Of a stretch of 51,224 nt of DNA, positions 1-51,224 are shown piece after piece. The stretch covers positions 1-51,224 of the forward strand of contig JACNLL010000037.1 of the NCBI GenBank assembly GCA_014381545.1. Reading direction: 5' to 3'. This stretch comes from Candidatus Desulfaltia bathyphila. Lineage in GTDB: Bacteria > Desulfobacterota > Desulfobacteria > Desulfobacterales > ETH-SRB1. The notes under the pieces were generated by a model that made no database searches, had not been told where the DNA came from, and saw only the letters and a program-made list of their open reading frames with translations. A program made the position numbers and the translations under genes. Numbering within the stretch: the first letter of the stretch is position 1; each line of letters opens with the position of its first letter.

Positions 1-249
1 CATGAGGGATACGACTGCCACAGGCCCTGTCTGTAACTGTCGACTCGACCCGAACAAAGCGGCCAGCATGGGAGGTATGAAAGACGCGTACAACCCGTAA
101 TGCGCGGGAAGCCCTGCCAATTGGGCATAAGCCATGGATTGCGGGATAAGCACAAGCGCCACTGTCAATCCCGACAGGGCGTCCGTTCGTAAATCATCAA
201 ACCTATATCCTTTGAGCCAATCAACAAACGGCAAAATTTTTGCTAACAC
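1..249 (-). CDS. SulP-family anion permease, N-terminal part (cut by window edge)
   Basis: Reading the reverse strand from a GTG at 249 gives 83 codons open to the window edge. The N-terminus is typical of SulP sulfate/anion permeases: a short cytoplasmic lead, then a hydrophobic segment with [16 protein letters not shown], followed by [15 protein letters not shown] and a stretch ending [10 protein letters not shown]. The remaining membrane domain and any STAS domain lie outside the window. A GGAGG ribosome site (complement at 259-263) sits nine bases before the GTG and decides the start. The gene follows the TetR gene by about 21 bases on the same strand, so the two probably share an operon. 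The substrate (sulfate, bicarbonate or another anion) cannot be told from this part. Confidence 0.85.
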
Positions 250-270
250 GAGTCTATACCTCCTATATTC

Positions 271-867
271 CTAAGTCCTTTCGTTTTCCAATATCTTCCG
301 GCACGCTCTAATGAGTTCCTCAAATAATGGGTCTGCACTATATAAACCATAAGTGTTCAGCCTTACTAATCCATCAACCATGCTGAAAATAATAAGCGCA
401 GTTTTTCGCGCTGACACATCCCTGACAGATCCGTCCTCATGACCAAGCAGGATTCCCCTCTCAAACATTTCTATAAATTGTTCATAAATAACTTCGAGAT
501 GTTTATGACACTCAGCATTAACCATGGCAAATTCATAGGCATCATGGCGATGCAATAAAAGAAATCTGTGTTTCAATACCCCTTCCAGATGGATATAAAA
601 CGAAATGGCCGACTCAACCATCTGGAGCCCGTTATCAAACTTTTTCCCTGAAAAGAACTCAGTGACTTGCTCAATAATATCTCTTTGCAGGTTATCCAGT
701 ATCGCAAGAAAGAGCCCGTCCTTGCTTTTGAAATGATAAAAGATAGTCCCCTCTGCAACACCGGTCATGTTGGCTATTTCCTCGGTTGAGGTATGCCTGA
801 ACCCGTTTTCAGAGAAAAGCAGCGTTGCGGCCCGAAGGATAGACTCTTTTTTGGATAAAAATGACAT
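271..867 (-). CDS. TetR/AcrR-family transcriptional repressor
   Basis: This 198-residue protein has the N-terminal TetR DNA-binding domain. Helix-turn-helix residues lie at about 28-50, including TGVAEGTIFYHF and KSKDGLF. The C-terminal two thirds are a helical ligand-binding and dimerisation domain with no recognisable specificity. Length is usual for the family. A 42-bp perfect palindrome lies 14 bases upstream of the start (881-922) and is almost certainly its operator, implying autorepression. The SulP permease gene follows directly on the same strand, so the repressor probably controls anion transport; the inducer is unknown. Confidence 0.92.
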   Translation of the reverse strand: MSFLSKKESILRAATLLFSENGFRHTSTEEIANMTGVAEGTIFYHFKSKDGLFLAILDNLQRDIIEQVTEFFSGKKFDNGLQMVESAISFYIHLEGVLKHRFLLLHRHDAYEFAMVNAECHKHLEVIYEQFIEMFERGILLGHEDGSVRDVSARKTALIIFSMVDGLVRLNTYGLYSADPLFEELIRACRKILENERT

Positions 868-880
868 GATTCATTTGCCT

Positions 881-922
881 TTCTTAATAAACTGACTGAG
901 TCTTCAGTCAGTTTATTAAGAA
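881..922. promoter_or_regulatory. Perfect 42-bp palindrome, probable TetR operator
   Basis: Two exactly complementary 19-base arms (881-899 and 904-922) are separated by GTCT. The inner part contains the ACTGACTGA/TCAGTCAGT motif often seen in operators of TetR-family regulators. It lies just upstream of the TetR start at 867, where bound repressor would block the promoter of the TetR-SulP operon. A terminator is less likely because no gene ends nearby and no T-run follows. Confidence 0.75.
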
Positions 923-958
923 ACAACACTTGTAATTCTTTGTCAATAAAAAAATTAA

Positions 959-1058
959 TCGTCTTGCAAAAAGTCCAATCTACTGCGCTTGTCCGCCCTA
1001 AGTGGGTTGCAGTGATTTTCCAGGTTCTCAACATACTAATAGTCTGCAAAGCAAAATG
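959..1058. repeat. Degenerate intergenic repeat with GCAAAAAGTCC end
   Basis: The plus strand here (CAAAAAGTCCAATCTACTGCG, then TTTTCCAGGTTCTC and ACATACTA) matches, with substitutions and small gaps, the reverse complement of the element at 13086-13235 (TAAAAAGTCCCATCTACTGCG, then CAGATCCTC and ACATACTA). It appears to be an old copy of that family. It fills most of the gap between the TetR operator and the response regulator at 1201. No gene was found in the gap 868-1200; the AT-rich stretch 1070-1200 should hold the promoter of the downstream gene. Confidence 0.5.
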
Positions 1059-1200
1059 ATTTAAATTTTCGGCAAACGATTACTTGTTTTTAATTGACAG
1101 TATTGTTATAATTCGATGAATATATAAAAAATTATTATTGTATGTAATTTCTGCAAAGGTAGAATTTTATAAGTGATTGAATTTATAATAGGAGTGAACA

Positions 1201-1629
1201 ATGAAATACAAGGTATTGCTTGTTGATGATGAAGAAATAATGCTTAAGTACCTTTCAAGATTCTTGATAAAAAGGGGTTTTGATATAAGTACGGCAATGA
1301 ATGGCAGTGAAGCCCTGGAGAAGATTAAACAGCAGGATTTTATTACAGTATTACTGGATGTTTTAATGCCTGGAATGGATGGAATAGAAACCCTCAGAGA
1401 AATAAAGAAAATCAAGCCAATGACAGAGGTAATAATGCTTACCGGCCATGCCTCAGTTCAAGTCGCCGTCAAAGGTATGAAGTTGGGGGCTTTTGACTAC
1501 ATTATGAAACCGTTTGATCAAGATGAACTTATTACAAAATTGCGAATGGCATGTGAGAAAAGAATATTTAACGAGAAAGGTATAGATTTTGTCAACATAC
1601 CGGAAATGACGTCGAATAATTCGACTTAA
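1201..1629 (+). CDS. Single-domain response regulator (receiver only)
   Basis: This 142-residue protein is a CheY-like receiver with no output domain. The acidic pocket is D9, D10 and E11, the phospho-acceptor is D53 (LLDVLMPGMDG), and T81 and K103 complete the switch residues. About 25 residues follow the receiver and match nothing known to me. Such stand-alone receivers act in phosphorelays or bind a partner. Two further receivers with their kinases lie downstream (5461-8916), so the protein probably belongs to the same signalling network. The start is supported by AGGAG about six bases upstream. Confidence 0.9.
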   Translation: MKYKVLLVDDEEIMLKYLSRFLIKRGFDISTAMNGSEALEKIKQQDFITVLLDVLMPGMDGIETLREIKKIKPMTEVIMLTGHASVQVAVKGMKLGAFDYIMKPFDQDELITKLRMACEKRIFNEKGIDFVNIPEMTSNNST

Positions 1630-1994
1630 GACAATAAGATAAAATAAAAACTCGTCTTTTTTACATGTTAAATAATATTTTTTCCTTCCAGGTATTTTCC
1701 TTTCCGGGCGCAATGTTAATTCCAAAATGAAACATAGTCTCAAGATGAAACACAAGCCCGGATGTCTGTCCAAATTAGACTTCAACACAAATAAATATCA
1801 ACGATGCTTTTTATGCGTTTCACATTGAAACAATGCCAGATCTCTTCTCTGGGCTGAAAAATGCAACCATTTATAATTATTAGATAAATTTATCTGGCAT
1901 ATTTTTTGAATATAGCTCTAATCAAGTTTGTATTTAATTTGTATTTAATTGCTTTGACGGTGGCCTTTATGGCCTGAGCCATACAATTTATGTA

Positions 1995-2158
1995 ACCGCT
2001 CACGGCTTGAAACTTGAAATTGGGAAGAACGGTACACGTGTAGCGCAGGCGCTCTCGCCGTGATAGCGACACGTCGCAGCAGGTGCGCCGCGTGAAAGCA
2101 TGAAGGCCAAATTTCCAATTTCTATTTTCTAATTTCAACGTTCCGTGAACGCTTACCA
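1995..2158. repeat. GC-rich imperfect palindromic intergenic element
   Basis: The 559-base gap between the response regulator and the USP gene contains no convincing gene. Its right part is an imperfect inverted repeat: TAACCGCTCACGG followed by a TTGAAATTGG motif on the left pairs with CCAATTTCTATTTTC and CGTTCCGTGAACGC on the right. A GC-rich core (about 2031-2095) with CGTG/CACG and GCGC motifs lies between. The core stands out from the AT-rich flanks (1630-1990), in which I see nothing. It resembles the palindromic repeats found elsewhere in this window. Confidence 0.45.
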
Positions 2159-2188
2159 ATTTATTTAATAAATTAAGGATGAAGTTAG

Positions 2189-2629
2189 TTGAACAAGATA
2201 CTTGTACCTTTAGATAATTTTTCTGAGATATCGCTTAATGCGGCTCGCTATGCTGTTGAATTCGCCAAGAGAAGCGGCTCTAAGCCAATTTTTCTTTTCT
2301 TATATAGAAAAGATAGTGCCAAGCCAGATTATTTTAAGACGGATGTTTCGCAAGCAGTGGAGAGAGAAAAGAGAATAAGGGGAAAAATAGAGTTGTTGAT
2401 CGACAGGAGCGCTATGGAAGGAATCAATATTGAACAGTACGAGTGTCGTGGTGAATACATTGAAAAGGTCTGCGAGTTCGTGCGGAATTTGAGCATAGCT
2501 GAGATCGTGATTGCCGTTCCTGATAAAAAGGACGAGCATTATAATAAAATAAATAAAAATATATCGTTGCTGGTTCAGATGACGTCATGCCGTATATTGA
2601 CTGTAAAGGAAAAAGATAAAGAAAATTAA
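2189..2629 (+). CDS. Universal stress protein (UspA-like)
   Basis: The 146-residue product starts at a TTG with AAGGA about nine bases upstream. It has the UspA fold signature: MNKILVPLDNFS at the N-terminus, a helix with AARYAVEFAKRSG, a second strand, and a final strand (CRILTVKEK). The usual ATP-binding motif (G-x2-G-x9-G-S/T) before the last strand is missing, so it may be a non-nucleotide-binding USP. It lies directly upstream of the SLC13 permease with 28 bases between, suggesting co-transcription and a role in regulating or protecting that transporter (inference). Confidence 0.75.
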   Translation: MNKILVPLDNFSEISLNAARYAVEFAKRSGSKPIFLFLYRKDSAKPDYFKTDVSQAVEREKRIRGKIELLIDRSAMEGINIEQYECRGEYIEKVCEFVRNLSIAEIVIAVPDKKDEHYNKINKNISLLVQMTSCRILTVKEKDKEN

Positions 2630-2657
2630 ATGTGATAAAAAAGGAGATTGAGTAGTT

Positions 2658-4475
2658 ATGGAAGCTAATGTGTTAACAACAGAAATGATTTTGGTCATGA
2701 TAATGATTGGAGTGGCGGTGTTCCTTTTTATCGCCGAATGGATTCGCGTTGATATGGTAGCTATACTAATGACGGTTGCACTTCCTTTGCTCCACTTAGT
2801 TACGCCTAAAGAGGCCTTTTCCGGTTTTAGCAGCAACGCAGTTATTTCCATCATTGCTGTTATTATCATAGGCGCCGGCCTTGACAAAACCGGTGTTATA
2901 AACAGAGTGGTTAAGCCTGTTATGAAAATAGCCGGCAACAGCTCATCGCGTATTATTATAGCAATGGGCGCCACTGTAGCTGGAATCTCAAGTTTTATGC
3001 AGAACATCGGAGCTGCGGCTCTTTTTCTTCCCGCTATTAAGCGCGTGAGCAAAGCAATGAACATATCGCTTTCCCGGATGCTCATGCCTATTGGTTTTTG
3101 CGCAATTTTAGGGGGAACTATCACCCTGGTTGGATGCAGCCCGTTGATTCTTCTCAACGATTTGCTGGCGCCCTTTAATCTTAAGCCCTTCCGACTTTTT
3201 GATGTGTCGCCTATCGGCCTGGCGCTGGTCGGGTCAGGAATTGCATTCTTCATCCTTTTCGGGCGGTTTGTGCTGCCTAAAGGAAAAGTTGGTGATGGTG
3301 TTTCTTCTGATGAAGCTATTAAAGGTTTAGAAAGCTCCTACGAAGATATTGGCGATCATTTTGAATTAAAAGTGCCTAATGATTTCACCGATTTCAGGGA
3401 CCCGCTGACTATTAAAGATATCAGAGAAAAATATTTGGTGAATGTGGTTGCAATTGCCGGAAGGGACGGTTTTAAGGTCTTTTCCGCTGCTCCGGACATG
3501 GAGATAAGGTCTGACAGCGATATAGCGGTTTATGGATTGCAGGAAAATGTCGATAAAATGGCTAAAGAACTGGGTATGCAAATTAAAGACTCATTAGATG
3601 TATTTCAGAATGAAATGTCAGAAGCTGTATCCGGAACAATTGAGGCGGTTGTTGCCCCACGTTCTGATCTGATCGGCAAAACCCTCAGAAAAGCCCACTT
3701 CTGGGAACAATTTCAGGTGAATCCCCTGGCGATTTACCGCTCAGACAAAGCTTTTTATTCCGGACTGTCAGATTTTGTATTGCGCTCAGGTGATTCAATA
3801 CTGCTTCATGGCACCTGGGAGAGGTTTAATATTTTACAGCAAAGACACAATTTCATTTTTACAACTCCGGTAAGTGAAGCTCTCAAACCTGAGAAGGCTT
3901 TAATTTCTGGTTTTTGGCTGGCAGTGGCTCTTATAATGATAATTATATTTAAAATTCAGTTGTCTGTATGCCTTATGACCGGAGCTTTTGGAATGATTGT
4001 TTGCCGGGTTTTGACTATTGACGAGGCATACAAGTCTGTTGATTGGAGGACAATATTTCTTTTGGCCGGCCTGATACCCCTTGGCATTGCAACCGAGAAG
4101 ACCGGCACTGCAGCGTGGATTGCTTACACTATTCTTAATTTAATAGGAGATGTTTCTCCTGTTGTGCTTTTAACGGCCATAGCAGTACTTTCCACATTCT
4201 TTACTCTGGTTATTTCGAACGTGGGCGCCACAGTGCTTCTTGTGCCGCTTGTGGTTAATATGGCCATGGCAGCGGGAACTGATCCGAGGATAGCCGCCCT
4301 TGTTGTGGGCCTGGCGACTTCTAATTCGTTTATGCTGCCAACGCATCAGGTTAATGCACTTTATATGGGGCCAGGCAGGTATAGGAGTGTAGATTTTATA
4401 AAGGCGGGTGGAATTATGACTGTATTATTTATAGCAGTGCTAATCGGAATGCTTTATCTTTTTTACGGCATTTAA
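2658..4475 (+). CDS. SLC13/DASS-family permease with two RCK_C domains
   Basis: The 605-residue protein has two blocks of membrane helices (about 8-205 and 410-605) around a soluble middle of about 200 residues. The N-terminal block carries the family's helical hairpin SFMQNIGAAALFLP, and the C-terminal block has the matching TLVISNVGATVLLVP. The middle contains two RCK_C/TrkA-C-like units (about 220-305 and 310-395), with VNVVAIAGRDG and VNPLAIYRSDK. Proteins of this architecture move sulfate, dicarboxylates or related anions, usually with sodium. In this setting sulfate or another sulfur oxyanion is the likely substrate, but that is inference. The RCK_C units suggest regulation by ligand. 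Confidence 0.88.
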   Translation: MEANVLTTEMILVMIMIGVAVFLFIAEWIRVDMVAILMTVALPLLHLVTPKEAFSGFSSNAVISIIAVIIIGAGLDKTGVINRVVKPVMKIAGNSSSRIIIAMGATVAGISSFMQNIGAAALFLPAIKRVSKAMNISLSRMLMPIGFCAILGGTITLVGCSPLILLNDLLAPFNLKPFRLFDVSPIGLALVGSGIAFFILFGRFVLPKGKVGDGVSSDEAIKGLESSYEDIGDHFELKVPNDFTDFRDPLTIKDIREKYLVNVVAIAGRDGFKVFSAAPDMEIRSDSDIAVYGLQENVDKMAKELGMQIKDSLDVFQNEMSEAVSGTIEAVVAPRSDLIGKTLRKAHFWEQFQVNPLAIYRSDKAFYSGLSDFVLRSGDSILLHGTWERFNILQQRHNFIFTTPVSEALKPEKALISGFWLAVALIMIIIFKIQLSVCLMTGAFGMIVCRVLTIDEAYKSVDWRTIFLLAGLIPLGIATEKTGTAAWIAYTILNLIGDVSPVVLLTAIAVLSTFFTLVISNVGATVLLVPLVVNMAMAAGTDPRIAALVVGLATSNSFMLPTHQVNALYMGPGRYRSVDFIKAGGIMTVLFIAVLIGMLYLFYGI

Positions 4476-4536
4476 TAAGGTCATGGATGATTTATTGAAA
4501 ACATTAAGATAACAATGTATTAGAGGAGGGACAAAA

Positions 4537-5370
4537 GTGTCCATTATAACTATTACCGCAGGTTCATACAGCAAAGGCGAGCAAATAGCCAAAAGTGTTG
4601 CCAAAAGAATGGAATACGATTTTGCAGATAGCGAAATTATTTTATCATTGGTTTCCAGGGAATTTGGTGTTCCCGAATCAAAACTGGTTAAAGCTATTAA
4701 AGATATACCTTTAACTGTTGGCTTGTTCTCTCAGGCTAAACAACAACACATAATATATATAGATACTGTGCTCACAGAACATATATTAAAAAATAATATT
4801 GTATATTATGGAGCTATCGGGTTTCCATTTATCCAGGAAATATCTCATGTGCTCAAAGTTCAGATTATTGCTAATTTAGAGGATAGAATTAAGAACAAAG
4901 CAAAATTGGATGGCGAATCTCAACAGAAAGCACGTAAAACAGTTATCAAGGAAGATAATCAGCAAAAGAAATGGGCTGCGGCCGTTTACGATATAGACCT
5001 TACAGATCCGAACTTATATGATCTGGTAATAAATATCGGACATATACAGGATGATGATGTGGAAGGTGCTCTGGAAACTATTATTAATACCGTAAAACAC
5101 AAGAAATTTCAGCCCTTGACATATTCCTTAAGATGTATGAAAAATGTTGCAATGTCATGTCGTGTACGAGCGACTCTGGCGGATATAGATTCAAAAATGC
5201 AGGTAAAATCCGATGAAGGAACTGTATATATATATACTAAAGCCGTTAAGAAAAAGGCACAGGATAAGGTATTAGAAATGAAACAAAAGGTGATGAGACT
5301 TGAAGGGGTCAAACACGTTGAAGTTTATGTAGATAATGATTTATTTTCAACAGTTGCTCATGGGCAATAA
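4537..5370 (+). CDS. Cytidylate-kinase-like protein with BON-like C-terminal domain
   Basis: The 277-residue product starts at a GTG after a strong GAGGAGGG site. Residues 1-190 resemble the cytidylate-kinase-like family: a nucleotide-binding N-terminus (TITAGSYSKGEQIAKSVAKR), a helical lid with basic residues, and DLTDPNLYDLVINIGHI near the end of the domain. The C-terminal 85 residues (VRATLADIDSKMQ..., VKHVEVYVDND) look like a BON-type module. True CMP kinases are shorter and have a stricter P-loop, so the real substrate is uncertain. Its place between the permease and a two-component system suggests a regulatory rather than a nucleotide-salvage role. Confidence 0.75.
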   Translation: MSIITITAGSYSKGEQIAKSVAKRMEYDFADSEIILSLVSREFGVPESKLVKAIKDIPLTVGLFSQAKQQHIIYIDTVLTEHILKNNIVYYGAIGFPFIQEISHVLKVQIIANLEDRIKNKAKLDGESQQKARKTVIKEDNQQKKWAAAVYDIDLTDPNLYDLVINIGHIQDDDVEGALETIINTVKHKKFQPLTYSLRCMKNVAMSCRVRATLADIDSKMQVKSDEGTVYIYTKAVKKKAQDKVLEMKQKVMRLEGVKHVEVYVDNDLFSTVAHGQ

Positions 5371-5460
5371 TTTGTTCATATATTCTCTTATTTAGACAGC
5401 AAAAATTTATTTAAGAGCTCGCACGAAGGACGCTAATTTAATATCTATTGGGGGGTAAAA

Positions 5461-5859
5461 ATGAAAGAAAAATTAGATATCCTGTTGCTGGATGATGAAG
5501 CTATAGTTGGAAACAGGTTGAAGCCTGCTCTGAAGAAAGTTGGTTGCGATGTTGAATTATTTGAAGATCCCAAAAAAGCTCTTAACAGGATTCGCGAAAA
5601 AAAGTTTGATATAGTTATTACCGATATAATGATGCCGAGTGTTAACGGTATACAGATTCTGGAAGAAGTGCGAAAAAAATCAGATATTACTAAAGTAATT
5701 ATTATTACAGGCTATGCAACAGTAGCTCTGGCTCGTGAAGCTATGGACAAAGGTGCTTTTGATATGATTGCCAAGCCATTCACGCCTGATAATCTTCGTT
5801 CTGTAATAGCAAAAGCAGCTGATTCACTTGGCTATAAAAAAATTATAGCAAAAGCATAA
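5461..5859 (+). CDS. Single-domain response regulator (receiver only)
   Basis: The protein has 132 residues and consists only of a CheY-like receiver domain. D11, D12 and E13 form the acidic pocket, D55 (VITDIMMPSVNG) is the phospho-acceptor, and T83 and K105 are the conserved switch residues. A GGGGG ribosome site precedes the ATG. The gene is followed by a histidine kinase and an NtrC-type regulator on the same strand, so the three probably form one phosphorelay with this protein as an intermediate or a phosphate sink. Confidence 0.9.
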   Translation: MKEKLDILLLDDEAIVGNRLKPALKKVGCDVELFEDPKKALNRIREKKFDIVITDIMMPSVNGIQILEEVRKKSDITKVIIITGYATVALAREAMDKGAFDMIAKPFTPDNLRSVIAKAADSLGYKKIIAKA

Positions 5860-5956
5860 AAATTTCTGGAAGGGGGAAATCTATTGCTTGATATTTCAAG
5901 ACTATCGTGAAATATATTAAATTTTGATTAATATAAAAATCGATTAGATACATGTT

Positions 5957-7501
5957 ATGACAAATACTCTTGAATTTAAATCCAGCTTTATAAACAATTC
6001 AGAAAAAAAAACTGCGCTCGATACCGAGGGGCGGGACCTGCTTGCACGGCCACGTTTTAGTCTTCGGCTACATCTGTTGCTGGTGTTTATTCTTTTCTCC
6101 TTTTTGTCGATGGCTATTATTATTGGTTCCGTTATAGCCATAAGCAGTATAGATAAGAAGATGCACTTCGTTCAAACCTCTGAAAGATATCTTTTTGAAA
6201 TTGCGCAGGCCAGGAGGTGGGAAAAAAACTATTTTTTGTATGATACAAATCTCGAAGATGCAGTTCAGAGCGCCGGTAATGCGAAAACTTTTTTATCCCA
6301 AAACCTGAAAAAGTTCATAACTGTTTTATCGGCAGAAGAGACAGCAGGCATGATTGAGCACCTTGAGAAATACAGGAGCCTTCTGCAAGATCTACAAGAT
6401 CTAACGGTGTTAAAAAAAAATGGGATTGAAAATACTGAAAAAAAAAACAAGATCGAAACTTCCTTGCGAAAACATGGCGCTGAGATGGTTAAAGTAGCGG
6501 CTGCTCTGGTTTATAAAGAGCAGAATTCCATGAATGCTATGCTCCACCTTATTCAGAGGATCCCTATTTACTGCTTTGCAGTTGTTTTGTTATTAACAAT
6601 TTTTTTGGCACGTTTTCTCGTAAAAAGATTGATAAGGCCCCTTAATCTCCTCATTGAAAGCACTCAAAGAATAGCAAAAGGAGACTTTTCTCCTGTTCCG
6701 CCAATATGTAAATACCGTGGTGAATTTACAGCAGTAGAGGTGGCTATCAACCAAATGTGTAGAGAGCTTAAATCGCGTGAAGTTGCTATGGTTGAATCCC
6801 ACAAGCTTAGAGCAATCGGAACTTTAACAGCCGGTGTGGCTCACGAATTGAACAATCCGCTAAACAATATAATGCTCACAGCACATGCCATGCTTGAGGA
6901 TCATAATAACCTGTCTGAAGATGGGCTGCTTGAAATGATAAACGATCTCATTAACGAAGCAGACAAGTCGCGAAGTATAATTCGTAATCTGCTGGATTTT
7001 TCAAGAGAAAGCGAGTCTGTCTCCGAACCTCTTGATTTAGGGGCGTTAGTTGGCGAAACAATTAAATTAACGCTGAATCAGGCTAAAGTATCCGGAGTGA
7101 AAATAGAAACTCAAATTCAGCCCGACCTTCCTCGTATACGCGGGGATAAACAGCAATTGAAGCAGGTTTTTTTAAACCTGATTCTTAATGCCTTAGATGC
7201 TGTCGAAAAAGAAGGAAATATTAAAATAAATGTTAAAAAAGCCGATAGTCCTAAATTTTTGGCTGTTCAGGTAGAAGACAATGGCTGCGGAATACCCTCT
7301 CATATTTTGCCTAATATATTTGATCCGTTTTTTACCACAAAAGGGCCGGGAAAGGGCACTGGACTGGGTCTTTCTGTTTCCCATGGTATCATTACAATGC
7401 ATCGTGGACAGATCAGTATTGAAACTGAAGAAGGAAAATATACAAGGTTTACGGTAACTCTCCCTTTTAGAACTGTTCCTGCAGTTTTGAACAAAACCTA
7501 A
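5957..7501 (+). CDS. Membrane sensor histidine kinase with HAMP domain
   Basis: The 514-residue protein begins with a cytoplasmic tail and a first membrane helix (about 38-62). An extracytoplasmic helical sensor region follows (about 65-200), then a second membrane helix (about 202-222), a HAMP linker (about 222-275), and the kinase core. The phosphorylated histidine is H296 in AHELNNPLNNI. The ATPase domain has the N box (LNLILNALDAV), G1 (EDNGCGIP) and G2 ([13 protein letters not shown]). The helical sensor resembles four-helix-bundle sensors, but the ligand is unknown. The downstream NtrC-type regulator is its likely partner. The start has no strong ribosome site. Confidence 0.9.
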   Translation: MTNTLEFKSSFINNSEKKTALDTEGRDLLARPRFSLRLHLLLVFILFSFLSMAIIIGSVIAISSIDKKMHFVQTSERYLFEIAQARRWEKNYFLYDTNLEDAVQSAGNAKTFLSQNLKKFITVLSAEETAGMIEHLEKYRSLLQDLQDLTVLKKNGIENTEKKNKIETSLRKHGAEMVKVAAALVYKEQNSMNAMLHLIQRIPIYCFAVVLLLTIFLARFLVKRLIRPLNLLIESTQRIAKGDFSPVPPICKYRGEFTAVEVAINQMCRELKSREVAMVESHKLRAIGTLTAGVAHELNNPLNNIMLTAHAMLEDHNNLSEDGLLEMINDLINEADKSRSIIRNLLDFSRESESVSEPLDLGALVGETIKLTLNQAKVSGVKIETQIQPDLPRIRGDKQQLKQVFLNLILNALDAVEKEGNIKINVKKADSPKFLAVQVEDNGCGIPSHILPNIFDPFFTTKGPGKGTGLGLSVSHGIITMHRGQISIETEEGKYTRFTVTLPFRTVPAVLNKT

Positions 7502-7533
7502 GGTAATAAAAGCAAATTGGTATTGGAGGAAAT

Positions 7534-8916
7534 TTGTCGTTGAAAAGAGACGATAAGAATATATTGATACGTATTGCGATTATTGACGATGAGCCTTTGG
7601 TCCTGCGAAATCTGCAGAGAAAAATAAGTAAAAGTAGCTACCAGGTTGAAACATTTCAAAATCCTCAAAAAGCCATCGATCGAATGAAAATAGCGCCATT
7701 CGACATTATTCTCACCGATTTACACATGCCGGAAATGGATGGCATGCAGGTTTTAGAGAAGATCAAGGGGAATTACCCCAAGACAGAAGTAATAATTATT
7801 ACCGGCTACGCATCAATAGAAAGCGCAGTTGAAGCGGTTAAGCGAGGCGCTTTTTACTACATTGAAAAGCCTTTCACACCTGAACAGGTTTTATTGATAT
7901 TAAACCGCGCTGTTGATAAGGTGCGTTTGGTCCACGAAAATAAATGGCTTAAGGAGGATCTTTTTAGAAAAGATAATATACGAAAAATCATTGGCGTCAG
8001 TTCTCCTGTCCGTGAGTTAATTAAAATAATTCAAAAAGTGTCCAAGGTAAACTGTAATGTTCTTATTCAGGGTGAAAGCGGGACTGGTAAGGAGCTGGCA
8101 GCAAAGGCGATACATTTCGGCAGCCCGAGGAAGGACAAACCATATATCAGTTTTAATTGCGGCAGTTTTACGGAGGAATTGATATCCAATGAACTTTTTG
8201 GCCATGAAAAAGGAGCATTTACCGGCGCAGAAAATATCAAGGTGGGTTTGTTAGAAGCAGCGCAGGGCGGCACTGTCTTTCTTGATGAAATTGGAGAGAT
8301 GCCCCTTTCCATGCAGGTAAAGCTGCTCAGAGTAATTCAGGAAAAGAAACTGCTGAGAGTGGGAGGATCTAACCCTGTTGACCTGGATATTAGAGTTATA
8401 TCCGCCTCAAATAAGGAGCTTGAAAACGAGATCAAGGCTGGAAGGTTTAGAGAAGATCTTTATTTCCGTCTTAAAGTAGTCAAAATCCGTGTCCCTTCAC
8501 TCAGGGAAAGGAAAAAAGACATACCTCTATTAATAGAACATTTTATAGATAAATATAACAGACTTTACAGCAAAATGATTAAAGGTTTTACAAAACAAGC
8601 CAAAGATCTCTTGATGAAATATTCTTTTCCGGGAAATGTCCGAGAACTTGAACACATGGTGTCAAGCGCCATTGCTCTGGGAGAAGGAGTCTGGATTGAT
8701 GAAAACGAACTGCCGGAGGATCTTGACCACCTGGTAGTAGAGACAGTTGGAAACAGAGAACTGCTTTCCCTTTATGAAGAAGAAAAAGCACATATAACAA
8801 GGGTGCTTGAAGCTACTAATTATAATAAGGTAAGGGCTTCAAAAATTCTTGGCATTCCAAGAACGACTCTATGGAGAAAGATAAAAAAATATGATATTAT
8901 GGAGTCTCTTGGATAA
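7534..8916 (+). CDS. Sigma-54-dependent NtrC-type response regulator
   Basis: The 460-residue protein has three modules. The receiver (about 13-130) has phospho-acceptor D62 and switch residues T90 and K112. The AAA+ domain has Walker A GESGTGKE (180-187), the sigma-54 contact loop GAFTGA (227-232) and Walker B VFLDEIGE (248-255). A C-terminal Fis-type helix-turn-helix contains NYNKVRASKILGIPRTTLWR. It is therefore competent to activate RNA polymerase with sigma-54. The TTG start follows TGGAGGA; a second in-frame TTG two codons on is possible. It lies 32 bases after the histidine kinase, and a strong terminator follows. Confidence 0.95.
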   Translation: MSLKRDDKNILIRIAIIDDEPLVLRNLQRKISKSSYQVETFQNPQKAIDRMKIAPFDIILTDLHMPEMDGMQVLEKIKGNYPKTEVIIITGYASIESAVEAVKRGAFYYIEKPFTPEQVLLILNRAVDKVRLVHENKWLKEDLFRKDNIRKIIGVSSPVRELIKIIQKVSKVNCNVLIQGESGTGKELAAKAIHFGSPRKDKPYISFNCGSFTEELISNELFGHEKGAFTGAENIKVGLLEAAQGGTVFLDEIGEMPLSMQVKLLRVIQEKKLLRVGGSNPVDLDIRVISASNKELENEIKAGRFREDLYFRLKVVKIRVPSLRERKKDIPLLIEHFIDKYNRLYSKMIKGFTKQAKDLLMKYSFPGNVRELEHMVSSAIALGEGVWIDENELPEDLDHLVVETVGNRELLSLYEEEKAHITRVLEATNYNKVRASKILGIPRTTLWRKIKKYDIMESLG

Positions 8917-8917
8917 C

Positions 8918-8954
8918 AAATAATTACAGGGCCAAAATGACCCTGTAATTATTT
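8918..8954. terminator. Bidirectional terminator between convergent genes
   Basis: A perfect 14-base stem (8918-8931 with 8941-8954) encloses a nine-base loop. AT pairs at its base supply A and T stretches on both sides. It lies between the end of the NtrC-type gene (8916, plus) and the end of the minus-strand gene at 8971, and can serve both. Confidence 0.8.
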
Positions 8955-8970
8955 GACTATGTTAATTGAA

Positions 8971-9657
8971 TTAGTGTTCCAGCTTAAGTCCCCATCCTTC
9001 AAACATGAAAAGAATGGCAAAACCATACCACAACGTGTAACCCACATAGAAGATCAGAGAAAATATAACGATCCCTACTTTATCACCAATTTTCTGGGGC
9101 TCGATTTTATAGTAGTTGTATGAAGTTTCAATGGTCTTCTTTATAACCGATGCAACTGTTTTGGCTTCTTTGAACAGCTTCTGCTTTTTCAAGTCCTTAT
9201 CTGCCGCCTTAAGCGCCTTCCACCAGTTATAAAGAACCTGTCTCTCATTGTATCCATATTTGCCTGAGACCTTTGCCCCATCATTATAATACATCAAATC
9301 GGCATCTACCAGGCAATTTGCAAGGATTTTGCCAAGGTCGCCTGATACATTAAGCTGGGCTCCTGATACATCTGCTGTTGCCCCGCCTTCTGTAAACAGC
9401 ATGGCTGTCTGCTGCGCCTGCTTTTCGTCCGCCATTTTCAGAGACATTGTAACGTTGTTTCCTATGAACTTATCGGTTTCTTCCTTTACCTTGTGGATAT
9501 AGTAGGCCGAGCCTTTTGATATGGAGTTATACAGAAAATCCAGATATTCCAGACCGTTCTTGCCTTTGAAAATAGGTGAAAATATTAGTACCAATACAAC
9601 CACAAAGCCACAGAGCATCGCAAAGCCGCCAAAAAATTCTTTCTTATGCGCAATCAT
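8971..9657 (-). CDS. Hypothetical membrane protein paired with TSUP transporter
   Basis: I do not recognise this 228-residue protein. It has a membrane helix near the N-terminus (about 12-30), a soluble, mostly helical middle of about 160 residues rich in lysine, and a second hydrophobic segment near the C-terminus (about 195-220). Both termini would be on the same side of the membrane with the middle outside. Its start overlaps the stop of the TSUP gene by four bases (TCATGA on the plus strand), a sign of translational coupling. It is therefore a likely partner or accessory subunit of that transporter. Confidence 0.75.
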   Translation of the reverse strand: MIAHKKEFFGGFAMLCGFVVVLVLIFSPIFKGKNGLEYLDFLYNSISKGSAYYIHKVKEETDKFIGNNVTMSLKMADEKQAQQTAMLFTEGGATADVSGAQLNVSGDLGKILANCLVDADLMYYNDGAKVSGKYGYNERQVLYNWWKALKAADKDLKKQKLFKEAKTVASVIKKTIETSYNYYKIEPQKIGDKVGIVIFSLIFYVGYTLWYGFAILFMFEGWGLKLEH

Positions 9658-10946
9658 GATCTCACCTCCTCTCCTTTAAGAACTCTGATATTCTTAAGAA
9701 AGGTTCCGATCACCCAGACCGAAAACGCGCCTATAACAATAAAGAATGCCCAGACTCCGATAGTCTCGAGTGCAGCGCCAAGCCCCGGTGATATCGGAAT
9801 AACATCCATAGCGCCCAACTTGGCCGGCAAAGCAAAAATACGATTTACAAAACCAGCCAAAACTGCCGTTGCGTAAAAGCCGCGGATTGTGATTCCGGGA
9901 ACAACCTTTGTGACCAATGCGCCAATCTGAATACCAACCAGTGAGCCGAGGAGCATACCCATAGCCAAAGTGTAGAAAATAAATCCGTATATGGCGTACT
10001 GGCTTATAGCAGCATAACCGGCGGTGAAGATAATCTGGAAAATGTCGGTTCCAACGGTTGTCATAGAGGAAACACCCAGGACATAGACAAATATGGGAAA
10101 GGTCAAAAAGCCGCCGCCAACACCCATAATACCTGCTGCAAGTCCAACAAGAGCGCCGCTGAGCACTAAAAATACCCATGAAATGCTTCTGCCTCCCGGT
10201 ACAAGATCGAAATCATATTTGACCATAGGAGGTATTTTAAGAGCCTGGAGTTTTTGAGGAAGGCTGCCTAAATCGGCACCTTCGATTTTTCCGCCATGTG
10301 CACCCTCATCTGCTGCACCAGGAGCCTTTCTGGCCTTAAGAAAGTCTGTCAAAGAATAAATACCCAAAAAACCCAGCATAAGTGAATAAACAGTTGTGAT
10401 AAAGGCATCGCTCAAAACAGGGTTGATTTCATAAAGTACGCGGTTAAGAAGTCCGCCGGCCGTGGCGCCTATGATTGCCCCGATCAGAAAGACTATGGCA
10501 AGCGGTACTGAAACGTTTCCTAACTTTCTGTGAATTACGCTTCCCATTATCGCCTTGGCGAAGATGTGAAAAAGGTCGGTACCAACAGCCAGGATGCCTT
10601 TGATCCCTGCGCTCATAAGAGCAGGTGCGATAATGAATCCGCCGCCGGCTCCGATGCAGCCGGTAATCAGGCCGGCACCCATTCCGATAAGGATTGATAC
10701 GATGAAAATGCCGGTGCTGTAAAAAGCCGGGCTGTAAGCCTTTTTGCCTCCAAGCAGTTCGGGAAGGGCTCCGCCGATTTGATCTGCAAAAGCAATACCA
10801 CCCAGTATTACAGGGATGGTAAGTAACCCTAATATAATAAGCCGCTTTTTGTCTCCAAGTATTGTATTAGAAACATCAAGCTCCCATTTTGCATGGGCTC
10901 TTGCGCCCATCATCATAAAACGGCCCAATTGTTTAAAGAAATTCAT
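9654..10946 (-). CDS. TSUP (TauE/SafE) family sulfur-anion exporter
   Basis: The 430-residue protein has about eight or nine membrane helices in two repeats. Each repeat carries the glycine-rich TSUP signature: GLITGCIGAGGGFIIAPALM in the first and GLAAGIMGVGGGFLTFPIFV in the second. A soluble linker of about 60 residues separates them, and an N-terminal extension of about 35 residues precedes the first helix. Members export sulfite, sulfoacetate and similar anions; in a sulfate reducer sulfite or a related anion is plausible but unproven. It is longer than the usual 250-residue TSUP because of the extension and linker. It is co-transcribed with the small membrane protein downstream. Confidence 0.9.
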   Translation of the reverse strand: MNFFKQLGRFMMMGARAHAKWELDVSNTILGDKKRLIILGLLTIPVILGGIAFADQIGGALPELLGGKKAYSPAFYSTGIFIVSILIGMGAGLITGCIGAGGGFIIAPALMSAGIKGILAVGTDLFHIFAKAIMGSVIHRKLGNVSVPLAIVFLIGAIIGATAGGLLNRVLYEINPVLSDAFITTVYSLMLGFLGIYSLTDFLKARKAPGAADEGAHGGKIEGADLGSLPQKLQALKIPPMVKYDFDLVPGGRSISWVFLVLSGALVGLAAGIMGVGGGFLTFPIFVYVLGVSSMTTVGTDIFQIIFTAGYAAISQYAIYGFIFYTLAMGMLLGSLVGIQIGALVTKVVPGITIRGFYATAVLAGFVNRIFALPAKLGAMDVIPISPGLGAALETIGVWAFFIVIGAFSVWVIGTFLKNIRVLKGEEVRS

Positions 10947-11090
10947 AATAATATTTCTCCTTTTCCTCTGGTGTTATAATATGTTCAATGTCAATCAGTT
11001 TACTTCAAAGTTTTAAATACAATGATTCAACTTCCTCCCTTCCTTCTTTATTTTGATAATAATCATTAAAAAATCGCTCAATTATAGGTA

Positions 11091-11360
11091 TTACTCTATT
11101 ATAATTTTGCGTCCCTGTACGATAATAATTTTTGCCGCCTTTTTTTTCAGGTCGTCTTCTAATCCAATGACTTTAAGCGCATCTTCAAGCTTTATCATGC
11201 CGAGAATTTTATCTTTGCTTGTCACGGCAACGCAGTCGAGATCGTTTTTAAGCATGACTTCGATTGCATCTGTAATTTTGTCCTCTACAGAAACAGATTG
11301 TTCAGTAGAAAGATTTTCATCTATTAGGAGAGTGATTTCTTTAACCTTTAGTTTTTCCAT
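11091..11360 (-). CDS. Small single-CBS-like protein
   Basis: This 89-residue protein resembles one CBS motif: VSVEDKITDAIEVMLKNDLDCVAVTSKDKILGMIKLEDALKVIG follows the family pattern of a helix, a strand with hydrophobic residues and a turn (DKILGMIK). CBS motifs usually occur in pairs, so it should work as a dimer or be a truncated form. It lies upstream of the TSUP gene on the same strand, 144 bases away, and may be its nucleotide-sensing regulator (inference). The 322-base gap to the next gene (11361-11682) is AT-rich and shows no gene; it should hold the promoter. Confidence 0.6.
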   Translation of the reverse strand: MEKLKVKEITLLIDENLSTEQSVSVEDKITDAIEVMLKNDLDCVAVTSKDKILGMIKLEDALKVIGLEDDLKKKAAKIIIVQGRKIIIE

Positions 11361-11682
11361 TATATTCCTTTTTTAAAAGGGTCTCCTCTTCTTTTTCTTT
11401 CCCCTTCTTTGTGCCTTAGTGGCTTAACTGTTACAATTTATAAGATAACAGCAATACGGATGCCAAAAAATCAGTCGGCGGGAATAAAATCTTAATTGCT
11501 TGTAATGATTATTAATTGCTTATTAATTTTATTGATTGTGTTTGGATTTTAAACTTTTTGTAAACTATCAGATTACAGTAATTGGTGTATGGGGATGAAG
11601 ATTTGATAAATAGATTATGAAATATCAATGGGTTAGGATGGTGAAATAATTAGATTACATCTGGATAGGGTGAGTAGCTATT

Positions 11683-13074
11683 TTATTTAAATATTTCAGT
11701 GTTAATATTCTCTTCTTTTATGAGCCTGTGGAGATATTGTCTTTGAAGTTCAGCCTGTTCGGCAGCCTTGGAAATATTACCATTGTTTTGTTGAAGGATC
11801 CAGTTAATATATTTGTTATGAAAAGACTTTATAATGATTTCCTTTGCTTCTTTAAATGGAAGTGTATAAATGTTGTGATCAAAAAGAGGGGAAGTATGCG
11901 CTACAGGTTCTTGTGGCAGGATATCTGGGATTTTAATAGTATCGGATCGGCAGAGGATAACTCCGCGCTCAATACAGTTTTCCAGTTCCCTGATATTCCC
12001 TGGCCAGCTTTTAGACATTAGCGCTGATATTGCCTCAGGGGCAATATCACTTATTTTTTTATCGTTTAAGAAATTGAATTTTTTGAGAAAATGGTGTGCT
12101 AAAATCGAAATGTCTTCTTTTCTATCTCTTAAAGGGGGCAGGTGTAAATTAATAACATTAAGCCTGTAATAAAGATCTTCTCGAAATTGTTTTGCTTCAA
12201 TTAGCTTTTTAAGATCCTGGTTGGTGGCAACTACAAAACGGATATCTACTTGTTTTATTGTTAGACCTCCGACTGGCTTGTATTCCCCTTCCTGCAGGAG
12301 CCGAAGCAATTTGGCCTGCATCGCCATATTCAGCTCTCCTATTTCGTCTAAGAAAAGAGTGCCCTGGTCTGCTTCTTGAACAATTCCTCTTTTATCTTTC
12401 CATGCGCCGGTAAAGGAGCCCTTGACGTGACCAAAAAGCTCGCTTTCCATAATTTGTTCAGGCATGGCAGTACAGTTGACCGTTATAAAAGGTTTGTTTT
12501 TACGGTTGCTGTGATAATGAATGGCTTTTGCTACCAGTTCTTTCCCTGTACCACTTTCTCCGCTTATAAGAACCGTAGCTGTTGATTTGGCCACCTGAGC
12601 AATCATTTTTGTAATTGACATAATAGAGGGGCTTGAACCGATAATTGGAGGAAATCCTTTTTTTTGTTTAAGGGAATTTCTAAGAGTTATATTTTCCTGG
12701 GTGAGCTTTTGCCATTCCATGGCCTTGTCAATTGTCATAAGTATCCGTTCTTTACGGAACGGCTTGGATATATAGTCAAAAGCGCCTTTTCTGATTGCTT
12801 CTATTGCAGTTTCAATAGTGGCATATGCTGTCATAATTACCACAATTGCATAGGGTTGAATATTTTTTACCCTGTCAAGGATAGCCATCCCATCCATCTT
12901 TGGCATTTTTAAATCAGTTATTATGATATTAAATTGATGTTTTCTCAGCAGTTCTACTACCTTCAAAGGATCGTATTCTGTTTCAACAATATGGTTGGTT
13001 TTTTCTTCAATTATTCTTTTTAAAAGAACAAGCATATCCTTTTCATCGTCAACTATTAAAATCCTTTCATCCAT
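11683..13074 (-). CDS. Sigma-54-dependent NtrC-type response regulator
   Basis: The 463-residue protein has a receiver (phospho-acceptor D54 in IIITDLKMPKMDG, switch residues T82 and K104), a AAA+ domain and a Fis-type helix-turn-helix near the C-terminus (NNGNISKAAEQAELQRQYLHR). Walker A is GESGTGKE (172-179) and Walker B is LFLDEIGE. The sigma-54 loop reads GSFTGA (219-224) instead of GAFTGA, a variant found in functional activators. It is transcribed after the PAS histidine kinase at 13244-14569, its likely partner. The 169-base gap between the two holds a palindromic repeat. Confidence 0.94.
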   Translation of the reverse strand: MDERILIVDDEKDMLVLLKRIIEEKTNHIVETEYDPLKVVELLRKHQFNIIITDLKMPKMDGMAILDRVKNIQPYAIVVIMTAYATIETAIEAIRKGAFDYISKPFRKERILMTIDKAMEWQKLTQENITLRNSLKQKKGFPPIIGSSPSIMSITKMIAQVAKSTATVLISGESGTGKELVAKAIHYHSNRKNKPFITVNCTAMPEQIMESELFGHVKGSFTGAWKDKRGIVQEADQGTLFLDEIGELNMAMQAKLLRLLQEGEYKPVGGLTIKQVDIRFVVATNQDLKKLIEAKQFREDLYYRLNVINLHLPPLRDRKEDISILAHHFLKKFNFLNDKKISDIAPEAISALMSKSWPGNIRELENCIERGVILCRSDTIKIPDILPQEPVAHTSPLFDHNIYTLPFKEAKEIIIKSFHNKYINWILQQNNGNISKAAEQAELQRQYLHRLIKEENINTEIFK

Positions 13075-13085
13075 AATTGATAACC

Positions 13086-13235
13086 TCGTAAAAAGTCACA
13101 AATTTAACTATAGATGGCTAAGTAAAAAGGTTCATATACAAGGCGTAGTAGTTTTTCAGGGCCGAAGGCATACCTATAGTATGTCGAGGATCTGAAAAAA
13201 TACTACAACGCAGTAGATGGGACTTTTTACGACGC
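13086..13235. repeat. Palindromic repeat with GTAAAAAGTC termini
   Basis: Inverted ends CGTAAAAAGTC (13087-13097) and GACTTTTTACG (13221-13231) frame a nested imperfect palindrome. Inside, GCGTAGTAGTTTTTCAG (from about 13143) pairs with CTGAAAAAATACTACAACGC (about 13192-13211), and CATAC/GTATG lies near the centre. The element sits between the histidine kinase gene and its regulator, so it would be transcribed as a long hairpin and may limit read-through. The ends are shared with the elements at 18101 and 29228 although the interior differs. Confidence 0.7.
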
Positions 13236-13243
13236 CATCATAA

Positions 13244-14569
13244 TTAGTCCTGTTTAATCCTGAGTGTAATGGTAAAAGTTGTTCCTTTTGGATTGCTGCC
13301 GGAATTGGCTGTATTGCTTTCACAGGTAATAGCCCCCTCGTACTTAGTTATAATGCCATGACTTACAGATAGGCCTAAACCCGTGCCTTCCCCTTTGCTC
13401 TTTGTTGTAAAAAATGGATCAAAAATTTTATCCATATATTCAGGCAAAATACCATGTCCATTATCGCGGACAATAACAACTACCTTTTCATTATTTGCAT
13501 CAAGGGCTGAACTTATCCACAATATACCTCCATTTTTCATTGAGGCTGCGGCATTATTGATCAGGTTCAGTATTACCTGCTGCATCTGTCGCAAATCGCC
13601 TTTAACTTCAGGAAGATCAGGGGCCAGATTTAATCGAAGTTCAATATCATTCATGTCCAATGAGTGTTTAACCACATCCATGATATTTCTGATAGCTTCG
13701 TTGATATCACAGTATTCGTAAAGGCCCTCCCCGTGACGGGCAAATCTCAGCAGGTTTTCCACTACTGCCTTACAATGAAGGCTGTGGCGTTCAATGGTTT
13801 TCAGGTCTTGATAAAGTCGGCTGTTTTTTTCGCATTTTTCCAGGAGAAGATCGGCAAAACCCAGGATAATAGCGAGCGGATTATTAATCTCGTGTGCAAC
13901 CCCTGCAGCTAAGGTTCCCATTGAAGCAAGTTTTTCAGTATTAACCAACTGGTTTTCTAATTTCTTACTCTCAGTTATATCTTTTGCAATGCAAAGAACA
14001 GATCGCACATTTCCTTTTTCATCTTTGTGCGGCATAAAATTAGCGTTAAGCAAAACCTGATGCTCCCCTGTTGTTACCATAAAGTCATCACGGACACTTT
14101 TCCCAACCTGAAAAACATGTTTAATAATGTCTATCTGTTTTTCGGCAACTTTTTTTGAAAAAAGGTTTGACAGAGGCTGACCAATAAATTGGGAAGGAGT
14201 GCCCCCGAAAAAAGCAGCAGTAAAGCTGTTTAATGATCGGAAACGGCCTGAGCCATCAACTGTAAATATAAAATCTTCTGCACTTTCCACCAGGCTCCTG
14301 TATCTCTCTTCATATCGCTTGAGTTTTTTGAACTGGGCTGAAATCTGATTTTGAAGGATGCGGAAACGCCATTGATCATAAAATAAGGCCCCGGCCATTC
14401 CTGTTAGAAGAGCAAAAATACCCGCTCCTTGAATCCAGAACAGGCTGTTAGCACCGACATGGGTTTTTTGAATGCTCATCATAAGCGTTAAGATAAAACA
14501 CAAAAAAGCTATAAACCAGGAAATAATTAAGGCGGCTTTGTTGAGCTTGAGTTTGTTTTCTAAATCCAT
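13244..14569 (-). CDS. PAS-domain sensor histidine kinase
   Basis: The 441-residue protein has two membrane helices (about 12-32 and 42-64), a short coiled linker and one PAS domain (about 86-200, with [14 protein letters not shown]). The kinase core follows, with phospho-acceptor H226 ([14 protein letters not shown]), N box ([11 protein letters not shown]), G1 ([10 protein letters not shown]) and G2 ([14 protein letters not shown]). There is almost no extracytoplasmic loop, so the signal is probably sensed in the membrane or by the PAS domain in the cytoplasm. The NtrC-type regulator downstream is its expected partner. Confidence 0.92.
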
Positions 14570-14580
14570 TTGTAACTACT

Positions 14581-14680
14581 TAGGTTCACAGTTCACGGTT
14601 GCGAGATATTTTTAAACTGCAACAGCGAGCGCAGTCCCCGTAGCTTGCTGCAGGATTCTTCAATTATAATTGAAAAATCT
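14581..14680. repeat. Fragments of intergenic palindromic repeats
   Basis: The gap 14570-14866 has no convincing gene. It begins with GGTTCACAGTTCACGGTT (14583-14600), which matches part of the repeat at 23443-23520 with one difference. A segment around 14636-14665 (CCCCGTAGCTTGCTGCAGGATTCTTCAATT, broken here into CCCCGTAGCTTGCTGCAGG and ATTCTTCAATT) can form a small hairpin. Nothing further is recognised in 14680-14866. Confidence 0.4.
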
Positions 14681-14866
14681 TAAAATGTAGGCGGAGATTC
14701 GGATTTCATTTTTCCACTGTTGAGGCTTCTTTCGGCCAAAAATCGCAGGAGAATTACCTGTGCTTCAGTTTTAACAGGGGCGGAGCTGATCCCGTCCGTA
14801 AGGCAAGAAGGGCTGACTTAATTAAAATCTTTATAATCCTACTAACTCTTTTGAAAATAATCCATA

Positions 14867-15544
14867 TTAATAGATCTCTCTTATGTTTTCATCGTGGTCC
14901 ACCATGTAAAGAAGGGTCGCCTTTGCTTTTAAAGCTTCAATAAGTTGAGGAAGTTTTGACCGCTCAACGCCATACATGCGAATGTAAACATTGTGATACC
15001 CTTCAGGCACTCGTTCATAAGAGCTTAAAATACTTACTATGCGGCCGTCATATCCCCGGATTATATCGGCAACAGCCTTGATAGAACCGGGTCGATTTTT
15101 TAATTGAAATGCAAACTGAATTCCTTTTTCCCCGACACCTGTAAGCGTGATAATTACTCTGAACAGGTCTGTTTGGGTAATGGTACCCACGATTTTACCA
15201 TCATGATCAACCACAGGAACACCGGATATTTTATTATGTAGCAACACCTCTGCTGTCTCTTCCACGGTATAATCAAAAGGAACCGTAATGAGCCTGTCAC
15301 TCATGATTTCATTAACCTTAATTTTAGAAATAATATAAAGGAGTTCATGAACCTCCAGAGTTGTGGCATCAGAGGCTGAGGCCCTTTTTATATCCCTGTC
15401 TGTAATGACACCGACGAGCTTGCCTTTTTTAGTAACCGGCAGCATACGAATTTTATGCTGTTTCAACAGCTTCATAGCAGCTTGGATAGAATCGTCAGAT
15501 TCAATAGTTACAACTACTTTGCTCATCCAGTTTTTGACCAACAT
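14867..15544 (-). CDS. CBS-pair protein with C-terminal ACT domain (AcuB-like)
   Basis: The 225-residue protein has two CBS motifs, about 1-60 (MSKVVVTIESDDS, GKLVGVITDRDIKRA) and 75-135 (MSDRLITVPFDYTVEE, GKIVGTITQTDLFRV). A C-terminal ACT-type domain follows (about 140-215, with FQLKNRPGSIKAVADIIRGY). CBS pairs bind adenine nucleotides and ACT domains bind amino acids, so this is a sensor or regulator. The protein family resembles AcuB-like proteins. The start is supported by AAGGAGG about eight bases upstream. The downstream fragment at 16099-16205 is related to its first CBS motif. Confidence 0.85.
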   Translation of the reverse strand: MLVKNWMSKVVVTIESDDSIQAAMKLLKQHKIRMLPVTKKGKLVGVITDRDIKRASASDATTLEVHELLYIISKIKVNEIMSDRLITVPFDYTVEETAEVLLHNKISGVPVVDHDGKIVGTITQTDLFRVIITLTGVGEKGIQFAFQLKNRPGSIKAVADIIRGYDGRIVSILSSYERVPEGYHNVYIRMYGVERSKLPQLIEALKAKATLLYMVDHDENIREIY

Positions 15545-15619
15545 GATTATATACCTCCTTTACACGTGCAAGTCCCGGTGTTTTTATAAAATGCGTATCT
15601 GCCTTTTTCCTGCTTCAGA

Positions 15620-16072
15620 TCAGGAAGTCTTATAAGGATTTACAAGAAGAACCGGCACGGGAGAGGCTTTTGACACCCTTTCCGCCACAGAGCCGAAAAC
15701 CACCTTTTTCAGCCCCTTCCTGCCATGAGTTCCCAGGATAAGCAAATCAATACCCTTAGATACTGTATATTTTAAAATTTCTTCCGAGATATCTCCTGCC
15801 ACCACTTCCGATCTGGCCTCCGGAAAATCGGAAAAATATTCTTCCGTAAATTCTTTAAGGCGTTTCTTCGCTCCTTCCACTATTTCATCTTCAAACTTGC
15901 TTATAGAAGGGTGAGGAACATAAATGCCGGAGAAATATTCAAAAACACGGGCCACAAATAAAAGATGAACTTCCGATCCAAATTTCCGGGCCATAAGCGT
16001 TACATAAGGAACAAGTTTTGGAGATGCTTCTGAAAGATCAAGGGGAAATAAAATTTTATTAAATTCCTTCAT
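15620..16072 (-). CDS. Universal stress protein (UspA family, ATP-binding type)
   Basis: The 150-residue protein has the full UspA pattern: NKILFPLDLSE at the N-terminus, the central LILGTHGRKGLKKVVFGSVAE and the final strand VPVLLVNPY. The middle segment fits the nucleotide-binding signature G-x2-G-x9-G-S, unlike the USP at 2189. A strong AAGGAGG site precedes the ATG. It lies 75 bases upstream of the CBS-ACT gene on the same strand, so both nucleotide sensors are likely made together. Confidence 0.92.
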   Translation of the reverse strand: MKEFNKILFPLDLSEASPKLVPYVTLMARKFGSEVHLLFVARVFEYFSGIYVPHPSISKFEDEIVEGAKKRLKEFTEEYFSDFPEARSEVVAGDISEEILKYTVSKGIDLLILGTHGRKGLKKVVFGSVAERVSKASPVPVLLVNPYKTS

Positions 16073-16098
16073 ATCAAACCTCCTTGTAGCTTAATTTT

Positions 16099-16205
16099 TT
16101 AATTTTGGTTGTTATCTTTAGTAAACAATCCTTTTTCTTTTGAGGCGGATGCTTTTTTTATATCCCTGTCAGAGACAACTCCAACAAGCTTACCCTTTTC
16201 CATCT
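16099..16205 (-). pseudogene. Remnant of a CBS-domain gene
   Basis: About 35 codons on the minus strand encode KGKLVGVVSDRDIKKASAS, closely matching KGKLVGVITDRDIKRASAS of the CBS-ACT protein at 14867. The open frame runs upstream to 16341 (80 residues), but that part has no CBS features and the second CBS motif and ACT domain are absent. It looks like debris from a duplication of the neighbouring gene, cut off at both ends. Confidence 0.6.
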
Positions 16206-16410
16206 GTTTTCGCCCTATTTCTCTGCCTATGAGTTGCTCTCGGACAGAGGCAGAAAAAAATAAATATTTATAAATTATTTTATAAAATAGCCAGTTAAAA
16301 GTCAACGGCTTTATCACCCAAGACAAACGAGCTGTTGCCAAAATGCATATTTGTGCTAATTTTTCGGCAGAAACCGCAACAGGCCTTTTGGGGCTCCTGA
16401 AGACTCCGGA

Positions 16411-16614
16411 TTAAGACAGGTCTTCTTCAACAGATGTTTTGAGTTTGATATTGTATTTTTCAATCTTTGAATGCAAGGTAGGCTTGGAAATGCCCAGGAG
16501 TTTTGCTGCACGGGAACGATTGCCGCCGGCAATAGCAATACAAACAAGAGCAATTAAAATCGCGTAAATCCGTATGCTCAGTCCGATTCGGTTAAACATA
16601 TCCGATATCCTCAA
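16411..16614 (-). pseudogene. Remnant of an NtrC-type regulator: Fis-type HTH only
   Basis: The 67-residue frame ends with a clear Fis-type helix-turn-helix: GGNRSRAAKLLGISKPTLHSK followed by IEKYNI. That is the C-terminal end of sigma-54 activators such as those at 7534 and 11683. The receiver and AAA+ domains are missing, and the first 28 residues are hydrophobic and unlike the family. It is most likely the tail of a deleted activator. A small stand-alone DNA-binding protein is less likely. Confidence 0.6.
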
Positions 16615-16616
16615 TT

Positions 16617-18038
16617 TCAGGAATGAATGGCTATCGTGGGATAAAGGCCCTCAAGCGGTCCGCGTGGATATGGCTGTATAATATTAAAGGAGATATTCCG
16701 CTCCATCTGGGCATGTCCTTTGTTTTTCCTGCCGTCAAAATATGCGCCGTTTGCCGCCAGTATATGTTCAATCCGATCCTGGAAGGCGTTGACAAAGGCT
16801 GATCCACTGCCCTTGAAATGCATTAAACCACGAGTTAATTCTCCATTAATCATAGAAAGCTCGACAAGGGATATGCTGTGTTTTTTCAGGTCCTTTTGCT
16901 TCTTGATCAAACCCCATACAAGATGGCCGGGAGGAATATTCAGGGGTTCTTGCAGATCGATTATTGTGTGAGGCATTATAATGGTTTCTTTGCCGACAGT
17001 CAAAGGATAATCAGCCCTTCCCTGCAGAAATGAATTAAAACCGACAAATACTTTGTTCCCAAGCCGCGCATGAATAATTTTAGCGCCATGAGCGGTTACA
17101 TTGCTCCCTGCAAGGCGGGAATTAATAATATAACAGTTTTCCTGAGCATTGGCTCCCTTCCCGAGCCAGGCATTTTCAAGATATGCTCTCTGGGCCACAA
17201 GAACATTTTCGCCGATATGGGTCTCTCCTTTTATGACAGCATATCTATTAACTGAGGCGCTGTCAGGAATCTTGTCTGAAGTCTTGAGATAAACAACATC
17301 GAATAGATTCTGAAAATCCTTTTTCCGGTTTTCTATAAAGTCAATAAAAATGCCCCGTGGCCTTTTGCCCGGTTCAGAGGAAATATAATTGTCAAGAGCC
17401 TTGGAAGAAAAACGATAACTAAAATCAAACATATCTCCATTGCTGACACGGATCTGTCCAGGCTTAATCAGTTTATTAGACACCTCTCCTGCCTGTAAAT
17501 AAGCATAAGCTCCGACAACGCAATTATGAAGAGATGTTAAATCAATGGTGCTAAATGGGCCTAAAAAAGACCCCTCAACCGGAGAACCATGAATGTTCGC
17601 ATAATGCATGGATACTGTGCTCAATATTAAAAATTCTTCAAGATTGTCCGGATTGTGAGAAAAATTATGAACCAGGGTTTTGATTAAAAAACTGCCTTTA
17701 ATTCTAATCACTTCATCGTCATACATCACAATATCTGATCCCTGGTGATGAAATATATCTCCCTTAGCCTTTAGTTCGTCCCCCCTGATGTCGCTTTTAT
17801 ACAGGATTGAGTTTTCGACTGAGCATTTGCCAAGAAAATAGCTTCCTGCAAGGTTGGAGTGTCTGAAATAAAACCCAGGTGGATGAAATGATGTAATTCC
17901 GTAAAAAGCATAAAATTTGTTCAGTTTATCCAAAGGAATACATTTTCGAATATGCAAATCCGCATCAAATCCGTGTTTAAGCAGAATAGTATTTATACGG
18001 CTTGCAATCTGCCTAATGAGTTTCTCCAGATGTTTCAT
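16617..18038 (-). CDS. Left-handed beta-helix (hexapeptide-repeat) protein
   Basis: The 473-residue protein contains hexapeptide-repeat stretches typical of left-handed beta-helices, especially about 270-375 (GETHIGENVLVAQRAYLENA, GKGANAQENCYIINSRLAG, GNKVFVGFNSFLQGRA). An earlier set lies about 60-200 (GSYFLGKCSVENSILYKSDI). Members include acyl- and sugar-nucleotide transferases; no active-site histidine can be assigned with confidence. The whole resembles conserved uncharacterised transferase-like proteins of anaerobes. It ends three bases upstream of the HTH fragment, with a repeat element (18101-18303) on its 5' side. Confidence 0.65.
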   Translation of the reverse strand: MKHLEKLIRQIASRINTILLKHGFDADLHIRKCIPLDKLNKFYAFYGITSFHPPGFYFRHSNLAGSYFLGKCSVENSILYKSDIRGDELKAKGDIFHHQGSDIVMYDDEVIRIKGSFLIKTLVHNFSHNPDNLEEFLILSTVSMHYANIHGSPVEGSFLGPFSTIDLTSLHNCVVGAYAYLQAGEVSNKLIKPGQIRVSNGDMFDFSYRFSSKALDNYISSEPGKRPRGIFIDFIENRKKDFQNLFDVVYLKTSDKIPDSASVNRYAVIKGETHIGENVLVAQRAYLENAWLGKGANAQENCYIINSRLAGSNVTAHGAKIIHARLGNKVFVGFNSFLQGRADYPLTVGKETIIMPHTIIDLQEPLNIPPGHLVWGLIKKQKDLKKHSISLVELSMINGELTRGLMHFKGSGSAFVNAFQDRIEHILAANGAYFDGRKNKGHAQMERNISFNIIQPYPRGPLEGLYPTIAIHS

Positions 18039-18100
18039 ATTAACACTATATTATCCTTTTAGTAGCGAATCAGACCAGGCATTGATTGCATCAATCAACC

Positions 18101-18303
18101 CAAATTTGATGAATTGGTAAAAAGTCATTTGTAAGCGAGGTTGAGCAGTTTTGGAAAAAGATTCAGATTGAACCTGGCGTTAAAAATTGCAGGCTGTTTG
18201 AGGCCGTTAGGCCGAGTTCTTGCAATTTAGACAGGATTAATCTGAATCCCAAAAATGCTCACGGAGCGAACAAATCTGACTTTTTACAATACCATCAAAT
18301 TTG
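18101..18303. repeat. 203-bp palindromic MITE-like element, copy A
   Basis: The ends are near-perfect inverted repeats: CAAATTTGATG at 18101 and CATCAAATTTG ending at 18303, each followed inward by GTAAAAAGTC. The interior pairs along its length (GAGCAGTTTTGG with CCAAAAATGCTC, AGATTCAGATT with AATCTGAATC, AATTGCA with TTGCAATT) and closes with GGCC-GTTA-GGCC at 18202-18213. Bases 18116-18288 match 29228-29400 without gaps, with about a dozen differences by eye. It encodes no transposase. It lies between the hexapeptide-repeat gene and ftsK. Confidence 0.85.
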
Positions 18304-18320
18304 TTTTGTATATAATCTCA

Positions 18321-20468
18321 TCATGGCAGTTTATCATATCCGCGAACAAGAACTTCCCTTGGCTTGGCGCCATCTGAAGGGCCGACGATTCCTTCTTTTT
18401 CCATCGTTTCAATAATGCGCGCCGCTCTGTTATATCCTATGCGCAAATGACGCTGAATCATAGATATCGATGCCTGCCCTGTCTTTGTAATGAGAGCTAT
18501 GGCATCATCATATCTTTCGTCATGTTCCTGATTGTCTGATCCCTCCTTTTCTTTGACAACCCTTTCTGTTACAGCCCGATCATATTCAGGTCTTTTCTGG
18601 TTTTTCAAAAACTCCGTAATCCTTGCAATCTCTCCCTCTGATATTAATGCCCCGTGGATTCGCTGAAGGCCGGCCGTTCCAGGAGGCACAAAAAGCATAT
18701 CTCCGTTTCCCAGTAAATTCTCCGCCCCGTTTGCATCAATTATAGTTCTTGAATCCGTCTTGGATGAAACCTGAAAAGAAAGACGGGTAGGAAAATTTGC
18801 CTTGATTATGCCTGTCAGAACATCCACTGAAGGCCTCTGGGTGGCAAGCAATAAATGAATCCCCGCTGCCCTGGCCATCTGTGCGAGTCGTGTCAATGCC
18901 ACTTCGACATCCCGTGAAGCCACCATCATAAGATCTGCAAGCTCATCAATTACGATAACGATATACGGCATTTTTTTCAGGTAATCCCCTTCTGCTTTCC
19001 TGATTTCCTTTTCTACCTTCCTGTTATACTGATTTATGTTTCTTGCTTTCTTTTCGGAAAGCATTTCATATCGCTTTTCCATTTCATGCACAGCCCAGAA
19101 TAGCGCATTGGTCGCTTTTTTGACATCTGTCACCACAGGAGTAATAAGGTGCGGAATACCATCATAACTTGAAAGCTCTATCCTTTTTGTATCAATCATG
19201 ATGAATTTTACATCTTCCGGGTTTGCTTTGTACAATACGCTGCAAATCATGGCATTTAAGCCCACGCTCTTGCCTGTTCCCGTGGCGCCCGCAATTAACA
19301 GATGCGGCATGCTATGCAGATCCGATACAACAGGGTTGCCGACAATATCCTTCCCAAGGCAGATGGTCAGGTAAGACTTGGATTTTTCAAAAACAGAGGA
19401 GATAATAATTTCCTTAAATCCAACTGTCTCTCTTGTGCTATTCGGGATCTCAATTCCGATTGCCGCCTTCCCGGGAATAGGAGCCACGATCCTGATGCTT
19501 GTCGCTCGAAGGGCGAGAGCCAGATCGTCTGTTAAGCCGACTATTTTGTTAATCTTCACACCCGGGGCAGGTTCATATTCAAAGGTTGTAACAACAGGGC
19601 CTGGCAATATAGCGATAACTTTTCCTTTGACGCTAAAATCTTCCAGCTTTTTTTCAAGAAGTTTTGACTGCATTTGTAAGTTTTCATCATTGGCGGAAAT
19701 CGGCGGAGATTGAGGGTTGTCAAGCAAATTGACAGAAGGCAACTGAAACCCTGTTTCGTCACGCATGAATTTAAATACTTCCTGTTTTGGAACCGGGGTA
19801 TTTTTAATATGCTTTGCTTCAGGTATTTTTATCCGTACTCTTTTTTCTTTTTTACTCTTATGCTCCTTTTTTATTTTTGAAAGCTTTTTGGCCTTTGCTC
19901 TCCGTTCTTTCCATATAACAATTAATGTTTTTATGCGGTTTGAAACAACAATGGCCATCCTCCAACAGAGCCTTATAAAATTAATCATGGAAAAACCGGT
20001 TGCTAAAATAAAACCGATTATCCACACAAGGATTAGTATAATAACAGCGCCTGTGGAATTGGCATATTTTACAAGAAATGATTTTAGCGGAACGCCGATT
20101 ATGCCGCCTGATGAAAATTTACTTCCAAAAATGAGGTAATGGTTTTGCTGAAATGCCAGAAGACTTCCGGTTGTTATAACCAGCAGAATGCCGCCGACTA
20201 TCGTCAAAACAACTGCTCTGCGGTGATGCTTGCAAAAAAAATGAATGCTCGCAAAAAGTAATAAAACCGGAAGCCAGAATGCTCCAAGCCCAAACAGACC
20301 TATAAAAACGCTTGCCAAATGGGATCCAAATGTTCCAAAAAGGTTGTGGATAGAGCCTAAGGCCTTTGCATTGTGAATCGAAGGGTCTGCGGGGCTGTAA
20401 GACAAAAGACTGCCCAGCATAAAAATAACGAGAAAAAACAGCAAAATTCCTATAATTTCCTTACGCAT
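18321..20468 (-). CDS. ftsK: DNA translocase FtsK/SpoIIIE
   Basis: The 715-residue protein begins with four hydrophobic segments (about 7-180), followed by a basic, charged linker. Then come the FtsK alpha/beta motor, with Walker A GATGTGKSVGLN and Walker B IVIDELADLMM, and the C-terminal gamma winged-helix domain (TKTGQASISMIQRHLRIGYNRAARII, given here as TKTGQASISMIQ and RIGYNRAARII). The motor pumps DNA at the division site so that the chromosome termini are resolved and cleared from the septum. It has the short linker typical of non-enteric FtsK/SpoIIIE. The linker is rich in lysine (KKEHKSKKEKRVRI). Confidence 0.95.
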   Translation of the reverse strand: MRKEIIGILLFFLVIFMLGSLLSYSPADPSIHNAKALGSIHNLFGTFGSHLASVFIGLFGLGAFWLPVLLLFASIHFFCKHHRRAVVLTIVGGILLVITTGSLLAFQQNHYLIFGSKFSSGGIIGVPLKSFLVKYANSTGAVIILILVWIIGFILATGFSMINFIRLCWRMAIVVSNRIKTLIVIWKERRAKAKKLSKIKKEHKSKKEKRVRIKIPEAKHIKNTPVPKQEVFKFMRDETGFQLPSVNLLDNPQSPPISANDENLQMQSKLLEKKLEDFSVKGKVIAILPGPVVTTFEYEPAPGVKINKIVGLTDDLALALRATSIRIVAPIPGKAAIGIEIPNSTRETVGFKEIIISSVFEKSKSYLTICLGKDIVGNPVVSDLHSMPHLLIAGATGTGKSVGLNAMICSVLYKANPEDVKFIMIDTKRIELSSYDGIPHLITPVVTDVKKATNALFWAVHEMEKRYEMLSEKKARNINQYNRKVEKEIRKAEGDYLKKMPYIVIVIDELADLMMVASRDVEVALTRLAQMARAAGIHLLLATQRPSVDVLTGIIKANFPTRLSFQVSSKTDSRTIIDANGAENLLGNGDMLFVPPGTAGLQRIHGALISEGEIARITEFLKNQKRPEYDRAVTERVVKEKEGSDNQEHDERYDDAIALITKTGQASISMIQRHLRIGYNRAARIIETMEKEGIVGPSDGAKPREVLVRGYDKLP

Positions 20469-20482
20469 AAGTCTCTTTTATT

Positions 20483-20600
20483 TAGGGATTTAGGAATTAG
20501 GGAATTTAGGAATTGAAGGTATTATTATATTGATTTGAATTCCTCAATTCCTCAATTCCTCAATCCCTAAATTCCTAAATTCCCCAATTCCTAAATCCCT
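20483..20600. repeat. AT-rich tandem-octamer hairpin, copy 1
   Basis: The left arm (20483-20520) has runs of AGGGATTTAGGAATT type; the right arm (20537-20600) has repeats of CAATTCCT, CAATCCCT and AAATTCCT type. The arms are complementary, so the DNA can fold into a long AT-rich hairpin. The motif GGAATTGAAGGTATT (20509-20523) recurs at 22331-22345. It fills the gap between ftsK and the RNase J gene. Confidence 0.75.
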
Positions 20601-20605
20601 TTTTA

Positions 20606-22255
20606 TTATATTTCCACAATAAAAGTTAGTATAACCGGACGTCGTTTTATTGTAAAATAGAAATATTCCCTTAAGGCTTTTTGAATCATCGATCGTATCT
20701 TGTCAGTCCGATCAGGCGTCTCAGGCGCCATTTCTTCTACAATCTCTAAGACAACACACTGTGCATCTTCCAGAAGATGCCCTGTTTTGGTTTCAAACAC
20801 AAAACCACGGGAAACAATTTCAGGCCCGTATACCACAATTCCTGTTTCTTCGTCAAAGGCCATGGTTATGGTAACAATGCCGTCCTCTGACAGGATACGC
20901 CTTTCCTTAAGCACGCTCCAGCCTACATCCCCAATGCCTTTGCCGTCAATTAGCACGTGGCCTGTTACAACTTTTTCTTGAATTCTCCCCCCATTTTCAT
21001 CAAACTCAATTATCTGACCGTTTTCAGCAAAAAGGATCCTGTCCTTTGAAATACCAACCTGCTCAGCCAGCCGTGCATGAAGAATTAAATGCCTGAATTC
21101 CCCATGAATCGGAACAAAATATTTCGGCTTCGTCAAATTGATCATCCGCTTTAATCCTTCTTGAAAAGCATGGCCTGATACGTGGATATCAGATATCTTC
21201 TCATAAATAACATCAGCCCCTCGTCTGTAAAGGCTGTTAATAATCTTAGCAATCGCCTTTTCGTTTCCCGGAATGAATTTTGATGAAAGAACAACCGTAT
21301 CATCCTCCTTGATTGTTATCTGGGCATGTCTGCCGACAGCCATTCGCGAAAGGGCCGACATGGGTTCTCCCTGGCTTCCGGTAGTAATTACAATTATTTC
21401 ATTATCCGGAAAGTCCTTAATCTGCTTAACATCGATTTCCATCCCTTTAGGGACGCGCATATAACCAAAATCTTTTGCAATCCTTACATTTGTTTTAATG
21501 CTTCTTCCGTCAAAAACGATCTTTTTGCCTTCTGCCTTTGCAATATCGATTATCTGCTGTATCCTGGTAATGCTGGAAGCAAAAAGGGCGACAATCATTC
21601 GCCCGCTACTCTGTTCGGTAATCTTTGAAAGTGTCTCACCTACCTTCTGGTCTGAGATAGCATACCCCTCCCTTTCAACATTTGTTGAATCCGACATCAG
21701 CAGCATAACACCTTCGTCGCCGCATTGGGCAAACCTGTTTACGTCGGTCATTAAGCCGTCAATCGGGGTCTGAGAGATTTTAAAATCGCCTGTGTGGACA
21801 ACGAGACCAAAAGGGGTTTTGATGGCAAGACCCACTCCATCCACAATGCTGTGACAAACACGGATAAACTCAAGTTCAAAAACACCTAATTTAAGTTTTT
21901 CGCCTGGAGAAACTTCATGCAATGATGCGGTTGACAGGACACCATGCTCTTCAAGTTTGTGCTTTACGATACCCAGAGTAAAGGGAGTCCCAAAAACAGG
22001 CACGTTTATTTCCCTGAGCAGATAAGGCAAAGCCCCGATATGATCTTCGTGCGCATGTGTTAAAACAATCCCTGAAAGCTTGTACTTATGCTGTCTGATA
22101 TAATCAAAATTAGGGATTACAATGTCAACGCCCAGCATATAGTCTTCAGGAAACATTAACCCCACATCAACTACAAAAAGGGTATCACCATACTCAAAGA
22201 CCATCATATTTAGGCCGATTTCTCCCAGCCCGCCCAACGGTATTATCTTTAACAT
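20606..22255 (-). CDS. rnj: Ribonuclease J
   Basis: The 549-residue protein belongs to the metallo-beta-lactamase/beta-CASP nucleases. It has the zinc motif HAHEDH (67-72), further ligands in HTGDFK and in the C-terminal VSGHAFQEG region, and a small C-terminal domain. RNase J works as an endonuclease and as a 5'-to-3' exonuclease in mRNA decay and rRNA maturation. Its length fits the family. It lies directly upstream of ftsK and downstream of plsC on the same strand, with AT-rich repeats on both sides. Confidence 0.95.
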   Translation of the reverse strand: MLKIIPLGGLGEIGLNMMVFEYGDTLFVVDVGLMFPEDYMLGVDIVIPNFDYIRQHKYKLSGIVLTHAHEDHIGALPYLLREINVPVFGTPFTLGIVKHKLEEHGVLSTASLHEVSPGEKLKLGVFELEFIRVCHSIVDGVGLAIKTPFGLVVHTGDFKISQTPIDGLMTDVNRFAQCGDEGVMLLMSDSTNVEREGYAISDQKVGETLSKITEQSSGRMIVALFASSITRIQQIIDIAKAEGKKIVFDGRSIKTNVRIAKDFGYMRVPKGMEIDVKQIKDFPDNEIIVITTGSQGEPMSALSRMAVGRHAQITIKEDDTVVLSSKFIPGNEKAIAKIINSLYRRGADVIYEKISDIHVSGHAFQEGLKRMINLTKPKYFVPIHGEFRHLILHARLAEQVGISKDRILFAENGQIIEFDENGGRIQEKVVTGHVLIDGKGIGDVGWSVLKERRILSEDGIVTITMAFDEETGIVVYGPEIVSRGFVFETKTGHLLEDAQCVVLEIVEEMAPETPDRTDKIRSMIQKALREYFYFTIKRRPVILTFIVEI

Positions 22256-22318
22256 TACGATCTCTCTTTTCGTAACAGTTCAGCCACCAAGACACAAAGG
22301 AAAGACATGATTGATAAA

Positions 22319-22387
22319 TTGAGGAATTTGGGAATTGAAGGTATTCTGCTAATCTCAATCCCTCAATCCCTCAATCCCTCAATCCCT
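22319..22387. repeat. AT-rich tandem-octamer hairpin, copy 2 (overlaps plsC end)
   Basis: A left arm of GAGGAATTTGGGAATTG type faces four exact tandem copies of CAATCCCT (22356-22387). The shared motif GGGAATTGAAGGTATT links it to the repeat at 20483. The octamers run into the 3' end of plsC and encode its last residues. Confidence 0.75.
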
Positions 22388-23085
22388 TTATAAAATGATT
22401 CACAAATGACATGCCTGACTTTCTTCAGAAGATCATCCTTTGTCTTCCTGGTATACTCTGCTGATTCAATCGGCTTCTTTATCTCTAACAGCACATTCCC
22501 TGGTCTTACAAAAACCCTGTTTTTAAGCATAAGCGGCCATAAACCATGAATAACAACCGGAACAATCGGCACGCCGGAATCAACAGCTAAGATAAAACCA
22601 CCCTTTTTGAAGAGTCTGATATTTCCATCAGAGCTGCGAGTGCCCTCTGGAAAAATTAAAACCGAAACTCCGTTTCGAATAATCCTTGCCGCATTGCTTA
22701 AGCTTTTAAATGCAGACTTGCGATCGGATCGGTCTATGCTTATATGGCCTGCCTTTCCCATAGCATAGCCAAAAATAGGTATTTTGAAAAGTTCCGCCTT
22801 TGCAAGCCATCTAAACTGAACAGGAAGATAAGCCTGAAGAATTGGAATATCAAAGTTTCCCTGGTGGTTGGACATGTATATGTAAGACTTGGAAGGATCT
22901 ATGTTGGAAAGACCAATAACTTTAACCTTGATACAGCTCTCAGCAAGTATAAATCGCGCCCATATTGCCGCAATCTTATTCGACATATCACCATTTTTTG
23001 TTATAAAGGAAGCAATAATTGCCGAACTACTGAAAAAAATTGTTACAAGCACAACCCATATAGCAATTAACGGGGTTCGTATCAT
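22363..23085 (-). CDS. plsC: 1-acyl-sn-glycerol-3-phosphate acyltransferase
   Basis: The 240-residue membrane-bound enzyme adds the second acyl chain to lysophosphatidic acid, giving phosphatidic acid. An N-terminal membrane helix (about 7-28) is followed by the catalytic H-x4-D motif in NHQGNFD (H74, D79), then GHISIDRSDR (about 113-122) and the substrate site FPEGTRS (145-151). The last eight residues (KGIEGLRD) come from the tandem octamer repeat at 22356-22387, so the C-terminus probably varies between relatives. It is followed by the RNase J gene and preceded by a small hypothetical gene. Confidence 0.92.
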   Translation of the reverse strand: MIRTPLIAIWVVLVTIFFSSSAIIASFITKNGDMSNKIAAIWARFILAESCIKVKVIGLSNIDPSKSYIYMSNHQGNFDIPILQAYLPVQFRWLAKAELFKIPIFGYAMGKAGHISIDRSDRKSAFKSLSNAARIIRNGVSVLIFPEGTRSSDGNIRLFKKGGFILAVDSGVPIVPVVIHGLWPLMLKNRVFVRPGNVLLEIKKPIESAEYTRKTKDDLLKKVRHVICESFYKGIEGLRD

Positions 23086-23100
23086 AGTGATATCCGTTGA

Positions 23101-23433
23101 TCATATTTTGATTTCAAGCTTCTCGAATATAGCGTCAACAGTTTGGATAAACCAGTTACGCTGTTTTTCTGTTGCATAGCCGATACAGTTGCATCTAATT
23201 ATATTTTTACTGCGCACCAGAAGTTCGCAGGCTATAATCGTTGATTCTAAATTAATAGCAAAATAAAATGGCTGACATTCGGTATGCTCTGCCTGGATAT
23301 TGCTAAGAATGTCCCTGTCAAGTGGTATCCAGTAAATGCCATCTATACCGGAAGCATCAAGATTCTTATCCAGATAAGCCCGGATCTTTTCATAATCTGC
23401 TGGTCTCAGCTCATCAATTACATACTGTTTCAT
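23101..23433 (-). CDS. Conserved hypothetical protein, about 110 residues
   Basis: I do not recognise this protein. It is small, soluble and acidic, with no membrane segment, signal peptide or metal motif that I can name. It contains two cysteines close together (IRCNCIGYA). It is the first gene of the minus-strand run plsC-RNase J-ftsK, with only 15 bases before plsC, so it is likely co-transcribed. The coding call rests on its uninterrupted length and operon position. Confidence 0.6.
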   Translation of the reverse strand: MKQYVIDELRPADYEKIRAYLDKNLDASGIDGIYWIPLDRDILSNIQAEHTECQPFYFAINLESTIIACELLVRSKNIIRCNCIGYATEKQRNWFIQTVDAIFEKLEIKI

Positions 23434-23442
23434 AACAATAAA

Positions 23443-23520
23443 AGTAACCGTTCACGGTTGTCGGTTCACAGTTCACAGTTTTTTCAACCGTGAACCGATA
23501 ACTGTAAACCGTGAACAATT
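23443..23520. repeat. GTTCACGGTT decamer hairpin
   Basis: GTTCACGGTT at 23450-23459 pairs with AACCGTGAAC at 23486-23495 and again at 23507-23516. Degenerate copies (GGTTCACAGT, TCACAGTT) lie between. The DNA can form two alternative hairpins. It sits in the 300-base divergent gap between the hypothetical gene and smc; the AT-rich rest (23521-23733) should hold the smc promoter but no clear motif was chosen. A related fragment is at 14583-14600. Confidence 0.7.
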
Positions 23521-23733
23521 ACCAATAAAACTATCACAGTTAATTTTTACGTGCAAGATTAATGTTAAACTCTTATTAATAATATTATACCATATATTGT
23601 ATTTATGCAACAAAATTATACAGCAATTTGTGCTTTTCGCTTTACAAAGCGACTATTTTCTGCTATTTACTTTTCATTTAAATAGAAATGTTTTTTTGAG
23701 ACCTTAAACCAATAACACAGGAGATTTCCCTGC

Positions 23734-26700
23734 ATGAAACTTAAAAAGTTGGAAATAGCAGGATTTAAATCATTTCCTGATAAAACCTGCATCGAATTTC
23801 ATCCCGGTGTTTCCGCAGTCGTCGGCCCCAATGGTTGCGGCAAAAGCAACATAGTTGATGCTCTAAGATGGGTTATGGGAGAACAAAGCGTAAAGCAACT
23901 CCGCGGAAAATCTATGGAAGATGTCATATTTGCCGGTTCAAACGGTAAACCTTCATTGAACATGGCAGAGGTTTCCTTAACAATTACTAACGACAATGGC
24001 GATGCTCCTGAAGAATTACCTGAAGAATTAAGGGCCTTTACGGAAATTATTTTAACAAGACGCCTTTACCGGTCAGGCGAGAGCGTCTATTCAATAAACA
24101 AACATGCCTGCCGCCTCAAGGACATACATAATATATTTCTGGGAAGCGGCATGGGAGCAAAATCGTACGCCGTAATTCAACAGGGGAATATAGGCGCAAT
24201 TACTGAAGCAAGACCAGAAGAAAGAAGGGTTTTTATTGAGGAAGCGGCAGGAGTTACCCGTTATAAAAACCAAAAAAATGAAGCTCTTCGAAAAATACAG
24301 AGCACCAAACAGAATCTTTTACGTGTTGCAGATATAATTGCCGAAGTAAAGCGGCAGATGGCCGGCCTAAAACGTCAGGCCAAAAGGGCCGAAATTTACA
24401 AAAATCATCAATACAACATCATGCAGTTAGACGTTCTCATTGCGCTGCATTATTATGATGATTACACCAGACAGATAGAAAAAACCGACTTTTTGTTAAA
24501 GAGCCTTAATGACACAAAGATTGAGCATACATCAAAACTAAAGAAACTCGATGCCGCTGTAGAAGAAATTAAATTCCAGCGCTCACAAAAAATACAGGAA
24601 ATTTCGGATCAAAAAGCCCGTAAATTTGAACACCAACGCGCTATAGACAAAATGGAAAATGATCTGAACCATCTCCGCAAAGATATTAAGAGGCTCGGCA
24701 ATGAAGCCGGAGAACTTGAGGTTGATCGTAAAAATCTGGAAGAAAAAACCCAAAATATTTTATCCGAAATCGCTCAGGTTAAAAATCAGAATAAAAGCCT
24801 GAAAGAGGAAATGCAAAATGTTACATATTCGTTAAGCCGGAAAAGGTCTGCATCGCAAGAAAGTAGCGATAAATTATCAGAGCTTAGCCGGAAGATAGAA
24901 GCTTATAAAACAAACCTTATGGACATGGTTGCCCGGGAAGCGCGATATAAAAACATTTATCAAAACGCCGCAAACAACAAGGAAAGCCTTAAAAGGCATC
25001 TAACAAGAATCAAAGAGGAAAGGGCGGCTGCAAGCAGGAAGGTAATATCGACACAACGCTTGAAAAGCAAAGCCAAAAGCCGGCTTAATTCTTTAATAGC
25101 TGAAGTTGGAGAGATAAACAGGCGTATGGACGCCTTGCAGAAGCGGCTCGTTGAAAAAAACAATCTGCTTGGTAAACAGGTTAAACTGGTCCAGACCCTG
25201 GATCTTGAACGCAATAAAGCCAGATCGCAATACTTAACCTTAAAAAAAATGGAAGATAACTTTGAGTGGTACAAAGACGGCGTCAGAGCCATAATGAAAG
25301 CTCAAGACCAAACCCCCGGGGAGCAAAGCAGCAAAACGCAGGAAAACCAACATAAACTTGCTGCTAATGCCATCGGCCTGATAGCGGATATTATCGAGCC
25401 GGAACCCTCCTTTGAAACTGCGGTAGAAGCGGTCCTTGGAGAATCCCTTCAATACATTCTTGTAAAGGATCAAGAAGCGGGGCTTTGCTCTATAAACTAT
25501 CTTCAATCAACCAGCGCTGGTCGTAGCGGGTTTATTCCGGTTTCATCCATCAAGCAAATAGATCGCAAGCACGAAAAAATGCCGGATGTTCAAAAAAGGC
25601 TGATAAATCATATTTCTATAAGGCAGGGATTTGAAAAAATAATTGAAGCCCTTTTAGGGCATGTAGTTGTTGCTTCTGATATCGAAGAAGCCATAACAAC
25701 ATATAACAACAATGGTCTATTGCAAACTATTGTTACCAAAAACGGCGATATTGTCTCCCATCAGGGGATTATGATCGGTGGAAGCAAAGACAATGGAATC
25801 GGCATCCTTGCGAAAAAACAAAAGCTCAAAGAACTTGACCGACAGATGAAGAGGTTGGACCAGCAACTGATAACCGCCCGTAATGACCAAAAAGAACTGG
25901 AAACCGAAGTTCGCAAAATTGAAAGCAACATGCAAAGGGAGATAGAGCACAAAAACACTGTTAGGCAAAATGAAATCGAAGCAGAGAAGTCCCTTTACAA
26001 GATAACAGAGGATCTGAAGCATGCCCGTAATCATCTTGAAATCGTATGTCTCGAGCAGGATCAGCTTCTGGGCGAAAAGAGCGACATTGATGAAGAAATA
26101 GCCAAATACAACAAAGAGCTGTCTGAAATCACAAACAGTGTAAAAACCGCTCAGGACAAGGTTGCGGAAACATCAAAAAAAATCGACTCAGCATCTTCTG
26201 AAATGGAGAATTTTAATCAAAGTGTCATTGATCTCAATCTTGAGTTAACAGCCTTAAATGCGAGACTGGAAAACAGCAATAATACTTTAAGGCGGCTTGA
26301 AGAATTTTCTGATGACGGAGTAAAGCGGCTCCGGCAGCTTTCCCTGGAGCTTAAACAAAAAAATCAAAACAGACAAGCTTTCAAACAAAAAATTATTGAA
26401 TATGAGCAGAGCCTCTCCAGCATGTATGATGATATGGAATCCCTTGAGCAGGCGCTTGAAAGCAATGAGACTGAGTATCAAAGCATAGCCGCCAAACTGC
26501 AGGAAAGCGACAGCATTGTATCAGATATGCACAGCAAGCGTGAAGAGGTCTTGCAAAAAATCCGAATGATTGAACTTGAGCAATCACAGCGTCATATAAA
26601 ACAGGAGACCATTTCAAACCGCCTGACGGAACTTTATCATAAACCCCTCACGCAGCTAAGGCCGGATTCATCTGAACGTCCGGAAATGCCTGTAGATAAA

Positions 26701-27336
26701 ATGGAAGATGAGCTTGCAGAGTATAGAAAAAAGATTGCAAATATCGGCGATGTCAATCTTGGAGCCATTAAGGAATATGAACAGATCGAGACCCGTTTTG
26801 ACTTCCTGAATAAGCAACATGACGATCTGGTTAAAGCGCTGGAGGATCTTCAAAATGTAATTAAGAAAATAAACAAAATTACGCAAGAGCGCTTTATTAA
26901 TACTTTCAACCTGATTAATGCGAAACTCGATGAGGTATTTCCACGTCTTTTTGATGGAGGCTCAGCCAGACTCATACTCACACATCCGGATAAGCCGCTT
27001 GAAACAGGGGTGGAGCTGATGATCCATCCGCGTGGGAAAAAACTTACCAGAATAAGTCTTCTTTCCGGAGGAGAAAAAGCCCTTAGCGCTATTGCCTTTA
27101 TCTTCTCCATATTCTTAATTAAGCCTACATCCTTCTGCCTCATGGATGAAATCGATGCGCCGCTTGACGACTCCAATATTTTGCGATTTAATGATCTGTT
27201 GAAAGTTATTGGAGCAAAATCCCAGGTTATCATGATCACCCATAATAAAAGGACTATGGAATTCGCTGATATGCTGTTCGGTGTTACCATGGAAAAACAG
27301 GGCATTTCAAAGATTGTTTCAGTAAATCTGGCGTAG
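23734..27336 (+). CDS. smc: Chromosome segregation protein SMC
   Basis: The 1200-residue protein has the full SMC layout. Walker A GPNGCGKSN (31-39) lies in the N-terminal head, a long coiled coil runs from about 170 to 500, and the hinge domain follows (about 540-670, with NAIGLIADII and GGSKDNGIG). A second coiled coil runs to about 1010. The C-terminal head has the signature LLSGGEKALSAIAF and Walker B SFCLMDEIDAPLDD. It forms the ring-shaped condensin that organises the chromosome. The kleisin and ScpB genes are not in this window. The ftsY gene follows by 16 bases. Confidence 0.97.
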   Translation: MKLKKLEIAGFKSFPDKTCIEFHPGVSAVVGPNGCGKSNIVDALRWVMGEQSVKQLRGKSMEDVIFAGSNGKPSLNMAEVSLTITNDNGDAPEELPEELRAFTEIILTRRLYRSGESVYSINKHACRLKDIHNIFLGSGMGAKSYAVIQQGNIGAITEARPEERRVFIEEAAGVTRYKNQKNEALRKIQSTKQNLLRVADIIAEVKRQMAGLKRQAKRAEIYKNHQYNIMQLDVLIALHYYDDYTRQIEKTDFLLKSLNDTKIEHTSKLKKLDAAVEEIKFQRSQKIQEISDQKARKFEHQRAIDKMENDLNHLRKDIKRLGNEAGELEVDRKNLEEKTQNILSEIAQVKNQNKSLKEEMQNVTYSLSRKRSASQESSDKLSELSRKIEAYKTNLMDMVAREARYKNIYQNAANNKESLKRHLTRIKEERAAASRKVISTQRLKSKAKSRLNSLIAEVGEINRRMDALQKRLVEKNNLLGKQVKLVQTLDLERNKARSQYLTLKKMEDNFEWYKDGVRAIMKAQDQTPGEQSSKTQENQHKLAANAIGLIADIIEPEPSFETAVEAVLGESLQYILVKDQEAGLCSINYLQSTSAGRSGFIPVSSIKQIDRKHEKMPDVQKRLINHISIRQGFEKIIEALLGHVVVASDIEEAITTYNNNGLLQTIVTKNGDIVSHQGIMIGGSKDNGIGILAKKQKLKELDRQMKRLDQQLITARNDQKELETEVRKIESNMQREIEHKNTVRQNEIEAEKSLYKITEDLKHARNHLEIVCLEQDQLLGEKSDIDEEIAKYNKELSEITNSVKTAQDKVAETSKKIDSASSEMENFNQSVIDLNLELTALNARLENSNNTLRRLEEFSDDGVKRLRQLSLELKQKNQNRQAFKQKIIEYEQSLSSMYDDMESLEQALESNETEYQSIAAKLQESDSIVSDMHSKREEVLQKIRMIELEQSQRHIKQETISNRLTELYHKPLTQLRPDSSERPEMPVDKMEDELAEYRKKIANIGDVNLGAIKEYEQIETRFDFLNKQHDDLVKALEDLQNVIKKINKITQERFINTFNLINAKLDEVFPRLFDGGSARLILTHPDKPLETGVELMIHPRGKKLTRISLLSGGEKALSAIAFIFSIFLIKPTSFCLMDEIDAPLDDSNILRFNDLLKVIGAKSQVIMITHNKRTMEFADMLFGVTMEKQGISKIVSVNLA

Positions 27337-27352
27337 CGAAGCGAAGCTAACT

Positions 27353-28312
27353 ATGGCTTTTAACCGGTTAAAAAAGAATAAAGATAATCAATCAGCAGAA
27401 CCCATCGGTTTTTTTAAACGCTTAAAAAAAGGGCTGACCAAGACCCGTGAAATTCTTACAACAGATATTGACCTGCTTTTTACAGGCAACAGAAAAGTTG
27501 ATGATAATCTGTTAGAAGAGCTTGAAGAGCTTCTGATTACTTCTGATATAGGAGTTCAGACTAGCATGCGTCTTATAGAAAGTATTTCAAAAAAAACTGT
27601 GAAAATATCTGGTCCCGATCAACTGAAAGATGCGCTGAAAGAGGAAATATTCTCTATTCTTAATAAGCATTCGCCGGTCCCATCATCTGGAAAGATCGTC
27701 TCCAAACCTCACATCATAATGGTAATAGGTGTTAACGGTGTCGGCAAAACCACTACCATAGGGAAACTGGCGGCAAAATATGCCTGTGAAGGAAAAAAGG
27801 TTCTGATCATCGCCTCTGATACCTTTAGGGCGGCGGCAATAGAACAGCTCTCAATATGGGCTGATAGAGCGGGCGCAGAAATAGTAAAGCACAGGGATAA
27901 TGCAGACCCCGCCGCTGTTGCATACGATGGCATAGAAGCAGCGATTGCCAGGGGGGTTGATGTCGTGCTTGTAGACACTGCAGGAAGGCTTCACACAAAG
28001 ATAAACCTGATGGAGGAGCTTAAAAAGATCAAGCGGACCATTTCTAAAAAGCTGCCGGATGCGCCGCATGAAATCCTGCTGGTACTCGATGCAACAACCG
28101 GCCAAAATGCTCTGCCCCAGGCAAAAGTATTCCATGATGAGCTCGGCGTTACCGGCATTGCCGTTACAAAACTTGACGGAACAGCCAAAGGGGGCATAGT
28201 CGTCAGCATAAGCAGCTCTCTTCCAATCCAGCTAAAGTATATCGGGATCGGGGAAAAAATCGGCGACCTCCGGGAATTTGATCCAGAGCAGTTTGTTGCC
28301 GCCCTGTTTTAA
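27353..28312 (+). CDS. ftsY: Signal recognition particle receptor FtsY
   Basis: The 319-residue GTPase docks the signal recognition particle at the membrane. After a short basic N-terminus comes the N domain (about 20-105), then the G domain with GVNGVGKTTTIGKLAAKYA (G1), DTFRAAAIEQL, DTAGR (G3) and TKLDGTAKGG (G4/G5). The acidic A domain of enteric FtsY is absent, as in many bacteria. It follows smc on the same strand, an arrangement found in many genomes. Confidence 0.96.
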   Translation: MAFNRLKKNKDNQSAEPIGFFKRLKKGLTKTREILTTDIDLLFTGNRKVDDNLLEELEELLITSDIGVQTSMRLIESISKKTVKISGPDQLKDALKEEIFSILNKHSPVPSSGKIVSKPHIIMVIGVNGVGKTTTIGKLAAKYACEGKKVLIIASDTFRAAAIEQLSIWADRAGAEIVKHRDNADPAAVAYDGIEAAIARGVDVVLVDTAGRLHTKINLMEELKKIKRTISKKLPDAPHEILLVLDATTGQNALPQAKVFHDELGVTGIAVTKLDGTAKGGIVVSISSSLPIQLKYIGIGEKIGDLREFDPEQFVAALF

Positions 28313-28420
28313 CCAATGTTTATCATTGCGATGAGCTCTTATAATACAGCCTTTTTTGGCTATATCTGTTCGCATATACAGCTACAAAGCATATTAACAG
28401 CATTATATGCAAAAAAAGTG

Positions 28421-28447
28421 TTGACATTAATAATAACCTGCTATATT
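28421..28447 (+). promoter_or_regulatory. Putative sigma-70-type promoter of the HU gene
   Basis: TTGACA at 28421-28426 and TATATT at 28442-28447 are separated by 15 bases, slightly short of the ideal 17. They lie about 75 bases upstream of the HU start in an AT-rich gap, where a promoter for this gene is expected. Confidence 0.4.
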
Positions 28448-28523
28448 GCCTGCCATAGAGGACTAAAAATCAGGCGTTTGCTCATTATTAATAACAAATA
28501 AAAGAAAGGGAGGTAAAATTACT

Positions 28524-28796
28524 ATGACAAAGGCTGAATTGGTAGAAAAGATGGCAAAAGATGCGGGAATTTCCAAAGTTGCGGCTGCAACAGCGCTAAA
28601 TGCTTTTATGGATAGCGTAACAAAGGCACTTAAGAAAAAAGACGGCAAGGTTACGCTGGTCGGGTTTGGCACTTTTTCAAAAGTCCGTCGCAAGGCTCGC
28701 AAAGGACGCAATCCTCAAACAGGAGCTCCCATCAAAATCAAAGCTTGCAATGTTGTAAAATTCCGCCCCGGCAAGAAATTAAAGGCTGCCGTATAA
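28524..28796 (+). CDS. HU-family nucleoid DNA-binding protein
   Basis: The 90-residue protein shows the complete HU pattern: MTKAELVEKMAKDAGISK at the start, GFGTFSKVRRKARKGRNPQTG across the DNA-binding arm, and VVKFRPGKKLKAAV at the end. HU dimers bend DNA without sequence preference and compact the nucleoid. It has a strong GGGAGG ribosome site, a likely promoter of its own, and a perfect terminator directly after it. Confidence 0.96.
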   Translation: MTKAELVEKMAKDAGISKVAAATALNAFMDSVTKALKKKDGKVTLVGFGTFSKVRRKARKGRNPQTGAPIKIKACNVVKFRPGKKLKAAV

Positions 28797-28800
28797 ACAC

Positions 28801-28861
28801 AAAAAATCAAGACGGTTTATTGAGTACATCTTAATCAAAAAATAAACCGTCTTGATTTTTT
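28801..28861. terminator. Bidirectional terminator, 21-bp perfect stem
   Basis: Bases 28801-28821 are exactly complementary to 28841-28861. The stem has a GC core (GACGG/CCGTC) and an A6/T6 base that gives a T-run in both directions. It separates the HU gene from the convergent acylphosphatase gene, whose stop codon touches its right end. Confidence 0.92.
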
Positions 28862-29166
28862 TAATAAGTAATTTCAAATTCCTTAAACTCACCTTTATAA
28901 TCTTCAAACTCTACATCCACACTCTTTACACAGGCAAGCGGCGGGCCTTCTTTGCACCACTCAAGCACCAATTTTACACTCCCTTCATCCCCTTCAAACA
29001 GGGCTTCAACATTTCCGTCCCTTTTATTTCTCACCCATCCAAACACCCCTGCATGATCAGCCGCCCGTTTTGTTTCCATTCTAAAAAAAACACCCTGCAC
29101 CCTGCCGGCAATTACCGCATGGGCTCTAATTTTTTTATCAGAACTGATCTTCTCTTCAACATTCAT
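28861..29166 (-). CDS. acyP: Acylphosphatase
   Basis: The 101-residue enzyme hydrolyses the acyl-phosphate bond of carboxyl phosphates. It has the family signature: the phosphate loop in AGRVQGVFFR with the catalytic arginine, and GWVRNKRDGNVEALFEG with the catalytic asparagine. Length is typical (about 90-100). The gene is convergent with the HU gene across the terminator and is preceded by a palindromic repeat (29228-29400). Confidence 0.93.
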   Translation of the reverse strand: MNVEEKISSDKKIRAHAVIAGRVQGVFFRMETKRAADHAGVFGWVRNKRDGNVEALFEGDEGSVKLVLEWCKEGPPLACVKSVDVEFEDYKGEFKEFEITY

Positions 29167-29227
29167 TTTTCGTTTACCTAAAGCAAATAAACCGAAAAAG
29201 TTACAAGTGAACTAAAATTGATGCAAC

Positions 29228-29400
29228 CGTAAAAAGTTGTTTGTGAGCGAAATTGAGCAGTTTTGGAAAAAGATTCAGATTGAGCCTGGCGTTAAAAATT
29301 GCAAGCTGTTTGAGGCCGTTAGGCCGAGTTCTTGCAATTTAGACAGGATTAATCTGAATCCCAAAAATGCTCACAGAGCGAACAAATCGTACTTTTTACG
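29228..29400. repeat. 173-bp palindromic MITE-like element, copy B
   Basis: This is the second copy of the element at 18101-18303. Ends CGTAAAAAGT (29228-29237) and ACTTTTTACG (29391-29400) are perfect inverted repeats, and the interior folds on itself with apex GGCC-GTTA-GGCC at 29314-29325. It lacks the outer CAAATTTGATG extension of copy A. It lies between the acylphosphatase and nrdG genes. The rest of that gap (29401-29532) shows no gene. Confidence 0.85.
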
Positions 29401-29532
29401 AAAAAATCAAAGTTTAAACTGCCTAAAGTTATCCGACAAATGACTTTGGCGGATTAGTTACTTCACACTTCGTTACCATGATATTTTTTTGCATAAAATT
29501 TATTGCTAAGGGAACTAAAGCCGGCTGTAGTG

Positions 29533-30294
29533 TTAGCGGACAATGCATCTTTTTACCCATGGTTTTGTTAGGGATTTTAAATGCATCAGCTCATCATCGC
29601 TGTAACCACATTCATTACCATGAAAAAATTCGGGTTGTAACACTCCGCTGTTCCGGAATTTCTGCAGGGCATATAGCTTTGCTCCGCTGATGAGTCTGGA
29701 AATGCTTTCAATAACATCCGCATCTATAAACGGTTTTATGCAGGTAGTCCTGAATTCATAATCTATTTTTGACTCCATGATGATTTGTATGCTCGCGATT
29801 ATATTCTTCTGATTGCCTTTTTTTTGTATCAGAGGGAAATAGCGGGCAGGATCTGTTTTAATATCCATTGCAACGTAATCAACAAGACCTTCGTCTATGA
29901 GGGCCTGAACAACCCGTGGCCGGCTTCCGTTTGTGTCAATCTTTACAGGATATCCCATCTGTTTTGTTTTTCTGCAAAGCCGGATAAGATCTTTTTGAAG
30001 GGTGGGTTCCCCGCCGGAAATAACCACGCCGTCTAAAAACTCTCTGCGGCTTTCAAGAAAATCATAAATACTGTTTTCGTTGATATTGGCGGCAAGACAG
30101 CCCCTTGCAAGATCTGGATTGTGGCAATAAGGACAGGCAAAATTACACCCTGAAAGAAAGAGCACGCAACTTATCTTCCCAGGATAATCGATAAGAGAAT
30201 TTTTTTGCAAACCACCTATTGTGATTGACGATTGACGATTGACGATTGACGATTTACTTGAATGCTGATCACAATATATAGTGTTTATTCTCAT
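29533..30294 (-). CDS. nrdG: Anaerobic ribonucleotide reductase activating protein (radical SAM)
   Basis: The protein uses SAM and a [4Fe-4S] cluster to install the glycyl radical in NrdD. The cluster motif C-x3-C-x2-C is CNFACPYC, preceded by SLIDYPGKISCVLFLSG; VVISGGEPTLQ is the conserved GGE region. I choose the ATG at 30294, which has AGGA seven bases upstream (253 residues). Between this start and the conserved domain, codons pass through a heptamer tandem repeat (30223-30254). The encoded SSIVNRQSS segment has no counterpart in the family. A start inside the repeat is possible but no good start codon is seen there. Confidence 0.88.
   Translation of the reverse strand: MRINTIYCDQHSSKSSIVNRQSSITIGGLQKNSLIDYPGKISCVLFLSGCNFACPYCHNPDLARGCLAANINENSIYDFLESRREFLDGVVISGGEPTLQKDLIRLCRKTKQMGYPVKIDTNGSRPRVVQALIDEGLVDYVAMDIKTDPARYFPLIQKKGNQKNIIASIQIIMESKIDYEFRTTCIKPFIDADVIESISRLISGAKLYALQKFRNSGVLQPEFFHGNECGYSDDELMHLKSLTKPWVKRCIVR
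30223..30254. repeat. GATTGAC heptamer tandem repeat inside nrdG 5' end
   Basis: Four exact copies of GATTGAC (30223-30250) and a partial fifth lie between the likely nrdG start codon and its conserved domain. Seven is not a multiple of three, so loss or gain of one unit would shift the nrdG reading frame. Confidence 0.85.
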
Positions 30295-30318
30295 ATTATT
30301 TCCTAAAATTTTCAATCG

Positions 30319-32412
30319 TCAATTTTCAATTGCAAACGTCTTTCTCATTTTAAACTCAGCCTGCTTGCCGTCATTCCACTGCTTTACAGGTCGCAAGTAG
30401 CCGACCACCCTGGAATAGATTTCGGTCTCTTGGTTGCAGACAGGGCATATCGCCTGCTCACCATTCAAATACCCATGTGACGAACATACGCTGAAGGTTG
30501 GCGTAATGGTGAAATATGGAAGCTTGAAATTGTTTGATACCTTTTTAATCATGCTCTTAATAGCCATGGTGTCACTTACCAGCTCTCCCAGAAAAATATG
30601 CAGCACAGTGCCTCCCGTATATTTTGCCTGCAGCTCATCCTGGAGCATCAGGGTTTCGAAAATGTCGTCTGTATAATTAACAGGAAGCTGGGTGGAGTTT
30701 GTATAGTATGGGGCCGCCCCTTTTTGATAGTCATCCTCATTAGCGCAAATAATTTCAGGAAATCTCTTTTTATCTGTCTTCGACAGGCGATACGACGTAC
30801 CTTCTGCCGGCGTTGCCTCCAGATTAAACAGCTCGCCTGTCTCCTCCTGCATCTGTGCTATCATGTCACGGATAAAATCCATGACCTTGAGTGAAAACTC
30901 CTGACCCTGTTTAGTGGTAATATCTTCGCCTAAAAAGTTTAAGCATGCTTCATTCATGCCGATAATCCCGATAGTGGAAAAATGGTTCTTCCAGTAAAAA
31001 CCGGTGTTGCTCTTGATTTCTCTTAAATAAAATTTTGTATAAGGATAGAGATTTTTATCTGTAAATTTTTCAAGAATCTTTCTTTTTATAGACAGGCTTT
31101 CCTTTGCAAGAAGTATTATCTTTGTTAAACGCGCAAAGAAGTCCTTTTCGTTTTGAGCTAAATATCCTATACGCGGCAGGTTTATGGTTACCACTCCAAT
31201 CGATCCTGTAAAGGGGTTTGCTCCAAACAGGCCGCCGCCCCTTTTTAAAAGCTCTCTTTTGTCAAGTCGCAAACGGCAGCACATTGACCTGGCGTCTTCG
31301 GGCGACATGTCTGAATTTACAAAGTTGGAAAAATAAGGGATCCCATACTTGCCGGTCATTTTCCAGATCGGTTCAAAGTTAGGATTATCCCAGTCAAAAT
31401 CTGCTGTGATGTTATAAGTCGGAATAGGAAATGTAAAGACCCTCCCCTTTGCATCTCCTTCCATCATTACCTCGGCAAAGGCTCTGTTTAACATATCCAT
31501 TTCCGGCTGGAAGTCTGAGTATGTCTCATCCTTTTCAACTCCGCCTATGATCACGGGATGATCTTTTAGAATAGAAGGCACATGAAGATCCATAGTAATA
31601 TTGGTAAATGGTGTCTGAAATCCTACGCGTGTCGGTATATTAATATTAAAAACAAACTCCTGTAGAGCCTGTTTTATCTCTTTATAGTCCAGGTTGTCAT
31701 ACCGGATAAAAGGGGCTAAGAGGGTGTCAAAGTTTGAAATGGCCTGGGCGCCTGCTGCCTCGCCCTGCAATGTATAGAAAAAGTTTACAATTTGTCCCAG
31801 AGCCGATCTAAGATGTTTCGGGGCGGCGCTTTCCACCTTGCCTTCAACCCCTTTGAATCCCTCCTTTAGAATATCTTCCAGATCCCACCCAACACAATAA
31901 ATCGAAAGTAGACTCAGGTCGTGTATGTGAAGATCGCCATTTTTATGGGCATGCCTGAACTCAGGAGGATAGATGCGGTTAAGCCAGTATTCTTTCGTAA
32001 TATCGGATGATATATAATTGTTAAGCCCCTGGAGAGAATAGCACATGTTGCTGTTTTCCTTGATTTTCCAGTCAAGTTTCTGGATGTAGGTATCAACAAG
32101 ATCAACATTTGCTTTTGCTATAATGTTTCTTATCTGCGCATGCTGTTCCCTGTATAGAATATAGGCCTTGGCGGTTTTATAAAATGGAGAATCGAGCAAC
32201 ACCCTTTCAACAATATCCTGTATCTCTTCCACTTCAGGAACAGGATCAAGGTGGAGTTCATGGGCTAAGGTCAGAACTCGAAGGGTCAGCTTTTTTGCCT
32301 CTTTTTCCTCGAATTCTTCCGTTGCCCTGCCCGCCTTGGCAATCGCGGCTGCAATCTTTGATGAATCGAATTGCACAATCCTTTTGTCCCGCTTTTTTAT
32401 ACCTTTAAACAC
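30319..32412 (-). CDS. nrdD: Anaerobic (class III) ribonucleoside-triphosphate reductase
   Basis: The enzyme makes deoxyribonucleotides without oxygen using a glycyl radical. An ATP-cone domain opens the protein (FKGIKKRDKRIVQFDSSKIA), the large catalytic barrel follows, and the C-terminal zinc site (CSSHGYLNGEQAICPVC) precedes the glycyl-radical loop RVVGYLRP. I start at the GTG at 32412, which has AAAGGA eight bases upstream and gives 697 residues; the open frame runs 30 codons further (to 32502) without family-like sequence. The activase gene nrdG follows within 25 bases. Confidence 0.94.
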   Translation of the reverse strand: MFKGIKKRDKRIVQFDSSKIAAAIAKAGRATEEFEEKEAKKLTLRVLTLAHELHLDPVPEVEEIQDIVERVLLDSPFYKTAKAYILYREQHAQIRNIIAKANVDLVDTYIQKLDWKIKENSNMCYSLQGLNNYISSDITKEYWLNRIYPPEFRHAHKNGDLHIHDLSLLSIYCVGWDLEDILKEGFKGVEGKVESAAPKHLRSALGQIVNFFYTLQGEAAGAQAISNFDTLLAPFIRYDNLDYKEIKQALQEFVFNINIPTRVGFQTPFTNITMDLHVPSILKDHPVIIGGVEKDETYSDFQPEMDMLNRAFAEVMMEGDAKGRVFTFPIPTYNITADFDWDNPNFEPIWKMTGKYGIPYFSNFVNSDMSPEDARSMCCRLRLDKRELLKRGGGLFGANPFTGSIGVVTINLPRIGYLAQNEKDFFARLTKIILLAKESLSIKRKILEKFTDKNLYPYTKFYLREIKSNTGFYWKNHFSTIGIIGMNEACLNFLGEDITTKQGQEFSLKVMDFIRDMIAQMQEETGELFNLEATPAEGTSYRLSKTDKKRFPEIICANEDDYQKGAAPYYTNSTQLPVNYTDDIFETLMLQDELQAKYTGGTVLHIFLGELVSDTMAIKSMIKKVSNNFKLPYFTITPTFSVCSSHGYLNGEQAICPVCNQETEIYSRVVGYLRPVKQWNDGKQAEFKMRKTFAIEN

Positions 32413-32583
32413 TTTTATTTTCCTTTCTGGCAATTTAAGTTCTTTCCAAAATTGATGCAATTCTACAACATGGTGTATGTTTGTCAATGAATAAATCAAC
32501 ATGTTGTGCTTGAATTAGAAAACACTAACGCGAATTGCAAAGAATAACAGGGGGGTAAGGCTATTTTTTTCTGCAGGATTTTT

Positions 32584-33543
32584 TTACTTAGCTGGATGAT
32601 GGCTTTGAGCTTTCATCTTCCTGCTATTAACATGTCCCATATTATGCTTTTTTATCTGAGGTGTTACCCAGATATAATCTGCAAAGGCAAGTTCGGCCTT
32701 GCTTCCAGCGGGCGCTAACAAAAGGGTCCTAAAGGTGGCTCCGGTGCGATCAAAGGCCCGGTCAGGTATTCCGAATTTACGTATAATGTGACCATTTCCG
32801 GATAAAACCACTATCTTAGACCTTTTTTTTAGATAAAGCGCTATTAATTCGGCCATTGTTTCTTCCCACACACACTGGACCATATAGAAATGCTCAAAAT
32901 TTTCTCTTCCCTTTACTTTGTGTTTTTTGAATATATCTTCTACATAGGCCCTATGATCGGCGTTGGTGGTGTCTATCCTTTTGGGGAGGTATTTTTTTTC
33001 ATCGCCTGATAAGCTCTCAATTCCGCCGACAGCTATCTTGGGGGGAATATGGAAGGGGATATTCAAGCCTATAAGCTTTATATGTCTTTCCCTGATAAAA
33101 GCAAGTAAGTCTTTGTATAATTCAAAGTCAAATTTCCAGTTCGCATACCAGTGCGTCCTTTCCAGGAACCCCTTTTCATCCAGCCTGCCGGCAGACCACA
33201 TGTCCAGTATTTTCTGGTATGAATGATCAAATGCCTCCATGCCGATAACAAGTTCAGGATGTGTGTCAATAAGCCTTTTGATAACCCTTAGCTGGATTTT
33301 ATGATGTGCTGAATCTGTGTGTTTTTCACCAATATAAATTACTTTGGCCATGTTCAGGTCGGCAATAAGCTCTTCAAAAGATACAGGCACGCCGGTTTTG
33401 GTGTTGATTATATCTCCCTCTTTAAACGACCTCGACAAATCCTCGATTAAAAGTTTTTTTGGCGCCATTGCGCATCCCCATATAAAATTCATAAAGGCGG
33501 TAAAACAAAAAAGTATAAATACCGTTTTCCTGCTTAACTTCAT
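32584..33543 (-). CDS. ChaN-family lipoprotein
   Basis: The 319-residue protein has a lipoprotein-type signal peptide ending near C24 (FIWGC). The ChaN-like domain follows: VIYIGEKHTDSAHHKIQLRV, GMEAFDHSYQ, LIGLNIPF and VVLSGNGHI. ChaN-like proteins are outer-membrane lipoproteins linked to haem binding in some bacteria; whether this one binds haem is not shown. It stands alone on the minus strand, between nrdD and the accessory region. Confidence 0.85.
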   Translation of the reverse strand: MKLSRKTVFILFCFTAFMNFIWGCAMAPKKLLIEDLSRSFKEGDIINTKTGVPVSFEELIADLNMAKVIYIGEKHTDSAHHKIQLRVIKRLIDTHPELVIGMEAFDHSYQKILDMWSAGRLDEKGFLERTHWYANWKFDFELYKDLLAFIRERHIKLIGLNIPFHIPPKIAVGGIESLSGDEKKYLPKRIDTTNADHRAYVEDIFKKHKVKGRENFEHFYMVQCVWEETMAELIALYLKKRSKIVVLSGNGHIIRKFGIPDRAFDRTGATFRTLLLAPAGSKAELAFADYIWVTPQIKKHNMGHVNSRKMKAQSHHPAK

Positions 33544-33707
33544 TGTATATCGAGACCTTTGAAAAACCCCTTCCTTTGCATCCCCTTTTTATAATTTGAC
33601 GAACTTGTAGAAAATCTGTAATATTGTAGCAGTTCAGCCACAGATTCACACAGATGAACGCAGATAGGTTTAAACACAAAGAAACACGGAACATCAAGAA
33701 TTATATT

Positions 33708-33980
33708 ATGCGCCTTCAGCAAAATCCGCTATTTAGAAAAGAAATCTCTCCGTGGTATGATTCGGATACAAGCTGTTTGATAATGATTGGCTTTTTGCTT
33801 ATCGTATTTTTGTTTAGCATCACCGGTATTTCTGAAGCATATGAAAAACTTGAATATCATAAGCATGTTTGGATCCCAGGCATTCTTGCTATACTGAGTG
33901 GAGTAATAATAATTTCAACGTCAACACGCCTGATAAAAAGATACTACAAACGACGGGCCAAAGAAAGGGACGATTTATGA
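33708..33980 (+). CDS. Small two-helix membrane protein of unknown function
   Basis: From the ATG at 33708 the frame encodes 90 residues with two clear membrane helices (about 26-44 and 56-72) and a basic C-terminal tail (LIKRYYKRRAKERDDL). An upstream ATG at 33654 would add 18 residues, but those come from a CAGATGAACGCAGATAG-type intergenic motif, so the shorter form is preferred. No ribosome site is obvious. It is not recognised. It is directly followed by a hydrogenase remnant, so it may be a remnant itself. Confidence 0.45.
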   Translation: MRLQQNPLFRKEISPWYDSDTSCLIMIGFLLIVFLFSITGISEAYEKLEYHKHVWIPGILAILSGVIIISTSTRLIKRYYKRRAKERDDL

Positions 33981-33995
33981 AAGCCGGCAAGATCT

Positions 33996-34164
33996 GAGGC
34001 TGATTGCGTGATCCCCACAAGTCAGAATCATGCCAATATTTATCATGATCTGCAAAGCCTGGTTGAAAAATTGATCGTACAGGGAAAGGGAAGAAGAGAT
34101 CGGGCGTCTCGCTCAGATGCTTGTCAGGGCTTATGACCCCTGTATTTCCTGCTCAGTGCATTAA
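33996..34164 (+). pseudogene. Remnant: C-terminus of a [NiFe]-hydrogenase large subunit
   Basis: Two adjacent frames encode the end of an MvhA/HoxH-type hydrogenase large subunit. The first (33996-34088) reads EADCVIPTSQNHANIYHDLQ and then SLVEKLIVQGK. The second (34090-34164) reads EEEIGRLAQMLVRAYDPCISC followed by SVH and a stop. The second carries the nickel-binding D-P-C-x2-C motif and the terminal histidine at which such proteins are normally processed. A single-base shift near 34089 joins the two. Everything upstream of residue E is missing and a stop codon precedes it, so this is a deleted, frameshifted tail and not a functional gene. Confidence 0.8.
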
Positions 34165-34184
34165 CGTTTACTGAAAATAAACAG

Positions 34185-34661
34185 ATGAAGACAACCAATT
34201 TAATTGTATGGAAAAGCGCTACTGTTCTTATAGCGCTTATGGTTTTTTCGGGCTGCGCATCAAATTATGGATGTCTTCAGCAAAGCCGGGATGTCACAAA
34301 GCTTTTTGAACATTTTAAGATACTTGATAATTACAGGTATTATTACAGCGGAACGGAAACAGAGCCAAATGCCATAATTGGGATTAAGAACGAGTATATA
34401 CTTGTAACAAAACTGTGGAAAGATGTGGATTTTACCGGCAAACAGCTAAAAAACTGGATCGACCGGATGCACCAGACTCATGATTTTCCTGTCAGCCCTT
34501 ATGGATCTTTAATCCTGGATCAGGAAGGCAAACAGGTGGGAATCTGGTATTCTGTATGGGACAGAACCACCGTAAAGATTGAAAAGGATAACCATATAGT
34601 TATTCATACGCCAACATTTCCCATTAAAAAGATCATGTTTCTTAAACAAAATAACGAATAA
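34185..34661 (+). CDS. Predicted lipoprotein, about 158 residues
   Basis: A signal peptide with lipobox FSGC (cysteine at 24) is followed by about 130 soluble residues. The mature part has DNYRYYYSGTETEPNAIIGI and GKQVGIWYSVWDRTTVKI, giving an impression of a beta-rich domain. I do not recognise the family. It stands on the plus strand between the hydrogenase remnant and the cassette-like region. No ribosome site is obvious in front of the ATG. Confidence 0.65.
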   Translation: MKTTNLIVWKSATVLIALMVFSGCASNYGCLQQSRDVTKLFEHFKILDNYRYYYSGTETEPNAIIGIKNEYILVTKLWKDVDFTGKQLKNWIDRMHQTHDFPVSPYGSLILDQEGKQVGIWYSVWDRTTVKIEKDNHIVIHTPTFPIKKIMFLKQNNE

Positions 34662-34763
34662 CTTCGACATAGCGCCCACTAAGGGCTCGGAAAAAAATAA
34701 GTTGGTCATTTTGGCGCATATTGGATATATGGCAAAATTGAGAAAAACAGCTCGCTTTTCTGA

Positions 34764-34881
34764 TCTCAATATTCAGCGTTGGCGGGCTACAACAAATTGT
34801 AAACCATACAAAAGGTGCGAATGTCATGCGCGATTTCGTTCCATGATAATGCGCGTTTTCGCCCGCTAATCATTGTTGGGC
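34764..34881 (+). other. Imperfect palindrome ending in GTTGGGC, attC-like
   Basis: TTGGCGGGC (34779-34787) pairs with GCCCGCTAA (34861-34869). The outer right end is GTTGGGC (34875-34881), which fits the integron R' consensus GTTRRRY. A matching left core (AAC) is not exact; TCTCAAT at about 34764 is the best candidate. A direct repeat of ATGCGCG lies inside. A gene starts 46 bases downstream, as after a cassette boundary. It could equally be an unrelated palindrome. Confidence 0.3.
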
Positions 34882-34926
34882 TTACTTATCATAGCAATAA
34901 TTAGGTCATTACGCACAAGGGTAAAT

Positions 34927-35412
34927 ATGGGAGCAACAATCATCGTAGATGCTTTTGGGGGTGATGGGGGGAAAGGTAAGTTTTGTGCATTTTTGTCAAA
35001 GAGATTAGATGCGAAGCTGTCAGTTCGGGCAGGGGCTGGTACAAATGCCGGGCATAGTTTTTTCATTGACAAAGAGTTTATAAAAACACGTATGCTACCT
35101 CTTGGTTGCGTGAACCCCAATACGAAAGCCCTTATAAGCTCTGGTGTTGCAATTAATCCAACCATATTTTTAGAGGAAATTAACAATTATGATTTAGCTG
35201 ATCGAGCATTTGTTGATAGAAATTGTCCGGTAATTGAAAGCAAACACATATCATACGAAAAAAAAGATCCTACAATGATAAAAATCGATTCAACCAAAAA
35301 TGGGTCGGGGCGTGCACGAGCTGATTATGTCATGCGCCGAGCTAAACGCGCACAAGATATTAAAGATTTAGAAGGTTTTTTTACCTTCCAATTGAATCTA
35401 ATTTTTTGGTGA
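34927..35412 (+). pseudogene. Truncated PurA-like (adenylosuccinate synthetase-like) gene
   Basis: The ATG at 34927 follows AAGGG and opens 161 codons. The product shows successive PurA motifs: the P-loop GGDGGKGK (11-18, where PurA has GDEGKGK), RAGAGTNAGHSFF (34-46), LISSGVAINP (69-78) and STKNGSGRARADYVMRRAKR (122-141), the counterpart of the IMP-binding loop. Full-length PurA is about 430 residues and viral PurZ relatives about 340, so more than half is missing, including the aspartate- and guanine-binding parts. The frame ends in EGFFTFQLNLIFW, and no continuation was found in other frames. It lies just upstream of a restriction-modification pair. Confidence 0.7.
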
Positions 35413-35511
35413 TTGCTTCAAGCCCATAATTATGCTAATTTTCATTAAGATAAAGGTTCAATGTCAGTTAACCAATTAAATTTTCATTGCAATTGAATTT
35501 ATGGTGTTTCT

Positions 35512-36384
35512 ATGGAATCGATCAAGACAGAAATACTTACAGGCGACTGCTTAGAGCTTTTGACTGATTTTCCGGATAACTTTTTTAATCTAATTGTAAC
35601 TTCTCCCCCATATGCTGACAGAAGAAACAAAACATATGGAGGAATAAAGCCGGATGAGTATGTTGAGTGGTTTCTGCCACGTTCTGCTGAGTTTCTTAGA
35701 GTCCTGAAACCAGATGGCACATTTATACTGAATATTAAAGAAAAAGCGATTAACGGGGAACGGCACACATATGTTATTGAATTGATATTAGAAATGAAGC
35801 GGCAAGGCTGGCTATGGACCGAAGAATTTGTATGGCATAAAAAAAATTGTTACCCTGGAAAATGGCCTAATCGTTTTAGAGATGCTTGGGAAAGGTGCCT
35901 TCAATTTAATAAGTCTAAAAAGTTCAAAATGTATCAAGAAGCAGTAATGGTTCCAATGGGTGATTGGGCTAAAGGTAGATTAAAAAATTTAAGTGACACA
36001 GATAAAACCCGTGATAATTCCAAGGTAGGAAGTGGTTTTGGAAAAAACATTTCCAATTGGCTAAAACGGGAAAAGGCATACCCCACGAATGTTTTGCATT
36101 TTGCCACAGAATGCTATAACCGAAATCACAGCGCTGTGTTTCCAAAAACATTACCGGAATGGTTTATGAAGTTGTTTACTCAAGAGAATGATTGGGTTCT
36201 TGACCCTTTTCTTGGTTCTGGAACAACGTGCGAAGTAGCCCAAGAACTAAAACGAAATTCGGTTGGTATTGAAATTTTACCTGATTATTATGAGTTAGCA
36301 AGAAAACGCACCTCAAATTATCAGTATAGATTGTGCGAGGAACAAGAAGAATATGAAGTTAATAACTCAGAAAGACATAGTTGA
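35512..36384 (+). CDS. Type II DNA methyltransferase (beta class, N4-cytosine or N6-adenine)
   Basis: The 290-residue enzyme has the beta-class order of motifs: catalytic motif IV TSPPY at 30-34 near the N-terminus and the SAM-binding motif I DPFLGSGTT at 231-239 near the C-terminus. S-P-P-Y is most often found in N4-cytosine methylases, but N6-adenine cannot be excluded. The target recognition region lies between (about 110-200). The gene overlaps the next one by 32 bases and is its protective partner. The codon usage is AT-rich with lysine and asparagine. Confidence 0.9.
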   Translation: MESIKTEILTGDCLELLTDFPDNFFNLIVTSPPYADRRNKTYGGIKPDEYVEWFLPRSAEFLRVLKPDGTFILNIKEKAINGERHTYVIELILEMKRQGWLWTEEFVWHKKNCYPGKWPNRFRDAWERCLQFNKSKKFKMYQEAVMVPMGDWAKGRLKNLSDTDKTRDNSKVGSGFGKNISNWLKREKAYPTNVLHFATECYNRNHSAVFPKTLPEWFMKLFTQENDWVLDPFLGSGTTCEVAQELKRNSVGIEILPDYYELARKRTSNYQYRLCEEQEEYEVNNSERHS

Positions 36385-37102
36385 ATATGTTGAGAAAAAT
36401 ATCCCTAATTTTCATCAGAATCGTTTAGACAAACTGAAGAAATTGAGACTCAGAGATGTCCTTAAACGCAAAAACCCATATCTATTCAAGGTCAAAAACA
36501 TCACCACTGCCAGCGATTTTATTAAAACAATTCTTGATGCATTCCTTTCATCTCAAGAGGAAAGTCTTTTCGGAGGATTTTTAGAAGAACTTGCGATTTT
36601 TATTTGTAGCAATGTTTACAACGGCCGCAAGTCTTCCACTGAAGGCATTGACTTAGAGTTTGAAAAAGACAACGCTAAGTATATCGTTTCGATAAAATCC
36701 GGTCCAAATTGGGGGAATAGCAGCCAAATCAAAAAAATGAAGGACAACTTCAAGAAAGCAAAACGAATTTTGGGAACAAATACTTCGACTGGATTTCATG
36801 TTATTGCGGTAAACGGCTGTTGTTATGGAAAAGATAATACACCGAATAAAGGTGATTACCTAAAGTTATGCGGACAGAGATTCTGGGAGTTTATATCGGG
36901 CAATGAAAATCTCTATACTGAAATCGTTGAACCCTTAGGGCATAAGGCCAAAGAAAAAAACGATCTTTTTTTACGAGAATATGCCAAAGTAATAAACAGG
37001 TTTTCACTTGAATTTATGAAAATGTTTTGTGACCCCTCCGGTGAAATCCTCTGGGAAGAAGTCATTAAGTTCAACTCAGGAAAAAATATTGTGAAGGCAT
37101 GA
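36353..37102 (+). CDS. Type II restriction endonuclease (PmeII-like)
   Basis: The 249-residue protein starts inside the methyltransferase gene and is read in another frame. It has a PD-(D/E)xK-type core: E79 in FLEELAIF, D100 in STEGIDLEFEK, and S113-x-K115 in YIVSIKSGPNWGNSSQ. The last motif resembles that of PmeII-type restriction enzymes as I recall them. The first 60 residues are helical and basic. Adjacent to a cognate methyltransferase, it is best read as the cutting half of a type II system. The family name is less sure than the function. Confidence 0.72.
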   Translation: MKLITQKDIVEYVEKNIPNFHQNRLDKLKKLRLRDVLKRKNPYLFKVKNITTASDFIKTILDAFLSSQEESLFGGFLEELAIFICSNVYNGRKSSTEGIDLEFEKDNAKYIVSIKSGPNWGNSSQIKKMKDNFKKAKRILGTNTSTGFHVIAVNGCCYGKDNTPNKGDYLKLCGQRFWEFISGNENLYTEIVEPLGHKAKEKNDLFLREYAKVINRFSLEFMKMFCDPSGEILWEEVIKFNSGKNIVKA

Positions 37103-37223
37103 ACAACGCCATTCACTCAGATGGGCAGGGTCGTGCGGGTTGAAGTTTTTATCAAGTTTTGTATTTAGTCGCCTTTTACAAAGGCCCGTTTCCCCTACCC
37201 ACTGGTGATGGCGGACGTTGAGC
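37098..37223 (+). other. Imperfect palindrome ending in GTTGAGC, attC-like
   Basis: The left arm (about 37108-37139, GCCATTCACTCAGATGGGC then AGGGTCGTGCGGG) pairs imperfectly with the right arm (about 37183-37212, GCCCGTTTCCCCTACCC then ACTGGTGATGGC). The right end GTTGAGC (37217-37223) fits GTTRRRY, and an AAC core (37102-37104, in CATGAAC) overlaps the stop codon of the endonuclease gene. Size (126 bases) and position after a stop codon fit an attC site. The left box deviates from RYYYAAC, so this is a suggestion only. Confidence 0.35.
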
Positions 37224-37334
37224 CTGTCGAAAAACTCTAAACCAGCGGTTTTAAGATTTGTAAGTACTTAATTTTATTACATGCAAAATGGACAAATTAG
37301 TCACTTTTGTACTTTTCCGACAGCCTCGTTAGGT
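37217..37334. repeat. Inverted repeat upstream of the cyclase-like gene
   Basis: GAGCCTGTCGAAAA (from about 37221) pairs with TTTTCCGACAGCCTC (ending about 37327) with single mismatches. GTTAGGT follows at 37328-37334, a second match to GTTRRRY. The AT-rich interior (37240-37310) contains no gene. It may be a leader or a degenerate recombination site. Confidence 0.35.
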
Positions 37335-37370
37335 CGCTGAGTAACTCAATAGGAGAGAAAGCACTCCAGT

Positions 37371-38571
37371 ATGGCTCGCTCGCGCAAAACCAAAGAAGAA
37401 ATGCGTAGCATAGTATTTCTTGACGCCGTAAATTTTACTCAAGAATTAAAAAAGCACGGTAGAGCACTCATTATACCCAAAATCAAGCAACTAAAAGAGT
37501 TCACTGAGTTCTTTTTTGTTCACAAGTTGAAAGGAGAATTCATTGGGTAATTGGGTGATGGTTTCCTTGCTCTTTGCCCTCCGAGACCAGTAGAAGTAAT
37601 CAACGAGGCGATTGCCTGTCAATCATTCATTGTGGCATACAATCACGGTAAGGAAACACCAGCTATTCTTAATACCCGAATTGCGATTCATTATGGTTTA
37701 ATTGCACCACCAGAGGGGGGGGAATTATATTGATACAAATCTAAATCTCACAGCACGCCTTCAGGGTGTTACGCCACCGAATGGTATCTGTATATCATCT
37801 GTCCTTTATGACATTGTGGCCGATGTCCTTAGAGATTATAGATTCGAGGAGCTTAAGTCGGACTTCAAGGGACTTGGACAGAACAAGTATTACATTATTT
37901 CGAATCCCTCTCTAAAAACTCTGGAGCCGACACTTCGTGAGGCTCGTCTTAGTTTTTATTTTTCAACCATTGATGCACTCCGTGAAGTCGAAAATTGGGA
38001 AGCAGTTCGCGATACATGTGAACAGGCATTGGTTGACTTTCATAGCCACCCAGAATTCACCTCACAGTTAGCTTACGCATTATTGATTCTTGGCGACAAA
38101 CTAGGTGCTATTCGTACTTATGAACAGTGCATCCAGATGGGTTACGATGTCCCTGATTCCTTGTATTTCATTGGAGTTGCGCAACGAGAGATTGGTAACG
38201 AACCACGCTCAGTAGAAATATTTGAAGAAGCAATCAAAAAAGAGCCGAAGCTTTTTCATGCTATGGTCGAGCTTGGGGAGATCTATTTAAATCGCCGAAA
38301 TTATGTTGAGGCAAATCATTGGGCAAAGAAAGCTACGAAACTCGCACCTAGATTTTATATTCCTCATGCCATACAAGTTGTGATTGCGTTGGGTTTGAAA
38401 AAGGATAAGTCTCTCAACACATTGATCAAAAAGATTCCTCACGAAGTACGCATGCGTGGTGACTTTCGTCTCCAAATCCAGGATTATTTAAAATCTCTGG
38501 GTGAGACGGATTACAACAAGAAACTGAGTCGGGCTTTCAAGGCTGCGGACAAATACGTAGCGAGCAAATAG
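37371..38571 (+). pseudogene. Class III nucleotidyl cyclase-TPR protein, broken by stop and G8 frameshift
   Basis: The ATG at 37371 opens a class III cyclase domain: IVFLDAVNFT holds the first metal-binding aspartate. An in-frame TAA at 37548-37550 interrupts it just before LGDGFLAL, which holds the second. The frame then continues to a G8 tract (37715-37722), after which the rest lies in the +1 frame: NYIDTNLNLTARLQG (with the D, N and R of the active site) and at least three TPR-like helical pairs (about 230-350). Removing one G and changing TAA to a sense codon would restore 399 residues. All catalytic residues remain, so decay is recent, or the G tract is a phase switch or an assembly error. 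Confidence 0.75.
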
Positions 38572-38642
38572 GTAGCATGGAATTTCCGTGGGAGTTGCCA
38601 TCTAACAATCGGCTCGAGAAGGGCGCTCTTTGAATTCACTAC

Positions 38643-39008
38643 ATGTTGAAAAGACTATCACTGAGGTGTTCCTATGAGTACAAAAAAAATCTTGATCCAA
38701 TAAAACCGGGTGAAATTCTTCGTGAGGATTTTTTAGAGCCCTTAGACATTAGCATTAACCAGCTTTCTCGGGATCTTTCAGTTCCTCCCAATAGGGTAAG
38801 TGAAATTGTGAATGGAAAAAGATCCATTACTACCGACACAGCCTTGAGGCTACAGCGGTATTTTGGGATTGAAGCTCAGTTTTGGCTAAATCTGCAAACT
38901 GAATATAATCTGCGAATGATGAAGCGTAAAATTTGGGCGGATATTGAACGACGGGTTATCCCTATTAAAGATACGGGCAATAGTTTACAGCATAGCGCCG
39001 GAGCATAA
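38643..39008 (+). CDS. higA: HigA-type antitoxin (XRE family) with out-of-frame natural start
   Basis: The product has the HigA pattern: NLDPIKPGEILREDFLEP, an XRE helix-turn-helix (SINQLSRDLSVPPNRVSEI, NGKRSITTDTA) and LRLQRYFGIEAQFWLNLQTEY. From the ATG at 38643 the frame gives 121 residues with 15 unfamiliar ones in front. The usual start would be the ATG at 38673, which has GAGG upstream, but an A8 tract puts it out of frame; nine As would give MSTKKNLDPIKPG. No HigB toxin gene lies next to it. It is either an orphan antitoxin, a frameshifted remnant, or a gene read by slippage on the A tract. Confidence 0.7.
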   Translation: MLKRLSLRCSYEYKKNLDPIKPGEILREDFLEPLDISINQLSRDLSVPPNRVSEIVNGKRSITTDTALRLQRYFGIEAQFWLNLQTEYNLRMMKRKIWADIERRVIPIKDTGNSLQHSAGA

Positions 39009-39077
39009 CAACACAATTATTTTTACTCAAAGCATAAACCGAACAGATCTCCGAGTTACTGAGATTAGGAGGAAGCA

Positions 39078-39542
39078 ATGATCATTGTCAGAGATATCAT
39101 GAACACCGACCTGATTACCGTCACCCCGGATATGGATATTTCCAGGGCAGCCTCAATCCTTTTTGATAACCGGATTAACGGCGCACCGGTAGTGGACGAT
39201 AGCGGCGGTTTGGTGGGCATCCTATGCCAAAGCGATCTTATTACCCAGCAGAAAAAGCTGCCGATTCCCACTATTTTTACTTTCCTCGACGGCCTCATCC
39301 GGCTGACATCTGTGAAACAGATCGAAAAGCAGGTCAGTAAAATCGCCGCCCTTACGGTTTCGGAAGCCATGACGCCTAAGCCGGTCACAGTCCAGCCGGA
39401 CACCGAGCTCGAAACCGTTGCGGCCCTGATGGTGGACAGCAAATTTCATACCCTGCCCGTGGTCGAAGACTCACGCCTTGTGGGAATCATCGGCAAGGAG
39501 GATGTTCTGCGCACCCTTATATCCACCACTGAAAGCCACTGA
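39078..39542 (+). CDS. CBS-pair protein
   Basis: The 154-residue protein consists of two CBS motifs, about 1-55 (VRDIMNTDLITVTPDMDIS, GGLVGILCQSDLI) and 90-148 (VSEAMTPKPVTVQPDTELE, SRLVGIIGKEDVLR), joined by a helical linker. Such stand-alone pairs bind adenine nucleotides and act as energy sensors on unknown partners. A strong AGGAGG site precedes the ATG. Its base composition is visibly richer in GC than neighbouring genes, which may point to a different origin. Confidence 0.9.
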   Translation: MIIVRDIMNTDLITVTPDMDISRAASILFDNRINGAPVVDDSGGLVGILCQSDLITQQKKLPIPTIFTFLDGLIRLTSVKQIEKQVSKIAALTVSEAMTPKPVTVQPDTELETVAALMVDSKFHTLPVVEDSRLVGIIGKEDVLRTLISTTESH

Positions 39543-39687
39543 GACGGGTATTTCCTCCATTTCTTCCGTTCCAGCAGGAAATACACTCTGTAGCAAGCCG
39601 CAGGCTAATTTTCAATTAACGCAAAAATGTTTTGAGTATCGAAGACTCATATTTTTCAAAGCCTGCTATGAAAGGAGCAAATATAAC

Positions 39688-41013
39688 ATGACTGATGTTG
39701 ATATCATCATATCCAACGGGCTGGTGCTTACGATGGATGAAAATGAAACTGTAATTGAAAACGGAGCCGTTGCCCTTGACGGTGAAAATATTGTTGCTGT
39801 GGGAAAGCTGGAGGAAATCGAGGCAAGATATATAGCCAGAGAAATAATAGATGCAACAAATCATCTGATTATGCCGGGACTTATTAACAGCCACACCCAT
39901 GCAGCAATGACCTGCTTCAGGGGAATAGCGGACGACATTGAACTGATGGACTGGTTGAACAATTATATATTTCCTGCTGAGGCTAAAAATGTGAATACAG
40001 AACTGGCCTTTTGGGGAAGTCTGCTGGCATGCGCAGAAATGATCAAATCAGGAACAACGACATTCTGTGACATGTACATTTTTGAAGACGAAACAGCAAA
40101 GGCCGCAAAAGAGGCCGGCATGCGATGCCTTCTTGGAGAGGTTCTCTTTGATTTTCCGTCTCCCAACATTAAAACACCTGCCCAAGGTTTGGAATATACC
40201 AGAATGCTCATTGAAAAATGGGCAGATGATCCGCTGATTAACATCATGGTTGAACCCCACTCATTATACACATGTTCCCCCTCCCTTCTTATAGACGCCA
40301 AGGCTTTGGCTGACCAATACAACATCCCGCTTGCCACCCATTTTTTGGAAAACAAAGGAGAGGCAAAACAATTAAGAAAAAAACTCGGCAAAAGGGCAAC
40401 TAATTTCCTGAAAGATATCAATTATCTTGATGAGCGATTTTTTGCCTTTCACTGCGTCTGCATGGACGAAGAGGATATAAAAATCTTTGCAGACAGCGGA
40501 TGCAAGGTTGTTCATAATCCCGAAAGCAATATGAAGCTTGCCTCTGGTATTGCTCCTATATCCAGCATGTTATACCATGGCATTGTCGTGGGGCTTGGAA
40601 CCGACGGATGCGCCAGCAATAATAACCTCGACATGCTACAGGAGATGGACACTGCAGCCAAGCTTGAGAAGGTTGAACGTCTTGATCCAACAGTCATGTC
40701 TGCGCATACTGTTACACATATGGCGACCTGTAACGGCGCCAGGATCCTTGGAATGGAAAATCTTACAGGTTCTTTAAAAGCCGGGATGAAGGCGGATATT
40801 ATTGCCATAGATTTGAACAAACCCCACCTTACCCCGATGTATAATCCTTATTCTCATCTTGTTTATGCGGTAAACGGGTCTGATGTATCCACAGTTATTA
40901 TAAACGGAAAAACTGTTATGAAAGACAGGCGGCTTTTAACGATTAATGAATCGGAAGTTATGAAAAGGGTGAAAGAGATTGCTCTCGGCATCAAAAAAAG
41001 CCTCGGGATTTGA
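39688..41013 (+). CDS. MTA/SAH deaminase-like amidohydrolase
   Basis: The 441-residue enzyme belongs to the metal-dependent amidohydrolases. It has the metal motif HTH (in NSHTHAAMTCFRGIADD), VEPHSLYTCSP, ATHFLENKGE, the FHCVCMDEED region and GTDGCASNNNLDM. The pattern resembles 5'-methylthioadenosine/S-adenosylhomocysteine deaminases (MtaD), which release ammonia from the adenine ring. The ATG at 39688 has AAAGGAG upstream and fits family length; the open frame extends 70 codons further without family-like sequence. The purine nucleoside phosphorylase gene at 41795 is a likely next step. Confidence 0.88.
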   Translation: MTDVDIIISNGLVLTMDENETVIENGAVALDGENIVAVGKLEEIEARYIAREIIDATNHLIMPGLINSHTHAAMTCFRGIADDIELMDWLNNYIFPAEAKNVNTELAFWGSLLACAEMIKSGTTTFCDMYIFEDETAKAAKEAGMRCLLGEVLFDFPSPNIKTPAQGLEYTRMLIEKWADDPLINIMVEPHSLYTCSPSLLIDAKALADQYNIPLATHFLENKGEAKQLRKKLGKRATNFLKDINYLDERFFAFHCVCMDEEDIKIFADSGCKVVHNPESNMKLASGIAPISSMLYHGIVVGLGTDGCASNNNLDMLQEMDTAAKLEKVERLDPTVMSAHTVTHMATCNGARILGMENLTGSLKAGMKADIIAIDLNKPHLTPMYNPYSHLVYAVNGSDVSTVIINGKTVMKDRRLLTINESEVMKRVKEIALGIKKSLGI

Positions 41014-41018
41014 ACTCG

Positions 41019-41798
41019 TTAGATTATATTAAACAGCCGGCAGCTATTTTCCCATGTGGCGGATGCCAGATATTCCGGATCTTCCTTTCTTATTTCCGCC
41101 AGTTTAAACAGAATAGGCCTGACAAATGCCGGTTCATTCCGTCGTGTGCGATTTTTTTCCGGAGCAGGTGTTAGATATGGCGCATCTGTCTCGATTAGAA
41201 TCTGTTCGACAGGAATTATGGGGGCCAGCTTGCGTAAATCGGCGCCGCGCTTTTTTAGGGTCAAAACGCCTGTTATGCCGATATAAAGGCCGAGATTAAT
41301 ATACTGCTCAAGTTCCGCCCTGTCTCCGCTAAAACAGTGCACAACCCCTTTTCTCCCATTTTTGTGATGAGTCTTAACTATTTCGAGCAGGCGGCCTTTG
41401 CTGTCTCTTTCATGGAAGATAACCGGAAGGTTGCATTTGCCGGCAATCTCGAGCTGCCTTATAAACCATTTTTCCTGATCATGTTGTGGCGAATACATAC
41501 GGTTGAAATCAAGACCGATCTCACCCCATGCACAAACCCTGGGATTTTCAGCAAGATCTATAAGAAACTTTAAGATTGATTCAGAGCAGCTTTGTGCTTC
41601 GTGAGGATGAATGCCGACAGAGGCATAAATGCCGTTTATGGATTCGGCCAGAGCAACGGCTTTGATGGAACTTTCTTTGTCTGTTCCTACGATCATACAT
41701 GCCACCACCCCGGCATCATGCGCGCGTTTAATAACCGCATCAATATCTTTATCATAGGCCATGTCGTCAAGATGGCAATGGCTGTCAAACAGTTTCAT
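41019..41798 (-). CDS. TatD-family metal-dependent hydrolase
   Basis: The 259-residue TIM-barrel protein has the TatD motifs DSHCHLDD at the N-terminus, GEIGLDFNR, PVIFHERDS, GVVHCFSGD and LIETDAPYLTP near the C-terminus. These residues bind the catalytic metals. Family members act as 3'-5' DNA exonucleases or related hydrolases. Its start overlaps the stop of the phosphorylase gene by four bases, so the two are translationally coupled. It is convergent with the amidohydrolase gene, only five bases away, with no clear terminator. Confidence 0.93.
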   Translation of the reverse strand: MKLFDSHCHLDDMAYDKDIDAVIKRAHDAGVVACMIVGTDKESSIKAVALAESINGIYASVGIHPHEAQSCSESILKFLIDLAENPRVCAWGEIGLDFNRMYSPQHDQEKWFIRQLEIAGKCNLPVIFHERDSKGRLLEIVKTHHKNGRKGVVHCFSGDRAELEQYINLGLYIGITGVLTLKKRGADLRKLAPIIPVEQILIETDAPYLTPAPEKNRTRRNEPAFVRPILFKLAEIRKEDPEYLASATWENSCRLFNII

Positions 41799-42619
41799 GT
41801 TATATTCTCAATAACATTATTTACTATTGATGCAAGCTTTAAAGAAGATTCCTTTGCCACGGCAATTATTTCTTCCATTGTTGTTTCAACAGGCTTTTCA
41901 GGATTATGCACATTGGTTATTGTTGACAGCCCGAGAACCTTCATCCCGGCATGCACTGCCACAATCACCTCGTGTACTGTTGAAAACCCGACTGCTTCAG
42001 CGCCTATGCTTCTTAGAAGGCGTATTTCGGCAGGTGTTTCAAGGCAGGGGCCCTTCAGACCGACATAAACACCTTTTTCCAATGGAATCTCCGTGTCTTT
42101 TCCTGCTTTTTCAGCAATCGATGCAAGATTTGTATCGTATGCCCGCGTCATATCAGGAAACCTGACACCCCAACTGTCTTCATTGGGGCCGATAAGAGGG
42201 TTTAACCCTGTAAGATTAATATGATCTGTAATAATCATTATATCTCCGGCTTTAAAATCAGGGTTCAGACCTCCTGAGGCATTTGAAAGAATCAGGGTTT
42301 TAACGCCGAGCTCCTGCATTACCCTTATCGGAAAGGTAATATCGGCTGGAGAGTATCCTTCATAGAGATGAAGCCGCCCCTGCATGGCGATAATCTGCCT
42401 GCTATGCATACTGCCTATGAGAAGTCTTCCAAAATGACTTTCAACAGTTGAAATCGGGAAATGTGGAATATCTTTGTATTCAAAAGAGGCGTATGTGTCC
42501 AGTGATTCTGCGCTTTTTCCATGACCGGTCCCTGTAAGAATTCCTATTTCAGAAGGTTTCTTAATGCATGTTTTTAAAAAAGATGCTGTTTCAATAGCTT
42601 TTTGTCTATAATTTTTCAT
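41795..42619 (-). CDS. Purine nucleoside phosphorylase (PNP-I trimeric type)
   Basis: The enzyme splits purine nucleosides with phosphate. Motifs of the trimeric type are ILTGTGHGKSAESL (phosphate loop), GRLHLYEGY, LILSNASGGLNPDFKAGD and KGPCLETPAEIRLLRSIGAE. The segment GFSTVHEVIVAVHAG differs from the usual G-M-S-T-V-P-E, so substrate preference may be changed. The ATG at 42619 (274 residues) has GAGG nine bases upstream and is preferred over the TTG at 42634. Together with the deaminase at 39688 it fits salvage of methylthioadenosine or inosine. Confidence 0.88.
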   Translation of the reverse strand: MKNYRQKAIETASFLKTCIKKPSEIGILTGTGHGKSAESLDTYASFEYKDIPHFPISTVESHFGRLLIGSMHSRQIIAMQGRLHLYEGYSPADITFPIRVMQELGVKTLILSNASGGLNPDFKAGDIMIITDHINLTGLNPLIGPNEDSWGVRFPDMTRAYDTNLASIAEKAGKDTEIPLEKGVYVGLKGPCLETPAEIRLLRSIGAEAVGFSTVHEVIVAVHAGMKVLGLSTITNVHNPEKPVETTMEEIIAVAKESSLKLASIVNNVIENIT

Positions 42620-42649
42620 TTTCAAAAACCTCAATAAGTTATATTCTTA

Positions 42650-42750
42650 TTTCGCACCCTTGATTTCTATCAAAGCCAAGGCGGGAAATGAGCCAAGTTC
42701 AATTTTGGCCCTTACTGTGGGGGTGCCGGCTCTTTGCCGCCTTGATTTTT
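42650..42750. repeat. 57-bp intergenic repeat, copy 1, with hairpin
   Basis: Bases 42650-42706 match 50961-51017 with six differences and no gaps. The sequence continues with GGCCCTTACTG and then GGCTCTTTGCCGCCTTGA (42728-42745), which is complementary to the CAAGGCGGGAAATGAGCC part of the repeat (42677-42694), forming a hairpin. It lies between the phosphorylase and HNH genes, upstream of both. Confidence 0.75.
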
Positions 42751-42879
42751 ATACCATTAATGTCGGCTCTTAAGCAATTACCAAATAAAATTAGTTGACT
42801 ATTGATTGATATATACAATATTTTATCGGCAAAGATACACAATTTGCTGAGAACAGGCTTTACAGAAAGGTGGGACAAA

Positions 42880-43386
42880 ATGGTTCAATGTGTTTTGCTT
42901 AATGCAGATTACTCATTTCTAAATGTGACAACCTGGAAACGAGCAATGTGTCTTGTGGTAAAAAGCAGGGTGCAAGTATTAAAGTATTCTAAAAAAATTG
43001 TCAGAACGGCTGAAGGAGTTTTAATAAAAATCCCTGCTGTTATGAGGCTGATAAAGCTTATTAGAACTCTGTATAGAAGTAGAGTGCCTTTCAGCAAAAA
43101 GAATATTCTCATAAGAGACGGGTTTAGATGTGCCTATTGCGGCAATGATAAAGAAAAACTAACAATTGACCATATTATTCCTAAATCAAAAGGCGGTAAA
43201 ACTTCATTTGAGAACTGCGTTTCTTCCTGTAAACCCTGCAACAATAAAAAAGGCGGCCAAACACCAAAACAGGCTAATATGTATCTCAAAATTAAGGCCT
43301 ATCAACCAACTATTGCGGAATTCCTGAGGCTAAAAGTCAGGAAGCTCGGCATTAATGATCTACTAAAAGATTTTGGGATCTATTAA
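42880..43386 (+). CDS. HNH endonuclease
   Basis: The 168-residue protein has a C-terminal HNH/zinc domain: CAYCGNDKEKLTIDHIIPKS contains the first cysteine pair and the catalytic histidine, followed by a second pair (CKPCNN). The N-terminal half is basic and has the motif VLLNADYSFLN typical of small HNH nucleases of this group. The ATG at 42880 has AAAGGTGG upstream and is preferred over the upstream open frame. Such genes are common stand-alone chromosomal nucleases; the target is unknown. Confidence 0.88.
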   Translation: MVQCVLLNADYSFLNVTTWKRAMCLVVKSRVQVLKYSKKIVRTAEGVLIKIPAVMRLIKLIRTLYRSRVPFSKKNILIRDGFRCAYCGNDKEKLTIDHIIPKSKGGKTSFENCVSSCKPCNNKKGGQTPKQANMYLKIKAYQPTIAEFLRLKVRKLGINDLLKDFGIY

Positions 43387-43392
43387 ACAAAA

Positions 43393-43427
43393 AAGGGCAT
43401 CTCATTTATTTAAAACGGGATGCCCTT
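43393..43427 (-). terminator. Terminator of the cold-shock gene
   Basis: AAGGGCATC (43393-43401) pairs with GATGCCCTT (43419-43427). Read on the minus strand the hairpin is followed by a T-rich run (TTTTGTTT), so it ends the cold-shock transcript and may also stop the convergent HNH transcript. Confidence 0.75.
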
Positions 43428-43461
43428 GCCCTTGATCGATGATTGGGGCATTGTTTGCGAA

Positions 43462-43662
43462 CTAAACCTTGGTTACGTTCTTCGCGGACGGTCCTCGATC
43501 GCCTTCTTCCACATCAAAAGTTACCCTGTCGCCTTCAGAAAGAGTTCTGAAGCCAGACGAGTTGATAGCCGAGTGGTGAACAAATATATCCCCACCATCT
43601 TCCTGCTCAATAAAACCAAATCCCTTTTTATCACTAAACCATTTTACAATTCCATTTGCCAA
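43462..43662 (-). CDS. Cold-shock protein (CspA family)
   Basis: The 66-residue protein binds single-stranded nucleic acids. It has both RNA-binding motifs, KGFGFI and DIFVHHSAI, and the usual beginning [17 protein letters not shown]. The start is a TTG with AAGGAG nine bases upstream, which is unusual for this family. The 5' leader (43663-43790) contains a GC hairpin (GGCGCCCAAAGCGCC on the minus strand) and a TATA-rich segment around 43755-43770 that probably holds the promoter. The long leader is in keeping with post-transcriptional control of csp genes. Confidence 0.95.
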
Positions 43663-43790
43663 AACACTAATCTCCTTCTTAAAAAACTGTTAATTGTTCT
43701 CTGCCTCAGGTCGGCGCTTTGGGCGCCTGCCAAGCAGATAAATTTCCTACCTTTATACATATATACATAAGGCATGTTTATCAAAAATTG

Positions 43791-44246
43791 TCAACCCCTT
43801 TTCCCCCTCTCAAGCTCCCTTTTTTCATCACGCCTTCTAATGGTCTCGCGCTTGTCATATTTGCGTTTGCCTCTGGCAAGGGCTAAGGTTATTTTGGCCT
43901 TTCCGTTTTTAAAATAAACCTTTAGCGGTATCAGGGAAAAACCCATTTCATTTACCTTGCCATAAAGCTTTTTAATCTCATGCTTATGTAAAAGCAGTTT
44001 TCTGCGCCTTAAAGGGTCATGATTTTCATAATTGGCATAGGGATAAGGGCCGATATGCATTTGGTAAACAAAAACCTCGCCACCTCTAATTTTGGCATAT
44101 GAGTCTTTCAAGTTAGCACGGCCGAGTCTGAGCGATTTGACTTCAGTGCCCAGCAGGACCATCCCTGCCTCGTATGTATCCTCAATATAATAATTATACC
44201 TGGCCTTCCTGTTTTCTGTAACTGTTTTGTTGTGTGTGGTTTCCAT
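43791..44246 (-). CDS. smpB: SsrA-binding protein SmpB
   Basis: The protein binds tmRNA and brings it to stalled ribosomes. Its signature is clear: ENRKARYNYYIEDTYEAGMV, GTEVKSLRLGRANLKDSYA and LARGKRKYDKRETI, ending in a basic tail. I start at the ATG at 44246 (151 residues) since METTHNKTVTENRKAR fits relatives. ATGs at 44258 and an upstream frame to 44273 are possible; both would overlap the end of ptsI. No tmRNA gene was found in this window. Confidence 0.95.
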   Translation of the reverse strand: METTHNKTVTENRKARYNYYIEDTYEAGMVLLGTEVKSLRLGRANLKDSYAKIRGGEVFVYQMHIGPYPYANYENHDPLRRRKLLLHKHEIKKLYGKVNEMGFSLIPLKVYFKNGKAKITLALARGKRKYDKRETIRRRDEKRELERGKRG

Positions 44247-44250
44247 TATA

Positions 44251-46020
44251 CTATTCATGGTAGATTTTATCATAAAGAAGGCTGCCGTATGTATCCTGCA
44301 CTAATTTCATTACAGCAGTGGCCGAGGTTTGTTTAAGCACATCCTTCATAAAAAGTTTGACATTCTCTACGTTAAGTTCTCTTACCATGCTCTTTACAGC
44401 GGGTATTGATTGAGGGTTCATGCTCAATTCATCCAAACCCAAACCTAAAAGTATAGGCATATAAATAGGGTCGTTGGCCATCTCACCGCACATAAAGACC
44501 TTTATACCTTTTTCACGCGCCACGTCTGCAACATGTTTAATCACACGTATAATAGCGGGATGAAGCGGATTATAAAGATAGGCAACATTGCTGTTCCCCC
44601 TGTCTATCGCCAGTGAATACTGAATAAGATCGTTTGTCCCTATGCTGAAAAAATCAACATTTTCTGCCATCACATCCGCCATGGTTACAGCCGAAGGAAC
44701 TTCTATCATTATCCCGAACTCAATATCTCTGTTAAAGACCGCTCCTTCTTTATCCAGGGAATCAGCAACTTCGTTTAAAATCCTTTTTGTTTCACAGACC
44801 TCATCATAGCTTGATATCATGGGGATCAGGATTCTGACATTGCCGTATGCGGCAACCCTTAATATGGCTCTGATCTGAGTCTTGAAAACCTCAGGATTTT
44901 GCAGGCAATACCTGATTGCGCGAAGTCCAAGAGCCGGATTGGTCTCATCACACTCGGAAACATGGGTTATCGCTTTATCAGCGTTTATATCAAGAGTGCG
45001 GATAGTCACCGGCTTTGGCGCTATTACTTCAACTACATCCATGTATTTATCAAACAGTTCATCTTCACTGGGAAAAACAGAACTGCTTAAATATTGAAAT
45101 TCGGTTCTGTACAGACCGATGCCGTCACCACCATGGTCGATAACGGAAACCACCTCCTCGGGCAGCTCAATATTGCCCATAACAGGCAGCTGAAATCCAT
45201 CAGTCGTTTCAGCCACAAGATGGCTTCTCCTGGCGATGGCAGCTCTATATTCTTCATATTTGATTTTACTTTCTTCATACTTGACAAGTGTCTCTTCTGT
45301 TGGATGAACAAGCACTGTACCGGTAGTGCCGTCAACTATAATCAGATCGTCATTTCGGATTATTCCTGTTGCGTTATCAAGCCCTAAAACAGCCGGTATT
45401 TCAAGAGTCCGTGCAATTATACCGGTATGTGATGCTTTTCCTCCGCGATTGGTAACAAAGCCTTTAATTTTTTCCAATTGTATCTGACTGGTCTCGGCAG
45501 GTGAAAGATCATGGGCGATAAGTATGACCCGCTTACAAATATCAGCGATATTGAGCGCTTCCGCACCGACCAGATTTTTCATTACACGGTCGGACACATG
45601 CACAATGTCTGCAGCCCTTTCCTTTAAATAAGGATCTGACATATTTTGAAACATCGATTTCAAGCTTGACACCACTTTCTTCAGAGCCCATTCCGCATTT
45701 ATCCCTTCATCTTCAATGGTTTCAATTGTCTTGCCATAGAGCATCTTGTCCTTTAGCATCACAACATGGGTCTCAAGAATATAACTCTGCTGGCACAACT
45801 CTTCATTGGAATTTTTAATAATTACTCTAAGTTCATCCTTTGCTTTCTTTACGGCAGCCTTGAAACGTTTTGTCTCATGCCGCAGGTTCTCCTTTCCGAT
45901 GAAATATTTCCTGACAACATCGACCCCTTCCTTATCGACCAAATAAGCCTTTCCTATGCATATGCCTGGAGAAGCCCCTATCCCATTTAAAATTATTTCA
46001 ATTGCATTTGTATCCGACAT
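44251..46020 (-). CDS. ptsI: Phosphoenolpyruvate-protein phosphotransferase (PTS enzyme I)
   Basis: The 589-residue enzyme takes phosphate from phosphoenolpyruvate to HPr. The phospho-histidine is H198 in GGKASHTGIIAR. The C-terminal barrel shows DGIGLYRTEFQYLSS, GTNDLIQYSLAIDRGN and the catalytic cysteine in VFMCGEMAND. It lies six bases after the HPr gene. No sugar permease is present, so the pair may act as a regulatory phosphorelay instead of sugar uptake, as in many Desulfobacterota. Confidence 0.96.
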   Translation of the reverse strand: MSDTNAIEIILNGIGASPGICIGKAYLVDKEGVDVVRKYFIGKENLRHETKRFKAAVKKAKDELRVIIKNSNEELCQQSYILETHVVMLKDKMLYGKTIETIEDEGINAEWALKKVVSSLKSMFQNMSDPYLKERAADIVHVSDRVMKNLVGAEALNIADICKRVILIAHDLSPAETSQIQLEKIKGFVTNRGGKASHTGIIARTLEIPAVLGLDNATGIIRNDDLIIVDGTTGTVLVHPTEETLVKYEESKIKYEEYRAAIARRSHLVAETTDGFQLPVMGNIELPEEVVSVIDHGGDGIGLYRTEFQYLSSSVFPSEDELFDKYMDVVEVIAPKPVTIRTLDINADKAITHVSECDETNPALGLRAIRYCLQNPEVFKTQIRAILRVAAYGNVRILIPMISSYDEVCETKRILNEVADSLDKEGAVFNRDIEFGIMIEVPSAVTMADVMAENVDFFSIGTNDLIQYSLAIDRGNSNVAYLYNPLHPAIIRVIKHVADVAREKGIKVFMCGEMANDPIYMPILLGLGLDELSMNPQSIPAVKSMVRELNVENVKLFMKDVLKQTSATAVMKLVQDTYGSLLYDKIYHE

Positions 46021-46026
46021 AAAAAC

Positions 46027-46299
46027 CTATTCCCCAAAACCCTTCTTTACCAGATCAATGATTTCATTTAAGATATTAATGTCTGACTCTTCATCAATTT
46101 CTAAAGTTATTTTTGATCCTTTTGAACATGCAAGGGAAAGAATATCAATAATGCTTGATGCATCCACCCGTTCTTTTCCCCTTATAAGCCACACTTTTGA
46201 GTTAGCATTCTGTGCAAGTTTTGCTATCCATGCGGCAGACCTTGCATGAAGGCCAAGCTCATTGATAATAACGACATCCCTTGAAAGTGTATGCGACAA
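46027..46299 (-). CDS. HPr-family phosphocarrier protein
   Basis: The 90-residue protein carries the phosphate from enzyme I. The phospho-histidine is H18 in NELGLHARSAAWIAKLAQ. The regulatory serine region (VDASSIIDILSLACSKGS) is near the usual position 46, so control by a serine kinase is possible. It is the first gene of the pair with ptsI. Confidence 0.93.
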   Translation of the reverse strand: MSHTLSRDVVIINELGLHARSAAWIAKLAQNANSKVWLIRGKERVDASSIIDILSLACSKGSKITLEIDEESDINILNEIIDLVKKGFGE

Positions 46300-46516
46300 A
46301 GTTTACCACAGATAAATATTTTATGATATTAGATGGTATTAAAAAAGGCCAAAAGAAACCTTGTATAAAGCCGCCGATTAAGCAATAACAAATAAAATTT
46401 TATCAATATGCAAAATATTTGTCAATCCAGAATCATATCAAAATCATAACCGGCTAATTTGATTAGTTATCAAATGTCTCGATTAAAGAGTATTGCATAG
46501 CCGGACCCAATTTGTT

Positions 46517-47209
46517 ATGGAAAGAGGCATGAAATATTTAAAGACAATAATTCTAACGAGTTGTTTAGCCTTTATTTTGTTCAATCCGCAAGCGGCTAAA
46601 TGCAAAGATGCTTCTCATCTGTTCAATCTATCGCTGAATGAAATCATGGCAGGGATCGAAAACAGATATACCGCAAAAGGATTTTCGGCAAATTTTTCTC
46701 AAGAATCGACTATCAAGGCAATGGATATTACAGATACCGCATCTGGAAATCTTTTTGTCAAGGCCCCCGGCATGATGAGGTGGGAATATGAAAAACCGGA
46801 CCGGCAACTCATAATTACAGACGGCAAAAGATTGTGGGTTTACAGGCAGGATGACAACCAGGTTATGGTCGGAAGATCCCCTTATTTTTTTGGGAACGGA
46901 AAAGGGAGCGGGTTTCTTTCAGATATGAAGATTATAAGGGAAAAATTTAATATTGCGCTGGATGATAAAAGCACCGGCAAATACTATGTTTTAAAACTTA
47001 TACCTAAAGAAAAAACATTCGATATCTCCTTGATATATTTATCGATCTCAATAAATACTTTTGATATTGTTCAAATAGTAACATATAATTCATACAATGA
47101 TGAAACAAAAATTTATCTTAAAAATATTGAGTTCAAAAAACATATCGATGACTCAATGTTTCATTTTGAAATTCCTGAAGGAGCTGATATCCTGCAACTT
47201 GACGGGTAG
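46517..47209 (+). CDS. lolA: Outer-membrane lipoprotein carrier protein LolA
   Basis: The periplasmic chaperone ferries lipoproteins from the inner to the outer membrane. A signal peptide (KYLKTIILTSCLAFILFN) is followed by the LolA fold: GFSANFSQES, ASGNLFVKAPGMMRWEYEKP, LIITDGKRLWVYRQDDNQV. The start is uncertain. The ATG at 46517 is listed; the ATG at 46529 begins a better signal peptide but has its AGG too close, and the open frame runs back to 46493. nadA follows by 16 bases. Confidence 0.88.
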   Translation: MERGMKYLKTIILTSCLAFILFNPQAAKCKDASHLFNLSLNEIMAGIENRYTAKGFSANFSQESTIKAMDITDTASGNLFVKAPGMMRWEYEKPDRQLIITDGKRLWVYRQDDNQVMVGRSPYFFGNGKGSGFLSDMKIIREKFNIALDDKSTGKYYVLKLIPKEKTFDISLIYLSISINTFDIVQIVTYNSYNDETKIYLKNIEFKKHIDDSMFHFEIPEGADILQLDG

Positions 47210-47225
47210 CGGATAAGTATTAAAG

Positions 47226-48128
47226 ATGAGAGAAAAAATAAAAAGTCTGCTGAAAAAAAGAAAAGCAATCATGCTGGCGCATAATTATGAGCCGCCGGAA
47301 ATCCAGGATCTTGCCGATCTTTGCGGAGATTCACTCGAACTCAGCATAAAGGCATCCATGACCGATGCCGAGGTTATCCTCTTTTGCGGCGTGACCTTCA
47401 TGGCTGAAACAGCTTCAGTGCTGTCTCCTGAAAAGACGGTTCTTTTGCCCCGCAAGGACGCCGGCTGTCCAATGGCCGACATGGTAACGCCGGTACAGCT
47501 TAAGGCAAAGCTTGCCGGACTTCCTCCCATGCCGGTGGTGACCTACGTAAATTCATCCGCATCTGTTAAGGCCATGTCAACCATATGCTGCACATCGGCA
47601 AATGCTGTCGAGGTTGTAAACAGTCTTGAAGCAGAAGAAATACTGATGGTTCCTGACCGGAATCTGGCCCAATATACGGCTTCGAAAACAAATAAAAAAA
47701 TTCACCTGTGGAATGGATACTGCCCGTTCCACGACAGCCTTACGCCTGAAGATGTTCAAAAAGCAAAAAAGATGCATCCAGATGCCCTTTTTATGGCACA
47801 TCCTGAGTGCAGACCCGAGGTTCTTGAGCTTGCCGATGCTATTGCAAGCACTTCAGGGATGATTAGATATGCGGGTGAGTCTGACAGCCTGTCATTTATT
47901 GTGGGCACGGAAATCGGGATGCTTTATCCATTAAAAAAGGCAAATCCCGGCAAAGAATTTTATCCGGCTTCAAAGGATATGCTGTGTGATGATATGAAAA
48001 AAATTTCCCTTGATGATATCATAAGGTCTCTCGAAACCATGGAAGGAGAGGTTAAGGTGCCGGAAAATATAAGGCTGCCTGCATTAAAGGCGGTTCAAAG
48101 AATGATAGATCTGTCAACCTCCGACTAA
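47226..48128 (+). CDS. nadA: Quinolinate synthase A
   Basis: The 300-residue [4Fe-4S] enzyme condenses iminoaspartate with dihydroxyacetone phosphate to quinolinate, the first pyridine intermediate of NAD synthesis. Three cluster cysteines are visible: [16 protein letters not shown] and [10 protein letters not shown]. The substrate motif [14 protein letters not shown] is at the N-terminus. It probably shares a transcript with lolA. Its 3' end overlaps the convergent yebC gene by 15 bases. Confidence 0.95.
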
Positions 48129-48854
48129 TTCATCAGGGATATCTGCATTGGTGTAAACCTTTTGCACATCATCACAATCTTCGAGTGTTTCCATCAATTT
48201 GATCATCTGCTCTGCTTCCTTTCCTTTAAGTTCAAGCATTGTCTGTGGAAGCATGGTGATTTCCGCCATTACATAAGGAATCGATGCATTATTTATCGCT
48301 GTTTTTACAGCTTCAAAATCGTTTGGTTCCGTGATGATTTCAAAACTATTATTATCTTCCCTCACATCTTCTGCACCGGCCTCAATAGCAATTTCCATCA
48401 GTTTGTCCTCGTCAACCGCTTTCTTCTCAACATCGATATACCCCTTGCTGTCAAACATCCAGAACACACATCCGTTTTCACCAAGATTTCCGCCGCATTT
48501 ACTGAAAATATGACGGATATCGGCAACCGCCCTGTTTTTATTGTCTGTAACCGATTCAATCAGCACGGCGGCTCCTCCAGGTCCATATCCTTCATAAATT
48601 GACTCTTCATAATTTACACCTTCGAGTTCGCCTGTCCCCTTTTTGATTGCTCTTTCAATATTATCTTTCGGCATATTTTCACTTTTTGCCGCCAGAATAG
48701 CTGTTCTCAGCCTTGGATTGCCGGAAGGATCCCCCCCTCCTGTGCGGGCAGCGACTGTAATTTCTTTGATAAGCTTGCTAAAAACTTTACCACGCCTGGC
48801 ATCTGTAATCCCCTTTTTATGCTTTATGGAAGACCATTTGCTGTGCCCCGACAT
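48114..48854 (-). CDS. yebC: YebC/PmpR-family protein
   Basis: The 246-residue protein starts with the family signature [20 protein letters not shown] and contains [17 protein letters not shown] and [14 protein letters not shown]. Members were described as transcription regulators, and some have since been linked to relief of ribosome stalling. It is followed by no minus-strand partner and is preceded, with nine bases between, by rlmE. Confidence 0.95.
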
Positions 48855-48863
48855 ATTTTCCTC

Positions 48864-49478
48864 CTATTTTTTCTCAAATCCGATAACATATATTTCTTTG
48901 CTTGATTTTTTGCTGCTTTGCGGTTTGAAAATTTTGTGTTTATTAAAACTTAACTTAATTGAATTTATAAATTCTTTAAAATCCTCTCCCTGGAAAATCT
49001 TGCAAATAAACGATCCGCCGTCAACCAGCAGGTCTTTAGCGATCCCTAAGGCGGCCTGGCAGAGATTAAAAGACCTTGCTGCATCAACATTTTTATTACC
49101 GGTAGTATCTGGCGCCATGTCGCTCATTACGATGTTAAAATCTTTTTCCACAGATCTTATAAGCTCGTCATCAATGGAAAGTAGATCGCCAGTATAAGTT
49201 TTAACATTGGACGGAACCTTTGACAAAACCGATTTTGACAAAGGTTTCAGGTCGATCCCCACCACCCTGCCGTTCTTGCCGGCCAGATTTGCGGCAAAAA
49301 GAAGCCATGACCCCGGGAAACAACCAAGATCAAGAATTTTGTCCCCCTTTTTTATCAGACTATACTTGCGCTGAATTTCACGGAGCTTATAAACAGATCT
49401 TGCGGGAAATTGTTCCTTTTTTGCCAGCCGCGAATAATGATCTTCCCATCTGTTATGCTTAGATGTCGAACGTTTCAT
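48864..49478 (-). CDS. rlmE: 23S rRNA 2'-O-methyltransferase RlmE (FtsJ)
   Basis: The 204-residue enzyme methylates the ribose of a uridine in the A loop of 23S rRNA. It has the SAM-binding motif ILDLGCFPGSWLLFAAN, the GRVVGIDLKPL strand, VMSDMAPDTTGN and the catalytic lysine in GGSFICKIFQGED. The N-terminal RSVYKLREIQRKY helps recognise RNA. It lies between radA and yebC on the same strand. Confidence 0.94.
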   Translation of the reverse strand: MKRSTSKHNRWEDHYSRLAKKEQFPARSVYKLREIQRKYSLIKKGDKILDLGCFPGSWLLFAANLAGKNGRVVGIDLKPLSKSVLSKVPSNVKTYTGDLLSIDDELIRSVEKDFNIVMSDMAPDTTGNKNVDAARSFNLCQAALGIAKDLLVDGGSFICKIFQGEDFKEFINSIKLSFNKHKIFKPQSSKKSSKEIYVIGFEKK

Positions 49479-49487
49479 ATAGTTCTT

Positions 49488-50855
49488 TTAAAAAAGTGCT
49501 TCAATCCCTTCTGATATGGTTGATATGCCGATAAGCTCTATTCCCTTTATTCCGCCCATCCGTTTAAGATTGCCTTCCGGCACAAGGGATCTTTTAAACC
49601 CCATCTTTTTTGCTTCCACAACCCTGATTTCAATATGACCTATGGCTCTTACTTCACCTGTCAAGCCGACTTCGCCGAGAACAAGGGTTGCATCAGAAAT
49701 CGGCCTGTCTAAAAAGCTTGATGCAATGGCGGCAACTATCCCCATGTCGATTGCAGGCTCGTCAACCTTAACCCCTCCGGCAACATTCATAAAGATATCG
49801 TGCCCCATTAAATGCATGCCCAGTTTTTTTTCTATCACGGCTGCAAGCAATGCAACTCTGTTGCTGTCGAGGCCGAGAATGGTCCTTCGAGGATTTCCAA
49901 AGCTTGTGCTGCTGGCAAGGGCCTGCAATTCAACAAGTATAGGCCTTGTGCCTTCTATGCTTGCTGTAACAACCGATCCGGGCACGTTTTCAGGACGCTC
50001 TGAAAGAAATATCGCCGAAGGGTTGGCAACCTCCTCTAATCCTTTCTCATTCATCTCAAACACGCCGATTTCGTTGGTCGATCCAAACCTGTTTTTTACA
50101 GCCCGTAAAATTCTGAATATATGGTTCCTGTCCCCTTCAAAGTAGAGAACCGTATCAACCATATGTTCCAAAAGCCTTGGCCCTGCTATTGCGCCGTCCT
50201 TTGTCACATGCCCCACAAGAAATATGGGAACCCCTGTTTTTTTAGCCATGTGCATAAGCCGAACCGTGGATTCTCTGACCTGGCTTACACTACCAGGAGC
50301 AGATGTGAGATCCGGGCTGAACATTGTCTGGATAGAATCGATAACAATAGCATCCGGCCTCACAGATTCAATCATCGACATGATCGATTCAACATCGATT
50401 TCCGAAACCACCAGCAAATCATGTGATCCTGCAGAAAGCCTTTCGCTGCGTATCCTTACCTGTCTGATGGATTCCTCGCCTGAAATATAAAGCGTTTTAT
50501 GGCCCTGGTTTGCAAGACCGTGCAGAATCTGAAGCATAAGTGTGGACTTGCCGATTCCAGGATCTCCTCCTATCAGTACAAGGGTTCCGGGAACAAGACC
50601 TCCGCCCAGCACACGGTCAAATTCCATAATGCCGGTTAAAAGCCGGTATTCTTTCTCAAGTTCAATAGAATCAATGGGAACAGGTTCTGTCCTGGGATAT
50701 GATATACCTGCCTCTGTTCCACGGGCGAGCCCTATGGCCTGAGCCTCTTCAACAAAGGTTTGCCACTGTCCGCAGTCAGGGCATCTTCCAAGCCATTTAG
50801 GGGCCTGATATCCGCATGACTGGCAACAAAAGACTGTTTTTACATTTTTTTTCAT
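49488..50855 (-). CDS. radA: DNA repair protein RadA (Sms)
   Basis: The 455-residue protein processes branched DNA during recombination. It has an N-terminal four-cysteine zinc finger (CQSCGYQAPKWLGRCPDC), Walker A GGDPGIGKSTLML, the RadA-specific KNRFG motif (VKNRFGSTNEIG) and a C-terminal Lon-like domain (GLTGEVRAIGHIEIRVVEA, EGNLKRMGG). The start at 50855 has no strong ribosome site. The gene runs into rlmE with nine bases between. Confidence 0.96.
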   Translation of the reverse strand: MKKNVKTVFCCQSCGYQAPKWLGRCPDCGQWQTFVEEAQAIGLARGTEAGISYPRTEPVPIDSIELEKEYRLLTGIMEFDRVLGGGLVPGTLVLIGGDPGIGKSTLMLQILHGLANQGHKTLYISGEESIRQVRIRSERLSAGSHDLLVVSEIDVESIMSMIESVRPDAIVIDSIQTMFSPDLTSAPGSVSQVRESTVRLMHMAKKTGVPIFLVGHVTKDGAIAGPRLLEHMVDTVLYFEGDRNHIFRILRAVKNRFGSTNEIGVFEMNEKGLEEVANPSAIFLSERPENVPGSVVTASIEGTRPILVELQALASSTSFGNPRRTILGLDSNRVALLAAVIEKKLGMHLMGHDIFMNVAGGVKVDEPAIDMGIVAAIASSFLDRPISDATLVLGEVGLTGEVRAIGHIEIRVVEAKKMGFKRSLVPEGNLKRMGGIKGIELIGISTISEGIEALF

Positions 50856-51224
50856 TAGTTGAACTTTTTACAAAACCGTCATTATTATTTGACATTTTAA
50901 CATATAGCATGTCATTTTGATTCAATCAAGAAATGCTCTCGCACATATAATAAACTCAAGTTTCGCACCCTTAATTTCTATCAAGGCCAATGCGGTAAAG
51001 GAGCCAAATTCAATTTTTCAAGCGAAATGATTTATTTGTCTTTTTTAACCAGCACTCCACGACTTGTGCCAAGGACAGGCACAAAGGATATATAACTTAC
51101 TGAACTCATACGTGGTTTCAAGCATTGTCTTAATGTTTGTTATTGGTGCCGTTGTCGAAGCTTAAGGTATAATATTTCGCTTTAAAAATTTATTTTGGCC
51201 CTTACCGTTTAAAGGCTTTAATAA
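50856..51224. other. Gene-free end of window with second copy of 57-bp repeat
   Basis: No gene was found in these 369 bases. Near radA, AACTTTTTAC (50869-50878) matches one end of the GTAAAAAGT element family. Bases 50961-51017 are the second copy of the repeat at 42650-42706, and TTTTGGCCCTTAC at about 51192 matches the sequence that directly follows copy 1. About 175 extra bases, in which I see nothing, separate these parts here. Confidence 0.6.

Follow-up and report, generated by a model that had tools for sequence, protein, structure and literature searches.

Genes and repeats at the locus

We analysed 51,224 nucleotides of the Candidatus Desulfaltia bathyphila genome (contig JACNLL010000037.1 of assembly GCA_014381545.1; the whole stretch is called the window below). 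Within it, a gene for a divergent class III-like cyclase with a tetratricopeptide repeat (TPR) tail lies just downstream from a type II restriction-modification (RM) system and upstream from the remnant of a higBA module (Table 1). Two repeats, A and B, separate the RM genes from the cyclase gene, the reading frame of which is broken at two places.

Table 1. Features of the locus, with positions in the window.
Feature	Position	Strand	Evidence or remark
Insertion relative to relatives, ~4.4 kb	34669..39066	.	5' of conserved CBS-domain gene (39078-39542)
PurA-like (adenylosuccinate synthetase) N-terminal fragment, truncated	34873..35412	+	PF00709 positions 2-154 of 416 only
Type II RM DNA methyltransferase, intact	35512..36384	+	PF01555, 1.7e-45
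EcoO109I-type restriction endonuclease, intact	36353..37102	+	PF14511, 3.7e-90
attC-type integron recombination site (repeat A, 126 bp)	37098..37223	+	Abuts endonuclease stop codon; AAC...GTT ends, long palindromic arms
Repeat B, ~114-bp palindromic element lacking an ORF	37217..37330	+	Between attC and next gene
Putative ribosome-binding site of cyclase gene, AGGAGAG	37351..37357	+	13 nt 5' of ATG 37371 (sequence)
Cyclase gene, whole	37371-38571	+	Otherwise open frame, ~399 codons, two lesions
Cyclase gene, piece 1 (codons 1-59, with metal Asp D18)	37371..37547	+	
In-frame TAA at cyclase codon 60	37548..37550	+	Sequence
Cyclase gene, piece 2 (with metal Asp D63)	37551..37714	+	
G8 tract, one-base frame slip	37715..37722	+	Sequence
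Cyclase gene, piece 3 (N125/R129 region and TPR repeats, ends TAG)	37723..38571	+	TPR families
Candidate left half of truncated attC, ATCTAACAATCGGCTCGAG...	38600..38632	+	Fits RYYYAAC
HigBA remnant (HigB tail only; HigA with usual start out of frame)	38642..39008	+	TIGR02607

The region that contains the cyclase gene varies among close relatives. In one genome of the same genus (G005:C50) the equivalents of positions 34668 and 39067 are joined with ~105 bp between them, giving an empty site; a second same-genus genome (G001:C52) also lacks the stretch 34669-39066, and G003 holds a different insert there. These comparisons count for acquisition of the stretch that carries the cyclase gene, and by them the site 5' of the CBS-domain gene is a place of repeated insertion. 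The small module found 5' of the CBS-domain gene in G003 (G003:C290, L135) resembles, by eye, a DUF433/DUF5615 toxin-antitoxin pair. Two other repeats have many copies in genomes of the family: one of ~90 bp at 33617-33709, and one of ~170 bp at 34709-34877, before the PurA-like fragment, which ends near GTTGGGC and is possibly another recombination site.

Apart from the RM genes, much of the insertion is decayed. The RM unit common to the window, G006 and G002 starts at 35378. Compared with G006, the methyltransferase is 97% identical with a dN/dS of 0.09 and the endonuclease 97.6% identical with a dN/dS of 0.06; by these values purifying selection acts on the RM genes. Both of them are intact. 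In most relatives HigB is complete and the run just past the HigA start (38674-38700; L120-L123, L134) has nine A residues, where the window has eight. The run is A8 in the window and G001 and A9 in four others. The missing A puts the usual HigA start out of frame, and its absence from G001 as well counts against a pure assembly artefact at HigA. Together, the beheaded HigB, the displaced HigA start, the truncated PurA-like gene and the low dN/dS of the RM genes count for decay around a conserved RM system.

The cyclase gene is broken at two places

The first-pass annotation had reported that a TAA and a G8 tract interrupt the cyclase frame, and direct reading of the sequence confirmed both. 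The frame 3' of the TAA runs on to a tract of exactly eight G, past which the coding frame is +1 and open until the TAG that ends at 38571. Outside the two lesions ~396 codons are open, compared with ~24 stops expected in composition-matched shuffles (minimum of 9, n=2000), and a codon-position GC bias is seen in all three pieces. The small number of stops relative to the shuffles and the GC bias indicate that 37371-38571 was once a real gene. By computation, a random substitution in the sequence creates a stop in ~4.7% of cases, and one chance stop corresponds, as a rough estimate, to ~20 substitutions or ~2% divergence, which is consistent with recent death of the gene. From its own start, the broken gene would yield a peptide of at most 59 residues, and therefore no active cyclase is expected.

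Sequencing or assembly errors could also produce such a frame, in which case the organism would have an intact gene and a working cyclase-TPR protein. The genome is a draft of 107 contigs, the conserved metal and transition-state residues are all retained, one of the two lesions falls in a homopolymer, a kind of sequence prone to errors, and two lesions in the region (G8 of the cyclase gene and A8 of higA) are homopolymer differences. However, under this explanation two errors would have arisen separately within ~170 nt, and one would be a stop of the substitution type. Other G8 runs occur in open frames, and conserved genes of the window (for example, at 30319-32502 and 44251-46020) form long ORFs without interruption. 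We consider it unlikely that the organism carries an intact gene.

The G tract had also suggested phase variation, in which slippage would switch the cyclase gene on and off. The gene resembles poly-G contingency loci in having a mononucleotide G tract in coding sequence at a one-base frame change. It differs from them in having a second, independent stop 5' of the tract and a tract of a length that is normal for the genome. The TAA is 165 nt upstream from the tract and stops the protein whatever the tract length, such that a change in tract length alone never restores the protein, and a restart 3' of the TAA would drop the metal-binding D18. Runs of this kind are also ordinary: 0.90 G8 runs are expected by chance in the window, 49/100 shuffles contain at least one, and 14 runs of at least eight G are present in the genome. 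At least two of these 14 are in unbroken ORFs, one of 432 aa (L059) and one of 427 aa (L052), which, by eye, we take to be tyrosyl-tRNA synthetase and LpxK, respectively. Phase variation is thus very improbable, and the alternative in the first-pass annotation, a freshly inactivated gene, is better supported by two lesions in an otherwise open frame. Runs of 13 G and 14 G, longer and more unusual than that of the cyclase gene, are found outside long ORFs elsewhere in the same genome (G000:C18:1669-1681, L035, and G000:C28:24488-24501, L042).

It is extremely unlikely that the 3' frame is used by itself as a TPR protein. This frame of 289 aa, from TTG 37702 to 38571, has no internal stop and includes every TPR repeat, but its start would be a TTG before the tract and inside the cyclase domain, leaving half a cyclase fold as the N terminus.

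The encoded protein is a probable divergent cyclase with a non-canonical purine pocket

Residues 11-176 of the conceptually repaired protein align to positions 8-181 of the 183-position PF00211 profile with 16.3 bits (E 0.0075), under the cut-off of 21.9, and TPR family profiles match several repeats in the middle and C-terminal part. On this profile match, we regard the class III assignment as real but weak. In an alignment with plasmid-borne and other cyclases, the metal-binding D18 and D63 are in homologous columns, as are the transition-state residues N125 and R129, which are invariant. The two purine-selecting columns hold G59 (the Lys column) and N118 (the N-7 column), and the canonical adenylate-type K/D pair is absent. 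In the numbering of mammalian adenylate cyclase, these columns correspond to K938, D1018, N1025 and R1029. The first-pass claim that all catalytic residues survive therefore stands for the metal and transition-state residues and fails for the purine-selecting pair; the Asp that had been assigned to the catalytic triad, D121 in YIDTNLNLTARL, is off the homologous position, the purine column being seven residues before the Asn, at N118.

The lack of the Lys/Asp pair bears on subtype, as class III membership does not require it. Two rhizobial relatives (L026 and L030) carry the identical G/N pair, indicating natural variation and not decay. Among cyclase-TPR relatives (L026, L030, L070 and L072 versus L025 and L029) the two purine-selecting columns seem to covary, as K/D, G/N or D/R, which suggests distinct substrate classes. 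The closest described counterparts that we compared are class III cyclases with a C-terminal TPR region, such as adenylate/guanylate cyclase domain proteins from Microvirga, Ensifer and Rhizobium plasmids, which match PF00211 and have the same order of the full-length catalytic domain, the metal Asp pair, the Asn and Arg, and the TPR tail. In contrast to these, the window protein is only 18-34% identical, has 399 aa and no middle region (most of the others have ~550-600 aa), has a G59/N118 pocket and not a Lys/Asp one, and has a broken frame.

We did not find an ortholog of the cyclase in 144 relatives or 395 genomes of the phylum, and scanning ~85,000 species genomes twice did not reveal one either; the best matches were ~29-34% identical, and no relative exceeded ~35% identity in the collections searched. 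The scans used exact 8-residue patterns and then motifs chosen through an alignment with artificial query variants, and homologues of 60-75% identity that lack the motifs may escape them. At the DNA level, 37334-38641 matches only itself within the family, and a search for plasmid DNA relatives found none. A phage origin was rejected: single-protein queries matched neither phages nor viral contigs, and broader patterns led only to generic cyclases of 25-39% identity.

An integron recombination site separates the RM and cyclase genes

Several properties identify repeat A as an attC site, a conclusion that we hold with good confidence from sequence and predicted structure. The repeat (AACAACGCCATTCAC...GTGATGGCGGACGTT) has AAC/GTT core boxes, complementary arms and an unpaired base, and its stem is recovered by RNAalifold and in a covariance model. 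Copies are dispersed across the family, and often a same-strand ORF ends just 5' of the copy and another begins soon 3' of it. We built a covariance model (R1) from 14 copies of repeat A and found that it detects sites next to IntI genes that had been left out of its building (E 1e-17 to 1e-9). These are in G003 (L171, E 1e-17), in a cassette array of G007:C1 (L184, 5e-17), in G007:C29 (L181/L168, 6e-13), and at another G007 locus (L178, 1e-9); a weaker attC match lies 3' of the RM homologue of G007 (L125, E 0.006). IntI is present in 13/17 genomes of the family, and the genome that contains the window has two IntI genes (482 and 421 bits). A strict core-matching scan for attC found no site because the outer boxes vary, and relaxed scoring found repeat A. 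Repeat A is the single confident attC of 33400-39300 and, at default filters, of the whole window.

Repeat B is also a family-wide element, with copies 90-94% identical, and the order attC, repeat B, gene occurs twice more in G009:C59 (L156). Copies include L156 1988-2101 and 4276-4389 and L157-L161, with GTT at either end. We rejected repeat B as a simple attC, given that both its ends read GTT and that it is positioned 3' of attC sites. It may be a cassette lacking an ORF or a miniature element that targets attC.

The arrangement at the locus is like that of integron cassettes and of attC clusters lacking an integrase (CALIN) (PMC9024848) in that an attC abuts the stop codon of the preceding gene, the next gene has the same direction, the genome has IntI, and unrelated genes adjoin. 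It differs in that the window has one confident attC, IntI is absent from the contig, and the attC expected for the cyclase gene is missing or truncated. The RM genes look like a cassette. The cyclase unit is without a complete 3' attC of its own, with at best half of one present (Table 1): 3' of that candidate half there is no inverted complement (score 13, versus a null mean of 12.8). This half site and the single confident attC count against reading the cyclase gene as a cassette. We make no claim that HigBA is a cassette; IntI is on the same contig as the HigA genes of G007:C29 and G006:C130, but no attC was found beside those genes.

Published work provides context for these observations. 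Where attC sites cluster with no integrase, they are considered to be degraded integrons; a single attC can be genuine as well, but default settings do not report such cases (PMC9024848). Cassettes of chromosomal integrons are mostly silent or weakly expressed, and they are known to include defence genes, type II restriction systems among them (PMC12409362). This literature supports the view that the RM and cyclase genes came to be adjacent by side-by-side capture.

The position of the cyclase gene next to the RM genes had also been taken in the first-pass annotation as a hint of a role in defence, which the evidence weakens and which is unsupported for the cyclase.

Pycsar, which combines the pyrimidine cyclase PycC with an effector, uses a class III-like cyclase. 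A Pycsar-like cyclic-nucleotide component working with the RM module would fit the adjoining intact RM genes, the non-canonical purine pocket, and the frequency of defence genes in integron cassettes (PMC12409362), and the window shares with Pycsar a class III-like cyclase in a defence neighbourhood. But no PADLOC model matches the cyclase at E<=1, there is no adjoining effector gene (the neighbours being RM and HigA), the protein has a TPR tail, and the gene is broken. Furthermore, genomes of relatives with RM homologues have no orthologous cyclase anywhere. The attC between the RM and cyclase genes gives a non-functional reason for their adjacency. We regard a defence partnership of this kind as highly improbable.

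Discussion

Based on the combined evidence, we think it likely that the locus holds a recently dead, divergent class III cyclase-TPR gene that was acquired horizontally, was probably once a cassette, and came to lie beside the RM genes by gene capture and not through a shared function. A foreign cyclase gene would have arrived, most likely through integron gene capture, and the attC directly 5' of it, between the RM and cyclase genes, would be the trace of that capture; two IntI genes are present in the genome. Apparently maintained by nothing at its present position, the gene would then have picked up a premature stop codon by mutation and, in a run of G, a frame slip of one base. We infer that the cyclase gene itself moved as a cassette, that both lesions are genuine and have become fixed, and that the gene is not expressed.

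A more speculative and improbable extension is that integrons carry a cyclase-TPR family, as yet undescribed, with a G/N pocket, to which the gene belongs; the product of intact members would be a non-standard cyclic nucleotide, possibly with a role in phage defence, and the window copy would be a casualty of capture.

A broken gene next to an RM system can be mistaken for a partner in defence or for a phase-variable switch, and integron capture is a simpler cause of the adjacency. The analysis also brings to notice a divergent cyclase whose substrate pocket departs from the canonical one. For the family as a whole, repeat A provides an attC signature by which cassettes can be located across this lineage of environmental genomes.
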